Assembly (NCBI RefSeq): GCF_029633965.1
Contig: NZ_CP091277.1
Span: forward strand, 1,857,940-1,921,939
Direction of reading: 5' to 3'
Length of the DNA: 64,000 bases
DNA from: Methanogenium sp. S4BF
GTDB lineage: Archaea; Halobacteriota; Methanomicrobia; Methanomicrobiales; Methanomicrobiaceae
Each line of letters opens with the position of its first letter. Position 1 is the stretch's first letter. The position numbers were made by a program, and so were the translations under genes. Shown here in pieces: positions 1-64,000 of the stretch. The notes beneath the pieces were generated by a model, which saw only the letters and a list, made by a program, of their open reading frames with translations, did not search any database and was not told the DNA's origin.

Positions 1-1
1 A

Positions 2-1513
2 TACGAAGAGGCCCTGGTCGCAGCAGAATCACAGTTGGGGCAGCTCCACCCGGCACGGGTGGCAGGAGAGGAAATTCATGCACGGGAGACGTTCACCGTC
101 TGGTCACCCATTGAGGCGACGCTGAAGATTGGCGATTTTCAGCAGTGCGGGAAAAAAGAGACGGAGGCTGCTATACAGGCAGCGGCAGAGACCTGGGATG
201 ACTGGTCACAGACACCGTGGGAGGTTCGCACTGCCTGCATCGGGGCTGCCGCAGAACGCCTGGAAGCGGAGTATTTCCACCTGGCAGCACTCATTACCCT
301 GGAATGCGCAAAGACGAGAAACGAGGCGCTGGCCGAGGTCGGTGAGGCGGTGGCACTGCTGCGCTACCATACCGATGTCATCCGGGACAATGACGGATTC
401 CGACGGTCAATGCCCGCGGACACAAAGACGGACCGCTATGAGAGCGTTTTGCGCCCCTACGGGGCATGGGCGGTCATCTCACCCTTCAACTTTCCGCTGG
501 TCCTGGGGGCGGGAGCGGCAGCAGCGGCTCTTATCACCGGCAATACAGCCATCATGAAACCGGCCTCTGCCGCACCCCTTTCCATGCTCACTTTCTGCCG
601 GATTCTTGAAGAGGCGGGCGTACCTGCCGGGGCGGCAAACTGCATCACCGGGAGCGGACCGGCCTTCGGAAAGGCAGTCTCACGCTCACCCGCCATTGCA
701 GGACTCACCTTCACCGGATCGCGGGACGCCGGCATGTGGCTGCGCAGGGAGTTCACCACGCACCAGCCGTATCCAAAACCGGTGATCCTTGAACTGGGCA
801 GCAAAAACCCCTGTATCGTCACCGGGCAGGCTGACCTCAGGAAGGCTGCGGAGGGGGTTTGCCGGGGAGCGTTCGGCTTCGGTGGACAGAAATGCAGCGC
901 CACTTCCCGGGTGTATGTTGAACAGCCGGTCTTCCCTGTCTTTGCAGAGATGCTGGCAGAACGGGCAGCACGCTGCACCACCGGCGACCCACGGGAAAAA
1001 GGCGTATTTATGGGCCCTTTAATCAACCGTGCTGCAAAGGAGCGGTTTGATGCGGCGGTTGCGGCCGTTTCTGCGGCCGGGGGCGAGGTCCTCACGGGTG
1101 GCAGGAGTTACTCCGGGAAAGAGACGCACGGCGCATATTTTGCAGATCCCACCATTGTAACCGGTATTTCACACGACCACCCGGTGATGAGGGACGAACT
1201 CTTTGTTCCGCTGGTGGCGCTGGCTACGTTCACCGGAATGGATGAGGCCCTCAGACTCGCCAACGACACGGAGTATGGCCTGACCGCGGGCATATTCTCA
1301 GAAGACCCGGCAGAAGTGGAGGAGTTCTTCTCCCACATACGGTTCGGAGTCTGTTATGCCAACCGGAAAGAAGGGGCAACCACCGGCGGGTGGCCCGAGT
1401 ATCAGTCATTTGGCGGATGGAAAGGGAGTGGATCAACCGGACGGGGAGTTGGGGGGCCGTATTATCTCCTCTCCTACATGCGGGAACAGGCACAGACGAG
1501 GATCGCCGGGTGA
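2..1513 (+). CDS. L-glutamate gamma-semialdehyde (P5C) dehydrogenase, 5'-truncated by the window
   Basis: Aldehyde dehydrogenase superfamily enzyme that would oxidise glutamate-gamma-semialdehyde (P5C) to glutamate, the second step of proline breakdown. The frame is open from base 2 (YEEALVAAESQLGQLHPARV), so the true start lies upstream; the TTG at 35 is internal. Visible hallmarks are the Rossmann region with NFPLVLGAG and KPAS, the catalytic-glutamate motif LELGSKNP, the catalytic cysteine in FGGQKCSATSR, and the C-terminal NRKEGATTGGWPEYQSFGG stretch typical of P5C-type members. It overlaps the next gene, proline dehydrogenase, by 4 bases (GTGA). That pairing is why I prefer P5C dehydrogenase over other aldehyde dehydrogenases. 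Cytoplasmic. Confidence 0.88.
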   Translation, partial: YEEALVAAESQLGQLHPARVAGEEIHARETFTVWSPIEATLKIGDFQQCGKKETEAAIQAAAETWDDWSQTPWEVRTACIGAAAERLEAEYFHLAALITLECAKTRNEALAEVGEAVALLRYHTDVIRDNDGFRRSMPADTKTDRYESVLRPYGAWAVISPFNFPLVLGAGAAAAALITGNTAIMKPASAAPLSMLTFCRILEEAGVPAGAANCITGSGPAFGKAVSRSPAIAGLTFTGSRDAGMWLRREFTTHQPYPKPVILELGSKNPCIVTGQADLRKAAEGVCRGAFGFGGQKCSATSRVYVEQPVFPVFAEMLAERAARCTTGDPREKGVFMGPLINRAAKERFDAAVAAVSAAGGEVLTGGRSYSGKETHGAYFADPTIVTGISHDHPVMRDELFVPLVALATFTGMDEALRLANDTEYGLTAGIFSEDPAEVEEFFSHIRFGVCYANRKEGATTGGWPEYQSFGGWKGSGSTGRGVGGPYYLLSYMREQAQTRIAG

Positions 1514-2340
1514 TACCAATGATGGAAAGTACGCATAAAGCAATTGGGAGGTGGCATTCCGCGGGCCTTGGAGAGGCGATATCCTGGTGCAGGGCCTGCA
1601 ACGAACGGGGCATTCCCTGTATTATGCATCCCCTGGGTGAATATGCAGAAGACCGCCAGGCAGCCGAGGAGGGCACGCGGGCATACGAGGACTGCATCTC
1701 CGCCATCCACCGCCACGGACTGGACGCATCGGTGGCAATCAAGCCATCCGCCATCGGTGTTACCCTGCAGTCAGAGGCATTCCATGAATACCTCGAACAG
1801 ATTCTCTCCCATGCCATGGCAAAACGCGTCCCCACCGGAATCGATATGGAGGGCACGCCGCTCGTGCACGACACCATCGAAGCCGCCTTACAGGCAGCGG
1901 AACAGGGATACTCCTTCACCCTCACCCTGCAGGCATATCTGAGGCGGACACCGGCGGATATCAGCCGGGCAGCAGACGAAGGGATCTCTGTGCGTCTGGT
2001 GAAAGGGGCGTATCTCGGTGACCTGCACCAGCGTGATGAAATCGTAGCGGCATTCCGGACGCAGGCATATCTTCTTGCCCGCAGGCACCCCCAGTTTGCT
2101 GTCGGGACCCAGGACATGGACCTGATCCGGTGGCTGCAGGACTCCATCCCCGAGGCACGTACACGCATCACCTTCGGATTCCTGAAGGGCCTTGGGACCG
2201 AGACAATGCTCGGAATGGCAAACTCCGGATGGAAAGTGCATGAATACCTGCCCTATGGGAATGACCACGGGTCATATGACCGCCGGCGCGAGATCTATCT
2301 CGCCGCCCTCGCAAGTGCCCGGATACGGCCGCTCGTCTGA
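1510..2340 (+). CDS. Proline dehydrogenase (FAD-dependent)
   Basis: Oxidises L-proline to P5C, which the upstream dehydrogenase would turn into glutamate. The PRODH beta-barrel family is recognised from LQAYLRRTP, RLVKGAY, RITFGFLKG and the C-terminal EYLPYGNDHGSYDRRREI block, where the paired arginines normally bind the proline carboxylate. Length is about 276 residues, normal for a single-domain PRODH. I chose the GTG at 1510: it overlaps the upstream TGA and has GAGGAT seven bases before it. An ATG at 1519 in the same frame is the alternative. Two separate coupled proteins replace the fused PutA of proteobacteria. Electron acceptor is not evident from the sequence. Confidence 0.88.
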   Translation: MIPMMESTHKAIGRWHSAGLGEAISWCRACNERGIPCIMHPLGEYAEDRQAAEEGTRAYEDCISAIHRHGLDASVAIKPSAIGVTLQSEAFHEYLEQILSHAMAKRVPTGIDMEGTPLVHDTIEAALQAAEQGYSFTLTLQAYLRRTPADISRAADEGISVRLVKGAYLGDLHQRDEIVAAFRTQAYLLARRHPQFAVGTQDMDLIRWLQDSIPEARTRITFGFLKGLGTETMLGMANSGWKVHEYLPYGNDHGSYDRRREIYLAALASARIRPLV

Positions 2341-2404
2341 TAATTGGCCGCTGTTCTCCGCCAAAAATCCCCCCACCCACCCTTACTGACCAGCAACATT
2401 CTAT

Positions 2405-2430
2405 ACTATCGTCAAAATAGTGTACGGTAC
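2405..2430. promoter_or_regulatory. Inverted repeats upstream of a small ORF
   Basis: Two short palindromic elements lie side by side: ACTAT (2405-2409) with ATAGT (2417-2421), and GTAC-G-GTAC (2422-2430). They sit 36-60 bases before the ATG at 2466 and about 65 bases after the proline dehydrogenase stop. They could be an operator, but nothing ties them to a regulator. Confidence 0.2.
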
Positions 2431-2465
2431 AGTGCGGAGTGCATCCATAAACTCTGGAGACAAGC

Positions 2466-2611
2466 ATGAGACCAGATACCACCATCATTGAAATATTCAC
2501 CTTTTTCCTTGCCATTGGCATCATTACCTGCCCCGGATTCATCTGAAATACCGGGCAGGCATCCACCTCATCACTGCAGGTGCCATCCTGCAGGCCGTGG
2601 GATCTGGGTAA
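2466..2611 (+). pseudogene. Small hydrophobic ORF, apparently frameshifted
   Basis: Unrecognised. The ATG at 2466 has GGAG six bases upstream and encodes a 26-residue hydrophobic peptide beginning MRPDTTIIEIFTFFLAIG, ending at TGA 2544. One extra base in the CCCC run at 2531-2534 would join it to a second hydrophobic reading frame (KYRAGIHLITAGAILQ) ending at TAA 2609, giving one membrane protein of about 49 residues. So it is either a 26-residue protein, a frameshifted relic, or a sequencing slip in the C run. The rest of the 2341-2782 gap shows no other gene. Confidence 0.25.
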
Positions 2612-2782
2612 ATCCACCTGAAAAAGAACAGACCCCGGCATCCGGCCGGCCGCATCCACCGGTGAGTTCTGACCATCTGCCGCAAAGAGACCTTTTTTCC
2701 CACCCATCCGCGGCAGATGCGGCAAAGCTAGTTATCCCTTCACCGCAGACCATTTCGTATGGAAGCCGAGGAGCATCCCCGC

Positions 2783-4039
2783 ATGCAATACCGCACCGTC
2801 CCCAGGACGGGAGACCAGCTCTCGATACTGGGATTCGGGGCGATGCGTCTTCCTATGAAAGGACGTGCCATTGATGAGGAGCGGGCCACCGCCCTCATCC
2901 ATATGGCATTCGATGCCGGGGTGAACTATATTGACACTGCCGTGCCCTACCACATGGGTGCCTCAGAGGCATTCGTCGGCCGGGTGCTCGCCGGGAAATA
3001 CCGAAAGCAGGTAAAGGTCGCAACCAAACTGCCGCCGTGGACAACACACCGCCGTGCTGATATGGATGCGACCCTCAACGCCCAGTGCTCCCGTCTGCAG
3101 ACCGGCTCCATTGACTATTATCTGCTGCACAGCCTGAACCGGGAGAACTGGGACAGACTGCTCGGCCTCGGCGTGATGGACTTCCTTGACAGAGCAGAGG
3201 CGGACGGTCAGATAAAAAATGCCGGTTTCTCCTTTCACGGCGACCCGGAGACCTTCCGTGAGATCGTGGACGCCCGGGACTGGACCTTCTGCCAGATCCA
3301 GTATAATATTCTGGACGAAGAGCATCAGGCAGGGACAGCCGGACTCCGGTATGCCGCCAAAAACGACCTGGCCGTGATGGTGATGGAGCCCCTGAGAGGC
3401 GGGATGCTTGCAAACGCCGTCCCGCCTGCGGCACAGGAGTCCTATGACGCTGCTACGGTGCAGCGAAGCCCGGCCGCCCATGCCCTGCGGTGGGTGATGA
3501 ACCACCCGGAGGTGACCGTCGTCCTCTCCGGCATGAATGACGAGGCACATCTGAGGGAGAACCTGCAGACCGCCCGGGAGACCCTACCCGGTTCTCTCAC
3601 CCCGGATGAGGCGGCGATGATAGCGGGGGCACGGGATGCCTGGCGGCGGGCAATGCGGGTTCCCTGCACCGGATGCGGCTATTGTATGCCCTGCCCGTTC
3701 GGCGTGAATATCCCGGAGTGTTTTAATCTCTGGAACAACCACTCTCTGAGGGAAGAGAGGCGGGGCGCAAAAACAGAGTATGCGGTCCGCCTCGGAGGGG
3801 CGCTCGGGGATGCTCCCGGAAATGCCGGGCTCTGCCGGGCCTGCGGGAGGTGTATGACACACTGTCCGCAGCAGATCCCCATCATCGATGCCCTCAGTGA
3901 GATGCAGCAGATCTATGAAGGTCCGCTGTGGGGGGCGAAGAGATTCATCATCTCCCATGCCGCCGGGATGGCAACACGCATTCTGGCGCACCGGGCACAC
4001 AAGGGACGTGAGACAGACAATGCAGGAATTACAGATTGA
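2783..4039 (+). CDS. Aldo/keto reductase with C-terminal 4Fe-4S ferredoxin domain
   Basis: Predicted cytoplasmic oxidoreductase of the COG1453 type: an AKR TIM barrel (residues about 1-270) followed by a ferredoxin-like domain. The barrel shows ILGFGAMRLP at the N-terminus and tetrad residues in YIDTAVPYHMG (Asp, Tyr), VATKLPP (Lys) and LLHSLN (His). The C-terminal part has two cysteine motifs, CTGCGYCMPCPFG and CRACGRCMTHCP, expected to hold iron-sulfur clusters that could exchange electrons with ferredoxin. I chose ATG 2783 because GAGGAG lies nine bases upstream and the protein then begins MQYRTVPRTGDQLS, as in relatives; ATG 2759 is possible. The physiological substrate cannot be read from sequence. 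It overlaps the next gene by 20 bases. Confidence 0.88.
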   Translation: MQYRTVPRTGDQLSILGFGAMRLPMKGRAIDEERATALIHMAFDAGVNYIDTAVPYHMGASEAFVGRVLAGKYRKQVKVATKLPPWTTHRRADMDATLNAQCSRLQTGSIDYYLLHSLNRENWDRLLGLGVMDFLDRAEADGQIKNAGFSFHGDPETFREIVDARDWTFCQIQYNILDEEHQAGTAGLRYAAKNDLAVMVMEPLRGGMLANAVPPAAQESYDAATVQRSPAAHALRWVMNHPEVTVVLSGMNDEAHLRENLQTARETLPGSLTPDEAAMIAGARDAWRRAMRVPCTGCGYCMPCPFGVNIPECFNLWNNHSLREERRGAKTEYAVRLGGALGDAPGNAGLCRACGRCMTHCPQQIPIIDALSEMQQIYEGPLWGAKRFIISHAAGMATRILAHRAHKGRETDNAGITD

Positions 4040-4622
4040 ATGGAACGGCAGGACCGTGACCGTGGACGGCAAGATACCGACAGATACCGACCGGTTTGTT
4101 GAGTCGCTCGCAGATGAGATATGGAACTACAGCGGCTATACGATCACCAGCGGCTATGCCGCATCCCTCTTCGGCCATACCGGCCCGTGTGAGGAGGTGG
4201 AGTTTACCCTCCCCCTGATCTGTCTGGACCGCTTCTACTCCATGATAGAAGGCCTCTTTGAAGCCGGGTTCTCCGTGATGAGTCCGGGAGACGGGTTGGC
4301 ATGGTACCGGTTGTTCCGCTCCGGTGCAGGCGTCCGCATTGCACGCAACGAGGAGTTCTTCCCCAATGTGCACATCCGGGCAAATCCTCTGCAGAGCGAC
4401 CAGTATGCCTACCTCAAGCGCCTGAAGATCATGGTGAACGGCAAGCGCTTCTTTGCCGCACCTCTTGAACTCCTCATCCCCTTTATCCTGATGCCGGGCG
4501 ACCGTGGCACACCCGAACAGGCAGCATACCTCTATACGACCTGCAAAGAAGAGATCAATGAGATTGATCTCCGGAACTGGATGGACCATCTCGGCGTTGA
4601 CCAGAAGCTCCTCCCCGTATAA
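4020..4622 (+). CDS. Conserved hypothetical protein, nucleotidyltransferase-like
   Basis: About 200 residues, not firmly recognised. The layout recalls AbiEii-like nucleotidyltransferase folds: a strand-rich middle with SDQYAYLKRLKIMVNGKRFFAAPLELLIPFIL, where the last part resembles the motif PLE..I.FKL, followed by a helical tail with GTPEQAAYLYTTCKE. I do not see a clear GS..D..D catalytic triad near the N-terminus, so it may be inactive or may not belong to that fold. It begins at ATG 4020 inside the last 20 bases of the aldo/keto reductase gene, so the two are probably co-transcribed and translationally coupled. No membrane segment or signal peptide. Confidence 0.7.
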   Translation: MQELQIEWNGRTVTVDGKIPTDTDRFVESLADEIWNYSGYTITSGYAASLFGHTGPCEEVEFTLPLICLDRFYSMIEGLFEAGFSVMSPGDGLAWYRLFRSGAGVRIARNEEFFPNVHIRANPLQSDQYAYLKRLKIMVNGKRFFAAPLELLIPFILMPGDRGTPEQAAYLYTTCKEEINEIDLRNWMDHLGVDQKLLPV

Positions 4623-4815
4623 TTCATTTTTTCAGAGAACGGTTAAGGGAAGGGCAGATTCAGCGGTTTCATTCATTCAGATTCACAGAACGACCCATTT
4701 TCCGCCCTGATTCACATTTAGCACATTTTGTATCACAATATGAAAAGAAATTAGCCAGACAAATAATTTGAAAATACAAACAAATATCACCCCTCTCCTG
4801 ACAACAGTAACTAAT

Positions 4816-5883
4816 ATGCCCCGGACACAGAACATTCAGGAATACAAGGAATCACCGATAGGGCCCCTGCGATCACTCGTCGCCTGTGCCGCAATCTTTG
4901 TGGTTCTCTTCGGAATCACATTATTTACCGATCTCTTCTCCGTCATCCTGCTCGGGCTTGTAATGGCGTTTCTCGCAGCCCCGCTCCTCTTATGGCTGGG
5001 AGAGAACAAGGTGCCGACCTGGGCAGGCACCGGCATTATCACCCTGCTGTACCTGTTGATCGGCATCGCCCTCTTTGTGCTCACCATCGTCTCACTCATG
5101 GTCTTTGCCGGGGAACTGCCGCAGTACCAGGAAGAGCTGAACGCAAACCTTGCAGGGCTTAACGCATTCCTCGGAACATACGGGTTTTCCATATACGACA
5201 TCATTGGATCAGACACTTTCAAACTGGAGAACCTCATCGAGCCGGCAATGACAATCGCAGGTGATGTGTCCGGGGTGGTCGTCAACGGATTCTTTGTTCT
5301 CGTCGTCACCGCCTTCATCCTGCTCGAACTGCCGACCCTGCAGGAGAAACTCAACCGCTCATTCGGTCCAAAGAGCAGTGTCAGCCGCAACCTGCCCACT
5401 CTCATCCGCAACACATATGATGTGATGGTCGTGCGGACAAAGACCAATGTCGTCCTCGGCGGATCCATCGGGGCATTCCTGTATATCATCGGCGTCGATC
5501 TCGCCATTCTCTGGGGGGTGCTCACCATCATCCTCAGTTATATCCCCTATATCGGCCTCTTCATCGCCTGTGTGCCTGCTGTCATCCTTGCCTGGCTGAA
5601 GTTCGGCTGGGGCGGCGTCCTCATCGTCCTCGCAGGGATTGCCATCCTCAACTTCGTCATCGAAAACGTCGTCTTTGCAAAGATTGCAGCAAATGACATG
5701 CGGCTCACCCCGCTTGCCGTTGCCATCGCCTTGTTGATCTGGACGGCGGTATTAGGCATCGTCGGTATGTTCCTCGCAATTCCTCTGACCGTCATCATGC
5801 GGACCCTGCTTGCCGGAGACGACCGCACTCGCTGGCTTGCCGTCCTGATGAGCGACGATGAGACAGATGACGGCATTGTCTAA
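4816..5883 (+). CDS. AI-2E family transporter (permease)
   Basis: Polytopic membrane protein of 355 residues belonging to the AI-2E transporter family (PF01594, formerly UPF0118). It has about eight hydrophobic segments, a hydrophilic loop after the third (LPQYQEELNANLAGLNAF) and the family's C-terminal half with IGAFLYIIGVDLAILWGVLTIIL and SYIPYIGLFIACVPAVILA. Members include exporters of AI-2 and Na+/H+ antiporters; the substrate here is unknown. ATG 4816 gives the usual N-terminus; the ATG/TTG at 4768 would add 16 unlikely residues. The AT-rich tract at 4740-4770 is the probable promoter. It converges on the histidine kinase downstream with 26 bases between them. Confidence 0.85.
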   Translation: MPRTQNIQEYKESPIGPLRSLVACAAIFVVLFGITLFTDLFSVILLGLVMAFLAAPLLLWLGENKVPTWAGTGIITLLYLLIGIALFVLTIVSLMVFAGELPQYQEELNANLAGLNAFLGTYGFSIYDIIGSDTFKLENLIEPAMTIAGDVSGVVVNGFFVLVVTAFILLELPTLQEKLNRSFGPKSSVSRNLPTLIRNTYDVMVVRTKTNVVLGGSIGAFLYIIGVDLAILWGVLTIILSYIPYIGLFIACVPAVILAWLKFGWGGVLIVLAGIAILNFVIENVVFAKIAANDMRLTPLAVAIALLIWTAVLGIVGMFLAIPLTVIMRTLLAGDDRTRWLAVLMSDDETDDGIV

Positions 5884-5909
5884 AAAAAGGATTCCGGGTT
5901 TCCCTGTTT

Positions 5910-7367
5910 TCAGGAGAGAAGAGAGTGATTCTGCGGAATCTTCCAGTTTTCCTGCGGCACCGAAAGGGAGAAGACTGCACCTCCCTCCCCGGTACCGGTC
6001 TCCCGGATAGCAATGCCGGTGACTGAGAGTATCTCCCGGGAAAGATACAGACCATAGCGGGTTTTCATTCCTATCCCCCGTGAGAAGATCTTCTCTTTCA
6101 GGTCGTCCGGGATGCCGGTGCCGTCATCTGCAATATCGATGACAGCAGTGCCGTCCGGTTTTATGCTGCAGGATACGGTGAGGGACGTCACGTCACCACC
6201 GTGCTGCACAGCGTTCGTGAAGAGTTCATGCATCACACGCTCCAGCATCGGGTCGGCATAGACGTACAGGGTGCGGCAGGTGCAGGTGACCGTAAGTGCG
6301 GAGAATGCAGGCAGGGCAGCCATCCGGTCTGTCAGCTCCCCGATATGCTGCCAGGCAGGCGGCTGTGACCCAAGGTCCTCATAGTCACGGGTGAAGACGA
6401 TCTGCCGTTCAATGGCAAGCGCCGCATCATTTATTTTTGAGAGCTGCTCCCATGTATCAGACTCGGGAGAGATTTCGCCTGTCATCTCCATGATGTCATA
6501 GAGCATCCGGATAACTGTCACCTGATTCAGAATGTCATGCCGGGTAACTGACGAGAGCATCGCAATCTTCCTCTGTGCTTCGCGTATCGCCTCATCTTTC
6601 TTCACCCTGTCGGTGACATCCTGGTGGACACCCACAACACGCAGTTCCGGATCCTTTTCCGGACTCCAGAATACCTGCCAGTGCGACCGGATCCAGACCC
6701 AGGTGCCATTCTTATGGTGCAGGCGCATTTTATAGGAGCCGGATGGATTTTTGCCTTTACTCCAGCCGGAGTAGAGGCTGAGATACCCGTCCCGCTCATC
6801 CGGGTGTACAAATTGCATGTACTGCTCTGCCGTGAAGGGCATCAGCTCATCCGCCCGATAGCCGATCATCTTTGCCCAGCGCCCGTCCACTGCCATCTCA
6901 CCGGAACGCAGATTCAGGTCCCAGGCACCAAGGTCAGCACACTGGAGGGCAAGGTTGAGCCGTTCCTCATCATGCCGTGCCGAACGGGGTGGGATCCGTT
7001 TTCCGGAAGCAGGCGTAAGATGGATGCAATACCACTCCTTACCACCCTCTGCCGTACGGGAAACCATGACATCGAGGGCGGGGCCTCCATTCACAAGGCC
7101 GGAAGGAAGAGCAGAACAGGTGACTGTTCCGGCCTTCCGGGTCTGGAGAGAGAGGTCATCCCAGCTGACTGTCCTGACAGGGGAGAGAACCGACATGACC
7201 GGTTTGCGGGACAATTCATCCTGAGATTCACGTCCGAGAATCCGGGCTGCCGCTCTGTTGGCCCAGACGATTTCCCCGCCTGCATCTGCAATGAGCATGG
7301 CATGCGGTGCATTCTCACAGCATCCATGCCAACCGCCCGGAAGCGGCATATCCTTTCGTGCAGACAA
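5910..7367 (-). CDS. PAS-PAS sensor histidine kinase (soluble)
   Basis: Cytoplasmic histidine kinase of 485 residues with no membrane segment. Order: PAS (about 15-80, MLIADAGGEIVWANRAAARILG), PAS_3 with PAC (about 130-250, ending RVVGVHQDVTDR), an archaeal-type H-box (SSVTRHDILNQVTVIRML) and a HATPase domain with N-box MHELFTNAVQHGG and G1 box IADDGTGIPDD. The last glycine-rich box reads GMKTRYGLYLS, while the paralogue at 48674-50776 has GQNTGFGLFLS. The TTG at 7367 is favoured as start: GAGGTGATC, a near-perfect Shine-Dalgarno, lies just upstream; the ATG at 7349 has none. No response regulator is nearby. It is divergent from the Nramp-LytS operon and may be functionally linked to it. Confidence 0.88.
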   Translation of the reverse strand: MSARKDMPLPGGWHGCCENAPHAMLIADAGGEIVWANRAAARILGRESQDELSRKPVMSVLSPVRTVSWDDLSLQTRKAGTVTCSALPSGLVNGGPALDVMVSRTAEGGKEWYCIHLTPASGKRIPPRSARHDEERLNLALQCADLGAWDLNLRSGEMAVDGRWAKMIGYRADELMPFTAEQYMQFVHPDERDGYLSLYSGWSKGKNPSGSYKMRLHHKNGTWVWIRSHWQVFWSPEKDPELRVVGVHQDVTDRVKKDEAIREAQRKIAMLSSVTRHDILNQVTVIRMLYDIMEMTGEISPESDTWEQLSKINDAALAIERQIVFTRDYEDLGSQPPAWQHIGELTDRMAALPAFSALTVTCTCRTLYVYADPMLERVMHELFTNAVQHGGDVTSLTVSCSIKPDGTAVIDIADDGTGIPDDLKEKIFSRGIGMKTRYGLYLSREILSVTGIAIRETGTGEGGAVFSLSVPQENWKIPQNHSLLS

Positions 7368-7567
7368 ACGTGATCACCTCTCTTTAGAGCAGGCAGGCAC
7401 AGATGAACTCCCAAAATGAGGACTCAACGGACCTGCATACACAATAATCAATACTATGCTGACAGACTAAAAAAGGATCTTCATCCTGCCACCGCCCCAT
7501 AGTGGTTTCCACACACTTAAGTACCCGGTGTAAAAGAAATTACTCACGATTACAAAGAGAAACAGCG
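7368..7567. promoter_or_regulatory. Divergent promoter region between the kinase and the Nramp-LytS operon
   Basis: Two hundred bases separate the kinase start from the ATG of the fusion gene and hold no ORF worth calling. On the minus strand the strong Shine-Dalgarno of the kinase occupies 7372-7380. On the plus strand, ACTTAAGTA near 7514-7522 is a plausible TATA element about 50 bases before ATG 7568. The intergenic centre (7440-7480) is AT-rich. Shared control of both transcription units is possible but not shown by any clear operator. Confidence 0.4.
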
Positions 7568-9490
7568 ATGCCCGGAAATTACCTTCACACAATAAAAAAG
7601 CATCTTCCCGATTACTTCCGGTTTCTCGGGCCCGGACTTCTGCTGGCAGTCGCGGCCGCAGGCGAGAGCGGCATCGCAGAAGCAGTGGAGATAGGTGCCC
7701 ATTTCAGCTACGCGCTCATCTGGGCCATCGCTATTACCCTCGTCTATAAATTTGCATTCGTAAACGGTATCGCCCGGTACACGATGATCACCGGGAAGAC
7801 GATCTTTGAAGGAATCCTCTCCATTCCCGGCCCGAAGAACTGGGGGGGCATACTTGTGATGGTCATCTATCTCCTCGAGATGTTCGCCTTTGGGGGCATG
7901 CTGATTTTAGGCGCCATCTTCATGGATTACCTTGTGCCGGGCATCAACTCGATTGAGATGATCATCTTCATCTCTCTTTCAGCCATCCTCATCCTGCTCT
8001 GGAAAGAGTCCTATGAACAGCTGGAGCACACCATAATTCTGATTGCTCTTCTGCTCTTCCTCGGCATCGCCTTCTCCCTCACGCAGTTCCCCATCTCCTT
8101 AACAGCAATGCTGCCGGGAATGGTTCCGAATATCCCGCCCAAATCCCTGCTCTCGATCATGGCCCTCATGGGCGCGGTCGGTTCGTCCCTGAATCTCCTC
8201 TTATACTCTATATGGCTCAAAGAAAAGACCGGTGATGAAAAGGGGCCGGGATTCTACCGGAAGGCTATCGTGGGAGTCAATCTTGACCTCATCATCGCCT
8301 TCCTCTTTGTGGGCATCATCACCATACTCTTCATGTCCCTTGGCGTCACCGGATTTTCCATCTCCTATCTGGCCCATGGCGAGACCTTGAGCGTCGATGC
8401 ACTCTTCTCCCAGGTGCTCTATGTTATCGCCTCCATCCCGTACGGCCCCCAGATCTTCCTTGCGACAGGGTATCTGATCATGTTCGGTGCGGTGCTGACC
8501 GGGATGGACGGCCGGGCACGGGCCATCTCCGGGATTCTGCACACCGGATATGCAGTAAAATGGGGAGAGAAGACCACCTTCCGCCTCATTCTCCTACTCT
8601 TCACTGCCATCATCGTGAGTGGTGTCATCATCGGAGAGCCAATGGCACTGGTCCACGGGGTCTCGGCCATTGCGTCCGTCTTCTTTGCGGTGATGGGGTT
8701 CATTCTCATCTGGCTCAATATGGAGATCAGGGAGCCTGAGAGGCCAAACCGTCTCTGGACCGCCGTCATGACCATCGGCAGTCTCATCTTTCTTTTAATG
8801 GCCCTCTTTATGGAAGAGGGCATCATCATGTTCGGCCTGCCGCTTGCAGAACGCATGATCGTCGTCGCCTTTGTGATCTTTGTCTTCGCAGGCACCACCC
8901 TCTTCCGGGATGTCATCCAAGGGCATCCTACCTGGATCGACCGTTTATGGACAGTCCTCATCTTCGGGGCGCTCTCCATCTACGGCACCTTCCGCGGGAT
9001 TGTGTATGAGGGTATCATCATCAACTTCCGTGACCTCGGCCCGATTCTCGCAGGCATCGTAGGAGGCCCCGTTATCGGGGCATGTGCGGGTATTATCGGT
9101 GCCGTATACCGCTACCAGATCCCCGGCATGGAGAAGACCGCCCTTGCCTGTGCGGTGGCAACCATTGTGGCAGGCATTGTGGCGGGATGTTTCGCACGAA
9201 TGTTCCGTGGGGACATCACCTATCTCCGCGGATTCATCCTCGTCGCCCTTGTCGAAGTGATACACTTCTTCATCTTTGTGCCACTCTTCTCAGACATCGC
9301 CACCTTCGCTGAATTCCTGACAATCGTCCGGGTCACCCTGCTTCCGATGGTCTTTGCCATGACCCTCGGAATAATGCTCTTCATCTATATCGTCCGGATG
9401 AAAGGGTATTCCCTTGCCACCCGGTTTGAGGGGAATACCAGCGAAAAAGATGAGAATAAACCGGCACCCGACCGGGAGGGAGAACGATGA
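7568..9490 (+). CDS. Nramp-like transporter domain fused to a LytS-type 5TM domain
   Basis: Membrane protein of about 640 residues with two parts. Residues about 15-400 resemble the Nramp family (start FRFLGPGLLLAVAAAG, internal MALMGAVGSSLNLLLYS). The metal-binding motifs of true Nramps are absent: DPGN of TM1 is replaced by GESG, and the TM6 Met-Pro-His region reads GSSLNLLLY. Residues about 430-610 form a 5TMR-LYT domain, seen in FRDLGPILAGIVGGPVIGA and TALACAVATIVAGIVAG, the sensor module normally found in LytS-type kinases and GGDEF proteins. No kinase or other output follows; the protein ends in a charged tail. ATG 7568 is chosen over 7502 because it starts just before the first conserved segment. 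The stop overlaps the next start (ATGA). The transported or sensed molecule is unknown. Confidence 0.82.
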   Translation: MPGNYLHTIKKHLPDYFRFLGPGLLLAVAAAGESGIAEAVEIGAHFSYALIWAIAITLVYKFAFVNGIARYTMITGKTIFEGILSIPGPKNWGGILVMVIYLLEMFAFGGMLILGAIFMDYLVPGINSIEMIIFISLSAILILLWKESYEQLEHTIILIALLLFLGIAFSLTQFPISLTAMLPGMVPNIPPKSLLSIMALMGAVGSSLNLLLYSIWLKEKTGDEKGPGFYRKAIVGVNLDLIIAFLFVGIITILFMSLGVTGFSISYLAHGETLSVDALFSQVLYVIASIPYGPQIFLATGYLIMFGAVLTGMDGRARAISGILHTGYAVKWGEKTTFRLILLLFTAIIVSGVIIGEPMALVHGVSAIASVFFAVMGFILIWLNMEIREPERPNRLWTAVMTIGSLIFLLMALFMEEGIIMFGLPLAERMIVVAFVIFVFAGTTLFRDVIQGHPTWIDRLWTVLIFGALSIYGTFRGIVYEGIIINFRDLGPILAGIVGGPVIGACAGIIGAVYRYQIPGMEKTALACAVATIVAGIVAGCFARMFRGDITYLRGFILVALVEVIHFFIFVPLFSDIATFAEFLTIVRVTLLPMVFAMTLGIMLFIYIVRMKGYSLATRFEGNTSEKDENKPAPDREGER

Positions 9491-10665
9491 ACAAAACACT
9501 CCTTGAATATCTGCCCTACATCTTCGCAGGTTTCATCTGTTGTTTCCTCATCTTCAGTGCGGTATTGCATACGCCTGATTACGGGGAGAATGAAACGATC
9601 AACATCGGCATCATGGTGCCGCTCTCGGGAGGCCTTGCGGAGTATGGCATGGACGTGAAGACCGGTGTGGACATGGCAGTCGATGAGATAAACAGCAAAG
9701 GCGGCATCGGCGGCAAAAAGGTAAGGGCAGTCTACAAGAACACCTGGGGATACCCGAACCGGGCGGCATCCCTTATGGAGGAATGCGCAGAGGAAGGGAT
9801 ACCCGTGGTCATCGGTGACATCACAAGCTCCGGAGCCCTGGCATGTGCAGAGGTCGCAGAAGAGAAACATATCGTCCTCATCTCGCAGGCGGCAACCACA
9901 CCAGTCCTGAGTGAATACGGACCATATGTTTTCCGCACCATCTCATCAGATATCTATCAGGGGAGGGGCATGGCCCGGATCTTCCGGATATTCCACCCAG
10001 AGGCGAATAATGTTACTGTCCTCTATATCGACAATGCCTACGGCTCCGGCCTCGCGGAGTCATTTGTGACAGCACAGGATGACGGAGGATTTCACGTGCA
10101 GCAGGTGATCCCCTTTGAGGAGGGGCAACGCACATTTTCCAATGAAATCGCAGCCATCCATGCCTCTGAAACAAATGGCATTGCCCTCATCGCACATGTC
10201 ACAGAGGCGGAGAATATCCTGAAAGAGGCCGAGGCACAGGGTCTTGACGTTGCCTGGGTCGGGTCAGACGGCATTGTGACCACCGAACTCTATTCCCATG
10301 TCGGCTCCTATGCAGAAGGGTTCATCGCCACAATGCAGTCAAGCGAAGTCCGTGACCCGACATTCATCCATGAATACCAGGTGCGGGCCAAAGACAGCAC
10401 AGTCAACTGGATGGCCCCCTATTCCTACGATACCGTGATGATTGTGGCAGAGGCCATCCGGTATGGCGGATACTCGGCAGACGGCATCCGCGATGCATTC
10501 GGGAAGATCCGGCACCTGGGTGTCTGCGGCCCGAAGGTGTTCGAGGAGAACGGCGATATACCCCCCGCCTTTGATGTGATGCGGATAGAAAACGGTGTCT
10601 GGAAACGCGTCTCCTGGAAGGAGATCACACAAACCGGAACCACGAGTGAAGCCCCGGCACACTGA
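9487..10665 (+). CDS. Membrane-anchored extracellular ligand-binding protein (Peripla_BP_6 type)
   Basis: A 392-residue type I periplasmic-binding fold of the branched-chain amino acid receptor family (PF13458). A single N-terminal hydrophobic segment (YIFAGFICCFLIFSAVL) would hold it in the membrane with the ligand domain outside; there is no lipobox. The fold begins NIGIMVPLSGGLAEYG and contains VIGDITSSGALACAEVAEE, VTVLYIDNAYGSGLAESF and the late SYDTVMIVAEAIR region, all typical. No ABC permease or ATPase gene is next to it. It overlaps the Nramp-LytS fusion by ATGA, so the two are made together and probably act together as a receptor or importer. Confidence 0.87.
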   Translation: MNKTLLEYLPYIFAGFICCFLIFSAVLHTPDYGENETINIGIMVPLSGGLAEYGMDVKTGVDMAVDEINSKGGIGGKKVRAVYKNTWGYPNRAASLMEECAEEGIPVVIGDITSSGALACAEVAEEKHIVLISQAATTPVLSEYGPYVFRTISSDIYQGRGMARIFRIFHPEANNVTVLYIDNAYGSGLAESFVTAQDDGGFHVQQVIPFEEGQRTFSNEIAAIHASETNGIALIAHVTEAENILKEAEAQGLDVAWVGSDGIVTTELYSHVGSYAEGFIATMQSSEVRDPTFIHEYQVRAKDSTVNWMAPYSYDTVMIVAEAIRYGGYSADGIRDAFGKIRHLGVCGPKVFEENGDIPPAFDVMRIENGVWKRVSWKEITQTGTTSEAPAH

Positions 10666-11051
10666 CCAGGCCGCTCAATCCCGGATCACACGCGGATGAA
10701 CAGGTGCGTCCACAGAGGAACAGTGTGCTGCACCCTGTACCGGAAAGGGTCAGATGCGACAGACACCGGGTGGTGTATCAAAACCCATGGATCTCCATAA
10801 AAATAACGCAGATTATCGATTCATTTGTATATTGAGAAGTATTCCAAACAGCAGACAGTGTGGAAGCAGTAATAAATAATTTTTCTCATTTTGACGAACA
10901 TACGAGCCTTAATTGTAAATTCCTTTCAGATAATGTGCAGCCTGACATATCTATAAATAAAAGCAACACGATTCAACGCTTATCCACGCCTGGCAGGCCC
11001 ACCGGGGGGCTTGGAAGGCCGTCGTGCGGGGAGATCATCAGGAGAGAGACG
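10666..11051. promoter_or_regulatory. Intergenic region with a TATA box for the flavin reductase gene
   Basis: No convincing gene in these 386 bases. The first 130 bases are GC-rich and the rest AT-rich. CTATAAATAA at 10951-10960 is a good archaeal TATA box; transcription would start near 10978, giving a 5' leader of about 75 bases before ATG 11052. The leader contains a GC-rich stretch (GGCAGGCCCACCGGGGGGC around 10992-11010) that may fold. Confidence 0.5.
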
Positions 11052-11666
11052 ATGATAGCACAAAAAATGACCACAAAAACCAATGGAAAGGCATCTTCTG
11101 AGACAACGAAAATTCCAATCGGCAGGAATGTATTCATCTGCCCGATGCCGGTCACCATTGTCGGGACCCGCCTGAACAACCGCCCCAACTTTCTGACGGT
11201 TGGATGGGTGACACGGGTAAACGTGAGTCCCCCCATGATTGCCATCGGAATAAAAAAATCGAACGCATCGGCAGACGGTATCCTCATGCACAAGGCGTTC
11301 TCGGTAAATTTCCCCGGTACCGATCTCATTGAAGAGACAGACTATTGTGGCCTGGTTTCCGGCAGAGATAAGGATAAATCCCGGTTATTTGACATTTTCT
11401 ACGGTGATCTGAAGAATGCACCCATGATCAAAAACTGCCCGATAACACTTGAATGTCTGCTTACCGAGACAATTGATCTTCCGACAAATTACCTCTTCAT
11501 TGGTGAAATAAAAGGGGCATATGGCGATGAGAACTGCTTCACCAGCGGAAAGCCGGATGTCGCTGAAATAAAGCCCCTCCTCCTGACAATGCCGGACAAT
11601 GCATACTGGGAGGTAGGCAAATACCTCGGGCGTGCCTGTAAAATCGGCAGAAATCTGGAGACCTGA
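11052..11666 (+). CDS. Flavin reductase family protein (FMN-binding split barrel)
   Basis: About 204 residues with the DIM6/NTAB-type split-barrel fold that binds FMN and either reduces it or shuttles electrons. Characteristic stretches are PMPVTIVGTRLNNRPNFLTVG, VSPPMIAIGIKKS and the late NYLFIGEIKGAYGDE. Single cysteines are scattered and no Fe-S motif is present. ATG 11052 has AGGAGAGA ten bases upstream; the longer frame from 10860 runs through the promoter and was rejected. Probably a monocistronic redox gene; the IS element begins about 180 bases downstream. Partner unknown. Confidence 0.85.
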   Translation: MIAQKMTTKTNGKASSETTKIPIGRNVFICPMPVTIVGTRLNNRPNFLTVGWVTRVNVSPPMIAIGIKKSNASADGILMHKAFSVNFPGTDLIEETDYCGLVSGRDKDKSRLFDIFYGDLKNAPMIKNCPITLECLLTETIDLPTNYLFIGEIKGAYGDENCFTSGKPDVAEIKPLLLTMPDNAYWEVGKYLGRACKIGRNLET

Positions 11667-11848
11667 AACTGAGGAAAGACCAAAACAGGAGATATCGGGG
11701 ACAGCAGAGGAAGGGGCACAAGCGAAGTGCCTCCCATCCTGCATAACCCAAAAAAATCTATTATGTTCCACTGACAATGCAGGATTATACAACCCTGCAG
11801 ATCTGTTTTGCAGGTGTGAAAACGGAGGTAAAGAGATGTGGGTGAGAG
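11667..11848. other. Spacer with hairpin and an orphan start site
   Basis: It contains the inverted repeat TGCAGG/CCTGCA (about 11778-11800) and then GGAGGT at 11824-11829 followed by ATG 11836. This start runs only four codons (MWVR) before the presumed left end of the IS element. See the pseudogene entry at 13578. Confidence 0.35.
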
Positions 11849-13577
11849 TTAAGCTCACTTTCCGCATGTCTCCTTTCAACAATAGTATTTTTCGTACTCG
11901 CCACCCAATAACCGTAATATCTTTTTCAATTCATCATTCAGATTCGTAATCCGCTTTATTCTCCGTTCTCCCTCGACGAATGAAAACTCCCTCACCCTCC
12001 TAAACAGGAAAAAGGTCCACTTCATTGTCGGTCTCTGTGTCTGCTTCTTTGTCTGGCTGGTGACGGTTTCACCAGACTGTCCCAGCTCCCTTCTCAGCCG
12101 GAATTCAGTCATCGAGTAGATGAACAGGCACAGTACCATGATCATCGCTAATGCCTGAATACGCGATGGTTTCTTTAAAAAGACCTCTGCAACGCGGAAT
12201 GATTTGTCCTTCAGGAATCGAAATCCCCGTTCAACGGATCCCTGTCCTTTGTAGTTTGCCAGCAACTCATCCGCAGACATCCCTGTATCATTCGTTGCCA
12301 GAACGAAACGCCCGAGATTTTGGCGTTCCTGCTCGACTACGCTGTCATCGTATTCAATATCTGCAGTAATCTTATACGAATGAACCAATGGTTCACCGGC
12401 CTTCGGCCGGCCCCGTTTCTTCTCTTCTTTCCGTTGAACCGTAAGAATTTCGAGTTCGCTGAACAGATACTCTGGATGTTTGTCTAACCACTTCTCTGCT
12501 GCAATACGTGCGTCCGGTTCACAAGCGAATTCCTGTGCACAGACTTTTCGGAGAGATGTTTTCGCTCTCTCCAGATCTTTTACCAGATTCTTTTGAAACG
12601 TTTTATTCTGCTGTTCATGCATTGGTTCAGAATGATACATGACCCATTTCTGTCTGATCCCGGCATATTCACTGAAATATTCACTATAGGAATAGCGTTC
12701 ATCAACGCACGGTGTAAACTGAAAATCTGATTTTATCAGTTCTTTTACGTCTTTGATGGTAACCGGCACACGGCTGATCCAGAACATATGCCGGCCTAAG
12801 CTCTGAAGATTCTTTTCAGTATAAAATGCAGCGTCAGCCACATGGTAGACTTTCTCTTCTGATTTCAGATTGCTCTGGAGTTTTTCAATAATGATTCTGA
12901 GCGTCTCTTTATCTGATTCATTCCCGGAAAAGGTCTGAAGAAAAAGGGGCACCCCGTGCTGATTTGATGCCATGCCCAGGACAAACCGTTTGAGATCCCA
13001 GCGGCCATCCTTCGGGTGGCCATAGGTAATCTGGATTTCTTCAGTGTTGAAATCGGATTCATATTCACCGGTGACACTGAAGTTAGTGGTATCAACGTGA
13101 ACGCAATGCGAGCCAAATTCTGTCCGAAGAAGGCAGTTTGCAACGATTTCATTGAATAATTCAGTTGGACCATACTCTGCAATGGCATCCAGTGTTCTCC
13201 CGAGCACATCGTCGTTTATCTGTTCCCGGGTAATTCCCTCCCCAAGAAGCCGTTCAACGGCGATATCGTCAAAGAATTCCGGAAACAGATAAAGGCGGCG
13301 TTCGATGAATCCCAGACCATTGAGTACCATAGCTTTCACGACCTGAGAATGGGTGAGATTATGGTTCCGGGTCTTTGGTATTGCGGTATCGATTATATTC
13401 GCGATCCCAAGAGAATCGTAGGCTCCGGCAACAATGCCGAGATGGCCGACGGAAAGGATTGATTCGTCATCAAATCCGTCAATGAGGGGCATATTGTAGA
13501 TATTTGCTTATACGTACATAGATCTTGCGGTGGATAATTGTGTTAATTGTGGATTTTAGTGCGGATGCTGGGGTTAA
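11849..13577 (-). mobile_element. IS1634-family insertion sequence
   Basis: Contains one transposase gene filling most of its length. Candidate terminal inverted repeats are 11849-11866 (TTAAGCTCACTTTCCGCA) and 13560-13577, whose reverse complement is TTAACCCCAGCATCCGCA; they match at 13 of 18 positions. The element would be about 1.73 kb, in the family's range. Adjacent five-base flanks are GAGAG and GACAC, not an exact target duplication. The transposase is certain; the exact ends are inferred by eye. Confidence 0.6.
11876..13492 (-). CDS. IS1634-family transposase
   Basis: Full-length 538-residue DDE transposase, apparently intact. The N-terminal helical region (MPLIDGFDDESILSVGHLG) is followed by the catalytic core: first Asp in HCVHVDTTNFSVTGEY, second in YHVADAAFYTEKNLQSL, a long insertion with KKRGRPKAGEP, and the glutamate in YKGQGSVERGFRFLKD. 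The C-terminal helix pair (RIQALAMIMVLCLFIYSMTE) is typical of the family. ATG 13492 is the only sensible start. The reading frame has no stops or frameshifts, so the element may still be mobile. Confidence 0.93.
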   Translation of the reverse strand: MPLIDGFDDESILSVGHLGIVAGAYDSLGIANIIDTAIPKTRNHNLTHSQVVKAMVLNGLGFIERRLYLFPEFFDDIAVERLLGEGITREQINDDVLGRTLDAIAEYGPTELFNEIVANCLLRTEFGSHCVHVDTTNFSVTGEYESDFNTEEIQITYGHPKDGRWDLKRFVLGMASNQHGVPLFLQTFSGNESDKETLRIIIEKLQSNLKSEEKVYHVADAAFYTEKNLQSLGRHMFWISRVPVTIKDVKELIKSDFQFTPCVDERYSYSEYFSEYAGIRQKWVMYHSEPMHEQQNKTFQKNLVKDLERAKTSLRKVCAQEFACEPDARIAAEKWLDKHPEYLFSELEILTVQRKEEKKRGRPKAGEPLVHSYKITADIEYDDSVVEQERQNLGRFVLATNDTGMSADELLANYKGQGSVERGFRFLKDKSFRVAEVFLKKPSRIQALAMIMVLCLFIYSMTEFRLRRELGQSGETVTSQTKKQTQRPTMKWTFFLFRRVREFSFVEGERRIKRITNLNDELKKILRLLGGEYEKYYC

Positions 13578-13749
13578 GACACCTGAGGGAGACATTCAGG
13601 ATGCAGAAATTTTCCCGGATGAATACATAAGTCCCGGTGTTCTGCTGGCAGACGGTTCTGTTGTTATTGACATCCCGTTTTCGGGAGATTCATCGTATGA
13701 CGATGAACCGGGACATGACAGAGAATCGTATGAAGACGACGACATATAG
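13578..13749 (+). pseudogene. 3' part of a small acidic-protein gene split by the IS element
   Basis: Past the right end of the IS an open frame encodes GDIQDAEIFPDEYISPGVLL and a very acidic tail ending YEDDDI at TAG 13747. It has no start of its own beyond a TTG inside the IS end. On the other side of the IS, ATG 11836 with GGAGGT upstream encodes MWVR. Removing the IS plus one five-base target copy (13578-13582) joins the two in frame, giving a protein of about 59 residues. No family is recognised. The reconstruction is an inference. Confidence 0.4.
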
Positions 13750-14405
13750 CCGAGGTATGTCCTGTCCCCGGATTGAGAAGCCGCAGTAGTGTTTATACAG
13801 AATGGTATGGCTGACAGGCATCACTGCAAGGCAGTATGGCAGGACAGCAAACCGTCTTTTCTTTCTTCAGGCTGCTCTCTCTCACTGTTATTCTCTTCTT
13901 CTCCCCGTTTGCAGAAGGATCAAAGACCAGTATGGATACGTATTCAGCGGATGATGGACCATCATTCTTTTTGGCACGTCATGCAGTGATTGATCGCAGG
14001 CACCACTTCTGGATCGCATTCGTTCTTCTTTGCCTGAGATGTTTCTGCAGCGGACACGTGCTGTATTCGGGGGCATCCCGGGAGGGATTGTCGACAGCAT
14101 CGGATAAAAACGTACCATCTGACAAAGATCAACCCGGAAAGGATACCAGAATGCGTCTGATGAAGCACCCGCCGACATGCCATCGGAGCAGCCGAAACTG
14201 AAAAGCAGAGGAGAAGAGAACATCCCGTCTCCGTAGGAGAGAATGAGAGCACATACCCCCACACCATAAACTCAAATACGGTTTATCCCGGAGATCCACT
14301 CCACCAGGGCAAAAAAGAATATCTATTGTTCCCGGAGTTTCCCTCATGCCTTCCGGGCGCGTCATCCTGTATTATTTTCCGTTCAGGATTGACATTTGCG
14401 TCTTT
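13750..14405. other. Gene-poor region downstream of the IS element
   Basis: I see no supportable gene. A plus-strand frame (13836-14201) starts with a hydrophobic stretch (LLSLTVILFFSPFAEG) but continues as low-quality sequence rich in Cys, His and Arg, so I do not call it. The region may be decayed DNA accumulated near the insertion. Confidence 0.4.
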
Positions 14406-14594
14406 TTAGTCTGCTTCATCACGTTCTGAAACCATGACACGTATATCATCGTGACCAGCCACATGCCAGGATGACTCATAATCCAGGCAGTAGACGTCAG
14501 ACAGTGAGTACGAAAAGAGCTCATCACGCTCTTCCAGATCATACTCCCCCATTGGCTTCAGACACTCGAATCCGGTAATTCTCATGAACTCCAT
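14406..14594 (-). CDS. Small hypothetical acidic protein
   Basis: Sixty-two residues (59 if started at the second Met), starting MEFMRITGFECLKPMGEYD and rich in Asp/Glu, with two cysteines (ECLK, VYCLDY). It has even, protein-like composition and no membrane segment, but no recognisable family. It stands alone between gene-poor stretches, so the call rests only on composition. Upstream on the minus strand the sequence is AT-rich and could carry a promoter. Confidence 0.45.
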   Translation of the reverse strand: MEFMRITGFECLKPMGEYDLEERDELFSYSLSDVYCLDYESSWHVAGHDDIRVMVSERDEAD

Positions 14595-15088
14595 GATATC
14601 TCTACAAAATGATAGTCTCAGTGTCAGACATATAAGTCTTTCCGATTCGGCAACCCGAGATATGGAACGGAAATTCCAAAAAACAGATAAATATCGAGGA
14701 ATATCCAGTCAATTCACCATCCACCCAATATTTGTAAAAAATACCGCCATCATACAGGCAATATATCAAAATAATCAAAAATAGACAAGCCTTTCCGGAT
14801 CCAACAGCACTCCACCAGAATAGCCTATTTCAAGACCCCCCCAAAGAGGAGACAGACACACAAACGCGCACAGAAATAGGTCCCAAAAATGGCACTTGTG
14901 AGGGGGTGCCGCAGATAGCTATATAACTAAACCAGCACCCGCCCATCATGGCAGTCCACCCCCTTATCAATATACCGACATTTTTGCAGCATACGCCCTG
15001 CAGCAGGGCCGGAGATAAAAGATCCCGCCGACAGACCTTTCGCCCCGGAAGACACCCCCGCAAAGGGGTTCGACAGGCAACATCGTAT
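14595..15088. other. Intergenic region with a TATA box and possible structured RNA
   Basis: AT-rich to about 14780, then GC-rich. TATATAA at 14920-14926 on the plus strand resembles a promoter, yet no good ORF follows. The stretch 14990-15070 contains a GCCCTG-CAG-CAGGGC hairpin and a CCCC-GCAAA-GGGG hairpin. A short non-coding RNA ending near the thioredoxin gene is possible. No known RNA family was recognised. Confidence 0.25.
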
Positions 15089-15511
15089 TCAGAGCCCGAA
15101 GGTCCTCAGCAGGGATGCACGTATCGATTCTTTGGGATAGGCACCGGTGAGGCGCCCGGCAAGCGACCCGTCTGCAAAGAAGAGCAGAGTCGGAATGGCA
15201 GATATCCGATAGGTTCGCATCACCGCTGCATTCATGTCTGCATCACATTTCCCGAATATGACTACCCCCCCGAACTCACCTGCCAGTTCCTCTATCACCG
15301 GAGCTATCGTCATACACGGACCGCACCACTCCGCCCAGCAGTCCACCACCAGATACCGGTGAGCCTGAATGAGGTCAGTGATATTCATATCTGTCACTTC
15401 CATCACCGCACCGGGAAACCGGCCAGGGGAATGCATCAATTTCTCCATCTCTCTGAGGCGTAGTTCGCGCAGGCGTACGAGTTCATCCTCATCAGGATTA
15501 TCATTGCCCAT
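15089..15511 (-). CDS. Thioredoxin
   Basis: Thiol-disulfide reductase of 140 residues. A charged N-terminal helix (NDNPDEDELVRLRELRLREM) of about 35 residues precedes a complete thioredoxin fold with active site AEWCGPCMTIAPV, the cis-proline loop ISAIPTLLFFADG and C-terminal helix. ATG 15511 is preferred because upstream residues from 15571 look non-coding, and methanogen thioredoxins with this helical extension commonly begin there. Its likely electron source, a thioredoxin reductase, lies at 26811-27971. Cytoplasmic, single gene. Confidence 0.9.
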   Translation of the reverse strand: MGNDNPDEDELVRLRELRLREMEKLMHSPGRFPGAVMEVTDMNITDLIQAHRYLVVDCWAEWCGPCMTIAPVIEELAGEFGGVVIFGKCDADMNAAVMRTYRISAIPTLLFFADGSLAGRLTGAYPKESIRASLLRTFGL

Positions 15512-15662
15512 AAGGATACAGGTAGGCCCGAATGTACTTAACACTGCTGTAAGCGGATAGTTCACATCCAAAAACCCGGAAAACCGGCGCCTTCAGATGA
15601 CAACATATATCAGGTTGTGAATCATAGTAGTATGACACACAGTTTATTGTGTAGCTCTGCGG

Positions 15663-15737
15663 AGCGAGGTGGGGTAGTCAGGAAATCCCGACGGGCTCAT
15701 AACCCGTAGACCGATGGTTCAAATCCATCCCTCGCTA
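15663..15737 (+). tRNA. tRNA-Met (CAT), initiator type
   Basis: A complete cloverleaf can be drawn: acceptor AGCGAGG (15663-15669) pairs with CCTCGCT (15730-15736), discriminator A; D-arm GGGG...ATCCC; anticodon arm ACGGG-CTCATAA-CCCGT with anticodon CAT; T-arm GATGG-TTCAAAT-CCATC. The A1-U72 pair and three G:C pairs closing the anticodon stem are the signature of the archaeal initiator tRNA, not the elongator. No intron; CCA is not encoded. CATATATC near 15606 may be the TATA box. Confidence 0.93.
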
Positions 15738-15931
15738 TTTTAAGCATTTTATTCATTTTAACAACAGACATTTCGTTTTTTATTGTAATCTCTTCCATCC
15801 GGAACGGATAGTAATCAGGAGTATTGACGCCTCACGGAAACATCCCTGCACCATACTAATCCATATCAGCAGCCATAAGCCGGAAAATACCGTGGGAAAG
15901 TTCCGAAAAACTTCGAAAAAAAAGAGTCCGG
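15738..15931. other. Spacer between tRNA and purF
   Basis: AT-rich, with a T-tract after the tRNA (TATTTTAAGCATTTTATTCATTTTA) that probably ends tRNA transcription. Nothing else is visible. Confidence 0.35.
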
Positions 15932-17356
15932 TCATTCGCCGGAGAATGACTCCAGCCCCGCCTGATAGTGTTTCGCAACACAGGTAATCTCACGGGTGCA
16001 GCAATGCTCCTTCCCGATAGGAAGCGGGTATTTGCCTGTCAGGCATCCTGTACAGAGATCCTCTTCGGGTATCCCTATCGCACGAATAAGCGCTGTGATT
16101 GAGATGTGGTGCAGTGATGTCGCCCCGATGGACGCACAGACTTCGTCATTTTCAAGGTCACTTGCAATCAGTTCGGCACGCGTAGGCATATCGACACCCA
16201 GGTAACACGGGGCCTTGATTGCCGGGGAGCCGATACGCATGTGTATTTCCCGCACACCGGCATCACGGACAATATTCACCAGCCGCCGTGACGTGGTTCC
16301 GCGGACGATGGAGTCATCGATGAGGACCAGGGACCGGTCCTTCAGGTGGCCCCGGACCGGATTCAGTTTGATCCGGACGGCCGTCTCACGGTCTTTCTGA
16401 TTGGGCATGATGAAGGTCCTGCCCATATACCGGTTCTTAATCAAACCCTCCCGGTAGCGGATGCCGGACGCCTCTGCATATCCTGCCGCATGGGCCATCC
16501 CGGAGTCCGGGACGGGGGAGACAAGATCTGCCTCCACCGGCGCCTCCTCAAAGAGGGAGTGCCCAATGCGGCGCCGCACATCATAGACAAGGCGCCCGTC
16601 AATAACAGAGTCCGGCCGGGCAAAGTAGACATACTCAAAGATGCAGTGCGCCCGGTGAGAGGCCTCTGCAATCTGATGCGACTCGATGCCACCCCCTTTC
16701 AGACAGATCAGTTCACCCGGACGGACGTCCCGGATAAACGAACCGCCAAGGGCGTCGATGGCGACAGACTCTGAAGCAACCACATGCCCGGTTTCGGTCC
16801 TTCCGATGCACAGCGGACGGATACCCAGCGGGTCGCGGAATGCCCAGATTTCATCGTCAAACATCATCACCACCGAGTATGAACCCTGGAGGCGCCGCAT
16901 GCACATGCCAACGGCCTCTGTGACATCCTCTGAAACCCGGTACTCATCGGCGATGATGTTGCCGATTACTTCGGTATCGGTTGTCGTGCAGAAAATCTGC
17001 CCGCGTTTTTCATATTCCTCCCTGAGACTGATGGTATTGACAAGATTTCCGTTGTGGGCCAGCGCCACCTTCCGCCCCCGGAAGGTGAAAGTGAACGGCT
17101 GGATGTTCTCCGGTATCTTCTCTCCTGTAGTCGGATACCGGACATGCCCGAGACCAGTTCCCCCCTGCAGACCGCAGAGGATCTCCTTATCAAACACTTC
17201 CGCAACAAGGCCCTGACTCTTCGCTTTGTACAGTGTCTGGCCGTCAAACGTTGCAATACCTGCGCTCTCCTGCCCCCTGTGCTGCAGGGCGTAAAGCGCA
17301 TAATACAGGGGGAATGAGACATCGCCTTCGTCGACGATGCCAACAATTCCGCACAT
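15932..17356 (-). CDS. purF: Amidophosphoribosyltransferase
   Basis: First committed enzyme of purine synthesis, making 5-phosphoribosylamine from PRPP and glutamine. The start at 17356 gives MCGIVGIVDEG, exposing the catalytic cysteine as residue 2; upstream residues are dropped. The glutaminase domain includes HRGQESAGIATFDG, GHVRYPTTG and LAHNGNLVN; the phosphoribosyltransferase domain carries the PRPP-binding motif LVLIDDSIVRGTTSRR. The C-terminal tail holds several cysteines (LCTGCLTGKYP, EHCCTREITC), as in the Fe-S-containing PurF type. About 474 residues. It is the last gene of a minus-strand operon after lsm and rpl37e, 15 bases behind the latter. Confidence 0.97.
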   Translation of the reverse strand: MCGIVGIVDEGDVSFPLYYALYALQHRGQESAGIATFDGQTLYKAKSQGLVAEVFDKEILCGLQGGTGLGHVRYPTTGEKIPENIQPFTFTFRGRKVALAHNGNLVNTISLREEYEKRGQIFCTTTDTEVIGNIIADEYRVSEDVTEAVGMCMRRLQGSYSVVMMFDDEIWAFRDPLGIRPLCIGRTETGHVVASESVAIDALGGSFIRDVRPGELICLKGGGIESHQIAEASHRAHCIFEYVYFARPDSVIDGRLVYDVRRRIGHSLFEEAPVEADLVSPVPDSGMAHAAGYAEASGIRYREGLIKNRYMGRTFIMPNQKDRETAVRIKLNPVRGHLKDRSLVLIDDSIVRGTTSRRLVNIVRDAGVREIHMRIGSPAIKAPCYLGVDMPTRAELIASDLENDEVCASIGATSLHHISITALIRAIGIPEEDLCTGCLTGKYPLPIGKEHCCTREITCVAKHYQAGLESFSGE

Positions 17357-17371
17357 AATAAATCCCAAAAA

Positions 17372-17554
17372 TCAGTGAGTTGAGGGTTTAGAATTCTTAT
17401 TCGTCCAGTTATACTTACGCAGGCGGGGAGACTTTCCAAACCCGCACGACGCACAGACTCCATGGCGCTTGTGGTATGAAATTTTACCACAGCGTCTGCA
17501 GACAATATGCGTTGTTTTCTGCCGTTTACCCATTGAGGGCGTGCCTTTACTCAT
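17372..17554 (-). CDS. rpl37e: 50S ribosomal protein L37e
   Basis: Sixty residues, full length, highly basic. The zinc ribbon shows four cysteines as CRRC...CASC within [19 protein letters not shown], flanked by [13 protein letters not shown] at the start and [11 protein letters not shown] at the end, all hallmarks of L37e. It lies between lsm and purF, a neighbourhood (Lsm next to L37e) that recurs in archaeal genomes. Spacing to lsm is 25 bases, so co-transcription is likely. Confidence 0.97.
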
Positions 17555-17579
17555 TTTTTGTCACCAACCTGAATGATAG

Positions 17580-17807
17580 TTATTCCACGGACGGAGAGAT
17601 GTAGATCACATTGTCTCCGCGGACAATTAAAGTGCCGCGTTTCTCAGCCACGCCATCAATATCTTCCTCTGCATTGTCGAGGACGAGGTTCATATGAACA
17701 TCATAACCCTGGAGAATACCCCGGATCTCCCTGCCGCCCTTTAGACTGACGATGACCGGTTTCTGGTTAAGGGCCTTATCTAAAATTTCCAATGGTCTTC
17801 TGGTCAT
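17580..17807 (-). CDS. Archaeal Sm-like (Lsm) RNA-binding protein
   Basis: Seventy-five residues forming one Sm fold: Sm1 motif with [21 protein letters not shown] and Sm2 motif with [11 protein letters not shown]. Members form heptameric rings that bind U-rich RNA and tRNA precursors. First gene of the lsm-rpl37e-purF operon. A TATA-like element (CTATATTTATG on the minus strand, about 17859-17869) lies 50-60 bases upstream. Confidence 0.97.
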
Positions 17808-17935
17808 TAGACTCCCTGCTCTAATCGATGAGGATTAGTATAATTGCGGCAGTAACATACATAAATATAGCGACCGACCCCTTATGGGCGGAACACAAAC
17901 CTAAAAAATACGTAAAATTACGGTGAATTGTAAAA
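17808..17935. promoter_or_regulatory. Divergent promoter between lsm and the PUA-protein gene
   Basis: The 128-base gap carries an AT-rich TATA element on the minus strand (complement of ATAAATATAG, 17861-17870) for the lsm operon. For the plus-strand gene, an A-rich stretch (CTAAAAAATACG, about 17901-17912) ends about 25 bases before ATG 17936, suggesting a near-leaderless transcript. No operator palindrome was seen. Confidence 0.5.
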
Positions 17936-18433
17936 ATGGCGAAGATTAGCTCACGAAAAAGACATACAATACGAAAATCCGATCTCTCCCGTCTCTTCCG
18001 CGGGCTCGAAGAGGAGATCGGTGCTGAGACCGATCTCTTCCGGTCATCGACCGTAGAGGTGGTAGACACCACCGGAGACATCTCCCTGTATCTCATCGGA
18101 AAGAAGCCCTACCTGATGGAATACCAGGAGATGGTCTTTCCTACCCTCAGGGGTGCTATCGCCCACCCGTTTTCGGCGCGGAACGTGGTTGTTGATGCCG
18201 GAGCTGTCCGGTTCATGGTAAAGGGTGCAGATGTGATGCGCCCTGGCATTGTCCGCGTGAGTGGTGACATTCGGGCCGGCCATCCGGTCCTCATCATCGA
18301 GGAGACCTATGGAAAACCGCTTGCAGTGGGCATCGCAGAACTCGATGCAGCAGAGATAGAAGCGGCAGATACCGGCAAGATGGTCAGAAACTTCCATTAC
18401 GTAGGGGATGAACTCTGGAACATCGAGATCTAG
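17936..18433 (+). CDS. PUA domain-containing RNA-binding protein
   Basis: 165 residues of the archaeal MCT-1/Tma20-like family. A short N-terminal domain (SSRKRHTIRKSDLSRLFRGL) is followed by a C-terminal PUA domain (about 80-155) with ARNVVVDAGAVRFMVKGADV, MRPGIVRVSGDIRAG and KPLAVGIAEL. PUA proteins of this type bind structured RNA and are linked to translation; the precise archaeal role is not settled. Starts at ATG 17936, close to its presumed promoter. Followed after 54 bases by sepF. Confidence 0.92.
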   Translation: MAKISSRKRHTIRKSDLSRLFRGLEEEIGAETDLFRSSTVEVVDTTGDISLYLIGKKPYLMEYQEMVFPTLRGAIAHPFSARNVVVDAGAVRFMVKGADVMRPGIVRVSGDIRAGHPVLIIEETYGKPLAVGIAELDAAEIEAADTGKMVRNFHYVGDELWNIEI

Positions 18434-18457
18434 CGCGGGTCCGGAAAAAAGATACCA

Positions 18458-18466
18458 TTAAATAAA
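18458..18466 (+). promoter_or_regulatory. TATA box for sepF
   Basis: TTAAATAAA at 18458-18466 lies 22-30 bases before ATG 18488, the spacing expected for a leaderless or very short-leader archaeal mRNA. No Shine-Dalgarno precedes this ATG, which supports leaderless initiation. Confidence 0.5.
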
Positions 18467-18487
18467 ATTCACTCTAAAACGATTTTC

Positions 18488-18868
18488 ATGGCTAAATTTC
18501 TGGATTCCATCCTTGGCAAGGGTTCCTCATCTGCGGCAGAGTCAGATTATATGGAACTGGACCTTGCATCGTTTGAATCCGTTTCAGGGGATGCGTCACC
18601 GGCCTCTATGTATGTCAAGATCGCCGCAATAAATGACCTCAAGGACACACCCCGGGTTAAAGACGAGATCTATAACGGAAACATCGTCATTGTCGATGTT
18701 TCCAGACTGAAGATGGACAAGATCACCTATGAACGGGTCCTCAAAGACCTCCGGGCCGTTGCACATGACATAAACGGAGATATTGTCGGTCTTGGCGACC
18801 AGAAATATGTGATCCTGACTCCGATGTCTGTGAAAATTTCCCGCGATAAGATCGGCGGAGGGGTCTGA
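18488..18868 (+). CDS. sepF: Archaeal SepF cell-division protein
   Basis: 126 residues. The N-terminus (MAKFLDSILGKG) resembles the amphipathic membrane-anchoring helix of SepF, followed by a flexible linker and the globular SepF core with SMYVKIAAINDLKDTPRVKD, NGNIVIVDVSRLK and GDIVGLGDQKYVILTP. In FtsZ-using archaea SepF tethers FtsZ to the membrane. The gene is immediately followed (2 bases) by the ZPR1 gene, so the two are co-transcribed. Confidence 0.93.
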   Translation: MAKFLDSILGKGSSSAAESDYMELDLASFESVSGDASPASMYVKIAAINDLKDTPRVKDEIYNGNIVIVDVSRLKMDKITYERVLKDLRAVAHDINGDIVGLGDQKYVILTPMSVKISRDKIGGGV

Positions 18869-18870
18869 GG

Positions 18871-19404
18871 GTGGACAGGGTCATTCGTGCCCCGTGCCTT
18901 CAGTGTTCAGAAGAGATCGAATACCTGTATAAAACCGTAGAAATCCCTTATTTTTCCGATGCTCTCATAACAACCGTCATCTGTGGTTCTTGCGGGTTCC
19001 GCTCTGTCGATGTAATGATACTGGGGGAGAACGAGCCTGCCCGCTATACCCTCACAGTCTCTTCACCAGAGGACATGGAGGGGCGTGTAGTCCGATCAAC
19101 GACCGGGACCATAGAAATACCGGAACTGGGCATTCTCGTGGAGCCTGGGCCCATCTGTGAAGGGTTCATCACCAATGTAGAAGGAGTCCTTGTCCGTATC
19201 GGAGATGTCATCGATCGCGTGATTACCTGGTCTGAAGGGGAGGAACTGGAGCGTGCCCGGGAACTCAAAGCAAAGATAGAGGAGATGCGCTCAGGCACCG
19301 TGCCCTTTGTCCTGATCATTCAGGACGAGGATGGGAACAGTGCAATCATCCACCCGGATGCAGAGAAGAGTGCATTCATCCCGTACGAAGACCGCCTGGA
19401 ATAA
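18871..19404 (+). CDS. ZPR1-type zinc-finger protein
   Basis: 177 residues. The N-terminal zinc ribbon shows two cysteine pairs (CLQC near residue 9 and CGSC near residue 36, in TTVICGSCGFRS) and is followed by the ZPR1 beta domain with STTGTIEIPELGILVEPGP. In eukaryotes ZPR1 is a chaperone for elongation factor 1A; archaeal single-module versions probably act in translation-factor folding too (inference). The GTG at 18871 starts two bases after the sepF stop with GGAGGGG just upstream. Confidence 0.92.
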   Translation: MDRVIRAPCLQCSEEIEYLYKTVEIPYFSDALITTVICGSCGFRSVDVMILGENEPARYTLTVSSPEDMEGRVVRSTTGTIEIPELGILVEPGPICEGFITNVEGVLVRIGDVIDRVITWSEGEELERARELKAKIEEMRSGTVPFVLIIQDEDGNSAIIHPDAEKSAFIPYEDRLE

Positions 19405-20267
19405 TCTTCATACCTTTTTTGTGATATCCGGTCCGAAACATAGCTTCGTCCCTGCATCCCCTGCTTTCTGCGGGTGGGGCAGGAAAGTGCAACCCGCAGG
19501 CCGGGCGGCACCTCGACAGCCGATTCAAAAATCAGGTCTATCACCCGATTACCACAGTAAATGGAATAATATACCGGAATAAGGGAAAACACCCGATTTC
19601 TCCATATATACCTCATATACTCCATTCAATTAGTACCAGTGCCGTAAAACACCGGACCATCAGTATCAAACCGGACGTCTCCCTGATCGTCTGGATACCA
19701 GAACAAACATACAACAAATACCGGCATTCAATCGACAGATAATGATTTAAAGCCATAACAACGACTATTTTTGGATTTAGAAAGCACCTGCCAGAAAGAT
19801 ATATATCACCCCATATGGCAGTATGCACCATCTAACACACAGGGGGTGGTTGGAAAAGAACAGAGGTCCTGGAATGGAATCAACAAGTGTTGATAATCAG
19901 GCGCCATGCCGGTCCGGTTCTTTACCCATGAAGGAGCCGGAGCAGAAATGGCCCTCACGAACGATAACGAGTCAATCCGAGGCTCAAATGCAACATACGG
20001 AATTAATCGCAGCCCTGAGTGGGGAGCACCCGCCTTACCAGGTCGTCTGAAAAAATTCCCGATTATAGCAATACCAATATTACATGCCCTGCATGTGACT
20101 GGATGATACCACTTGGATTCGGAAAGCACCCAATCCCGATAACTGAATACCAAAATACCCTGATGCCGCCTGGAATGACGGAGCTGCAGGCGGCAATCCC
20201 ACCTCATTTACAAAGGAGATCACACCTTGATCTGATTAGAGACGCCTGAAACACAATTTTAGGCTCA
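19405..20267. other. Long non-coding stretch between ZPR1 and purM
   Basis: About 860 bases between two convergent genes, with no frame that looks like protein. A TATA-like TATATATCACC occurs at about 19800, and a near-identical 16-base unit (GGATTYRGAAAGCACC) occurs near 19774 and near 20113. AT-rich to about 19800 and mixed beyond. It may hold an RNA gene or relics of a mobile element; I could not match it to a known RNA. Confidence 0.35.
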
Positions 20268-20322
20268 TTTTCCTGCAGACCTCCACAACCGAGGTACACA
20301 TACCAGGAGGCCTGCAGAAAAA
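20268..20322 (+). repeat. Long imperfect hairpin with an alternative inner stem
   Basis: The arms 20268-20284 (TTTTCCTGCAGACCTCC) and 20306-20322 pair over 17 positions with only two mismatches, around a 21-base loop. Inside, ACCTC (20279-20283) can instead pair with GAGGT (20291-20295), so two folds compete. It lies about 120 bases past the purM stop. Possible roles are a terminator, a processed RNA or an end of a small repeat element. Confidence 0.45.
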
Positions 20323-20439
20323 TACCCGGGAATATTGCTGAACATTTTTTCCTTCATCCGGACATGAGTATCTCCGGGACGGGGCCAAAAAGACCCTGGA
20401 AGATATCCTAATCACAAAAAGAGGGAATCAGAAGGGTTA

Positions 20440-21444
20440 TTATTCAATCCGTTCGCCACGAAGGAAGACACCGGGGGTTTCAGTGATTCTGCCTACCGGC
20501 CGGGCATCGGAAAAGACCCTCTGCACCACAGCGACAGACTCCTCGGGGACAATAAAGACATATCCCATACCCATATTGAAGGTCCGGTACATCTCAGCCT
20601 CGTCTACATCGCCCATCGACTGCATCCAGGGAAAGATCGGCTGCGGGATGAGAGGATCGGTGATCTCATACCCCCAGTCACCCAGCCGTTTCAGGTTGAG
20701 GAGGCCGCCTCCCGTGATATGGCACATACCATGCACCTTACAGGCAGCAGTAACATCCAGAACCCCCGCATAAATGCGTGTCGGGGTCAGAAGCTCTTCC
20801 CCCAGTGTGGTCCCCCATGGCATCGTCTGATCATAGCGTGCATACGACTCAACCAGCTCACGGGCCAGTGTGAGCCCGTTTGAATGGATACCCGAGGATG
20901 GGACGCCCACGATGACATCGCCTGGGGTTATCTCCTCTCCGGTGACGATTGCATCTTTTTTCTGGATGCCCAGACAGGTGCCTGCTACATCAAGCCCGGT
21001 CACCATGCCCTTCAGGGTCGCCGTCTCGCCGCCAATGACCGTCATGTTCGCCTGCCGGGCACCTTCGTTTAAGCCCATGCCCACCTGCTCCATCTTGCTC
21101 AGGGAGAGTTTGTCAGTGGCCACATAATCGACAAAGGCGACCGGATCAATGTTCATGACATAGAGGTCGTTTACATTCATCGCGATGCAGTCGATGCCGA
21201 TGGTGCTCCAGTCCTCCATCACATCCGCAACGAGCATCTTGGTGCCGACACCATCCACTGCCATGGCAAGATAATAGTCGCCAAACTCAATCAGGCCGGC
21301 AAAATGTCCGCTGCCGCCCGCCGGTGCACAGTCACCTGTCCGCCGGAAGGTCAGTTCAGAGACCAGTGCCTTCACCGCGGATGCCTCCAGTCCGATATCC
21401 ACGCCCGCTTCACTGTATGTATGTTTCCTGCCCATTCCTCTCAT
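20440..21444 (-). CDS. purM: Phosphoribosylformylglycinamidine cyclo-ligase (AIR synthetase)
   Basis: Fifth step of purine synthesis, ATP-dependent closure of FGAM to AIR. About 334 residues with YSEAGVDIGLE at the start, the ATP-site segment LAMAVDGVGTKMLVA, MNVNDLYVMNIDPVAFVDYVA, GGETATL and SSGIHSNGLTLAR, and the C-terminal FNMGMGYVFIV. ATG 21444 is chosen because it lies right behind the lysC stop; ATG 21435 is nearly as good. It follows aspartate kinase by four bases on the same strand, so the two are one operon. Its partner purF is 3 kb away on the same strand. Confidence 0.96.
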   Translation of the reverse strand: MRGMGRKHTYSEAGVDIGLEASAVKALVSELTFRRTGDCAPAGGSGHFAGLIEFGDYYLAMAVDGVGTKMLVADVMEDWSTIGIDCIAMNVNDLYVMNIDPVAFVDYVATDKLSLSKMEQVGMGLNEGARQANMTVIGGETATLKGMVTGLDVAGTCLGIQKKDAIVTGEEITPGDVIVGVPSSGIHSNGLTLARELVESYARYDQTMPWGTTLGEELLTPTRIYAGVLDVTAACKVHGMCHITGGGLLNLKRLGDWGYEITDPLIPQPIFPWMQSMGDVDEAEMYRTFNMGMGYVFIVPEESVAVVQRVFSDARPVGRITETPGVFLRGERIE

Positions 21445-21448
21445 CTTT

Positions 21449-22843
21449 TCAGCTCTCTTCTGCAAGCCCGAATTCTTCATGCAGCACACGGACGGCCCGC
21501 TGTCCGTCTGCCTGTTTCACCACAAACGAGATATTTACCTCAGATGACCCCTGTGAGATCATCATGAGGTTGATGCCCTCCCGACCGAGGGCGGTGAATA
21601 TCTGGCCCGCTATACCGGGAGAACCGGCCATGCCGACACCGACGACGGCAACTGCCACCACATTGCGGTCGTGCCCCACTTCCTGGATATACCCTTTCTT
21701 GAGCACCTCATTGAGGGCGGCAAGGGCGGCGGCCAGATGTTCATCATCCACGATAAGGGAGATGTTCGCCTCGGACGACCCCTGTGAGATCATCATGATG
21801 TTCACCTCGTACTCACCCAGTGCGGAGAAGATGGCGCGGGCAACCCCCGGACGTCCGATCATCTGGGCACCGGTGATGTTGATCAGCGAGACCTTGTCGA
21901 TGTAGGTAATCGCCTTGACCACCCGGTGGTCAGGTGCACTCTTGTCCACGACGCAGGAACCCGGTGCCCCCGGGTTGAAGGTGTTTTTCACCCGGACCAA
22001 AATCCCCTTCTGCATCGCCGGTTCAATAGAACGCGGGTGCAACACCTTTGCGCCGAAGAACGAAAGCTCCATTGCCTCGCGGTACGAGACATCGGAGAGC
22101 ACCCGTGCGTCCTCGATGATACGGGGGTCAGCGGTCATCACGCCATCCACATCGGTCCAGATCCATATCTCATCCGCATCGATGGCAGCGCCCACGATAG
22201 CGGCCGAGTAGTCTGAGCCGCTGCGTCCAAGAGTCGTTACGATCCCGTCAGCGGTGCAGCCCATGTAACCCATAATGACCGGCACCGACTCCCCGAGAAG
22301 CGGAACGACACGGGACCTGATATGACTGCTGCTCTCCGGCAGCACCTCTGCGCACCCATGCCTGTCGTTTGTACGGATACCTGCCTCACAGCCATTCAGT
22401 GCCCGGGAGGGGATGCCCGCTTCCCGCAGCGCCGCAGAGACTATCAGGGCAGAGAGACGCTCACCAAACGATATGATATAGTCCCGTGACCGCGGAGTCA
22501 GTTCCCGCAGATTATCGACCGCAGTAAGAATATTCCTCAGGTTTTCCAGCCGCTCGTTGATGATCCTCATAACGATGTCGTACTCACCCGGTGCCACTGC
22601 CTGCAGGACCTTTCCGTGGCGGGCCCGCATTGATACAATAAACACATCAATGGGCGGTTCGTCACGGGCACCTTCAACCTCTGCTGCAATTGCATGGAGC
22701 TGATCCGTCACACCTGACATCGCTGAAACCACAACACAGAGTTCATTGCCTGCCGTATAGTAATGCTTCAGGATTTCGACAACCCGGCCGATACAGTCCT
22801 GATCACCGACCGAGGTGCCGCCAAATTTCATTAAAAGCCTCAT
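21449..22843 (-). CDS. lysC: Aspartate kinase
   Basis: Phosphorylates aspartate at the head of the lysine, threonine and methionine pathway. The 464 residues include the kinase signature MKFGGTSVGDQDC, the site around TLGRSGSDYSAAIVGAAIDAD, and WTDVDGVMTADPRII. Two C-terminal ACT domains (about 315-465) begin at VSLINITGAQM and NVVAVAVVGVGMAGSPG; these usually give feedback control by lysine or threonine. Operon leader of lysC-purM. It is divergent from tfrA with a short intergenic region. Confidence 0.96.
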   Translation of the reverse strand: MRLLMKFGGTSVGDQDCIGRVVEILKHYYTAGNELCVVVSAMSGVTDQLHAIAAEVEGARDEPPIDVFIVSMRARHGKVLQAVAPGEYDIVMRIINERLENLRNILTAVDNLRELTPRSRDYIISFGERLSALIVSAALREAGIPSRALNGCEAGIRTNDRHGCAEVLPESSSHIRSRVVPLLGESVPVIMGYMGCTADGIVTTLGRSGSDYSAAIVGAAIDADEIWIWTDVDGVMTADPRIIEDARVLSDVSYREAMELSFFGAKVLHPRSIEPAMQKGILVRVKNTFNPGAPGSCVVDKSAPDHRVVKAITYIDKVSLINITGAQMIGRPGVARAIFSALGEYEVNIMMISQGSSEANISLIVDDEHLAAALAALNEVLKKGYIQEVGHDRNVVAVAVVGVGMAGSPGIAGQIFTALGREGINLMMISQGSSEVNISFVVKQADGQRAVRVLHEEFGLAEES

Positions 22844-22917
22844 TCTGGCTCCACTATCCCATCTATTTCTTTATGTAAGTATACTGCATAATGGTTAATA
22901 TCATGCCTGGAGATCAT

Positions 22918-24534
22918 GTGACAGACTGCCATGTGCTTGTCATCGGCAGCGGCGGTGCCGGCTGCAGGGCGGCACTTGAAGCAAGCCGGTACGGCGAGAC
23001 AGTGCTTCTTTCGCGAACGCTGACGGGAAAAGGCGGTTGCACTATCATGGCGGAGGGCGGGTATAATGCAGTCCTCGCTGAGGAGGATTCAACAGGCCTC
23101 CACTTTGAAGATACTGTGCGCGGGGGAGCATACCTCAACGACCCTGCGCTGGCAGAGGTGCTGGTGACCGAGTCGCCGGACCGCTTCCGGGACCTCGCCG
23201 CATGGGGCTCGGTCTTTGACGTGGAGACCGACTGCGTGCCGGCCCAGCGCCCCTTCGGCGGCCAGCGGTTCAGCCGCACCTGCTATGCAGGCGACCGATC
23301 GGGCCATGAGATGATCGCCACCCTCACCGAACAGATACGAAACGCGGGCATCCGGCAGGTGCAGGAGACGAGTGCCATCGATCTCCTCATGGACGGACGG
23401 CGGGTGGCAGGGGCGATCACGCTGGACGGAAACGGACGCCTCGGCATCATCACCGCTGACGCGACCGTGCTTGCCACCGGCGGCGGCACCCGGTGCTATG
23501 ACATCTCCACCAACTGTGCCGCAGGGACCGGAGACGGCTTTGCCCTTGGATACCGGGCAGGGGCCGCCCTCATTGACATGGAGATGGTGCAGTTCCACCC
23601 GACGGGCGCTGTCTATCCGCCGGATTCACGCGGCCGCCTCATCACCGAGGCCGTCCGCGGGGAAGGGGGAGTGCTCAAAAACAGCCTCGGGGAACGGTTT
23701 ATGGAACGTTATGACCCGGAGAGAATGGAGCTCTCCACCCGTGATGTGGTTTCACGGTCCATCGCAACCGAGATCCTCGAAGGCCGGGGGAGCGAACACG
23801 GTGGCGTCTACCTTGATGTGACCCATCTGCCGGCAGCAGAAATAGAACGCCGGCTGCCCATCATGCTCGAGCAGTTCCTCCAGTTCGGTGTGGACATCCG
23901 GGTTCAGCCGATGGAGGTCGCCCCCACCGCCCACCATCTCATGGGCGGACTGAAGATAACACCGGATGCTGCCACCACTCTTCCCGGCCTCTATGCCTGC
24001 GGCGAGGTGACAGGCGGCGTCCACGGAGCCAACCGCCTCGGCGGCAACGCCCTTGCAGACACTCAGGTATTCGGCAAACGTGCCGGAGAAGCCGCAGGAA
24101 AGGCACCGGCAATCACCCTTTCGGTGGATATCGATGCGGTTCTCGCAACCGAGGCCGCACGCTGTGACGCCTACTGCCGCGGCACCACACCCCCCCATGA
24201 GATCACCCGTGACCTGAAGCGGGCGATGTGGGACCATGCCGGTATCTTCCGGACGAAAGCGGGCCTGCTGGCGGCCGAGGCCACCGTCAGCCGCCTCCAG
24301 AATCTGGTGCCCAGGGCAGCAAACCGCCGGATGCTCAATGAATGCTGCACAGTCACCAATATGCTCACAGTTGCACGCCTCATCATACATGGTGCACTCC
24401 TCAGGGAGGAGTCACGCGGTGCCCACGTGAGAACAGACATCACCCAGGACTGGACCCCGGAGAATTCACCCTTCGGCCATACGGTGCAGTCGCTGTTCGG
24501 GACAGCCATTGAAGATGCCCGGAGGAAAACATGA
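22918..24534 (+). CDS. tfrA: Thiol:fumarate reductase subunit A (flavoprotein)
   Basis: Catalytic subunit of the CoM-SH/CoB-SH:fumarate reductase of methanogens, which makes succinate and the heterodisulfide CoM-S-S-CoB. FAD-binding VLVIGSGGAGCRAALEASR sits at the N-terminus; the fumarate-reductase core shows MVQFHPTGAVYPP, LITEAVRGEGG and APTAHHLMGGLKI, and the FAD-capping end GVHGANRLGGNALADT. About 538 residues. I prefer GTG 22918, which has GGAG five bases upstream; ATG 22891 and ATG 22903 are possible starts without a Shine-Dalgarno. The stop overlaps tfrB by ATGA. A TATA-like tract lies near 22864. Cytoplasmic; no membrane anchor. Confidence 0.93.
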   Translation: MTDCHVLVIGSGGAGCRAALEASRYGETVLLSRTLTGKGGCTIMAEGGYNAVLAEEDSTGLHFEDTVRGGAYLNDPALAEVLVTESPDRFRDLAAWGSVFDVETDCVPAQRPFGGQRFSRTCYAGDRSGHEMIATLTEQIRNAGIRQVQETSAIDLLMDGRRVAGAITLDGNGRLGIITADATVLATGGGTRCYDISTNCAAGTGDGFALGYRAGAALIDMEMVQFHPTGAVYPPDSRGRLITEAVRGEGGVLKNSLGERFMERYDPERMELSTRDVVSRSIATEILEGRGSEHGGVYLDVTHLPAAEIERRLPIMLEQFLQFGVDIRVQPMEVAPTAHHLMGGLKITPDAATTLPGLYACGEVTGGVHGANRLGGNALADTQVFGKRAGEAAGKAPAITLSVDIDAVLATEAARCDAYCRGTTPPHEITRDLKRAMWDHAGIFRTKAGLLAAEATVSRLQNLVPRAANRRMLNECCTVTNMLTVARLIIHGALLREESRGAHVRTDITQDWTPENSPFGHTVQSLFGTAIEDARRKT

Positions 24535-26027
24535 ACACGATCACCTTTACCATCGAACGCTTTGACCCGGAGACGGACCCGGCACCGCATACCGAGACCT
24601 ATACTGTGGATATAAACGAGGGGGCACGGGTGCTGCATGCCCTCCACGCAGTCCGCGAGCAGTGTGACCCGACACTTTCCTACCGCTACTGCTGCATGTC
24701 CGGCCAGTGCGGCAGCTGTGCGGTCCGGGTAAACGGCGAGCCGGTGCTCGCGTGCATGCACGAGGCCTATGACGGCATGGCAGTCGCCCCCCTGAACCTC
24801 CCGGTGGAGCGGGACCTCGCCGTGGAGATGAAAAGCTACCTGCAGGACCTTGCCGGGATCACACCGGGCATCTTCACCGGTTACCTGACGATGGAGGCAA
24901 ACGAGGCAATCCGGCCCATCCGGGACTGTATCGAATGCCTCGCCTGCGTCTCCGAGTGCCCCGCGGTTGCCGTCACCACCTTTGCGGGGCCGACAGCGAT
25001 GCGTCAGGAGATGCGCATCGCCCTTGACCCGCGGGACGACCGGGACCGTGCGGCCCTCTCTGTCGACGAGGGCCTCTTTACGTGCACCACCTGCCAGCGC
25101 TGCCTTGAAGTCTGCCCGAAACATATTGCGATTCCGGGGAAGGCCATCGAGAAGCTGCGGGAGATCGCCCATCGCGAGGGCCTCACCCTGCCGAAGCACC
25201 AGACGGTCGCAGAGATGGTCCGCGCCACCGGACGAAGCGTGGACCGCATCATGCCCACCGTGCTGGAGCAGGTACCGGAAGTGATCGAACCGCTGGATGA
25301 AGTGAAAGGCGAAGTGGGCTTCTTTGTCGGCTGCATGTACAACGGACGTCTGCCGGACACCGCCCTGAAGATGCTTGCAGTGCTGCGCAGAAACGGCATC
25401 CGTGTCATCATCCCTCCCGAACAGGTATGCTGCGGCTCACCGCTGATACGGACCGGCCAGACGGAATATATCCGCGAACTCAAACGGATTAATATCGGGT
25501 GCTTCGTCGACCGGGGCATCGAAACCGTCCTCACGATGTGTGCCGGGTGCGGCTCAACCCTGAAGAACGATTACGACACGCCCTTCCGGGTGATGGATAT
25601 CAATGAACTGCTGGACGAATACGGCGTCGAACCGCCGGCCTCATCCTCTGTTCCCATGACCTACCACGACCCCTGCCATCTCCGCCGGGGTCAGGGCGTT
25701 ACCGAAGAGCCGCGGGCCCTGCTCCGTAAACTGACAGACGATTTCCGTGAGATGCCCGCACGCTGCTGCGGGGCGGGGGGTGGTGTCCGCTCCGGGCTTC
25801 CCGATGAAGCAGCAGACCTCGGCCGTGACCGCCGGGATGCCATTGCAGAGACCGGTGCAGCCGTTGTTGTCACCTCATGCCCGTTCTGTGAGTTTCATAT
25901 TGGTGAGCACTCCGACGTCCCCGTCATCAACATCACGACCCTCCTTTTTGAGGGATATGAAGCAAAGGATGAGGCGTCAGGTGAGGATTCCGGGTGGAAA
26001 GACCTCCCCTGCAGGGACGCCGAATAG
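24531..26027 (+). CDS. tfrB: Thiol:fumarate reductase subunit B (Fe-S and CCG domains)
   Basis: Electron-transfer and thiol-oxidising subunit of TfrAB. Its 498 residues fall into three parts: an N-terminal 2Fe-2S domain (YRYCCMSGQCGSCAV...LAC), a 4Fe-4S domain with CIECLACVSECP and CTTCQRCLEVCP, and a HdrB-like region with two CCG motifs (QVCCGSPLIRTG and ARCCGAGGGVRSG) that would bind the unusual cluster reacting with CoM-SH and CoB-SH. It overlaps tfrA by four bases. A strong terminator follows at 26058. Completeness of both subunits suggests a working enzyme, probably feeding succinate to biosynthesis. Confidence 0.94.
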   Translation: MNTITFTIERFDPETDPAPHTETYTVDINEGARVLHALHAVREQCDPTLSYRYCCMSGQCGSCAVRVNGEPVLACMHEAYDGMAVAPLNLPVERDLAVEMKSYLQDLAGITPGIFTGYLTMEANEAIRPIRDCIECLACVSECPAVAVTTFAGPTAMRQEMRIALDPRDDRDRAALSVDEGLFTCTTCQRCLEVCPKHIAIPGKAIEKLREIAHREGLTLPKHQTVAEMVRATGRSVDRIMPTVLEQVPEVIEPLDEVKGEVGFFVGCMYNGRLPDTALKMLAVLRRNGIRVIIPPEQVCCGSPLIRTGQTEYIRELKRINIGCFVDRGIETVLTMCAGCGSTLKNDYDTPFRVMDINELLDEYGVEPPASSSVPMTYHDPCHLRRGQGVTEEPRALLRKLTDDFREMPARCCGAGGGVRSGLPDEAADLGRDRRDAIAETGAAVVVTSCPFCEFHIGEHSDVPVINITTLLFEGYEAKDEASGEDSGWKDLPCRDAE

Positions 26028-26057
26028 CAAAATAAAAAACATATCTGATACGAAGAA

Positions 26058-26086
26058 GGGGAATGCCCCCCATCCCCTCTTTTTTT
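26058..26086 (+). terminator. Hairpin plus T-tract after tfrB
   Basis: GGGGA (26058-26062) pairs with TCCCC (26073-26077), followed by TCTTTTTTT. Placed between convergent tfrB and the HEAT lipoprotein gene, it suits termination of tfrAB. Confidence 0.6.
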
Positions 26087-26105
26087 GATTGTGTTCTCTG
26101 CCGTT

Positions 26106-26723
26106 TTAGTCTGCTGCCGCAGCAGTCCCGTTCTGCACGCCATTCAATGCTCCGGCCTTGTATTGAGCACTGAAATAGATTGACTTAATGAGGGCGTCTG
26201 CTTCACGGGCATAGTCCGGATTTGTACTCAGGGCGGCCGCCTGCAGCGCGGGTACAGCCGGTTCACCAATCCGGATGATGACCTCTTTTACCTTCTGTGT
26301 GTCTGAATCACCGCGTTCGAGGGCGTCAAGCAGGTACGGCACCGCAGGCGCACCGATACCCACAAGGGTCGTCGCACAGATCATCCGGGTGTCAGGGTTC
26401 TCAGAATCCAGAGCGGCCACCAGCGGTGAAACCGCCGGTTCCCCAATCTCCCGGAGAATAAATGCACCGTATATACGGGTCTTGTTGTCACCCGCGGCAA
26501 AGGAGTCAATGATTGGCTGGACGGCGGGTTCACCGGCCCCGATTAGGGCGTTGATGGCGGCAAGTTCCGCCTCCGGATCGTCAGAAGAAAGTGCCTGTAT
26601 CTGCTCTTGAATCACCCCGCCGGTGCCTGCATCCCCTGCTGCATTCTCTGCGCATCCGCAGATGCAGACGGCGAGGAGCAGAAGAATCAGGACACCGGCC
26701 TTCCATGCCGGAGATGGTCGCAT
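26106..26723 (-). CDS. HEAT-repeat lipoprotein
   Basis: 205 residues. The N-terminus is a signal sequence (VLILLLLAVCICGC) ending in a lipobox-like ICGC, so the mature protein would be lipid-anchored at the outer face of the membrane. The body is a run of about four to five HEAT/PBS-lyase-type repeats, each with the shape IGEPAV-PLV-AL, for example GEPAVSPLVAALDSENPDTR and GAPAVPYLLDALERGDSDTQ. Such scaffolds bind proteins; no enzymatic residues are seen. It stands alone on the minus strand, 87 bases below thioredoxin reductase. Target unknown. Confidence 0.8.
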   Translation of the reverse strand: MRPSPAWKAGVLILLLLAVCICGCAENAAGDAGTGGVIQEQIQALSSDDPEAELAAINALIGAGEPAVQPIIDSFAAGDNKTRIYGAFILREIGEPAVSPLVAALDSENPDTRMICATTLVGIGAPAVPYLLDALERGDSDTQKVKEVIIRIGEPAVPALQAAALSTNPDYAREADALIKSIYFSAQYKAGALNGVQNGTAAAAD

Positions 26724-26810
26724 ACATACCCGGTTGGCCGTAAACAGAGAAAAATCCCACGCACAGGAAGGGAGAAGGGTGAAAAAAGGGAAAGCGAAAA
26801 ACAGCTCCCT

Positions 26811-27971
26811 TCAGCGGCTCCGCGAGAGATACTGGTATGCTTCAAGCGCTGCTTTGGCACCCTCGCCTGAGGCAATGATCACCTGCTTACTGTGTACCTC
26901 TGTGATATCACCTGCCGCAAAGACACCGGGCCGCGAAGTGGTGCAGTTCACATCAATTTTTATTTCACCATGCTCGTTCAGGTCCACAAAACCGTCCAGG
27001 AAGCCATTGTTCGGCTGATGACCAATTGCAAGGAAGAGGCCGTCCACCGCAAGACGGGTCTCACTGCCCGTCTCCTGGTCGGTGATGGTAATACCCTGCA
27101 CCAGTGTCTCCCCATGGATGGCAGTCACCACCGCCGGTTTATGAGTGAAGATATTTTTAACGGTTGCATACTCCTTCTGGTATATTTCGTCTGCCCGCAG
27201 TTTTGAACGTACGATGAGGTGCACCTCTTTTGCAATACCACTCATCTCAATTGCGGTCGTAAGGGCATAATTGCCACCGCCGACAACCGCGACCGTCTTC
27301 CCGGCAAAGAGCGGTCCGTCGCAGGTGGAGCAGATACTCTCCCCGCGGCCAATGAACCGCTTCTCCTCAGGAAGGCCCAGCCACTGCGGACGCATACCGG
27401 AGGTGATGATGACAGCCCGGGCGGAGAATGTTCGCCCGGAGGCAGTCTCTGCCGCAAATCCGCGATCTGTTTCTTCGTGGAGGGCGGTGACCGAGTCAAG
27501 CTCAAGAGTGATGCCCGCCTCCTCACGCACCTTCTCCTCAAATTTCTGCATCAGCTCCCCGCCGGTCACCAGACGGAACCCCATATAATTCTCGATGGCC
27601 CACGATTCAAGGGCCTGACCCCCGATATTCTCCGTGAGCACCAGCACCGAGAGCATCTTTCGTGAGGCATACATCGCAGCCGTGAGACCGGCAGGCCCGC
27701 CCCCGATGATGAGCACATCGTAGACGTCCGGGGCCTCCCCGGTTTCAAAGAGTTCGCGGAAACGGGCCACATCAAACCCGACGATAACCTCCCCATCCAC
27801 CACGGTGACCGGCACCCCGTACTGGCCGGACAGCTTCACCATCTCTTCTGCGGCGCTGCGATCCCTCCCGACATCGACTTCAGTGAACGGCACCCCCAGA
27901 CGGGAGAGATATCCCTTCGTCAGGCGGCAGTACTGGCACCCTTCCGTAGAATATATCGTGACATTCGGCAT
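26811..27971 (-). CDS. Glutaredoxin-thioredoxin reductase fusion
   Basis: 386 residues combining an N-terminal glutaredoxin-like domain (about 1-78, active site STEGCQYCRLTKG, cis-Pro GVPVTVVDG) with a complete flavoprotein thioredoxin reductase: FAD motif VLIIGGGPAGLTAAMYA, redox-active ICSTCDGPLF, NAD(P)H motif VAVVGGGNYALTTAIE and the final ATAGD-like FAAGDITEVHSKQ. The built-in CxxC domain may be its first substrate. Start ATG 27971 (MPNVTIYS) is the natural glutaredoxin start; the longer frame overlaps the rubrerythrin gene. It follows rubrerythrin by about 60 bases on the same strand, forming an rbr-trxB unit of oxygen defence. Confidence 0.93.
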   Translation of the reverse strand: MPNVTIYSTEGCQYCRLTKGYLSRLGVPFTEVDVGRDRSAAEEMVKLSGQYGVPVTVVDGEVIVGFDVARFRELFETGEAPDVYDVLIIGGGPAGLTAAMYASRKMLSVLVLTENIGGQALESWAIENYMGFRLVTGGELMQKFEEKVREEAGITLELDSVTALHEETDRGFAAETASGRTFSARAVIITSGMRPQWLGLPEEKRFIGRGESICSTCDGPLFAGKTVAVVGGGNYALTTAIEMSGIAKEVHLIVRSKLRADEIYQKEYATVKNIFTHKPAVVTAIHGETLVQGITITDQETGSETRLAVDGLFLAIGHQPNNGFLDGFVDLNEHGEIKIDVNCTTSRPGVFAAGDITEVHSKQVIIASGEGAKAALEAYQYLSRSR

Positions 27972-28032
27972 GATCTCATCTAGACCACAGAGGCAGATAA
28001 GGCTTACCGGCCCGGCAGGGAAAAAGGGAGGG

Positions 28033-28533
28033 TTATTCAATCAGTTCAAACTTTGTGCCCGGAATACCACAGATGGGGCAGCGCTCCGGCACTTCGCCAA
28101 GCACTACGTTGCCGCAGAACGGACAGAGATGAACAGGAGTCTCCTCAAGATCGCCACCGGCCTTCACAGCATCCAGCGCTTTGGCATAGAGTCCCGCGTG
28201 GACCTCCTCTGCCTTCATTGCATGGGTGAATACCGTCCGTGCCTCACTGGCATTTTCGGCCGTTGCCTCCTCAATAAAAGAAGGGTACATCTCGGTGAAC
28301 TCGTGCGTCTCCCCTTCAACGGCACCGCTGAGATTCTCCTCGGTTGACCCGATTGCCTTCAGGGCCCCGAGAAGACGCCGTGCATGGATCTCCTCTGCTC
28401 TGGATGCTGCTGCAAAGAGTTTCGCCACGACCGGGTATCCCTCATCCTTTGCCTTCACTGAATAATTAGCGTATTTGCGATTCGCCTGCGATTCTCCGGC
28501 AAACGCTGCCCACGCATTCTCTTCTGTTGTCAT
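28033..28533 (-). CDS. Rubrerythrin
   Basis: Non-haem di-iron peroxidase of 166 residues that detoxifies H2O2 with electrons from rubredoxin-type donors. The ferritin-like four-helix domain carries the iron ligands in FAGESQANRKYANYS, RAEEIHARRLLG, EATAENASEA and KAEEVHAGLY. The C-terminal rubredoxin-like domain has CPFCGNVVLG and RCPICGIPG. ATG 28533 gives the standard start MTTEENAW; the longer frame is not protein-like. First gene of the rbr-thioredoxin reductase unit; divergent from radC. Confidence 0.96.
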   Translation of the reverse strand: MTTEENAWAAFAGESQANRKYANYSVKAKDEGYPVVAKLFAAASRAEEIHARRLLGALKAIGSTEENLSGAVEGETHEFTEMYPSFIEEATAENASEARTVFTHAMKAEEVHAGLYAKALDAVKAGGDLEETPVHLCPFCGNVVLGEVPERCPICGIPGTKFELIE

Positions 28534-28695
28534 CGTAATCTCTGACCTCTTCCTTTTGGATAGGAATAGAACGGACATACTCCCTATTAAAAACTTCCCC
28601 GACCGCAGGGGAGGCTGCTGCATACCGTCACCGTTTTATGCCCTGTTTGCCATTCTCTCACTATAGTAACCAATTTTGGTGGTAAAGGGAACAAT

Positions 28696-29361
28696 ATGGC
28701 AGTGAAACGGATGCGCGATACTGAAATGGTTGACCGGCCCCGGGAGCGGATCGCCGCCGCCGGACCGGCAGTCCTTGATAACCGTGAACTCGTTGCGGCA
28801 ATCATCGGGAGAGGCATTTCCGGCCGTGATGTAAACACAATCGCAACCGACATCACCGCCCTTCTGGATGAGAAGGGGACCGAGATGACCTACGATGATC
28901 TGAAGGCCATAAAGGGAATCGGAGGGAGCAGGGCGTCCCAGATGGTGGCAGCCTTTGAACTCGCCCGCCGCTACATCAAAAAGCCCGGCACCACGATCTC
29001 GCGGCCGGAGGATATCCTGATGATGTCTGCCGACCTGCTTCACAAACAACAGGAGCACTTTGTCGCTTTCACCCTCAACGGGGCGGGGGAGGTTATCCGG
29101 CGTCATACAATCACAAAAGGCACACTCACCCATTCTCCGGTGCACCCCCGCGAGGTGTTTGCCCCCGCACTCACAGACCGTGCCGCCTCTGTGATCTTTG
29201 TCCATAACCATCCCTCCGGCAGCACCGAACCCTCAGACGCAGATATCACCATCACCCGCACCCTCGCTGAGGCAGGAGAGATTCTCGGCATCCGGGTGCT
29301 TGACCATGTGATCGTCGCAAAGACGGGGCACACCAGTCTAAAGGAGCGCGGCCTTTTCTAG
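28696..29361 (+). CDS. radC: RadC-family JAB-domain protein
   Basis: 221 residues: N-terminal helix-hairpin-helix part (about 40-100, DLKAIKGIGGSRASQMVAAF) and a C-terminal JAB/MPN metalloprotease-like domain (about 105-221) with the metal site VHNHPSGSTEPSDADI. Named RadC by homology; its biochemical role is not established. ATG 28696 follows a weak AT-rich promoter. The downstream gap to 29556 holds one very short frame only. The family is mainly bacterial, so archaeal occurrence may reflect transfer (inference). Confidence 0.93.
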   Translation: MAVKRMRDTEMVDRPRERIAAAGPAVLDNRELVAAIIGRGISGRDVNTIATDITALLDEKGTEMTYDDLKAIKGIGGSRASQMVAAFELARRYIKKPGTTISRPEDILMMSADLLHKQQEHFVAFTLNGAGEVIRRHTITKGTLTHSPVHPREVFAPALTDRAASVIFVHNHPSGSTEPSDADITITRTLAEAGEILGIRVLDHVIVAKTGHTSLKERGLF

Positions 29362-29391
29362 AAGCCGGGGACTCTCACGAAGAGAGGATCC

Positions 29392-29484
29392 ATGAAAGAG
29401 TGGTTACACCGAACCCGGGTTCTGCCGAACAGAACATACCCCCTATCTCATGGGAAAAAAGCCATAATTTCCTTTCGGGCGTGA
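29392..29484 (+). CDS. Possible 30-residue basic peptide
   Basis: ATG 29392 is preceded by GAGAGGATC at good distance and encodes a basic peptide starting MKEWLHRTRVLPNRTYPLSH and ending at TGA 29482. Unrecognised. It sits just after radC. Support is only the ribosome-binding site, so this may be chance. Confidence 0.2.
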   Translation: MKEWLHRTRVLPNRTYPLSHGKKAIISFRA

Positions 29485-29556
29485 AAATCCTGAGGGTGTC
29501 ATCACGGATGCGACCGGGAAAAATGCAGGGGATGACGGCCTTCCTGCCAGTTCGGG

Positions 29557-30162
29557 TTACACTGCCATATCACGGGCGATAAGCTCACCCATCTGATATC
29601 CTTTCTCGTAGGCGGCCTTCATTACTGCCGGCTGTGTCGTAATGTCGATTACTTCATCCATGTTATTCTGCAGCACCTCATCCCAGTACGGGCAGTCGAT
29701 GATGTCGCAGAAAGCCTTCATGGAGAGGATGACACCGTCGAAATCATGTTCAATATTCTGCCCTCCGATGCTCAGAAGAAGCGTTTTACGGTGTTTCTTC
29801 TTTTCGGGGGTGACGAGCGGCTCTTTCCTGAAGTACTTCGCCATAAAAAAGACCTGAAACCGGTCCATAAACGATTTCAGGGCACCCGGAATGCCCATCG
29901 TCATCACCGGCGTGGCCACGATGAGACCGTCAATATTACGGAATTTCTCAAAAAAGGGGGTCACATCATCATTTATTCCACAGGTGGCATGCTCCTGACA
30001 GTAGAGTATCTCTTTACAGGGGCTGAATTTGAGTCGCGGCACAGCAACGATCTCCACCTCACAGCCCGCATCACGGATCCCCCGCACCGCTTCATTCATC
30101 AGTTTTGCCGTATTTCCCTTTGGTCGCGGACTTCCCAGTAGGGCAATAATCTGTGGTGCCAT
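29557..30162 (-). CDS. Flavodoxin-fold NAD(P)H oxidoreductase / iron-sulfur flavoprotein-like
   Basis: 201 residues of the flavodoxin-like family that includes methanogen iron-sulfur flavoproteins. The FMN phosphate loop is ALLGSPRPKGNTAKLMNEA; the cysteine region is SPCKEILYCQEHATCGINDD, with three cysteines in an unusual spacing; FMN-contact loops are VATPVMTMGIPGALKSFMDR and the later SIGGQNIEHDFDG. Isf-type proteins accept electrons from ferredoxin and reduce O2 or H2O2, which would suit the surrounding oxygen-defence genes. ATG 30162 is the natural start. Divergent from the rubredoxin-like gene. Confidence 0.85.
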   Translation of the reverse strand: MAPQIIALLGSPRPKGNTAKLMNEAVRGIRDAGCEVEIVAVPRLKFSPCKEILYCQEHATCGINDDVTPFFEKFRNIDGLIVATPVMTMGIPGALKSFMDRFQVFFMAKYFRKEPLVTPEKKKHRKTLLLSIGGQNIEHDFDGVILSMKAFCDIIDCPYWDEVLQNNMDEVIDITTQPAVMKAAYEKGYQMGELIARDMAV

Positions 30163-30293
30163 TGATGGAGGGTATGGTGCTCATCATAATAATGATTCCT
30201 GATGAGAAAACGTGACGCAGTATTTATTCAGAACTATCGGCCGGGAAAAGTTTATTACACCGTAGTATGATGTAGGCATAGAGGTAAGTATTC

Positions 30294-30512
30294 ATGAGTG
30301 AAAGCCCAAAACGAGTGAAAGCCGGTGAAAAAGTCGGACCAGGGACATACAAGTGTATTGACTGCGGCCTTGAATTTGCCATTGATGAGTCCGACAAGGA
30401 TCTCAGGAAATGTCCTACATGTGCCTGTGAGTATTATGACTGTTTCCCGATGACTCACATCCGGGAAGATATCAAGACCCCTGAAGATGCCAGACATCCC
30501 CCGAAACGCTGA
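30294..30512 (+). CDS. Rubredoxin-like zinc-ribbon/FeS4 small protein
   Basis: 72 residues with two cysteine pairs, KCIDCGLEFAIDE and KCPTCACEYYDC, which would bind a single Fe or Zn. It resembles rubredoxin-like modules of rubrerythrins rather than true rubredoxin. GAGGTA lies before ATG 30294. Fifty-five bases separate it from the desulforedoxin ORF, then the AhpD-like gene, so the three form a small redox operon. Likely an electron carrier of the peroxide-defence system (inference). Confidence 0.8.
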   Translation: MSESPKRVKAGEKVGPGTYKCIDCGLEFAIDESDKDLRKCPTCACEYYDCFPMTHIREDIKTPEDARHPPKR

Positions 30513-30567
30513 AGGAATGAACCTGAAAAGGGGAGGAACCACCTCCCCGACAACGGAGTGAAGATAA

Positions 30568-30693
30568 ATGGTAAATGTGTCAGATGAAGGACAGGTCTTT
30601 GAATGTGAGATCTGCGGAAATGTCGTTGAAGTAAAAGAAGTAGGCGGGGGAGAACTCGTCTGCTGCGGTGAGCCGATGGCCCTGCAGGAGTAA
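30568..30693 (+). CDS. Desulforedoxin-type small FeS4 protein
   Basis: A 41-residue protein from ATG 30568 to TAA 30691. It carries the desulforedoxin pattern: two separated cysteines ([11 protein letters not shown]) and an adjacent pair ([12 protein letters not shown]), the same module that begins class II superoxide reductases and desulfoferrodoxin. Here the catalytic superoxide-reductase domain is absent, so it should act as an electron carrier. It is followed six bases later by the AhpD-like gene, indicating co-translation. Confidence 0.88.
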
Positions 30694-30699
30694 AAACCG

Positions 30700-31044
30700 A
30701 TGGATGCACAGCTCAAAGAACTGGAAGAGGAGATCGGCAAGGTCCCTCTTATCGTGAAGAAGTGGGCGGAAGAAGACCCGGAACTGAAGGACTGGGTCGC
30801 GTCAATGGATAAACTGATCTGGAAAGACGGAAAACTGTCCCGACAGACAAAGAAGATAATCGCAATCTGTGTGGCAGCAGCCCTCCGTGACCGGCATGCG
30901 GTCCGGGCACAGGCAGCAGGGGCATCCAGCCTTGGTGTCGATTATGACGAGGTGGAAGAGGCACTCCGGGTGACATTCCTGCTTGCAGGCATGCCGGCCT
31001 ATACCTATGGGCGCACTGCAATCGACGACCTGATGAAAAAATAA
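30700..31044 (+). CDS. Carboxymuconolactone decarboxylase/AhpD-like protein lacking the CxxC
   Basis: 114 residues of the all-helical CMD/AhpD family, seen in GKLSRQTKKIIAICVAAALR and the helix DYDEVEEALRVTFLLAG. AhpD-type peroxidase partners carry CxxCxxxH at the end of the second helix; here the place reads LRDRHAVRAQAAG, so both cysteines are missing. It is therefore probably not a thiol peroxidase by the AhpD mechanism. Position behind two FeS4 mini-proteins and ahead of a peroxiredoxin still points to redox stress. Confidence 0.82.
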   Translation: MDAQLKELEEEIGKVPLIVKKWAEEDPELKDWVASMDKLIWKDGKLSRQTKKIIAICVAAALRDRHAVRAQAAGASSLGVDYDEVEEALRVTFLLAGMPAYTYGRTAIDDLMKK

Positions 31045-31222
31045 TCCGCCAGGCGCTTTCCCGGCGGTATCCCCCCTTATTCAATGATCTGAACAGCCGA
31101 GCGGAGCAGCCGGGTGCAGAACAGTCACTCCTTTGCTTCAGCCCGTCCGACGGTGAGAATGATACAAATGAGACGCCCTGCCGCCTAAAACGGCAATCGC
31201 CTCATGATGAAGAGGAATACAA

Positions 31223-31888
31223 ATGTGTGACGACGAGTTGTTTGACGAATGCCTCTGCTGTCAGGGAGGACCGGTGCTGGGTGAACCTGCACCGGATTTC
31301 TCCGCCGTGACGACACAGGGGCCGATGAAACTGGAGGATTATCGGGGAAAATGGGTGGTGCTCTTCAGTCACCCGGCAGACTTCACCCCGGTCTGCACCA
31401 CCGAGTTTATGGCATTTGCAGGAGTGTATGAGGAGCTTCGGGCGCTGAATGCGTACCTCATCGGCCTCTCCATTGACTCGGTGCATGCCCACCTCGGGTG
31501 GATACGTAACATTAAGGAAAGGATGGGAGTAGACATTCCCTTCCCGGTCATAGCCGACCTCGACATGAATGTGGCCCACCTGTATGGCATGGTTCAGCAA
31601 GGGGCGAGCAGCACGGCAACGGTCCGGTGTGTCTTCTTTATTGATCCGGAGGGCATTCTGCGTGCCATGATCTACTACCCGCTCACAAACGGACGGTATA
31701 TTCCGGAGATTGTCCGGCTGGTGAAGGCGCTCCAGACAACCGACGAGAAGGGTGTCGCCACTCCCGCAAACTGGCAGCCGGGCGACAAGGTGGTTGTGCC
31801 GGCGCCGGCAACCCAGGCAGCTGCAGAAGCACGCCTTCAGGAGGGATACGAGTGCAAGGACTGGTATCTCTGCTTTAAAGAGATCTGA
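31223..31888 (+). CDS. Peroxiredoxin (Prx6/AhpC-TSA type)
   Basis: 221 residues. The AhpC/TSA core shows the peroxidatic cysteine in SHPADFTPVCTTEFMAFAG, the conserved FPVIADLDMNVAHLYGM, and a C-terminal extension as in archaeal Prx6-like enzymes ending YECKDWYLCFKEI, where extra cysteines could resolve the sulfenic acid. Unusually the first 14 residues add four more cysteines (CDDELFDECLCCQGG). GAGGAA lies before ATG 31223. It is 178 bases behind the AhpD-like gene and has its own probable promoter. A T-tract (CCCCCCTTTTTTTG) follows the stop. Confidence 0.93.
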   Translation: MCDDELFDECLCCQGGPVLGEPAPDFSAVTTQGPMKLEDYRGKWVVLFSHPADFTPVCTTEFMAFAGVYEELRALNAYLIGLSIDSVHAHLGWIRNIKERMGVDIPFPVIADLDMNVAHLYGMVQQGASSTATVRCVFFIDPEGILRAMIYYPLTNGRYIPEIVRLVKALQTTDEKGVATPANWQPGDKVVVPAPATQAAAEARLQEGYECKDWYLCFKEI

Positions 31889-32063
31889 GATCTCCCCCCT
31901 TTTTTTGAGCGCAGGAAGACGGCCGGCATCTCACGCTGCGGGCGGCGGAGAATACATGCGCTGCAACCAACAATGATATATAAATATTTGCATTCTCCCG
32001 GAGAAACGTCTGTATCATGCCAATTCACAACGATTTTCCATATAAACTGATCTGACATTTGTC

Positions 32064-32927
32064 GTGAGGTTTATCATCCAGAAGGATCCATCTACCATCA
32101 GGAAACGTCTCATGCCTATGCAGCGTACCGAGGTTCCGTCTCTCAGAAGCGCCTGGACCAAAACCAAAGAGTACCAGCTCCTTGCCATTCTTGAAGAGGA
32201 ATACGGCTTAAAACATGCGACCAGCCGTTCCCTTGTCAATCTGATGAACGAATTCGCAGGGGAATTCTACGGATGGCACCGCGGGGACATGCAAATAATC
32301 TATCATACGGTAGATATGCGGGAACCCCCGGGGAGGGCATTCGGGGAGATGCCGCTCCGGCCCGTATTTCTCACGATATCGGTACCGGAGGACGCAGCGG
32401 CATTTGAGAAGGGGGGTTTGCAGGGGATGCGGCAGTATAAACTGATCCGACTCGCCCGTGAGGCCTATGACCAGGGCGGCCTTTTGACCCAGCATGACCT
32501 GGCACTCCTGCTCACCACCTCCTCACGCACCATCCAGCGTGACATCAAGGAACTGAGAGGCGCAGGCATCCGGCTGCCGACACGGGGTGCCATTCATGAA
32601 TACGGGCATATTCCGTCCATACGCTCGGTCTGTGTCGATCGCTTCCTTTGCGGTGAGGATGTGGACAGTACCGCTGATGAATGCGGCGTTTCTGTCGACA
32701 TCGTCCGCAGATATCACCGGCAGTTCACCGATACCGTGGTGCTGTATGCACGGGGGTACCGGGCAAATGAAATCATTGACGTCACCGGCATTCCCGAAAA
32801 GGTGGTCGGAGAATTCCTTATTCTCTATGAATGCCACAAGAACCGGAAGAGTCCGAGGCTGAATGATTTTTTTGCCCGATACACACCGGGCATCATCCAG
32901 CGCCCGGTCCCGTTTGCCCCCCGGTAG
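32064..32927 (+). CDS. DUF1670-like helix-turn-helix protein
   Basis: About 287 residues from a GTG at 32064, or 271 from ATG 32112. It resembles the DUF1670 (PF07900) family of archaeal proteins: an N-terminal helical part with LLAILEEEYGLKHATSRSLV, a beta-rich middle, then two helix-turn-helix regions (LTQHDLALLLTTSSRTIQRDIKEL and ECGVSVDIVRRYHRQFTD). The second half is clearly built like a DNA-binding or transposase-derived regulator. No catalytic residues are seen. It sits upstream of the mini-ORF chain and may control it. Start is uncertain. Confidence 0.75.
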   Translation: MRFIIQKDPSTIRKRLMPMQRTEVPSLRSAWTKTKEYQLLAILEEEYGLKHATSRSLVNLMNEFAGEFYGWHRGDMQIIYHTVDMREPPGRAFGEMPLRPVFLTISVPEDAAAFEKGGLQGMRQYKLIRLAREAYDQGGLLTQHDLALLLTTSSRTIQRDIKELRGAGIRLPTRGAIHEYGHIPSIRSVCVDRFLCGEDVDSTADECGVSVDIVRRYHRQFTDTVVLYARGYRANEIIDVTGIPEKVVGEFLILYECHKNRKSPRLNDFFARYTPGIIQRPVPFAPR

Positions 32928-33110
32928 TCCATCGGCAGTCGGACACACGCACCTGAAGGGAGCATATAATACCTTTGATTAGAGCATTGCGGTCAGGAAA
33001 GCCTTAAAATATCAACAATCATTGAAATCAGGCAATTTTTCTCAAAAAATCAATTTTAAGCCAGAATTGGATTTATCACAACTTTGTAATAGTTTCACGT
33101 ATGCGAAAGG

Positions 33111-33119
33111 TTTAATATG
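33111..33119 (+). promoter_or_regulatory. TATA box ahead of the mini-ORF chain
   Basis: TTTAATATG at 33111-33119 lies 27-35 bases before ATG 33146, which is normal archaeal promoter spacing. Transcription would begin about 33140, making the first mini-ORF almost leaderless, though GGGGTGA is also present. Confidence 0.45.
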
Positions 33120-33145
33120 TATTGGCGTAGAGATAGGGGTGACAA

Positions 33146-33184
33146 ATGTCGCATCAGATCGACAGACCCCCCGGTGTGGAATGA
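33146..33184 (+). CDS. 12-residue mini-ORF (possible leader peptide)
   Basis: ATG 33146 encodes MSHQIDRPPGVE and stops at TGA 33182, overlapping the next ATG (33181) as ATGA. GGGGTGA stands just upstream, partly matching the 16S tail. Too short to judge as a protein; likely a leader that couples translation into the next ORF. Confidence 0.3.
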   Translation: MSHQIDRPPGVE

Positions 33185-33516
33185 CAGACAATACCATCCG
33201 CAGTGGCTTCGTCTCTGAACCGGTGACGGACAATGCAGGGAGTATGGCTGCCTACCTTCAGAATCATAAGACCCCCACCGATGACCCCGGGACGATGGGG
33301 CAGGGATCCGGGAATGCCCGCTGCCTCATCAGAACAGGCGAGATAGTGGTCCGGTACGGGGAAGAAATTCCGGGCGATGCGACACGGACCCATTGGGTCC
33401 GGACAGATGCCAGTGGAGAACACATATGTCGCAAGACAGGTTGTGATAATCCACCCGCGAAGATCCGTTGGTTGAACACGACAGTGCGCAGAGATTCAGG
33501 AGGTACCACACAGTGA
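33181..33516 (+). CDS. Hypothetical 111-residue protein in a coupled chain
   Basis: Starts MTDNTIRSGFVSEPVTDNAG at ATG 33181, which overlaps the stop of the 12-residue ORF. Two cysteines near the C-terminus (HICRKTGCDNPPAKIRWL) could bind metal; the rest is polar with no membrane segment. No family recognised. A longer frame starts at 33022, but it runs across the TATA box and so was not used. Its stop overlaps the GTG of the next mini-ORF. Confidence 0.45.
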   Translation: MTDNTIRSGFVSEPVTDNAGSMAAYLQNHKTPTDDPGTMGQGSGNARCLIRTGEIVVRYGEEIPGDATRTHWVRTDASGEHICRKTGCDNPPAKIRWLNTTVRRDSGGTTQ

Positions 33517-33575
33517 CCCAGATAAACCATACCGTAGAAGGACATCACTATCTCCAAAATCCAACCGTAGATTAG
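33513..33575 (+). CDS. 20-residue mini-ORF with a strong ribosome-binding site
   Basis: GTG 33513 overlaps the previous stop (GTGA) and has AGGAGGT eight bases upstream, one of the best Shine-Dalgarno sequences in the window. It encodes MTQINHTVEGHHYLQNPTVD and stops at TAG 33573. The quality of the site for such a tiny product is unusual. Function unknown. Confidence 0.4.
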   Translation: MTQINHTVEGHHYLQNPTVD

Positions 33576-33674
33576 GTCGGAGAACGACAACCACCATCAA
33601 AAGAACAGCAACCGGAAAAACGGTGCTAAAACATGAGCACCACAACCATCATACACCAGTCAAGGAGGACACCA

Positions 33675-33932
33675 ATGACAACGTATACTGTAACGCCCAG
33701 CCAGGACAGCATCAAGCCCCAGATCCCCGAAGAGAAGCTTCCGGGTTCAGCACGTGCCGTACTGGATATCCTCGAAAATCACGAACCCCGGACATTCTCA
33801 GAGATATCCGGCCAGGTCGAATGGGCACCGCGGACAGTCAGAAATGCACTGCGCAGGCTCATTGAGGAAGGGTTTGTCGTCCGGAAGTTCAACTTCACCG
33901 ACGCACGCCAGGTCTATTACATGCGGCCATAG
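33675..33932 (+). CDS. Small winged-helix DNA-binding protein
   Basis: 85 residues. From about residue 25 it forms a MarR/TrmB-like winged helix: helix SARAVLDILENHE, then TFSEISGQVEWAPRTVRNAL as the helix-turn-helix, and the wing FVVRKFNFTDARQVYYMRP. ATG 33675 has AAGGAGGA five bases before it; an ATG at 33633 in frame would add 14 residues and is less likely. No effector domain. It ends the mini-ORF chain and may regulate it or the flavodoxin genes downstream. A T-rich tract (CCCCGTTTTTTACC) follows. Confidence 0.8.
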   Translation: MTTYTVTPSQDSIKPQIPEEKLPGSARAVLDILENHEPRTFSEISGQVEWAPRTVRNALRRLIEEGFVVRKFNFTDARQVYYMRP

Positions 33933-34290
33933 GTACCAGGCCGACAGAAAAACCCTGCATACGGGAGCGGGAGGCTGCAACCCCGTTTTTTACCGGCAGT
34001 TCAGGGTGACGGCACCATATCTTTGCTCAATTACTTTACAGAACGAGAACGGTCGGATACCCCGCGGGTAATATCACCTGCATCCCACCGGACAATACAG
34101 AGTGGTTTTCCCAATATCCTTTTCTTTCCCACATCTTTTTTCCGCACTTCAGAACAGAGAATCACTGATATTCCCTGACGGACGATGGAGCCTGTAAATG
34201 GCACAAAGAAAACCGGGAAATACCACGAGACAGGGAATCCCAACCCTCCGTTGCAAACCCTAAAGTAAGATTCCTGCGAACAGTGGCGTA
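33933..34290. other. Spacer before the flavodoxin pair
   Basis: About 360 bases. The first 60 hold a short GC-rich repeat followed by GTTTTTTACC, a likely terminator for the winged-helix gene. The rest is mixed with CCTTTTCTTT and CATCTTTTTT tracts. No clear gene is present. Confidence 0.35.
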
Positions 34291-34953
34291 ATGGGTGTGA
34301 ATGTCCTCGCCTTTGCGACAAGTCCGCGGCGGCACGGCAATTCTGAGACGCTCCTTGATGCCCTCCTCGACGCGATGGCGGCAGAAGACGGTGTCACGGT
34401 GGAGAAGTATGCGCTCGATGAGATAGAGATCCGTCCCTGCAGGGGGTGCAATGCCTGCGAGAAGCTGAACCACTGCATCATGGAGGATGACGATCTTCAC
34501 TGGGTGCTGGACAGGATAATCGCCGCAGACATCGTGGTGATGGCCTCTCCGGTCTATTGCATGGGACTGTGTGCACAGGCAAAGGCGCTTGTCGACCGGA
34601 TGCAGGTGCTTCGCTCCCGGAAATATGTGCTCCATCTCCCGGTCATTCCGGCAGAACGGCAGGGAAAACGCCTCGCGGCGTTTCTTTCAACGGCCGGGCA
34701 GGACTGGGACTATGTTTTTGACGCCCTCATCCCGTCAGTGAAGTGCTTCTTCCATGTCATGGATATCAAAAACCGCGACATCTCGTACCTTATGGTGAAA
34801 AGTGTGGACGAGAAGGGGGCGGTTGCTGCTCACCCGACAGCGACGGCGGACGCAGCAGCCCTCGGAACGCGGATGGTCGAAGAGATCAAAAAGCGGCTTG
34901 GTGAAGAGGAAAGCAAAGGAGAACAGGAAAAGAGCCCGGGAAGTCAGGCCTGA
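34291..34953 (+). CDS. Iron-sulfur flavoprotein-like NAD(P)H oxidoreductase (first of pair)
   Basis: 220 residues, flavodoxin fold. FMN phosphate loop VLAFATSPRRHGNSETLLDAL, cysteine motif PCRGCNACEKLNHCIMEDDD (CxxCxxC then C) as in iron-sulfur flavoproteins, FMN-contact VVMASPVYCMGLCAQAKALVDR, and a middle loop STAGQDWDYVFD. The last 20 residues are charged and disordered. Such proteins usually take electrons from ferredoxin. Followed 16 bases later by a paralogue; the two are one operon. GTG and TTG starts are not needed; ATG 34291 is adequate. Confidence 0.88.
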   Translation: MGVNVLAFATSPRRHGNSETLLDALLDAMAAEDGVTVEKYALDEIEIRPCRGCNACEKLNHCIMEDDDLHWVLDRIIAADIVVMASPVYCMGLCAQAKALVDRMQVLRSRKYVLHLPVIPAERQGKRLAAFLSTAGQDWDYVFDALIPSVKCFFHVMDIKNRDISYLMVKSVDEKGAVAAHPTATADAAALGTRMVEEIKKRLGEEESKGEQEKSPGSQA

Positions 34954-34969
34954 GAGGAAAGAGAGAGAT

Positions 34970-35704
34970 ATGAAAAAAAGAGATGACACCACTGCTACCG
35001 GGGAGAGCAGAGAGGAGAGGGAAATGAGGGAAGGGCTCAGCATGGCCCATAAAGCCAACCGCCCGGTACGGGTGCTGGGCATCTCCGGCAGCCCCCACCG
35101 GCGGGGAAACACCGAACAGCTGCTGGACCGCTTTCTGGAGGGGGCTGCAGACGCGGGAGGAGATATCGAGAAAATCGTTCTCTCCACGCTGGACTACCAC
35201 TCCTGCCGGGGGTGCAATGCCTGCCATAAAACCGGTGTCTGCATCATGGATGATGATCTCATCCCGATTCTTACGAAGAAAGTACCGGAGGCAGACATCG
35301 TCGCCCTTGCCTCCCCCATCTACTCCATGTCCATCACATCGGAGATGAAGGCGTTCATCGACCGGGCGCACACCATCTGGGCGCAGAAGTTCAAGCTCAA
35401 TCTGGTGCATTATGGCAAAGAGCATTTTACCACCCACCCCGGCTACTTCCTGGCAACAGCAGGGATGGAGCGGCCGGATATCTTTGACTACGCCTACCCC
35501 GTCATCACCGCATTCTTCAACGGATTCGGCTGCGGCTACACCCCTGACCATAATATCACTGCACCCGGCATGGACCGCTGGGGCGGCATTCAGGGACACC
35601 CGACTGCTCTCACCTTTGCCTATATGGCAGGCAAGGAAGCAGTAAAACAGCTTGAGAAGGTGCAGACAGAAACAAGGGCAGAAACGGAAGAGCTGAATAA
35701 ATAA
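34970..35704 (+). CDS. Iron-sulfur flavoprotein-like NAD(P)H oxidoreductase (second of pair)
   Basis: 244 residues. It repeats the first gene's plan: FMN loop VLGISGSPHRRGNTEQLLDR, cysteine motif CRGCNACHKTGVCIMDDD, contact loop VALASPIYSMSITSEMKAFIDR, and a longer C-terminal half with HPGYFLATAGMERPDIFDYA. The N-terminal 34 residues are charged and unlike relatives, so the true start may be ATG 35024 (GGAGAGG just upstream) or 35042. A tandem duplication with the upstream gene seems likely given the shared cysteine motif and strand. A TTCTTTTTTC tract follows the stop. Confidence 0.87.
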   Translation: MKKRDDTTATGESREEREMREGLSMAHKANRPVRVLGISGSPHRRGNTEQLLDRFLEGAADAGGDIEKIVLSTLDYHSCRGCNACHKTGVCIMDDDLIPILTKKVPEADIVALASPIYSMSITSEMKAFIDRAHTIWAQKFKLNLVHYGKEHFTTHPGYFLATAGMERPDIFDYAYPVITAFFNGFGCGYTPDHNITAPGMDRWGGIQGHPTALTFAYMAGKEAVKQLEKVQTETRAETEELNK

Positions 35705-35946
35705 CCCAATTCTTTTTTCAAAATCGCACGGAAAAGACTCTTTTCATGGAAGTCTGTTCGCACAGGATTCTCACCTGCATCATCAGGCAAGAGATCCACA
35801 TCATTGCGGACGGACCACCATTATTCACAGGAGCTATCCACAGGACCCTCCTTGGGACGGATGTGGGGGGATATATCCGATATCTCCGGATACTGTCAAA
35901 TAATCAGAGAGTACGGATTTATCGACCAATAAATCGATACGAAAGG
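35705..35946. other. Convergent spacer
   Basis: Begins with a T-rich terminator-like tract (TTCTTTTTTCAAAA) and continues AT-rich to the stop of the metallophosphoesterase gene. No gene is seen. Confidence 0.35.
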
Positions 35947-37236
35947 TCAGTTTAAAAGAGAAAAAAGACCCTCAGACATCATCCCAATCACTCCGGCAAC
36001 CCCATCATCATGCCCGATACGCACCGGATCAAACTCCGCCCCCACCGGGAACACTTTAGTAACGGCACGGCTATCCATCGAAACCGCTGCCACCGGGACA
36101 AAGACGGAAGAAACGCCGTCTTTATCCACCGTCACCCGCACATACCCAAGTTCCTGGGCGGCACTTGCCGCATATCCTTCCGTCTTCTCGTCGGTGAGAT
36201 TGTAGAGCAGTCCGCCGCCGGGTGGTGCAACCACATACTGGACGCCGTTCACCGCATACCGCTGGTAGGCATGGACATGCCCGTTAAAGACCATATCGAC
36301 CCCGTATTCCTCCAAAATCGGGCCCCAGAGATCACGGAGATCCGTCCATCCGCCGGGATGCCGGGTATCGGAGCTGTACGGCGGGTGGTGGAATGCAACA
36401 AACGTCCGGGCCGCCGGGCTGTTCTCCCGGCACTCCTGGTTCGCCGCAAGATCTGCCCTGAGCCATGCCGCCTCCTCATCAAAATGCGGGGCAGTCCAGT
36501 CGTTTGAATCCAGCACTACGAAGTGCGCATCCCCGCAGTCAAAGGAGTACCACTCCGGCATGCCGAAGGTGTCATACCAGACGGAAGCATTATTCTCATG
36601 ATTGCCCATCACTGGCATTACGGTGGTATTGGCAAAGAGAGAGTTTCCTGCCGCAAAGAAGCGGTTCCATTCCTCACCATCTTCCACAACACAGACCGTG
36701 TCACCCATGTGCATTACAAAGAGGGCATCCGGCTCTGCTGCGGCGATCCGTTCTGCAACCAGCGCATGACGTTCTGCCTGGGTAAAGTAGGGGATCTGTT
36801 CCTGTGTATCTCCGTAGACAATGAAGGTGAACGGGCCGTTCTCCGGGAAGGTCCGGAAGGTCAGGTCGCCGGACGTTTCTCTGCCGATGGTGACCATATA
36901 ATGATAGGTGGTATCCGGCTGAAGACCGGTGAGGTGGACATGGTGGAGAGAGGTATCCGCGTCATCTGTCACCTCCTGTTCATACCGCCCCGTTTCCCGG
37001 TAATAGGCATCACCTGCACAGGAAACCGTCCCTCCTACGGCGAGGGAGGACAGCCAGTTCACCGTCGTTTCGTTCACTGTCGTGCCGGTCAGATACGGAC
37101 CATGGCTGAAAAGAGAGGACCCTCCTCCACTTCCGCTATCATCCGTCATTCCTGTGGCAATGGTATCCGCCGCCCCAAACCCGGTACAGGAGAGCACGAG
37201 AAGGAGCATACATGCCATACGTGTCACCTGTTTCAT
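35947..37236 (-). CDS. Secreted metallophosphoesterase, purple acid phosphatase-like
   Basis: 429 residues with an N-terminal signal peptide (ACMLLLVLSCTGFGAADT). A fibronectin-like domain (about 45-130) ends RFTFRTFPENGPF-like and is followed by the calcineurin-type phosphoesterase: FIVYGDTQEQ, VMHMGDTVC, MPVMGNHENNASVW, FVAFHHPPYSSDTRHPGG and VDMVFNGHVHAYQRY, giving all metal ligands (Asp, Asn, three His). Such proteins hydrolyse phosphate esters outside the cell. The last 50 residues are unusual, with no visible membrane anchor. Divergent from the vWA-protein gene; about 300 bases of AT-rich promoter lie between. Confidence 0.88.
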   Translation of the reverse strand: MKQVTRMACMLLLVLSCTGFGAADTIATGMTDDSGSGGGSSLFSHGPYLTGTTVNETTVNWLSSLAVGGTVSCAGDAYYRETGRYEQEVTDDADTSLHHVHLTGLQPDTTYHYMVTIGRETSGDLTFRTFPENGPFTFIVYGDTQEQIPYFTQAERHALVAERIAAAEPDALFVMHMGDTVCVVEDGEEWNRFFAAGNSLFANTTVMPVMGNHENNASVWYDTFGMPEWYSFDCGDAHFVVLDSNDWTAPHFDEEAAWLRADLAANQECRENSPAARTFVAFHHPPYSSDTRHPGGWTDLRDLWGPILEEYGVDMVFNGHVHAYQRYAVNGVQYVVAPPGGGLLYNLTDEKTEGYAASAAQELGYVRVTVDKDGVSSVFVPVAAVSMDSRAVTKVFPVGAEFDPVRIGHDDGVAGVIGMMSEGLFSLLN

Positions 37237-37542
37237 CCTGCATCACTCGCCATTTTTTAAAAAACCTCAATTTTGCATATACTTTCTGTCTTTTTCACCA
37301 TATTCGGTACGGGACTGATTGGAAGATATTCTGCGCTCCAACCGGAAAAGACCTACCATGAATACATCAGAACCCGGATAATAATATATATATTATTCTC
37401 AATTTCTGCACAAACAGACACACTCTTTTAATAATAAAATTAGTTTTTTGAGCGCAAAAACAGACATCAAGATTTATTACCAAATCGATATAATTTCATC
37501 ATTCAATATTACTATATACAGGATTTGGAGATAGTATGCATT
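37237..37542. promoter_or_regulatory. Divergent promoter region of the two secreted-protein genes
   Basis: Strongly AT-rich, about 300 bases. On the plus strand TACTATATAC near 37510-37519 is a TATA-like element, 24-33 bases before ATG 37543. On the minus strand the stretch near 37260-37300 (TTTTGCATATAC on plus) may serve the phosphoesterase. GGAG at 37527 is the ribosome-binding candidate. Confidence 0.45.
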
Positions 37543-40500
37543 ATGCATCTTCCCCGGACGTGGGGGATGATTATCCTCCTCATATGCTCTCTCCTGTGTA
37601 TCACCTCTGCAGCGGGGGTCACGCCCGACCAGATAACGATCATCTCTGACCAGGATCAGATCAGGGCAGGAGGGACCGGGGCACACATTTTTCTCGAACC
37701 GGATTCATCATTCCCCGAAATAGCTGCTGTTTCATTTTCATACCTGAACAGCACCGCAGATCCCTCCGGTGCACTCAGTGTACCCACCGATACCGTTGCT
37801 CCCTATGAAACACAGTTCACCTCTGACCATGCCGGCACGGCATATATCCAGGCGAATGTCACATTCACCGGTAATACCACTGAACCCCTCAGCATCATAT
37901 TTATGCAGGATGTGATTCCGTCTGACCCATATACGTATGAGAGTATTGTACCTGATGCTGTCCAGGCGGCCTCTGCAGGCCCTGTCACCGTACGGATGAG
38001 GGATCAGTACGGCAATACCATAACCGCAGATACAAATGCCACCGTCACCTTCTCAGTCTCAAATGAAGGTGCGGGTTTCACAGATGGAATGGAGACCGTC
38101 CAGACGATCACCATGCCATTCGATGATGACGGCGACTGCACCGTATCATTCCTTGCACCGAATACCGCAGGGCCGGTGATCATCTCGGTGGACCCCTCGC
38201 CAGGCAGTAGCCTGCAGCGCCTCATCACCGTTGATGTAATCGGGGAGCGTATACCCGCTCAGATCACCCAGTATATCGTCACCGTACCACACTATCCGGT
38301 AACAAACACCTGCCCCGCAGACGGCATCAGTTATTTCCAGATCAGCTATGTCATCAAGGATCAGTACGGCAACTCAATCGCCAATTACCCGGTGAGTATA
38401 TCCACTACCCTTGGGGAATCGGGAGAGATTGTCACCGGTGCACAGGGAGTGGCAAAAATGATCTACGGCCCGGAGACCGGCATAGGCAATGTCACCGTTT
38501 CCGCCAGTGCGGGCACAGCCACTGTGGCATCCACCCTCTCCTTTATAGGGGGCAGCGGCACCCGGTTCTCAGTCACCTTAAATCCGAATAACATTCCGTC
38601 ATACGATGTGGACCAGAACGCATTGATCGCAGTCCAGGCCCGTGTGTACAACGATCTCGGCACCGGCGTCTCCGGAGAGACCATTCAGGCATGGATCACC
38701 CCGGGAAGCATAAATGCCACAAACACCATGACACAGGAACCGGAAATCTCTGCAACCAGTGAAGGGGGCTTTAGCGGCAGTGCCGTGGCAGCCATTACCG
38801 GGGACGATGGATTTGCCACCTTCTTTTTCCGGGCAGGGGCCTTCCCTGTCCGGGGAGCGGACGGGTATGATCCGTTCTCTCGCGGAGGTGCCACCGTCAC
38901 TGCAATGTGGAACAACCAGACCAAGACCTCACCTGAGATCACCTGGCGCAATTACCCCTACCTGCGGGTCGAGACAGAAGTCTCGGATGTCGACATCGCA
39001 CCCGGCGACCAGCTGAACGTGACCATCCGGCTGATAGGCGACGGCAATGAACTGCTTACCCATGACCCGATTGACGTAGCTCTCTGCCTCGACCGTGGTG
39101 AGGACATGCTCGCCGATGAAGGTGCAGAAGACCGGATGGAACGGGCACGCCGCGCTGCAATGTACCTGGTCGATGGGGGCAGCGAGGAGATGGGCCTCAC
39201 ACCCGGCTATGACCGCGCTGCACTCATCAGCTACAGTGATCCAACGACAGACGCCACCGTTTTCCCCACCGGGGCCGTGGACCTCCACTACATCAGTGAC
39301 AACCTCCCCACGTTTAACTGGGTGAAACTGGTGGGCGATGACACTGCGTCCATTGACAATCTGGAGAAGAATAAAGGCTATGTACTGGCATCCCATTACC
39401 CGGGAAACGGCATTACCGCCTATGCAGACTATGCCACCACTGATGTGGCCTTTGCCGCCGGAAACATCTCAGACTGGAGCGAACTTGAGTCAGCCCTCCG
39501 CTACACCGTACCTTTCAAAGCGGATGACACCGGGCAGGCGAGCGCCCCCCTCCGCTATGGGCTAAAGAAATCCATCGAATACCTTGCAGACAATAAACAG
39601 GGGAGTGCCATCCAGGCCGTGGTGGTGCTGATGCAGAATAATTACCGGTATTATGGTGACCCCTTTGCAGATAACCCGGAGAATGTGATGATCGTTCTCC
39701 CTGATTCAAACACTCTGGCAAAGGGCGGGTCGGATTATTATTACTTTAGTGATCTCCCCTCAGACCAGCAGAACATGGTGAACTATGCACTCGCCAACGA
39801 TGTGAAAATTTATGCAATCTACTACCCGTCAGGCGGTTCCCAGTCAGACGAAGCGGTCCCGAAACGTCTTGCCGAGGATACCGGCGGCGACTACTACTTC
39901 GCGGACAGTGAGGAAGATCTCGCCGAGGCATTCCGCCTGATCCGGGACACCCTGTTGCGGGAGGCAGGGGTCAACACCCGTGTGAACCTGAACTTTGCCG
40001 GTATGCCCGAGGATGTCACCTACACAGCAGAGGAGGTGCTGGAGTACCTGCCCCCCACCGCTGTTGACTTCTACAACTGGACTGCTGACCCCTATATCCC
40101 TGCCACCCACCTGAGTGGATACCCCTCCACAGAGGACCAGTCTGTCATGTGGCGGGGAGATGACGGAAGCCGGCCGGCGTCCCTCTCCTTTACCGTCGGC
40201 AATGTCACGATTAAACAGACATGGACCGTGGACTTCAGCCTGCAGGTGAATGAAACCATCGACAGCACGCTTAACTTCAGCCTCTTTGCAGACGGGTCAT
40301 ATGTTGAGTTCGAAAACCAGGAGGGAGGAAATATTATGGAAATCCTTCCCGAGACAATGATAACCGTCATTCCCGGCCTTACGCCCGATGCGCTTCTGAA
40401 TGCCACCATCCGGATCACAGCATTTAATCTCATGGCACAGGACGCACAGACCGCACAGCTCGCCTGGAATATCGCCTATGACGGCGCATTCCCGTTTTCA

Positions 40501-40734
40501 GAAGAGGTTGCCCTGAAAGATACGGGTGATGTGGGAAGTGTCTGGCAGACGGTCAATGCCAGGACATGTTCACCGGAGACAAACAGCAGCACGGGGATTG
40601 CATATACAGCTGACCTCGCACCCGGCATCTATTCAGCACGCATCAAAGTCATCACAGAGGATGCAGGATATGATACGGCAACCCTCCCGCTAGTCATCGG
40701 TGATGCGCAGGAGTTCTATATCCGGCTGGGATAA
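37543..40734 (+). CDS. Large secreted protein with Ig-like and von Willebrand A-type domains
   Basis: About 1063 residues with a signal peptide (IILLICSLLCITSAAGVT). Residues about 130-480 contain several Ig-like modules of Big_1 type, each with a DQYGN motif (VRMRDQYGNTITADTNATV, VIKDQYGNSIANYPVSI). A vWA-like domain (about 520-790) begins DVALCLDRGEDMLADEG and includes DRAALISYSDPTTDATVF and VKIYAIYYPSG. The usual MIDAS DxSxS is replaced by DRGED, so metal binding is doubtful. Many N-x-S/T sites suggest glycosylation. There is no C-terminal membrane anchor or PGF/PEF sorting signal. Likely a surface or extracellular adhesion protein. Confidence 0.85.
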   Translation: MHLPRTWGMIILLICSLLCITSAAGVTPDQITIISDQDQIRAGGTGAHIFLEPDSSFPEIAAVSFSYLNSTADPSGALSVPTDTVAPYETQFTSDHAGTAYIQANVTFTGNTTEPLSIIFMQDVIPSDPYTYESIVPDAVQAASAGPVTVRMRDQYGNTITADTNATVTFSVSNEGAGFTDGMETVQTITMPFDDDGDCTVSFLAPNTAGPVIISVDPSPGSSLQRLITVDVIGERIPAQITQYIVTVPHYPVTNTCPADGISYFQISYVIKDQYGNSIANYPVSISTTLGESGEIVTGAQGVAKMIYGPETGIGNVTVSASAGTATVASTLSFIGGSGTRFSVTLNPNNIPSYDVDQNALIAVQARVYNDLGTGVSGETIQAWITPGSINATNTMTQEPEISATSEGGFSGSAVAAITGDDGFATFFFRAGAFPVRGADGYDPFSRGGATVTAMWNNQTKTSPEITWRNYPYLRVETEVSDVDIAPGDQLNVTIRLIGDGNELLTHDPIDVALCLDRGEDMLADEGAEDRMERARRAAMYLVDGGSEEMGLTPGYDRAALISYSDPTTDATVFPTGAVDLHYISDNLPTFNWVKLVGDDTASIDNLEKNKGYVLASHYPGNGITAYADYATTDVAFAAGNISDWSELESALRYTVPFKADDTGQASAPLRYGLKKSIEYLADNKQGSAIQAVVVLMQNNYRYYGDPFADNPENVMIVLPDSNTLAKGGSDYYYFSDLPSDQQNMVNYALANDVKIYAIYYPSGGSQSDEAVPKRLAEDTGGDYYFADSEEDLAEAFRLIRDTLLREAGVNTRVNLNFAGMPEDVTYTAEEVLEYLPPTAVDFYNWTADPYIPATHLSGYPSTEDQSVMWRGDDGSRPASLSFTVGNVTIKQTWTVDFSLQVNETIDSTLNFSLFADGSYVEFENQEGGNIMEILPETMITVIPGLTPDALLNATIRITAFNLMAQDAQTAQLAWNIAYDGAFPFSEEVALKDTGDVGSVWQTVNARTCSPETNSSTGIAYTADLAPGIYSARIKVITEDAGYDTATLPLVIGDAQEFYIRLG

Positions 40735-40889
40735 TCCCCATTTTTATAAATACATTTAAACTGTTTTCTTGAATATATTGGCAAATTTTACGTCAATACG
40801 CTCCAAACCCCGTTGGTAAACGCATCTCCGCCGTGCGCCTTCCCGGGCTGACCACAGGAGATGCCGTTTCTTCCCCAGTGAGATCACCA
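40735..40889. other. Spacer after the vWA gene
   Basis: Starts with TTTTTATAAATACATTTAAAC, an AT-rich run that may end transcription of the large gene or act as a promoter. No gene is visible before the TATA box at 40890. Confidence 0.3.
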
Positions 40890-40896
40890 TTAAATA
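40890..40896 (+). promoter_or_regulatory. TATA box for the symporter leader
   Basis: TTAAATA at 40890-40896 would place the transcript start at about 40918-40925, giving a leader of roughly 185 bases before the first symporter-operon gene at 41107. Confidence 0.4.
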
Positions 40897-40930
40897 TTAT
40901 CTTATCCAACTCAGCTCAGGTATTTTGAAT

Positions 40931-41032
40931 ATGACCGAAGACAGCATTGCCGGCAATGGGACAGGGATCGTATCCCTTACCTCAGGCCCTGTTTTTTTCT
41001 TTGGTTTTTTTAGCTTTATCAGCTTTAGATAG
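40931..41032 (+). CDS. 33-residue Phe-rich leader ORF
   Basis: ATG 40931 encodes MTEDSIAGNGTGIVSLTSGP followed by a stretch with seven Phe codons (VFFFGFFSFISFR) and stops at TAG 41030. It begins about 10 bases from the predicted transcript start. The Phe codons coincide with T-runs that follow a hairpin, so the ORF could be an accident of a T-rich terminator. The likeness to Phe leader peptides of bacterial attenuators is only formal. Confidence 0.3.
   Translation: MTEDSIAGNGTGIVSLTSGPVFFFGFFSFISFR
40961..40998 (+). terminator. Terminator-like hairpin with T-run inside the symporter leader
   Basis: ACAGGG (40961-40966) can pair with CCCTGT (40987-40992), followed directly by TTTTTT. An alternative inner stem GGGAT (40964-40968) with ATCCC (40972-40976) excludes the first. 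It lies behind the TATA box and ahead of the genes, as an attenuator would. Confidence 0.45.
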
Positions 41033-41064
41033 GGCTTTCGGATAACACAAAAATCCGACAGCCC
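41032..41064 (+). promoter_or_regulatory. Second leader hairpin before the symporter operon
   Basis: GGGCT (41032-41036) pairs with AGCCC (41060-41064), and inside it CGGAT (41039-41043) pairs with ATCCG (41053-41057); the loop is nine bases. It starts at the stop codon of the Phe-rich ORF and lies 43 bases before ATG 41107. Confidence 0.4.
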
Positions 41065-41106
41065 GTGTATTCTGGTCACCATTCTCAATACCGAGAGGTT
41101 TATCCC

Positions 41107-41238
41107 ATGTTTGGAATTTCTGATCCTGGTATCTGGGCAGGTTACCTGCTGTCAGCTCTCCTGACGGCAGCATGTATAGCGTACGGCATCATAAACTGGA
41201 AAAAAGGCTCTGAAGAGGGTTTGGAAGATGGCAGTTGA
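41107..41238 (+). CDS. Symporter small accessory protein
   Basis: 43 residues from ATG 41107 to TGA 41236: MFGISDPGIWAGYLLSALLT, then a hydrophobic span and the positive turn GIINWKKGSEEG. One transmembrane helix. Tiny proteins with the pattern MFG..DP.IW..YLL....C..YGIINW.KG occur directly before solute:sodium symporter genes and are known as symporter small accessory proteins. The last 11 bases overlap the symporter start (41228), so the two are translationally coupled and probably form a complex. Confidence 0.85.
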   Translation: MFGISDPGIWAGYLLSALLTAACIAYGIINWKKGSEEGLEDGS

Positions 41239-42787
41239 CACCCTGACGTTTGCTGCAATCACGCTTGTCTACCTTGGAGCAGTGATATTTCTCGGATATA
41301 TCGGCTACCGCCAGACAAAAGGAAGCGATGATTTCCTGATCGCCGGAAGACGAATCAATCCGGTGGTGCTTGCACTCTCCTATGGTGCGACCTTTATCAG
41401 CACATCCGCCATCGTCGGATTCGGTGGCATATCAGCACAGCTTGGCATGGGCCTCGTGTGGCTGACCGTTTTCTGCATCGGCGTCGGCGTTCTTGCGGCA
41501 TTCATCCTGTTCGGAAAGAGGACACGGAGCCTCGGGCATGCAACAGGCGCCCTCACATACCCGGATCTTCTGGGGAAATGCTATCAGTCACCCTTTATCA
41601 GAAAAGTATCGGCGCTCATCATCATCGTCAGCATGCCGATATACACAGCGGCAATTCTCATCGGCGGTGCACGGTTCATCGAGACAACGCTCACCATCCC
41701 CTACGATACTGCCCTCTTTGCATTCGCGGCGATTGTGGCGCTCTATGTTATCCTCGGCGGGCTTATCGCCGTGATGTACACCGATGCACTCCAGGGTGCG
41801 ATCATGTTTGTCGGGATGACAATTCTGCTCGCCCTGACCTACATATACCTCGGGGGAGTCAGTACGGCAAACGCCGCACTCGATGCACTTGCACCGCTGG
41901 TGCCGGAGAACCTTGCCGCAGCCGGTATGACAGGCTGGGCGTCCATGCCGGAATTGCTGTCGCCGATATGGCTCACCATGATCACCACCATGGTCCTCGG
42001 AGTGGGCATCGGGGTGCTGGCCCAGCCCCAGCTTGCTGTCCGGTTCATGACCGTGAAAGATAACCGCTCGATTCACCGGGCGGTCATGATCGGGGGGCCG
42101 TTTGTACTGATGATGACCGGGGTCGCATTCACCGTCGGGCCCCTTACCAATGTCTGGTTTATGGAGAATTCCGGCATCCTTGCAGTTGATGCCGCCGGAG
42201 GGAATGTGGACAGCATCATTCCGCTGTACATCAACTCTGCCATGCCGGATCTCTTTATCATCATCTTTATGCTCGCCCTTCTGGCAGCGGCAATGTCCAC
42301 CCTGAGTTCTCTCTTCCACACGATGGGAACCACCATAGGATATGATTTAAACCCCCTGGTTAAGGAGGAGAAGCCATCAATGACTGCGATTCAGTTCGGA
42401 ACGCTTGCGATGATTGTTGTCAGCACGGTCATTGCCTATGCCCTGCCTGCTAACATCATTGCGCGGGCCACCGTCATATTCATGGGTCTATGTGCGGCAT
42501 CCTTCATTCCGGCATATGCTCATGCACTCTATGCAGAGAAACCATCCGTCTATGCCGCAAAAATAAGCATCCTGGCAGGCGCGGGGTCATGGTTTTTGTG
42601 GACCGCATTCGTTCACGTAAAGGAGTCATCCGTTCTCGGCATATCAGATGCCCTTTTCGGGGTGCAGTCCGTTCTTCCGATGCCATGGGGCGTGGTAAAC
42701 CCGATTGTCATTGCCCTCCCCCTGTCAGCAGCCGCACTCCTGACAATCCTGGCCGTCGAGAAGAGATGCCGCCTGCATAACCCTTAA
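41228..42787 (+). CDS. Sodium:solute symporter (SSS family)
   Basis: 519 residues with about 13 transmembrane segments. SSS signatures are SDDFLIAGRRINPVVLALSYGA and TFISTSAIVGFGG at the N-terminus, and VMYTDALQGAIMFVGM in the middle; the Na+ site region ALLAAAMSTLSSLFHTMG is conserved. The substrate cannot be read, but SSS members with this accessory peptide often carry organic acids, amino acids or acetate. It starts inside the accessory-protein gene and is followed 30 bases later by an MFS gene. Expression may be controlled by the hairpin leader upstream. Confidence 0.92.
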   Translation: MAVDTLTFAAITLVYLGAVIFLGYIGYRQTKGSDDFLIAGRRINPVVLALSYGATFISTSAIVGFGGISAQLGMGLVWLTVFCIGVGVLAAFILFGKRTRSLGHATGALTYPDLLGKCYQSPFIRKVSALIIIVSMPIYTAAILIGGARFIETTLTIPYDTALFAFAAIVALYVILGGLIAVMYTDALQGAIMFVGMTILLALTYIYLGGVSTANAALDALAPLVPENLAAAGMTGWASMPELLSPIWLTMITTMVLGVGIGVLAQPQLAVRFMTVKDNRSIHRAVMIGGPFVLMMTGVAFTVGPLTNVWFMENSGILAVDAAGGNVDSIIPLYINSAMPDLFIIIFMLALLAAAMSTLSSLFHTMGTTIGYDLNPLVKEEKPSMTAIQFGTLAMIVVSTVIAYALPANIIARATVIFMGLCAASFIPAYAHALYAEKPSVYAAKISILAGAGSWFLWTAFVHVKESSVLGISDALFGVQSVLPMPWGVVNPIVIALPLSAAALLTILAVEKRCRLHNP

Positions 42788-42817
42788 CCCTGTCCACAAT
42801 GAACATTTCTCCTTCTG

Positions 42818-44218
42818 ATGGACAGTAGATCCCCTCCTTCCTTTTCCCGGAAAAGACTCCGGGCCATTCTCATCGCATCCAGCGCCGCCACATTTATTCT
42901 GCCCTTTATCGGTTCTGCCATCAATATTGCCCTCCCCCTTATCGCCGCAGAATTCATGGTGGATGCAGACCTTGTCGGCTGGATCCCCACCGCATACCTG
43001 CTTGCCTCCGCAATCTTTCTTATCCCGTTCGGCAGAATTGCTGACACCCTCGGGCAGAGACAGATCTTTCTTATAGGCATCCTCGTGATGGCCGTCTCGC
43101 TTGGAGGTGCCGCCCTCTCCCCGGGGTTCTGGCCGCTCTTCGGGATGATGTTTGCGGCAGGCATCGGAAGTGCAATGATCTATGCAACCGGCATTGCCCT
43201 TCTCACGATGAACTATCCCCTGCGGGAACGCGGGACGGTCATCGGCATCAATACGTCCATCATCTATATTGCACTCTCCGCAGGGCCCTTCATCGGCGGC
43301 ATCATCAGCGGTGCCTTCGGCTGGCGGGCTGTCTTCGCGCTGGCGGCAGGCATCGCTGTTCTCTCATTTATCCCGGGTGTGCGTGACATCCCCGCAACCC
43401 GGGGAACCGGCCGACAGGGCGGCAGATTCGACTATCCGGGGGCACTCATCTATGCATCCGCCCTCATCCTGCTCATCACCGGCCTCTCCCGGATCCCCGA
43501 CTTGCAGGGCGGGCTTCTTGCAGCGGCAGGGACAGCCGGACTGGGAGCTTTTCTCTGGTGGGAAGCGCGGGTCCAAAACCCAATCTTTGCCGTGCGGGCC
43601 TTTGCCGGCAACCGGATATTTACCTACTCGAATATCGCAGCACTGATCAGCTACGCCGCCACCTTTGCCATCGGATTTCTGCTCTCCTTCTATCTGCAGG
43701 GCGTCAGGGGATTCTCGCCCGGTTTTGCGGGCATCATCCTCATCACCCAGCCCGCCGTGATGACCCTCGTCGTCATCTTCTCAGGGAGACTCTCTGACCG
43801 GGTTGAACCCCGGATACCTGCCACCGCCGGCATGGCCATCGTCGCAGGGGGACTTGCGGGGTTCGCACTCCTCGGGCCAAATACCTCCCTCCCCGTTGTG
43901 GCAGGCCTGCTCATCGTCGTCGGATGCGGATTCGGCATCTTCTCCTCCCCGAATATGAACTCCATCATCAGCGCCCTGCCCGACCATGCCGCCGGTGTCG
44001 CCTCGGCGACCGCCGCGACCATGCGGGTCGTTGGCCAGATGCTCTCGATGGCAATTGCGATGATGATATTCTCCATCGTCATCGGCGGTGTGGAGTTCGG
44101 CCCTGCAGTCACCGGTGAACTCCTGCTTGCGGTGCAGGTCTGCTTTGCCATCTGTGCCGGTCTCTGCGGCGCAGGCATCTGGTTCTCTGCGGCCCGTGGC
44201 AACCTCCGGGACGAATAA
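42818..44218 (+). CDS. MFS transporter (DHA2-like drug efflux), first of tandem pair
   Basis: 466 residues with about 14 transmembrane segments. The MFS loop 2-3 motif is LIPFGRIADTLGQRQIFLIG (G...D..GR.. form), antiporter motif C-like GPFIGGIISGAFGWRAVF is at the end of TM5, and the second half repeats with FSGRLSDRVEPRIPATAG. This layout is characteristic of proton-driven multidrug exporters of the DHA2 type. It is 30 bases behind the SSS symporter on the same strand and followed by a paralogue, so it may share that operon. Confidence 0.9.
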   Translation: MDSRSPPSFSRKRLRAILIASSAATFILPFIGSAINIALPLIAAEFMVDADLVGWIPTAYLLASAIFLIPFGRIADTLGQRQIFLIGILVMAVSLGGAALSPGFWPLFGMMFAAGIGSAMIYATGIALLTMNYPLRERGTVIGINTSIIYIALSAGPFIGGIISGAFGWRAVFALAAGIAVLSFIPGVRDIPATRGTGRQGGRFDYPGALIYASALILLITGLSRIPDLQGGLLAAAGTAGLGAFLWWEARVQNPIFAVRAFAGNRIFTYSNIAALISYAATFAIGFLLSFYLQGVRGFSPGFAGIILITQPAVMTLVVIFSGRLSDRVEPRIPATAGMAIVAGGLAGFALLGPNTSLPVVAGLLIVVGCGFGIFSSPNMNSIISALPDHAAGVASATAATMRVVGQMLSMAIAMMIFSIVIGGVEFGPAVTGELLLAVQVCFAICAGLCGAGIWFSAARGNLRDE

Positions 44219-44282
44219 GCACACTTCCCTCCCCAACATTCATTCCCTGCTATGCCAACAGAGGTATATACCGGAGTTTTCC

Positions 44283-45695
44283 ATGGATACTGCCACATCC
44301 CCGCTGCCGAGACGCACCCTCACGGTGATTCTTTTCGCCGTCTGCCTTGCCTCCTTTGCAACTCCTTTCATCTCCTCAGGTGTCCAGATTGCCCTGCCCC
44401 TCATTGCAGCGGCATTCGGGGTCCCGGCCACCCTGCTGGGATGGGTCCCGACCGCGTTTCTCCTTCCCTATGCCATGTTCCTGCTGCCCTTCGGTAAGAC
44501 GGCTGATATGCTCGGGAGACGGAGATATTTCCTTCTGGGAATAGCCATCATGGGCACCGGCCTCATCTGTGCCGGGCTGGCACCCTCATTCTGGCTGCTG
44601 ATGGCAGGGATGGCCATCACCGGATTCGGGAGTGCAATGACCTTTGCAACCGCCCTCCCGCTTTTGACCACCAACTACCCCCTGCAGGAGCGGGGAAAAA
44701 TTATCGGCATCAATACGGCCGTCGTCTATGTAAGCCTCGCCGCCGGCCCGTTTTTCGGCGGCATCATCACCGGCTATCTCGGGTGGCGGGCCCTCTTTCT
44801 GGTGACGGCACCGACCATCCTCGCCGCTCTGGCCGTCGGATATTCTGTCATCCCAAAGGACAAAAATAGCGCACCAGAGCGTGTGTTTGATTATCCGGGG
44901 ACGGTAATCTACGGGGTCTCCCTCATCCTTCTCATCCTAGGCGCCTCCCGCCTGCCTGCCATCTGGGCGGCAGGCCTTGCCCTTGCAGGCGCCTGTGGCC
45001 TTCTCGGCTTCTTTTGCTGGGAAACCCGGACAGACGAACCGATCTTCCCTGTCCGCCTCCTCCGCGGCAACCGGGGGTTCACCTATTCAAATATCGCTGC
45101 ACTCATCAACTATTCATCCACCTATGCAGTTACCTTCCTCCTCTCCCTCTATCTCCAGTATATCAGACTCCTTTCCCCACAGGCGGCAGGCACCATCCTC
45201 CTTGCACAACCCGTCCTCATGGCTGTGACAGCGCCTGTAGCAGGCAGGCTCTCGGACCGCATCGAGCCCCGCGTCCTCGCCACCGCAGGCATGGCCATCG
45301 TCACCGCCTGCCTCTTTCTCCTCTCCTTTATCGGAAGAGAAACGCCCTTTTTCTTCATCGTGTCGGTGCTGATGGTCCTTGGGCTTGGCTACGGCATCTT
45401 CTCACCCCCCAATATGAACTCCATTATGAGCTCGGTTGGGAACGCACAGGCAGGCATTGCATCTGCCACCGCCGCCACCATGCGGGTGCTGGGCCAGAAC
45501 CTCTCCATGACCATTGCAATGATGGCATTCTCTATCGTGATCGGAACCGTCATCATCACACCTGGCATGACCGAAGAACTCCTCACGGCGACACACTACG
45601 CCTTTCTGGCATTCGGCTTCCTCTGCACCGCAGGCGTCTGGTTCTCAGCGGTGCGGGGGAACCTCCGGGATGCTCCGGCAGACCAGAGCAGATAA
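44283..45695 (+). CDS. MFS transporter (DHA2-like drug efflux), second of tandem pair
   Basis: 470 residues, clearly a paralogue of the preceding gene: LLPFGKTADMLGRRRYFLLG, GPFFGGIITGYLGWRALF, VAGRLSDRIEPRVLATAG and the shared late motif SPPNMNSIMSS. ATG 44283 (MDTATSPLPRR) is chosen because the longer frame from 44088 runs back into the previous gene. Gene duplication followed by divergence is the simplest history. A bidirectional terminator at 45907 closes the transcription unit. Confidence 0.9.
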   Translation: MDTATSPLPRRTLTVILFAVCLASFATPFISSGVQIALPLIAAAFGVPATLLGWVPTAFLLPYAMFLLPFGKTADMLGRRRYFLLGIAIMGTGLICAGLAPSFWLLMAGMAITGFGSAMTFATALPLLTTNYPLQERGKIIGINTAVVYVSLAAGPFFGGIITGYLGWRALFLVTAPTILAALAVGYSVIPKDKNSAPERVFDYPGTVIYGVSLILLILGASRLPAIWAAGLALAGACGLLGFFCWETRTDEPIFPVRLLRGNRGFTYSNIAALINYSSTYAVTFLLSLYLQYIRLLSPQAAGTILLAQPVLMAVTAPVAGRLSDRIEPRVLATAGMAIVTACLFLLSFIGRETPFFFIVSVLMVLGLGYGIFSPPNMNSIMSSVGNAQAGIASATAATMRVLGQNLSMTIAMMAFSIVIGTVIITPGMTEELLTATHYAFLAFGFLCTAGVWFSAVRGNLRDAPADQSR

Positions 45696-45906
45696 TCCGT
45701 ATCAGAAACACGAGAGAGTACGCCCATTCTCCTGTGATCTGTCCCGCACATACGGTTCCTGAATCGCATGAGAGAGTCATGCAATGAAGAGCCATCCGGG
45801 CGAATGAGTGCCATGGGACTGATTATTGCCCCGTTTCACTGATGTATCCCGCCATCTGAAGAACAGGCCGCTGTCCGGCGGAATGGAAAAAAAAAGAAAC
45901 GAACAG

Positions 45907-45938
45907 TGCAGGGCCGAAAGACCGGACCCTGCATTTTT
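45907..45938. terminator. Bidirectional terminator between MFS and RND genes
   Basis: TGCAGGG (45907-45913) pairs with CCCTGCA (45927-45933), with a nested CCG/CGG. On the plus strand TTTTT follows; on the minus strand nine T residues (complement of 45887-45895) lie a little further on. Suits both converging genes. Confidence 0.6.
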
Positions 45939-45949
45939 GTGCGTCCACC

Positions 45950-48199
45950 TCAGAACGCGTTTGCAGGTTTTCGTGCTGCAAGCCAGTCCTGAATCCTGCT
46001 GGTAATGGCAAGCACCGCAGGCATCACAAGAATCGCACCCATGAGAGAGAAGGCCACCGTGATCACGGTCACCAGGCCGAAGTTGGCCATGATGGGAAAC
46101 TCCGAGAGCGTCAGGGCGGAGAAGCCGAAAACCGTTGTCAGACCGGAGATGGTAATCGCGGTTCCGATCTTCTGGATACTGGTCTGGATTGCATCGTGGC
46201 ACGAAAGCCCCCGTTCGCGTTCCTCATCATACCGCTCCATGATGAGGATCGTATACTCGGATGCGACTCCGATGGTCATCGCACCAAGGGTTGCAGTGAG
46301 GATGTTGTACTCCAGACCGAGTACATACATGATGACCGCGTTCCACCCGACGATCATGATGATCGGGATAATCGGCGTTATAGCCGTAGCCTTCCGGTAA
46401 ATAAGGATGAGGAAGGCAAATATCAGGCCGAATCCCATCAGGTTCATGTCGCTCTTGGACTCGGTGATGCCGTCGATCATGTCACCAAAGAGCACCAGCG
46501 TGCCGGTAAAGACCGTAGTCGTACCGGGGTCATTCTCGTACCACCCAAGGTCAACACGCATCTCATCAAGAAGCGCCTTCATACTGTTAAGGTCCAGATC
46601 CTCGGTGGAAAACTCAATGACCGCCTCCATCTGGCCATCCGTGTACCGCGACAGGGTAGTCTCAGGAACGAGTTTCAAGAGGGCGGCAATCTGTTCACGG
46701 TCCTGCGGAAGGACACCGCCGTTCATCGAGGTAAGGACGCTGGCAATGCTCGTTGCACCGGTGATCTCACTATGCTTCAGTTTTTCATATTCGGTGAATG
46801 CATACATCCAGCGCAACGTATCGGGTTCAAAGATGTCGTCACTGCGCACTACGAGTGGTATCGTGGAGGTCGACCCCATCGCACTGCCCAGTTTTTCCAT
46901 GCTCACCTTGGCAGGCATCGTCGGCGGCACCATCGCCTCCTCTTCGGTGTTGATGACAATCTTGTCATCAAGGGGGATGCCGATCATCGCAATACAACCC
47001 ACAAGAAGGAGTACTCCGACCGGGTGGTCAGCTATCCATCCGGCTACCTTTCCGAGCACAATGTCATAGCGCTCCATCATGGAAACCTTGTTTCCAGTGC
47101 CGTTTTTGTGAGATTTCGGTTCCAGGGGCCGGTAATGCACCAGTTTGGCAAAGGTGGGGACGATGACCAGTGCACAGAGATAGCAGGAGAGAACACCGAC
47201 CACACAGATCACCCCAAAATCAACCACCATGGGGAACGGTGCCATGGCAAGCGCGATAAATCCAAGCGAGGTGGCGACCATCGCAATGGCAACGGCACTG
47301 CCTGACTGGGTGATGGTGGTATAGACCGCCTCGTCAATGGAGCCTTTGCGCACCTCCTCATCGAACCGGGTCTGGAACTGGATGGCGTAATCGATACCGA
47401 TACCGATCATCACCGGGAAGGCTGCCATCACCATCATGGTGAGCCCGGTGCCGCTTGCGCCCATCATACCAAAGGAGACGATGACACCCATCATCACAAT
47501 AAATACCGGCAGGAAGCGGTAGCGCACATGTCCGAAGAGAAATGCCATCGCAACGACCATCAACAGCATCGCAAGGCCAATCAGCATCCCGGTGGATGAT
47601 CCCATCGAGGTCTTCATCTCATCAGAGAATGCCGCGGTTCCCGTAACCGTCACAGAAATTCCGGGCGGCGGAGAATGGGCACTTACCACGGAGCGAATGT
47701 TATTGAGGGCGGCGGTAGCGGCGGAGTCGGAGAGACCGGGCTGCACGATCACCTGCATCAGGGTCATTGCACCGGTCGTCGAGGCACCGGGAATGACATC
47801 TTTATGCTGATTGACGATGTTTTTTATCTCTGCTTCAGATCCGGGTATCACCCCGCCGTTATAGAGATTAATCAGGTCGATTACGCTCAGTACCGAGACG
47901 ACCTGATATTCGTTCTCAATATCATCCGAGAGGTCCCGGAGATAATCCAGCATCTCGGGCATATAGACCGCATCACCCTCGAACATGAGAATGACAGAAT
48001 CAGAGCTATACGTATCCTCATAGTGTTTGATGAGGGAACCTGAGGGTGAGTTGATGTCCACATAGGTCTCGGTGCCGGTCTTCATCTGAACGCCGGACGC
48101 AAAGAAGATCATCACCAGGATCACGCCAATGGCTACCGCTGCAACGGTCTTTGGGTGATTGATTATTGAATTGGCCAGAAGGGCAAATGGTGACTGCAT
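45950..48199 (-). CDS. RND-superfamily exporter (HAE3/MMPL type)
   Basis: 749 residues, 12 transmembrane segments in two repeats, each with a large external loop after TM1. Family motifs are GIGIDYAIQFQTRFDEEVRK in the first half and its counterpart IGVASEYTILIMERYDEERE in the second. Starts with ANSIINHPKTVAAVAIGVIL (TM1). Archaeal HAE3 members are thought to export hydrophobic compounds such as lipids, with proton or sodium coupling. No accessory gene is beside it. ATG 48199 is the first start; the gene ends against the MFS gene on the opposite strand. Confidence 0.92.
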   Translation of the reverse strand: MQSPFALLANSIINHPKTVAAVAIGVILVMIFFASGVQMKTGTETYVDINSPSGSLIKHYEDTYSSDSVILMFEGDAVYMPEMLDYLRDLSDDIENEYQVVSVLSVIDLINLYNGGVIPGSEAEIKNIVNQHKDVIPGASTTGAMTLMQVIVQPGLSDSAATAALNNIRSVVSAHSPPPGISVTVTGTAAFSDEMKTSMGSSTGMLIGLAMLLMVVAMAFLFGHVRYRFLPVFIVMMGVIVSFGMMGASGTGLTMMVMAAFPVMIGIGIDYAIQFQTRFDEEVRKGSIDEAVYTTITQSGSAVAIAMVATSLGFIALAMAPFPMVVDFGVICVVGVLSCYLCALVIVPTFAKLVHYRPLEPKSHKNGTGNKVSMMERYDIVLGKVAGWIADHPVGVLLLVGCIAMIGIPLDDKIVINTEEEAMVPPTMPAKVSMEKLGSAMGSTSTIPLVVRSDDIFEPDTLRWMYAFTEYEKLKHSEITGATSIASVLTSMNGGVLPQDREQIAALLKLVPETTLSRYTDGQMEAVIEFSTEDLDLNSMKALLDEMRVDLGWYENDPGTTTVFTGTLVLFGDMIDGITESKSDMNLMGFGLIFAFLILIYRKATAITPIIPIIMIVGWNAVIMYVLGLEYNILTATLGAMTIGVASEYTILIMERYDEERERGLSCHDAIQTSIQKIGTAITISGLTTVFGFSALTLSEFPIMANFGLVTVITVAFSLMGAILVMPAVLAITSRIQDWLAARKPANAF

Positions 48200-48673
48200 G
48201 CTATCACTCGGTTTTTACTATTGTATGTGTTCAGGAGATCCACGGATGCAGGGGCAGGCCGAAACACGTGGCCCCAACTGTTGTTACTTAAAAAACAACA
48301 ACGTCTGAGATATTAAAAGGTGCACACTATGCCAGTTTACCCGGGGAATAGTGCCAAAACGATGGAGACCGTATGAAAGGCAGGGATTATCGGATCATCG
48401 AATGATTGAGAAGCCGGATGAGGATTTCATTACCGGCATCGCTAACGACAGTGCATCCTGTGGCGTCCCGAAGCGCGGAATACTTCGGGCAGGATGGTTC
48501 AGTTCTGCTGTCGAAAGACCGGAGATCAGGGAGGGCCGCTCCTTACCCCATAGCACGACGGCCTTACACCCATCTATACCATCATTAATACAGAAACCCA
48601 ATATAAACCAATCTACAGCGTCATCTGACAGAACAATCCACAAATAACAGATCAGAGAGCAGCATAGAGAGCG
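48200..48673. promoter_or_regulatory. Divergent intergenic region of RND and histidine kinase genes
   Basis: 474 bases, no supported gene. AT-rich patches at about 48290-48330 (complement TTTTAATATCTC) may be the RND promoter; CAATATAAACC at 48598-48608 is a TATA candidate for the kinase. The GC-rich middle (48400-48560) has an 82-residue minus-strand frame which I reject. Confidence 0.4.
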
Positions 48674-50776
48674 ATGATGACGATGAATACCCCGGAGCTA
48701 ATCGTATTTGTGCTTTTACTGGGAACGGCATGTATCACCGGAGGTATTGCATATGTGCTCCGGTCCCGGAATGACACACGCGGAACGGTATGGCTCTCAT
48801 ACACCACCGCTTCACTGACCGGGTGGCTCTTTTGTGACGCCGTTATCGTCGCTGTGCCTGACATCACCCTGAAGTTCGTGTTCTCAGGAATAAAGTTCAT
48901 CTTCATCATCATCACACCGCTTGCGTTCTTCTTCTTTACGCTCGCCTATACCGGAAAGGACGAGGAGATGCAGGTCTGGCACCGGACCGTAATCGCTATT
49001 CTTCCGGCAATCAGCATCGGCATTCTGCTCACCAATGCCTGGACAGGCCTGTATTATCTGCAGCTCCCCGACCCTTGGCTCTGGATATTCAACAACTACA
49101 CCGGCCCATACGGCATCTGGTTCTGGGTACACCTCGTCTACTCCTACGCCCTGATAGCAAGCGCCCTGGTACTTCTTGCAAGCCTTCTGATCTCCTCTCC
49201 CCGGCACTTCCGGCGGCAGGTACATCTCCTGATCTTCAGCGCCCTCATTCCCTTCACCGCCAATATCATCTCAATCTTTGTCGTGGTTGGTGCCGAGACT
49301 GCCGACCTCACCCCGCTCTTCTTCGCCCTGAGTGCCATCCTCATCTTCATCACCATATTCTGGCTGCGTCTTTTCAGTATCATGCCGTTTGCACGAACCC
49401 GTATCATCACCGAGATTCATGAAGGAGTTATTGTTGCAGACGGAAACGGTGTGGTCATTGATATCAACAGTGCCGCCTGCCAGGCTGCAGGCATAACCGA
49501 AAAAGCGGCAGTCACCTCATCTGCCGATGCACTTCTGGGGAGAGTATTCGGGACCAGTCTGGCTGATCTCAGAAAGGCCCGTTCACTCACAGTATCGCAC
49601 ACAGACAGTGCCGGAGAAAAATGCTGGTCTGACCTGACCGTCAGCAGGGTAGAGGGATACGACTTCCGGTCAGGTGGGACAATCATCCTCATCCGTGACG
49701 CAACACAACGAAAACGGATAGAAGAGGAGATGAAGGCAAATGAACTCAGGCTGAAGATAGCAATGGAAGGGGCCGGTCTGGCCTCGTGGGAGTGGCGTGA
49801 AGGAACCGGCTATGTAACCTACGAGAACCCCCTTGCTGACCGTGCAATTCAGAATGTCACCACCATAGAAGCCCTCATGGACCAGATGAAGCACTACCTG
49901 AAGAACGGATATGAGGGCGCACTTGACCAGCCGTTTACAGAGATTCTCCACGGGGGAAAGAACACCTTCTCCGTTGAGTTTCCGGTCGGGAACCCGAATA
50001 AGGGCCGCTGGATCCAGATCACCGGCCAGATCATTGAACGGGACGAGGCCGAAAGACCCATATGGGTGGTGGGCATCACTCAGGACGTCTCCACGCACCA
50101 TGCAGCCCGTGCCGCCATTATGGAGGCGAACACAAAGATCAAACTGCTCACATCAATAACCCGGCATGATGTCCTCAACCAGGTGATGGTAATTCGGATG
50201 GTGGCAGAACTCGCCGAAATGGAGGCCGAAGGGACGATGAAACCAGAGCTGAGAGAAAGAGTCGCCCAGATTGACCATGCCGCTGCGATGATCGAAGACC
50301 AGCTCTCGTTCACCCGGGATTATGAAGACCTCGGCACCTTCACCCCTTCATGGCAGAATGTTGCAGACGTGGCCACACGGGCCAAAGGCGTAGTCAGCCG
50401 GACCGGTATCACATTCTTCTGCAATACTGGTACACTGGAAATCTATGTTGACCCGATGTTTCGGAAGGTGCTGGAGAACCTCTTTGAAAACGCCCACCGC
50501 CACGGTGGCAATGTGACAACGGTGACCGTGCGCTTTGAGCACAGGGATCGTGAGGCCTGCCTGATTGTGGAAGATGACGGCCGGGGTGTGACGGAGGAGC
50601 TCAAGGAGAAAATATTCAAACAGGGGTACGGGCAGAATACCGGATTCGGCCTCTTCCTGAGCAGAGAGATCCTCGCCCTCACTTTCATTACCATCACTGA
50701 GGAAGGAAAGGAAGGAGAAGGCTCACGGTTTGTGATGCACATCCCAAAGGGCGGATACCGCGCCTATCGGGAATAG
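48674..50776 (+). CDS. 7TM-PAS-PAS sensor histidine kinase
   Basis: 700 residues. The N-terminal 220 are seven hydrophobic segments of the histidine-kinase 7TM domain type (PF16927), with charged short loops. Then PAS domains at about 245-350 and 360-475, an H-box (TSITRHDVLNQVMVIRMVAE), and a HATPase domain with N-box LENLFENAHRHGG, G1 VEDDGRGVTEE and G2 GQNTGFGLFLS. The H-box and catalytic region closely match the soluble kinase at 5910-7367, so the two are paralogues with different sensor parts. No response regulator is adjacent. Confidence 0.92.
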   Translation: MMTMNTPELIVFVLLLGTACITGGIAYVLRSRNDTRGTVWLSYTTASLTGWLFCDAVIVAVPDITLKFVFSGIKFIFIIITPLAFFFFTLAYTGKDEEMQVWHRTVIAILPAISIGILLTNAWTGLYYLQLPDPWLWIFNNYTGPYGIWFWVHLVYSYALIASALVLLASLLISSPRHFRRQVHLLIFSALIPFTANIISIFVVVGAETADLTPLFFALSAILIFITIFWLRLFSIMPFARTRIITEIHEGVIVADGNGVVIDINSAACQAAGITEKAAVTSSADALLGRVFGTSLADLRKARSLTVSHTDSAGEKCWSDLTVSRVEGYDFRSGGTIILIRDATQRKRIEEEMKANELRLKIAMEGAGLASWEWREGTGYVTYENPLADRAIQNVTTIEALMDQMKHYLKNGYEGALDQPFTEILHGGKNTFSVEFPVGNPNKGRWIQITGQIIERDEAERPIWVVGITQDVSTHHAARAAIMEANTKIKLLTSITRHDVLNQVMVIRMVAELAEMEAEGTMKPELRERVAQIDHAAAMIEDQLSFTRDYEDLGTFTPSWQNVADVATRAKGVVSRTGITFFCNTGTLEIYVDPMFRKVLENLFENAHRHGGNVTTVTVRFEHRDREACLIVEDDGRGVTEELKEKIFKQGYGQNTGFGLFLSREILALTFITITEEGKEGEGSRFVMHIPKGGYRAYRE

Positions 50777-51140
50777 TGCTGGCAGGAGGGCCGGGAAGGG
50801 ACCATCTGCACTACCATCACTTCTCCTCTTTCTCACAGGAGATCTTTCGCACCGGGAAACCGGGATGACGAACAAAAACGGACACCATTTTCCCTCTGCC
50901 TGAAACACCCTTCGATACAACGATATAAGCCTCGAAACAACTTCTTTTCGGACCAGAGAATACAGCAGATTTGTGTGATATTTCTATGACACTCAGTCAC
51001 CGGCTTCACAGACAACAGTTTCACTCCGCAGACCACTCCTTTATGATAGCAGAAAGACGCAAACACCATATGCAGGGCAGAACCATCCATACGGCCCACA
51101 ATACGGCCGCAGCTCATTTCTCAGAAGGGGGCGGCGACAT
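50777..51140. other. Spacer before sbcD
   Basis: Holds no ORF of merit. AT-rich around 50920-50990 with TTTCTATGACACTCAG. The sbcD frame stays open upstream of 51141 to about 51050 without ATG, GTG or TTG, which is relevant to the start of that gene. Confidence 0.35.
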
Positions 51141-52382
51141 CTGAAGGTCCTCCACACTGCCGACTGGCACCTCGGTATGACCCTCTGCGGGCGCCGCCGG
51201 GACGCTGAGGCAGAGGCATTTCTCACCTGGCTGGCGGATATTATACATCGGGAGGACGTTGACCTCCTGCTCGTGACCGGGGACATCTTTGACAACGGGA
51301 CCCAGTCTGCCCGATCCCAGACACTCTATTACCAGTTCCTGACCGCAGCGGCAGCGGCAGGCTGCCGCCATATCATCATCACGGCGGGAAACCACGACTC
51401 TCCGGCATTCCTTGAGGCGCCGCAGGAGATCCTCGCAGCCCTCAATATTCATGTCGTGGGAACAGCAGGTGAAGGAAGGCCGGGAAACACCTTTCTTTTG
51501 AACGGGCCGGATGGAGAACCGGACCTCATCGTGGCCGCGGTTCCCTACCTCCGTGACAGGGATATACGCCGCTCGGTGCCCGGAAGCTCCATTCATGAGA
51601 GAGCGGGCCGGATGAGAGAGGGCGTACGGTCCCTGTACCGTGAGGCATGGGATGCGGCCTGTGCCATGCAGCCATCCACCGGGCCGGCGGTGCCGGTGAT
51701 CATCACGGGACATCTCTTTGTTGCCGGGGGGACGACCATTGATGGCGATGGCGTCCGCGAACAGGTCGCAGGCTTCATTGAACGGGTCGGCGCGGATATT
51801 TTTGCAGAGGAGGCCGCATATGTGGCCCTCGGGCACCTCCATGTCCCCCAGACCGTGGCAGGCATTGAAACCATACGCTATCCCGGATCTCCGGTGCCGG
51901 TCGGATTCGGGGAGGCCGAACAGCAAAAGGAGGTAATTCTTGTGACCACCATGCCGGGAATGCCTGCTGCCGTCCGTTCCGTCCCGGTCCCTCAGTTCCA
52001 CCGGCTCGCCACCATTCAGGGGGATCTCCCAACAATCAGCCGCAGGATACATGCACTCAGAGAGGACGGTGGCCCGGTCTGGGCCGAGGTGATATACGAC
52101 GGTGCCGCCATTCCGGGTGACCTGATGGGAGAGGTGACTGCGATGGCAGAAGGGACAGAGATTGAGATCCTGAAGGTGAAGGATGCCCGTCTCGTTTCTG
52201 CAGCACTCTCGGCATACCAGTCCTGCGAGGAACTTGCAGAACTGACGGAGACCGAGGTATTCGAACGCTGCATGGAAACCGCAGATATTCCCCCCGACCA
52301 GCAGGGGCGGCTGATGACCGCATTCCGGGAAGTGCTCAGGGAACTGGACGCCGATGAACCATTCGGAGGGGCGCCGTTATGA
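51141..52382 (+). CDS. sbcD: Exonuclease SbcD / Mre11-type nuclease
   Basis: DNA double-strand-break nuclease partner of SbcC. Metallophosphoesterase motifs: I in LKVLHTADWHLG, II in LLVTGDIFDNG, III in TAGNHDSPAFLE, then VIITGHLFVAGG and ALGHLHVPQ. Motif I (Asp and His metal ligands) begins at CTG 51141. The first ATG of the frame (51177) lies behind it and would remove this essential motif, so I infer a CTG start. About 413 residues, matching the family. The last bases (ATGA) overlap sbcC. It is the bacterial SbcD type rather than the usual archaeal Mre11. Confidence 0.9.
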   Translation: MKVLHTADWHLGMTLCGRRRDAEAEAFLTWLADIIHREDVDLLLVTGDIFDNGTQSARSQTLYYQFLTAAAAAGCRHIIITAGNHDSPAFLEAPQEILAALNIHVVGTAGEGRPGNTFLLNGPDGEPDLIVAAVPYLRDRDIRRSVPGSSIHERAGRMREGVRSLYREAWDAACAMQPSTGPAVPVIITGHLFVAGGTTIDGDGVREQVAGFIERVGADIFAEEAAYVALGHLHVPQTVAGIETIRYPGSPVPVGFGEAEQQKEVILVTTMPGMPAAVRSVPVPQFHRLATIQGDLPTISRRIHALREDGGPVWAEVIYDGAAIPGDLMGEVTAMAEGTEIEILKVKDARLVSAALSAYQSCEELAELTETEVFERCMETADIPPDQQGRLMTAFREVLRELDADEPFGGAPL

Positions 52383-55300
52383 GAATCCGGAAGATCCGGC
52401 TGAACAATCTTAACTCGCTTGCCGGAAACTGGGAGTTTGATTTCACCGGCGAAGCCTACACTGCAGACGGGATATTTGCGATCACCGGACCAACCGGCGG
52501 GGGGAAGACAACCATTCTGGATGCCATCTGCCTCGCCCTCTACGGGTGCACGCCCCGGCTCAAAACCATCAGCAAATCGACAAATGAAATTATGCACCGC
52601 CAGGCGGCGGAGTGCAGTGCAGAGGTGGAGATTGCCACAGCAGGCGGGGTGTACCGGTGTACATGGGCACAGGACCGTGCACACGGGAGGCCGGACGGTG
52701 CACTCCAGACACCGCACCATGAGATTGCAGATGTGCTCACCGGGGAGATTCTTACGACACGAAAACGTGAGGTGCCCAAACGGGTCGAGGAGCTGACCGG
52801 TATGGACTACGACCGGTTTACCCGTTCGGTGATGCTCGCACAGGGTGACTTTGCGGCATTCTTAAACGCTTCGCCTGATGACCGCTCCCCGCTGCTTGAG
52901 CAGATCACAGGAACGGAGATCTACTCCAGAATCTCGGTTGCCGTCCATCAGCGGAGACGGGATGAGCAGGATAAACTGAAGGTGATGGAGGCGGAGGGCA
53001 GCGGAATCACCCTGCTTTCGGATGAAGAAACAGCAACACTCAGGGAGGAGGAGGCAGCCCTCATACAGAACACAGATGCCCTGCAGGAGGAGATACGAGG
53101 CTGCAGAACAGGGATCGCCTGGCACCGGGAGCAGGAGAGAATTGCCCGCGTGATCTCCGAGACGGAACGGGAAGAGGCAGACTGGACCGAAGAACGGGCT
53201 GCAGCAGAGGAACCGCTCAGCCGCCTCCGCAAAGGGGAAGCGGCTGCCGCACTGGAAGGGCCCTACCGCCGGGTGACGACCCTCCGGGAAGGTGAGCAGA
53301 ATGACAAGGCAGCTCTCACCCGGCTTGAAGCAGCACTGCCAATACACAAAGAGGCGGTCCGGCAGGCAGAGGCGGCCGTCATGCTTCAGCACGAGGCGCT
53401 TCGGGACGCACAGGAACAGGCAGAACGAACAGGGCCGGTCATACGGAAGGTGCGGGCCCTTGACATGCAGAAGGGGGCCGCGGAAGACCGGCTCCGGGAA
53501 CTGGTCAGGGAAGCGGAGAGAGCAGACCATGACTGGGAGGAGGCCCGGAAAGAACTGCGGGAGGCAGCAGAAGCAGGTGCCGTCTCCCCGGCAGCAGCTG
53601 ACGCGGTGGCATGGTTCCTCGCAGAACACCGCATAGCAGTGAACACCACCACTGTTTCTGCAGCACTTACGGGAATCGCTGCACAGGTGGGAGACGCCGT
53701 CCCGGGTAATGCCGCATCGCCACTTCCCCCGGACACCGCACGGATATGCACCGATGCAGAAGGAAAGGTTAATTCCCTGGAAGAGGCACTGGACGGGGCA
53801 CTCTGGTACGCAGATCCTGACGCCCTCCGCAGAGAGAGAGCCGCCTGCCAGGAGCGGATAACCCATCTGAACAGGCTCTTTGACCGCCTCACAGACGCTG
53901 CGGATGATGACAGACGGAGCCGTGAACTCGCCGAACGCATCCAGAAGAAGAAAGAAGAGGCCGCAAACCACCGGGCGGCACAGGCAGCCTGCATTCGCGA
54001 ACGGGAATCACGGGAGCGCCTTGCAGAGCAGATGGAGGAGACTGCCCGCCTGGCCGCACGGGTCCGTGATCTGGAGGAGGAGCGCTCTCACCTGAAGGCC
54101 GGGGAGCCCTGCCCACTCTGTGGTGCCACCAGCCATCCGTATGTCCGGGACACAGCGGCGCTGCCCCGTGCAGCAGACGAAGATCTCAGACGGGAGCGGG
54201 CAGCTGTCGCCGCACTCAGGGACACGGAAAAAACGCATCTCTCGGCGATCGCACGGAGCGAAAGCGAGTCACTGGCTGCACAGGAGGCGCTCGCCGCCAT
54301 CCATGAACGGGCGGCACACCGGGAAGAGGCATGGGCGGACGGGTGCCTGGCCCGCGGCCTTGATCCGGATACACAGGACCGGGAGGGGGAGGTGCGGGCT
54401 GCTCTCAGTACCGCCGGTCAGAGAATCGAACGCTATGATATGGCAGAGAGGGCCATCCGGGCACTCAAAGAGCAGACACGGGCCATCCATACCCTCATCA
54501 GGTGCTTCCGTCAAGCGATCCAGAGATTCGACGCCGCAAAGGGCTGTGCGGTACGCACTGCCATGCAGCAGACAGACCTGTACCAGCTTAGGGAGAAACG
54601 CCGGGAACTCTTCGGGGACGCCAGCCCGGACGAGGTCGAACAGCAGTCCTCCCGGACAGTTCGGGAGAAAGAGGCAGTCTATAAAGCGGCGCAGGAACTG
54701 CACCGAAAGCTTGTACAGGAGTATGCAGGGCTGGAAGGAGAAGCCAGAACCCTCCGGACGGCTATCCGGACACAGCGTGAGGAGCGGGAAGAGGCGGAGC
54801 AGCAGTTTGATGAGGCAGTATGCAGTGCCGGATTCTTCGCAGAGGATGACTTTGCAGCTGCCCTCCTTGCACCGGATGAGACTGCAGCCCTCAGAGCCGT
54901 ACGCGACCGTCTTGAGCGGTGGCAGGCAGGCCTTGCGGCACGGTATACGACCGCACTGAGAGAAGCGGAGGTGCACCGCTCCTCAACCGGCCCGGTGAAA
55001 GACGAAGAAGCCCTCACCGAAGATCTGCATGCACTCACCACAGCCGAACAGGAAGCCAATACCCGGAGAGGTGAAGTCCTGCAGCAGCTCAGGCGGCAGG
55101 AAGAGGAGGAGGCCAGGTATGCCGGACAGCAGGCACGGATTGCTGCGCAGCGAACCGAGACCGCCCGGTGGGACGAGCTCCATGCCCTCATCGGGTCAGC
55201 AGACGGGAAGAAGTTTCGCAACTTCGCACAGGGCCTCACCTTTGCGGTGATGATCGCATCAGCGAACCGCCAGCTGCAGGCGATGAACGACCGGTATCTC

Positions 55301-55684
55301 CTGATTCAAAGCCCGGAACTGCCCCTGGAACTCGCGGTAACAGACAACTACCAGGGAGGCACCATCCGTTCGACGAGAAACCTCTCCGGCGGCGAGAGTT
55401 TTCTGGTGAGTCTGGCACTCGCCCTCGGCCTTGCCTCGATGGCATCCGGCAGGATACAGGTCGATTCCCTCTTTCTTGACGAAGGATTTGGAACACTGGA
55501 CGCGGATGCCCTCGAGATGGCCCTTGCCACCCTCTCCTCCCTGCGTGATCAGGGAAAGATAATCGGTGTCATCTCCCATGTGCCGGCCTTACATGAGCGT
55601 ATCGGAACAGTCATCAGGATTAAAAAGGAGAGCGGCGGGAGAAGTACGGCGAAAGGACCGGGCGTGACTTGGTGTGGTGCCTGA
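52379..55684 (+). CDS. sbcC: ATPase SbcC (Rad50-like SMC protein)
   Basis: 1101 residues. N-terminal ABC half with Walker A ITGPTGGGKTTILDAICLAL, then long coiled coils rich in Glu, Arg and Ala, a zinc-hook CPLC near residue 577 (AGEPCPLCGATSHPYV), a second coiled coil, and the C-terminal ATPase half with signature NLSGGESFLVSLALALGLA and Walker B DSLFLDEGFGTLDADAL. The protein tethers and opens DNA ends for SbcD. It overlaps sbcD by ATGA. The hook and general order follow bacterial SbcC; the pair is complete and looks intact. Confidence 0.96.
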   Translation: MRIRKIRLNNLNSLAGNWEFDFTGEAYTADGIFAITGPTGGGKTTILDAICLALYGCTPRLKTISKSTNEIMHRQAAECSAEVEIATAGGVYRCTWAQDRAHGRPDGALQTPHHEIADVLTGEILTTRKREVPKRVEELTGMDYDRFTRSVMLAQGDFAAFLNASPDDRSPLLEQITGTEIYSRISVAVHQRRRDEQDKLKVMEAEGSGITLLSDEETATLREEEAALIQNTDALQEEIRGCRTGIAWHREQERIARVISETEREEADWTEERAAAEEPLSRLRKGEAAAALEGPYRRVTTLREGEQNDKAALTRLEAALPIHKEAVRQAEAAVMLQHEALRDAQEQAERTGPVIRKVRALDMQKGAAEDRLRELVREAERADHDWEEARKELREAAEAGAVSPAAADAVAWFLAEHRIAVNTTTVSAALTGIAAQVGDAVPGNAASPLPPDTARICTDAEGKVNSLEEALDGALWYADPDALRRERAACQERITHLNRLFDRLTDAADDDRRSRELAERIQKKKEEAANHRAAQAACIRERESRERLAEQMEETARLAARVRDLEEERSHLKAGEPCPLCGATSHPYVRDTAALPRAADEDLRRERAAVAALRDTEKTHLSAIARSESESLAAQEALAAIHERAAHREEAWADGCLARGLDPDTQDREGEVRAALSTAGQRIERYDMAERAIRALKEQTRAIHTLIRCFRQAIQRFDAAKGCAVRTAMQQTDLYQLREKRRELFGDASPDEVEQQSSRTVREKEAVYKAAQELHRKLVQEYAGLEGEARTLRTAIRTQREEREEAEQQFDEAVCSAGFFAEDDFAAALLAPDETAALRAVRDRLERWQAGLAARYTTALREAEVHRSSTGPVKDEEALTEDLHALTTAEQEANTRRGEVLQQLRRQEEEEARYAGQQARIAAQRTETARWDELHALIGSADGKKFRNFAQGLTFAVMIASANRQLQAMNDRYLLIQSPELPLELAVTDNYQGGTIRSTRNLSGGESFLVSLALALGLASMASGRIQVDSLFLDEGFGTLDADALEMALATLSSLRDQGKIIGVISHVPALHERIGTVIRIKKESGGRSTAKGPGVTWCGA

Positions 55685-55844
55685 GGTAAAGGGCCGGACA
55701 TACACGGAAATACTCCGACACTCTCCGTCAAAGAGGCGGGAGATCAGCTCATCTTTTTTCGGTGACGGGAAATCCCTGAATGTCAGGTACCCCCGCCCTC
55801 TATTTTTTTCGGTATTGATAAACAGAGAAAAAAAGGAGGGGTAA

Positions 55845-56096
55845 TTAGCGACGAAGCAGGAATGCAGCACCCAGAAGACCAACAACCATGCCAAGGGGAA
55901 GCGCCACCACCGGGAATTCCGGTACACAGGTAGGCCTGTTTATATACGAAACGTCAGGCTGAATTGTCTGATAGGATATCTCATCAGAACCGGCGCTGTT
56001 CTGTGAATCGATCATATCCATTGCACTTACCGCGGAAATGGAAAGGCACATCAATAGCACCACAATGAAAATACCACTTTTTCCCATTTTGACCAT
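55845..56096 (-). CDS. Small PEF-CTERM surface protein
   Basis: About 83 residues. A signal peptide (GIFIVVLLMCLSISAVSAM) leads a short polar region (IDSQNSAGSDEISYQTIQPD) and a C-terminal sorting signal: PEFP, then a hydrophobic helix (VVALPLGMVVGLLGAAFLL) and RR. This matches the archaeal PEF-CTERM tripartite layout, expected to be cut by an archaeosortase and lipid-anchored. ATG 56096 or 56087 can start. The mature part is tiny, so it may be a small surface peptide. A second PEF-CTERM protein is encoded at 58088-59212. Confidence 0.75.
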   Translation of the reverse strand: MVKMGKSGIFIVVLLMCLSISAVSAMDMIDSQNSAGSDEISYQTIQPDVSYINRPTCVPEFPVVALPLGMVVGLLGAAFLLRR

Positions 56097-56126
56097 CTTC
56101 ACACACTGAGAGGGAGAGGCAGGCAA

Positions 56127-56349
56127 CTGATGTATACCGGCTTTCCCCGTGGCCTAGTGATGCAAATAAAATAAAAAATGATATGCGAGGCAGTATCACA
56201 CAGCACTCAAACGTGCTAAAATGAAAACGAATAACCTCCCATAATCCACTAAACTCTCAGAATATCATTTTGAACGTTTAGTGGCAGATATCAGCCCCGA
56301 AGGCAATTATAAGTGACAATATGCGAGTCAGACGCCATCACAGAATCAG
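56127..56349. other. Spacer between PEF-CTERM gene and pepD
   Basis: Mostly AT-rich, presumably the promoter of the PEF-CTERM gene (minus strand) at its left side and the end of pepD transcripts at the right. No gene seen. Confidence 0.3.
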
Positions 56350-57855
56350 CTACCGATCTGCTCTCCGGGGAATGTCGACAGACCGCCTGAGTGTCTCCCG
56401 GACGAGCAGACATACACGCCCCGCGGAAGGGAGGGATGCAGATTCCCGTATGGTGTGGGCGTCCCGGATATCAGGGCCGATGGCGATGATGTCTGCTGCC
56501 GGTATCTTCTGTGCAATCCAGGCGGTCTCAAGGCCGGCATGCAGGCCACGAAGACGCATCTCCCCGCCAAAGAGTCCACGATACGCCGCCTTCATGGTTT
56601 CACGGATGGGAGACTCCTCCTGGTAGTGCCAGGATGGTGCGACACCCGGAATGAAAACCGTGGCCCCCGTTTCTCTCCCCTGCTGCCGGAACGCATCGCC
56701 CAGTGCTGCAAGGGCCGCATCATCATTGCTGCGTGCAGAGAGGCCAATCATCAGGACACCTCTATCCTCAGAGACCGTTGCCGGGTTGGATGAGGTGGCG
56801 ACGAGGTCCGGGATAACCGGATCCATCGCACAGACACCTGCGGGCAGGCCGGCCAGGAGAGAAGCGGCTCCGGCTGCGATCTCCGGGGCAAAGACATCCT
56901 CCTGCGGTGTCGCCGGGAATATGCGTATCCGCAGGTCGGGATCTGTTTCGCGATATCTTTCCCGGCAGGCACGCTCCTCCTCACGGATGAACCGGACAGC
57001 CTGTTTCACTGCCACCGGATCAAGGCCGATGCAGGCCCTCGCCTGTCCGGGTATCACATTATCCCGCTCACCGCCGGTGATCGAATTAACCGCACATCCG
57101 GTCTCTGCCATGAGCCCCGATAGCAGGATTCCCAAAAGGGAGAGGGCATTGGCCCGTCCGGAACCAGCCTCAATCCCTGAATGGCCGCCCCTGCCGCCGG
57201 CCACCTCCACGGTCTGCCAGCTGACGGCACCCCCGACACGGATACGATGGGCAGGGAAGGTGAACCCCACAGCCATCATCCCTGCCGAACTGGTGGTGAT
57301 GACGCCCTCTTCCTCATCATCGAGGTTGATTATTGTCGTCCCGGCCAGCCATGCGGAGTCGAGGGCGGCGGCGCCGTGCATCGTCGTCTCCTCTTCTCTC
57401 GTTGCAATAAGCTGGACAGGGGGGTGGGTATTTCCCGGATGCTCCATGAGGTGCAGCGCTATTGCGAGACCGAGGCCATTATCTGCCCCGAGGGTGGTCT
57501 CACGTGCCCGGATGATGCCGTCCTCTTCGTACCAGTCAATGCCCTCACGGGCAAAATCGTGATCGGAGCCAGGGGCTGCCACACAGACCATGTCCATATG
57601 CACCTGCAAAACGATCACGGGTGCAGCCTCCCCTCCCCCATTGCCCGGACGGGTGATGAAGACATTGCCCGCTGCATCCTCATCTGCTGGAAATCCCGCT
57701 GCTGATGCCCGTTCCATCAGAAAGCGGGCCACACCGCCTTCATATCCGGAACAGCGGGGGATTGCCGCAATCCGGCCGAATATCTCGCGTATCGCTGCTG
57801 CGTCCGTCCGGCTGTCACCTTCGGCTGTATGCCCTTCTGTTGTCAACTCGTTCAC
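56350..57855 (-). CDS. pepD: Aminoacyl-histidine dipeptidase (PepD-like, M20 family)
   Basis: 501 residues, cytoplasmic M20C metallopeptidase that hydrolyses dipeptides such as Xaa-His. The metal and catalytic residues are visible in order: VIVLQVHMDMVC (His, Asp), TTLGADNGLGLAIALHL (Asp), LIATREEETTMHGA (Glu-Glu), VVDLDDEEEG-like INLDDEEEGVI, and the C-terminal LHAGLETAWIAQ (His, Glu). The dimerisation domain lies between. Normal full length. It stands alone between the two PEF-CTERM genes, on the same strand as both. Confidence 0.92.
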   Translation of the reverse strand: MNELTTEGHTAEGDSRTDAAAIREIFGRIAAIPRCSGYEGGVARFLMERASAAGFPADEDAAGNVFITRPGNGGGEAAPVIVLQVHMDMVCVAAPGSDHDFAREGIDWYEEDGIIRARETTLGADNGLGLAIALHLMEHPGNTHPPVQLIATREEETTMHGAAALDSAWLAGTTIINLDDEEEGVITTSSAGMMAVGFTFPAHRIRVGGAVSWQTVEVAGGRGGHSGIEAGSGRANALSLLGILLSGLMAETGCAVNSITGGERDNVIPGQARACIGLDPVAVKQAVRFIREEERACRERYRETDPDLRIRIFPATPQEDVFAPEIAAGAASLLAGLPAGVCAMDPVIPDLVATSSNPATVSEDRGVLMIGLSARSNDDAALAALGDAFRQQGRETGATVFIPGVAPSWHYQEESPIRETMKAAYRGLFGGEMRLRGLHAGLETAWIAQKIPAADIIAIGPDIRDAHTIRESASLPSAGRVCLLVRETLRRSVDIPRRADR

Positions 57856-58087
57856 CTGCTAAAAGAAGAGATAAGCACCATCCCTGATGATGATTCCCTC
57901 CACAGGGTGGCTGTTTCGCACGGTTCTGATCCAAAAACATCATCGGAGGCGGTGCGTCCGGACCATTTTGGCAATCTTACCAGTAAAGACACCATATCCC
58001 GTATCCATAGAATAGCGATGATAATTCGTGCAGAAATGCGACTGGAGTATATGCAGGAAAATGATAAAGAGGGTGATTACTCTTTCA
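57856..58087. other. Spacer after the second PEF-CTERM gene
   Basis: AT-mixed 230 bases between pepD (start) and the PEF-CTERM gene (stop). It must hold the pepD promoter on the minus strand; no obvious TATA or gene stands out. Confidence 0.3.
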
Positions 58088-59212
58088 TCACTCTCTCTTT
58101 CTTCCAACAACAGTTACCAGAAACAGTCCGCCGATGAGCATCACCGGGAACAGGAGAGTCGGGAATTCAGGGGTCCCAATCGGATTCTCTCTCATAGAAT
58201 GAAGATAAACCCCTGCAAAGAAGATATTGTCATCCATTGAAGGGTTGATTATGTCGATGACAACCTGTGTATCACCCTGGTTTACAAACGGAAGCAGACT
58301 GTACAGCTCATCATCATAGCGGGTATCTGCCAGAGGTTGTGCATAGGGATCTGCAGGATTGGCAGTGCTGTCATCCAGCCCGCCAACCGTTAATAATGCA
58401 CCATTGGAAGGAGAGGCATCCGCACAATCGTCACTCCCTCCTGCCCACGAGGAGAGCCGCTGACCGTTAACATCAATCAGACTGAACTGTTCGTCATCAT
58501 CCTGATATCCATAGGAGAGACCAAGGGAGAAATCGAGGGCAAGATTTGGATCATTCAGATCGATTGGGTTGGCAAAAGTAATCGCAAACGAGTCTCCCGC
58601 CACATCCTGAGCACCGAAGTACAGGATGACCGTATTGTCATGATCCTGTGCCGGATCGTCAAAGATCACAACAAGAATTTCTCCGTCTACCACAGTTGAA
58701 CAGAGCTCTGTGATGACGAAGTCAACCCTGCCTGCCGGGGCAGCATCAATCTTTCCCTGAACAAGAGCGGTTACATCTGCCCAGTAGTTCCATGAAGAGA
58801 TACTGCTGGCAGTTTCAAGATCCCATGTGACCGGGGCGCCATCAATCATGACACCACCGTCAGGGATTTTGTATCCGCTAAATCCTTTGCTTGCTGCTGC
58901 CAGATAGGCCTTTCGCACGACGGCACCTGCCGGTTTTTCTGCCTGAATGATCGCACCGTTTTCACCATTTGAGCCAACTCCATCGATTGAAACCCATATC
59001 ATGCCGATTTCCGTGACCACCGGGGAAATGGCACCCGCACTCGCACCCACCTGCGACATTTCGAACGCAATGTCATTCGTTGATGCAACGGCATTATCGT
59101 TCGTTCCTATTCCTGCCGAAACAGGCTGCACCAGAATCAACAACATCGCCATAACCACCATCATGACAATGGCATTTGGCCTCACCCATGCGTTACGTCT
59201 GTCCGAGAACAT
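58088..59212 (-). CDS. PEF-CTERM surface protein with beta-rich ectodomain
   Basis: About 374 residues. Signal peptide (IVMMVVMAMLLILVQPVSA), then about 310 residues of beta-rich, Asp-, Ser- and Gly-rich sequence resembling the DUF3344-type archaeal surface domain (GYKIPDGGVMIDGAPVTWD; DFVITELCSTVVDGEILVVI), and a C-terminal PEF-CTERM signal: PEFP, hydrophobic TLLFPVMLIGGLFLVTVV, GRKRE. It should be exported and anchored after archaeosortase cleavage. ATG 59212 has GGTG nearby; GTG 59218 is also in frame. Function unknown, probably cell envelope. Confidence 0.8.
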   Translation of the reverse strand: MFSDRRNAWVRPNAIVMMVVMAMLLILVQPVSAGIGTNDNAVASTNDIAFEMSQVGASAGAISPVVTEIGMIWVSIDGVGSNGENGAIIQAEKPAGAVVRKAYLAAASKGFSGYKIPDGGVMIDGAPVTWDLETASSISSWNYWADVTALVQGKIDAAPAGRVDFVITELCSTVVDGEILVVIFDDPAQDHDNTVILYFGAQDVAGDSFAITFANPIDLNDPNLALDFSLGLSYGYQDDDEQFSLIDVNGQRLSSWAGGSDDCADASPSNGALLTVGGLDDSTANPADPYAQPLADTRYDDELYSLLPFVNQGDTQVVIDIINPSMDDNIFFAGVYLHSMRENPIGTPEFPTLLFPVMLIGGLFLVTVVGRKRE

Positions 59213-59490
59213 GAGCACCGGCTTATCATTATTCTATATTATCAATATGCTCAGCATACGACCGAGTGCCGGGCATAGCCATATACCATAGAATCTGCAA
59301 TGGGATCCAAATCTTTTTTCCACCTTAGCTGACATGTCACCTATTCGGAAATGGCAAATTACGGGCCTGAAATAGCCAACCATTTTCTCTGCTGCACCTA
59401 AAAGCCGATTTTCCAAACAAACAGGCATCTGGTGTTCCAAATGCAGTGGGAAAGAGAGCCCCATCATAAAAACGGGTTTAGTGGTCCAAT

Positions 59491-59518
59491 CAACTGTTGT
59501 CATGTCAACAAATAAATG
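59491..59518 (+). promoter_or_regulatory. Candidate MarR operator and TATA box of the marR-MATE operon
   Basis: CAAC-T-GTTG (59491-59499) overlaps GTTGTCATGTCAAC (59496-59509), a palindrome with one mismatch. AAATAAATG (59510-59518) follows as the TATA box, 23 bases before ATG 59541. A repressor bound here would block TFB/TBP. Confidence 0.5.
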
Positions 59519-59540
59519 CCGGGCAATCCAACCTGTAACT

Positions 59541-60023
59541 ATGAACAGCCCTCTCCCTCCTGACCTCCCGACAGGAGCACTCATCTCCATTATTTACCGG
59601 AGCAGGAACAGGGTGCTCAGTGAATGGGCATTGCGGGAGGGGATCTCAGCCGGTGTGGTGAGCCCGCTGCTGTATCTCGCAAAACATCCGGACGCAACCC
59701 AGGATGAGATCAGCCGCAGGATGACAATCGACAAGGCAGCCATTGCCCGTGCAATTCACCGGCTGGAAGAGGACGGATACCTTATCCGGACCCCGGACGA
59801 GAGAAACCGCCGTAAATTCAGGATTTTTCTTACAGAAACGGGAAAATACCTTGCAAAAGAAGCAACCGAAGCAGCAGATGAAATCGACCGGGAGATCATT
59901 GCAGGGCTCCCGGAAGAGGCACGGGCACACCTGATGCCCATCCTCCGGTCGATGGCGTACACCAGCAGCTGCATGGCAGACAGAGAGGCACACAACACCC
60001 ATGACACAGACAGCACAGACTGA
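59541..60023 (+). CDS. MarR-family transcriptional regulator
   Basis: 160 residues with the MarR layout: dimer helices at both ends and a central winged helix-turn-helix, ATQDEISRRMTIDKAAIARAIHRLEEDGYLIRTPDERNRRKFRIFLTETG in two pieces: DEISRRMTIDKAAIARAIHR then GYLIRTPDERNRRKF. ATG 59541 is preferred over the upstream TTG frame, which runs across the promoter. It overlaps the MATE gene by 23 bases, so it very likely senses a toxic compound and releases repression of both genes. Confidence 0.9.
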   Translation: MNSPLPPDLPTGALISIIYRSRNRVLSEWALREGISAGVVSPLLYLAKHPDATQDEISRRMTIDKAAIARAIHRLEEDGYLIRTPDERNRRKFRIFLTETGKYLAKEATEAADEIDREIIAGLPEEARAHLMPILRSMAYTSSCMADREAHNTHDTDSTD

Positions 60024-61458
60024 AACCCTCCGGACGGCCCCATCGGCCGCTGCAGAGACTACCAAAGGCGTCTCAATCCTTACCGGAGACCCGAAACGGG
60101 CTATCATCAAACTCTCGGGGCCGATGATCATCGCGATGCTGCTCATGTCGGTCTACAATATCGTCGATGCGATATGGGTAGCAGGACTGGGCCCGGACGC
60201 CCTTGCCGCCATCGGCTTTGTAACGCCGGTCTTCATGGTGCTGATCGGCTTTTCAAACGGGATCGGTGCCGGCGCGACATCGGCTATCGCCCGGAGAATC
60301 GGTGCAAAGGACAGGGAGGGGGCAGACAATACCGCAATGCATGCACTCTACCTGACAGTCATTGTCTCGGTGGTGATGACAGCGTGCTTCCTCATCTTCC
60401 TCCGGCCCGTCCTGCTCCTCATTGGTGCGGGGGATACCATCGGCCTTGCGCTGGAGTATGCCTACATCGTCTTCGGGGGGACGATATTCATTCTCTTCAC
60501 GAATGTCGCCTACGGGATCCTCCGTGCGGAAGGGGACATGAAACGGACGATGTACGCGATGGCTGCCTCATCGGTCGTCAACCTGGTGCTTGATCCCATC
60601 CTCATCTACGGGCTGGACATGGGAATGGCAGGCGCCGCCCTTGCGACGGTCATCTCAGTCACTCTTGTCTCTGCCGTTCTTTTGTGGTGGTTTCTCGGGA
60701 AACGCGACACCTATGTCACCATCCACCGGAGATCTTTCCACTACCAGCCGGCCATCGCCGCCGATATCCTAAGGGTCGGGCTGCCGGCAAGCGGAGAGTT
60801 CCTGCTGATGGCAGGGGTCGGGATCATCCTGAACGGCCTCCTGGTCACGGTGGCGGGAACCGATGGCGTTGCGGTGTACACAGGCGGATGGCGGGTCGTG
60901 ATGTTTGCCATCGTCCCGATGATCGGAATAACCACCGCGGTCATATCAGTCACCGGTGCGCTGTACGGTGCGAAACGCTACGCAGAACTCCGGACCGTGC
61001 ACCGCTATTCCACCGGTGTGGGTACAGCGATAGCAATTGCCATCAGCATCCTCACCTGGGTCTTTGCACCGCAGATTGCGGTGCTCTTCGCCTACACACC
61101 CGAAAGCGCCCATCTGCTGCCGGAGATCACCGCATTTCTCAGGACGATGTGCTTCTTCTACCCCTTTGTCCCGATGGGGATGATGTCGTCCGGGCTCTTT
61201 CAGGGGACGGGACGGGGCATCACCTCATTTATCCTCTCCCTCCTGCGCAATGTAATCTTCATTGCGTTCTTTGCCTCCCTCCTTGCCCTCACCTTCGGGC
61301 TGGGCGAGTCAGGCGCCTGGTGGGGCATCGTCCTCGGTGATATCGCCGGCGGCCTTGTGGCATTCGGATGGGCGGCCTGGTATGTGCACAAGCTCATGAC
61401 AAAGAACAGGGAGAAAAACGACTCCGCGGCGGCCGCTGCCACACCGCCGGGCGCATAA
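60001..61458 (+). CDS. MATE-family efflux transporter
   Basis: 485 residues and 12 transmembrane segments in two six-helix halves. It starts with a charged tail of about 35 residues then AIIKLSGPMIIAMLLMSVYN, the family's typical TM1 region; FVTPVFMVLIGFSNGIGAGA and the counterpart GWRVVMFAIVPMIGITTA follow. MATE proteins export cationic drugs by H+ or Na+ exchange. Start ATG 60001 lies within the 3' end of the marR gene. The C-terminus is rich in Lys, Asn and Ala. A short spacer follows before the convergent aminotransferase. Confidence 0.93.
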   Translation: MTQTAQTETLRTAPSAAAETTKGVSILTGDPKRAIIKLSGPMIIAMLLMSVYNIVDAIWVAGLGPDALAAIGFVTPVFMVLIGFSNGIGAGATSAIARRIGAKDREGADNTAMHALYLTVIVSVVMTACFLIFLRPVLLLIGAGDTIGLALEYAYIVFGGTIFILFTNVAYGILRAEGDMKRTMYAMAASSVVNLVLDPILIYGLDMGMAGAALATVISVTLVSAVLLWWFLGKRDTYVTIHRRSFHYQPAIAADILRVGLPASGEFLLMAGVGIILNGLLVTVAGTDGVAVYTGGWRVVMFAIVPMIGITTAVISVTGALYGAKRYAELRTVHRYSTGVGTAIAIAISILTWVFAPQIAVLFAYTPESAHLLPEITAFLRTMCFFYPFVPMGMMSSGLFQGTGRGITSFILSLLRNVIFIAFFASLLALTFGLGESGAWWGIVLGDIAGGLVAFGWAAWYVHKLMTKNREKNDSAAAAATPPGA

Positions 61459-61516
61459 AGAAGAGAGACCGGAATGCAGTGTTCCGGTTCTGATATACTG
61501 TTTTTCGAAGAAGGCT

Positions 61517-62635
61517 TCAGCATCCGTTTTTGACCAGATACTCCTCCAGCACGGCAAGCGAAGGCACCATGTCCCGCCGACCGAAGCCAAACCGGATGTG
61601 TTCATCACCGGAGCCGAATACCGTCTCGGGAAGGAGGATGACACCCGTCTCCCTGATGAGCATGTCGCAGAAGGCTTCTGCACCCTGCTCGCCCAGATAG
61701 CGGGGGAAGCAGACCGGTCCTGCCATCGGATCCTGACAGGTGAATACGGTGGGGTGCCGTGCAAAAAAGGCTTTGAGCAGGCCACGGTTTTCGTTGATAA
61801 TCTGCCGGTTGCGGGTGACTATTTCTTCCCTGTGGCGGAGGGCCAGGGTGGAGAGAAACTCCGCCGGAGCACTGGTGCAGATGGTGGTGTAGTCCTTCCA
61901 TGCGAGGAGACGGTTGATAAGGTCAGTGTTCTGTGTTGCGACCCACCCCAGCCTGAGGCCGGCAAGGCCGAAGCTCTTTGACATCACGCCGACCGAGATG
62001 CCCTTTTCATACCATGAAGCGACCGACGGGAGCAGGGCAGAGGAGCGGTACTCGCCAAAACGGTATACCTCGTCGGAGAAGAGCCATATGCCCTTCTCCT
62101 CTGCAATCCCGATGAGCTCGTCCAGTTCTGCGGCCGAGAAATGGAAGCCGGTCGGGTTGTGCGGGGTATTAATCACAATGCACCGGGTATCCGCCCGGAT
62201 GAGGGACCACAGCTCCGCCATATCCGGCCGCCACCCGTCCTCTTCATGCATCTGCCAGTACGAGACATCGGCGCCGATGTGCCGGGCGATCTCATGGAGG
62301 GACTGGTATGCCGGGGAGAGGACAATTACGTGATCGCCGGGGCTGAGCAGGGCGTGCATGGTGAGAAAGATTGCCTCCTCGGCGCCGGCAAAGACGACGC
62401 ACCGGTCCGGCCCGATGTCACCGGAGAGCGCTGATATCTCATCACGCAGTGCCGGGTCTCCCTGCGGCTCGGTATAGGTAAACCGCATCCCGCAGAAGGC
62501 ATCAAGCGAGCCCTCCTCCATCGCAAAGATCTCGCCTGCAGACCAGGTCTCACAGTCGGCGGCCGAGAGCATATGGGGGGCTGAAAATTCATACTTTCCA
62601 AAGTAGCGTTCAAGGGCAAACGGGGGAATTTGCAT
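61517..62635 (-). CDS. PLP-dependent aminotransferase, class I/II
   Basis: 372 residues of fold type I. The cofactor lysine lies in VMSKSFGLAGLRLGWVA; other anchors are VIVLSPAYQSLHEIA, NTPHNPTGFHF, LFSDEVYRFGEY and the C-terminal arginine region HIRFGFGRRD. Substrate cannot be decided; it resembles archaeal subfamilies related to aspartate and alanine/aromatic aminotransferases. Its start ATG 62635 is 248 bases from the divergent transglutaminase-like gene. No pathway neighbours. Confidence 0.9.
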   Translation of the reverse strand: MQIPPFALERYFGKYEFSAPHMLSAADCETWSAGEIFAMEEGSLDAFCGMRFTYTEPQGDPALRDEISALSGDIGPDRCVVFAGAEEAIFLTMHALLSPGDHVIVLSPAYQSLHEIARHIGADVSYWQMHEEDGWRPDMAELWSLIRADTRCIVINTPHNPTGFHFSAAELDELIGIAEEKGIWLFSDEVYRFGEYRSSALLPSVASWYEKGISVGVMSKSFGLAGLRLGWVATQNTDLINRLLAWKDYTTICTSAPAEFLSTLALRHREEIVTRNRQIINENRGLLKAFFARHPTVFTCQDPMAGPVCFPRYLGEQGAEAFCDMLIRETGVILLPETVFGSGDEHIRFGFGRRDMVPSLAVLEEYLVKNGC

Positions 62636-62882
62636 GGGTTATTCATGCGTACTGATGGGATAAATAGGCATGGGGGGGTGAATACAAGGACCAGGCAATG
62701 GAAGCCGATTCATTCCATTTGCAAGGAGTATGTACGGTACCATCATACCATCAATCCATCCTTCCTGCAGAAATCTACAGAGACATCCTTCTCTCAATAC
62801 ACATCGGGAATATCAAAACCCATCCACACACCACCCTTATTCCCGATCACCGCCATTATCCTCACACCGTGAGGAGACCGGC
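62636..62882. promoter_or_regulatory. Divergent promoter region
   Basis: Between the aminotransferase (minus) and transglutaminase-like (plus) genes. It is AT-mixed and C-rich towards the right. Minus-strand candidate: complement of GGATAAATAGGC at about 62656-62668. No clear operator. Confidence 0.35.
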
Positions 62883-63719
62883 ATGAACACCGATAAACCC
62901 CCGACAGCAGAGAACACGCCACCCCCTTCAGATGCAGGGAAAAAGACCATTCCCATCAGCAGGACCACTCATTTCTGCATCGTCATCATCTGCCTCACAT
63001 TCCTCATCTCGGGCCTCATTCTTACCATCGCCATACAGCAGGAAACGCAGGCCTCCCATGAACGAAACCTCGAATCCCTGAACGCCTACTTCACCGCCTT
63101 CTACGACGAAACCATCCGGCCCGCAGGAGAAGCAGAGATGACTTCATTCATCTCCGGCCTCGCAGAGTTACCGGCAGAAAACGACACCGCACGCATCGAA
63201 CAGATCGCCGCCTTCGCTGCGTCAAACGTCACCAACGAATTCTGGGAGGAGGCCTATGGTCTGCCGTCAACCCGCTGGCGGCATCTTGACCCGTATACCG
63301 GCGCCTATGTCTTCAACACCGAAGGAAAACTCCGCGCCCTGCCGCCCTCGCCATACGCAAAAGATCCCTACTGGTTCCTCTGGTACCGCATGGGGGCCTG
63401 CAGCGAGCTGGCCGCGCTCACCGCCTTCGTCGCTGATAAAGCCGGATACGAGGCCCGTGTGGTAAAGGCCGACCTCACACCGGGCCTGAACGCAGCCAGC
63501 CACTCATGGGCAGAGGTCCGGGTCAACGGCGTCTGGTGGGTGGTGGACGCCGACCTGTATGCCCAGTACCAACGGTTCGGCCGGGACTCCCTTGCAGACG
63601 ACTGGTACACCCTGCCTGCCGTTTATCGGCCGTATTCTCCTGAGCAGGTGACTGCCGTATACCTCACCGCAACCGGAGAGTCCGTCACCGACCGCTACCC
63701 GGCCATTGCGAGCGGCTGA
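62883..63719 (+). CDS. Membrane-anchored transglutaminase-like protein
   Basis: 278 residues. A polar N-terminus (MNTDKPPTAENTPPPSD) precedes one transmembrane helix (FCIVIICLTFLISGLILTIAI), so the rest lies outside the cell. The C-terminal half is a transglutaminase/protease-like domain with the catalytic triad visible: Cys in YRMGACSELAALTAFVAD, His in NAASHSWAEVRVNGVWW and Asp in VVDADLYAQY. Such domains act as peptidases or cross-linking enzymes of the envelope. ATG 62883 avoids a non-coding upstream frame. Substrate unknown; probably modifies surface proteins. Confidence 0.85.
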   Translation: MNTDKPPTAENTPPPSDAGKKTIPISRTTHFCIVIICLTFLISGLILTIAIQQETQASHERNLESLNAYFTAFYDETIRPAGEAEMTSFISGLAELPAENDTARIEQIAAFAASNVTNEFWEEAYGLPSTRWRHLDPYTGAYVFNTEGKLRALPPSPYAKDPYWFLWYRMGACSELAALTAFVADKAGYEARVVKADLTPGLNAASHSWAEVRVNGVWWVVDADLYAQYQRFGRDSLADDWYTLPAVYRPYSPEQVTAVYLTATGESVTDRYPAIASG

Positions 63720-63982
63720 CGCAAATACCAGCCCGGATACGATATATTCATATGGACCTCACCATACCCCTGCAAACATCCAATATATTCCGGAATAACC
63801 ATCTATACTCCGATATAGCCGGACGACAGGGAATAGAATCCACCATGACCCGTTCCAACCCCAATACTATTTGGTTCACAAATGAGAGAGCGATCATCAA
63901 TGAGGAAAAACCGGAAAACTCCGGCGAAATGGTCACACCAAACAAAAAAAACCAAAATCGGAAATAAGCAGAGAAAACCCGC
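63720..63982. other. Spacer near the window end
   Basis: Two overlapping short frames on opposite strands look like chance. A T-tract on the minus strand (complement of CAAACAAAAAAAACC near 63940) would make a terminator for a gene entering from the right edge. Confidence 0.3.
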
Positions 63983-64000
63983 TTATTCACCGATCTTCTT
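63983..64000 (-). CDS. Possible 3' end of a gene continuing beyond the window
   Basis: Read on the minus strand, the last bases give KKIGE then TAA (63983-63985), followed by a T-rich terminator-like tract. Too short to assign; noted so that the edge is not taken as intergenic. Confidence 0.25.
   Translation of the reverse strand, partial: KKIGE

Follow-up and report, generated by a model that had tools for sequence, protein, structure and literature searches.

Classically, a binding protein works with an ABC importer or with one of a few families of secondary transporters (TRAP, TAXI, and TTT). The adjacent genes described here, FUS and REC, resemble the TRAP, TAXI, and TTT systems in plan, where an extracytoplasmic binding protein, sometimes membrane-anchored, serves a secondary transporter; the anchored form is known from TAXI transporters (Roden 2023, as cited in PMC11574862). 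However, the membrane subunits of those systems belong to families unrelated to FUS, which combines a LeuT/Nramp fold with a sensor module: its only Pfam matches are Nramp and 5TMR_LYT, with no TRAP (DctQM-type) or TTT (TctAB-type) subunit among them. An organic substrate has a precedent in the Nramp family, since growth of Corynebacterium on 5-oxoproline requires PxpT (PMC13274462), although YcsG, the B. subtilis counterpart of PxpT, is also tied to Mn2+ import (PMC10448178). PxpT and YcsG are like FUS in being Nramp-family secondary transporters proposed for an organic solute, but they differ, by description rather than by alignment, in having neither a binding protein nor a LytS module. The plant signalling protein EIN2, which has no known transport activity, shares the Nramp-like domain, but it carries a soluble C-terminal domain in place of the LytS module and lacks a binding-protein partner. 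The BtsS/LytS pyruvate sensor kinases share with FUS a 7TM module, an NxR motif, and equivalents of R72, R99, and C110, whereas FUS lacks a kinase domain, places the module behind a transporter, and has Ala for S113. Finally, REC has the Peripla_BP_6 fold and the amino-acid-site residues of the LIV/HAAT ABC importers but is membrane-anchored and is encoded in a genome without a LIV permease.

The Nramp-5TMR fusion itself is already known. It was published in 2024 (Commun Biol, PMC11109136) as an archaeal architecture with the same domain order as FUS and a C-terminal 5TMR, and was read as metal transport plus sensing; the available excerpts of that paper contain no mention of a receptor gene, of the loss of metal ligands, or of a split into clades. 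No description of the FUS-REC partnership was found in a full-text search of open-access literature.

The window analysed is a 64,000-nt stretch of the Methanogenium sp. S4BF genome. The preliminary description had placed three genes in it, all of which are real, lie where it put them, and have the domains claimed, as confirmed by Pfam. FUS (7568 to 9490, + strand) was characterised by Pfam, AF2 modelling, Foldseek, and a profile match to BtsS as a Nramp/LeuT-fold half (residues ~19 to 385, with the Pfam Nramp domain at 36 to 383, E 4e-14) joined to a LytS/BtsS-type 7TM sensory module (H0 at residues ~417 to 441 and the 5TM-5TMR_LYT domain at 444 to 610, E 3e-34). Neither Pfam nor the AF2 model gave an output or kinase domain beyond residue 610, and the protein is thus the output-less fusion originally claimed. 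In the AF2 model (38 sequences, pLDDT 82, pTM 0.76), the Nramp half matched Nramp structures in Foldseek with TM-scores of 0.80 to 0.85, normalised to the target; APC-type amino-acid transporters were weaker matches.

The Nramp half has lost its metal site. In 51 of 51 readable fusions (52 were aligned, one row being unreadable at TM1), the Nramp metal ligands D56 and N59 of the DPGN motif are both replaced by G, and M230 of the MPH motif by S, A, or G. The corresponding residues in FUS are G32, G35, and S206, and the replacement site reads GESG in TM1 and GSxLN in TM6; the former presumably resembles the TM1 motifs through which amino-acid APC transporters bind carboxylates. D56, N59, and M230 are the metal ligands of DraNramp and are essential or important there (PMC6398981). 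With all of these residues replaced, canonical divalent-metal transport by FUS appears unlikely from its sequence.

The "5TMR" part of FUS is a seven-helix LytS/BtsS module, consisting of H0 and a six-helix S-component fold, and its profile match to E. coli BtsS is strong (E 6.5e-37). Because 11 helices of the Nramp half precede H0 in the AF2 model, the start of H0 would lie on the outer side, as in BtsS. Pyruvate is bound by BtsS via R72, R99, C110, and S113 (PMC10653868); FUS retains the first three as R488, R515, and C528, and A531 occupies the position of S113. Across 38 fusions, the R72 residue is present in 21, R99 in 33, C110 in 26, and S113 in six, and the R72, R99, and C110 equivalents are lost in the fusions of genus g8. 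A small carboxylate is a plausible ligand of the FUS sensor module.

REC (9487 to 10665, + strand) is a membrane-anchored, extracellular, LIVBP-like receptor, as determined by Pfam (Peripla_BP_6, E 1e-39), a PDB sequence search, residue conservation, and hydropathy. The single N-terminal anchor noted earlier corresponds to the one hydrophobic segment at residues ~4 to 30; in genus g3, the anchor has a lipobox-like LSSGC. The best PDB matches are LIVBP-type amino-acid receptors (E ~1e-47). The LIVBP residues S79, T102, Y150, and E226, which we take to be amino-acid-site positions, align with REC S114, T137, Y185, and D261, and among 32 REC sequences, S114 is kept in 31, T137 in 32, Y185 in 31, and an acidic residue (D or E) at 261 in all 32. 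This kept site, together with the LIVBP-type relationship, makes an alpha-amino acid or a close analogue the likely ligand class.

A LIV-type ABC partner for REC was considered and rejected. The absence of an ABC permease that had been remarked on at the locus extends past the window: no PF02653 (LivH/LivM-type, BPD_transp_2) permease was found in the whole genome (2.51 Mb, complete, 99.8% completeness), where REC is the sole Peripla_BP_6 protein. In a 60-genome panel, PF02653 was above cut-off in none of 21 genomes carrying fusions of the clade to which FUS belongs (clade A, see below) and in 14 of the 39 others (Fisher p=0.001, uncorrected for kinship); in genomes with LIV permeases, the Peripla_BP_6 genes adjoin those permeases instead.

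REC is a binding protein genetically tied to a membrane protein with a secondary-transporter fold. The two genes share an ATGA stop/start overlap (9487 to 9490, + strand), noted previously and present in the sequence, which provides for translational coupling; in 17 inspected relatives, the spacing is mostly the same 4-nt overlap (-4 nt) and the genes are never more than 3 nt apart. The survey for fusions began with 60 relatives and was extended to 199 genomes from the order and 392 from the phylum; the architecture proved to be nearly restricted to Methanomicrobiales. A tree of 52 fusions divided into clade A (36 rows, support 100/99), which takes in Methanomicrobiaceae, Methanocorpusculum, and a third, more distant lineage, and clade B (16 rows). 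All 35 clade-A fusions that can be tested have REC as a direct neighbour, usually overlapping: it is full-length in 32, short or cut by a contig end in two (L079 and L116), and frameshifted in one (L038), the remaining row (L004) being untestable at a contig edge. In L038, from a draft M. cariaci genome, REC, HK (the kinase gene described below), and AI-2E are all frameshifted; frameshifts in three genes at once are probably an assembly error rather than gene decay. None of the 16 clade-B fusions, including a paralogue in this genome, has REC beside it.

Retention at all 35 testable loci means that the adjacency is not due to chance. Even in the distant lineage (L117), where the order is swapped and REC lies upstream of FUS, the two genes remain adjacent. 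Distances within FUS and REC are correlated (Mantel r=0.93), both tracing the species tree. Other clade-A neighbours, namely radical SAM, ROK, a divergent Bmp-type binding protein, AI-2E, aldo-keto reductase, and DUF3089, vary by lineage, and the constancy of FUS-REC against this changing background strongly supports the two forming one unit. The preliminary description had held that a wide occurrence of the fusion with neither receptor nor kinase nearby would make the unit accidental; receptor-less fusions do occur, but as the separate clade B. Among the varying neighbours, a Bmp/PnrA-type binding-protein gene is divergent from and directly upstream of FUS in Methanocorpusculum (L052:3847-4893 and seven similar loci), and no PF02653 permease was found in the tested genomes of this genus. 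In genera g2, g3, g6, and g8, a convergent ABC-3 metal-type permease lies downstream of REC (L044:5185-6015 and relatives). In the window itself, a DUF4277/DDE transposase of an insertion sequence (11876 to 13492, - strand) lies ~1.2 kb downstream of REC.

These observations suggest a system, not recognised before, in which a receptor drives uptake or sensing. Our main reading, to which we give about an even chance (roughly 0.5), is that FUS-REC is a binding-protein-coupled, metal-site-less Nramp transporter or transceptor for an amino-acid-like solute. REC, held by one N-terminal helix, would bind an extracellular solute resembling an alpha-amino acid and, in a physical complex with FUS, hand it over. 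FUS, which has the LeuT fold and belongs to the Nramp branch, would have exchanged its metal site for the GESG/GSxLN site and would import the solute by secondary transport. Its BtsS-like module may sense a small carboxylate and either gate transport or report occupancy, as a transceptor does; in Methanogenium, the divergent PAS kinase HK may receive the signal. If this is true, binding proteins have a further kind of partner, a LeuT-fold protein that carries its own sensor, and a Nramp-branch protein has been re-purposed from metals to organic solutes. The architecture published as a metal transporter-sensor thereby gains a testable role, and methanogens without a LIV system a candidate route for amino-acid uptake or sensing. 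Rather more tentatively, the pair could represent a new class of binding-protein-dependent secondary transporter or transceptor, in which a LeuT/Nramp carrier with an S-component-like sensor and an anchored LIVBP-type receptor replaces ABC amino-acid uptake in Methanomicrobiales. Counting against the main reading are the clade-B fusions, which suggest that FUS-type proteins can work without REC, the convergent ABC-3 metal permease in g2, g3, g6, and g8, the loss of the R72, R99, and C110 equivalents in g8, the fact that the correlated FUS and REC distances both trace the species tree, and the kinase links described below.

Proline was considered as a general ligand and rejected. Overlapping genes for a P5C-dehydrogenase-like protein (Aldedh) and proline dehydrogenase, unusual for a hydrogenotrophic methanogen, occupy window positions 35 to 2340 (+ strand), and such a pair lies 4 to 9 kb upstream of FUS in Methanogenium and in the g4 (Methanoculleus-like) genomes G009 and G015. 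Clade-A genomes of six genera (g2, g3, g5, g6, g8, and g21) have no proline dehydrogenase, and a proline link is therefore lineage-specific at best.

The main rival to the transporter or transceptor reading is a pure receptor complex, in which REC and FUS would detect an amino-acid-like ligand outside the cell, with the Nramp half acting as a non-transporting scaffold and output passing through a separate kinase. EIN2 provides a precedent for such a scaffold (PMC7912600), and the LytS module is, after all, a sensor. Kinase links are found at several fusions. The second Nramp-5TMR fusion of this genome, a clade-B protein without REC (G000:C1:2039672-2041483; L183:3595-5547), has its gene immediately after an RR-HisKA_2 kinase gene on the same strand, an arrangement that recurs in Methanogenium clade B and in genome G009 of g4. 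Upstream of each of the two fusions in the present genome stands a kinase gene; given 33 HATPase_c genes genome-wide, kinase neighbours are not expected to be common by chance, but the independent events are few. In the Methanoregulaceae genus g35, Nramp-5TMR-5TMR proteins continue into a 318-residue domain without a Pfam match (L129:5348-8875 and L130:4391-7891). By sequence alone, this domain gave no match to kinases, but its AF2 model (pLDDT 84.5) matched the fold of histidine-kinase DHp-CA cores with a probability of 1.00. Inspection showed the phospho-acceptor histidine to be missing, and the modelled fold identifies the domain as a degenerate histidine-kinase core, or pseudokinase. This pseudokinase and the kinase beside the clade-B fusions favour signalling over transport, and they keep a sensing role for Nramp-5TMR proteins in play. 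Against a purely signalling function, the LeuT core of FUS is well conserved, FUS has no output domain of its own, and the clade-A pairs outside Methanogenium have no adjacent kinase. We regard the pure receptor complex as possible but the less probable account.

Homologues of the g35 pseudokinase domain also form the ends of metallo-beta-lactamase-fold proteins (L180 and L181). Divergent from these genes are a 5TMR-SpoIIE phosphatase in L181 and a 5TMR ORF in L180, possibly making partner-switching pairs. In two Methanosarcina-like genomes, Nramp is joined to three tandem 5TMR modules in one frame of 1131 aa (L153:6331-9723, - strand).

The preliminary description went further and combined receptor, fusion, and kinase into one system, the kinase supplying the output that FUS lacks. 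The kinase, HK (5910 to 7367, - strand), was identified from Pfam and gene neighbourhoods as a divergent PAS-PAS_3-HATPase_c protein. As described, it is soluble, no hydrophobic segment being found by hydropathy, and its TTG start at 7367 is preceded by a good Shine-Dalgarno sequence, GAGAGGTGATCA. HK adjoins FUS-REC, divergent from FUS, in all seven Methanogenium genomes, which speaks for a dedicated three-gene sensory unit. However, the AI-2E, aldo-keto reductase, and flavin reductase genes are as well conserved around FUS-REC in this genus as HK is, and alignment of the seven genomes showed only short conserved blocks in the 200-nt HK/FUS intergenic region (7368 to 7567). Moreover, no kinase was found beside the clade-A pairs at the loci examined outside Methanogenium, and HK was consequently rejected as a universal member. 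The proposed co-occurrence search upheld the receptor throughout testable clade A but confined the divergent kinase to Methanogenium, and the kinase is not supported as a general source of the output. A single three-gene unit is improbable; HK is at most a genus-level attachment, a candidate lineage-specific output outside the core.

More improbable still is the reading in line with the 2024 paper, in which FUS carries divalent metals under the control of its 5TMR, REC being incidental or a binder of metal chelates. The Nramp fold, a match of FUS to NCBIfam Nramp_1 above the cut-off, and the ABC-3 metal permease of four genera would suit such a function, but the replacement of D56, N59, and M230 in every readable fusion and the amino-acid site kept in REC do not. 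Least probable is that REC, which is LIVBP-type by sequence, has its partner in an ABC permease that is distant or has escaped recognition, and adjoins FUS through shared ancestry only, given a genome without PF02653 and an adjacency that has outlasted all other neighbours and a swap in gene order. Peripla_BP_6 domains also occur in large extracellular proteins of related methanogens (L188 to L191), where they are combined with Bmp, a second Peripla_BP_6, or Peptidase_C13.
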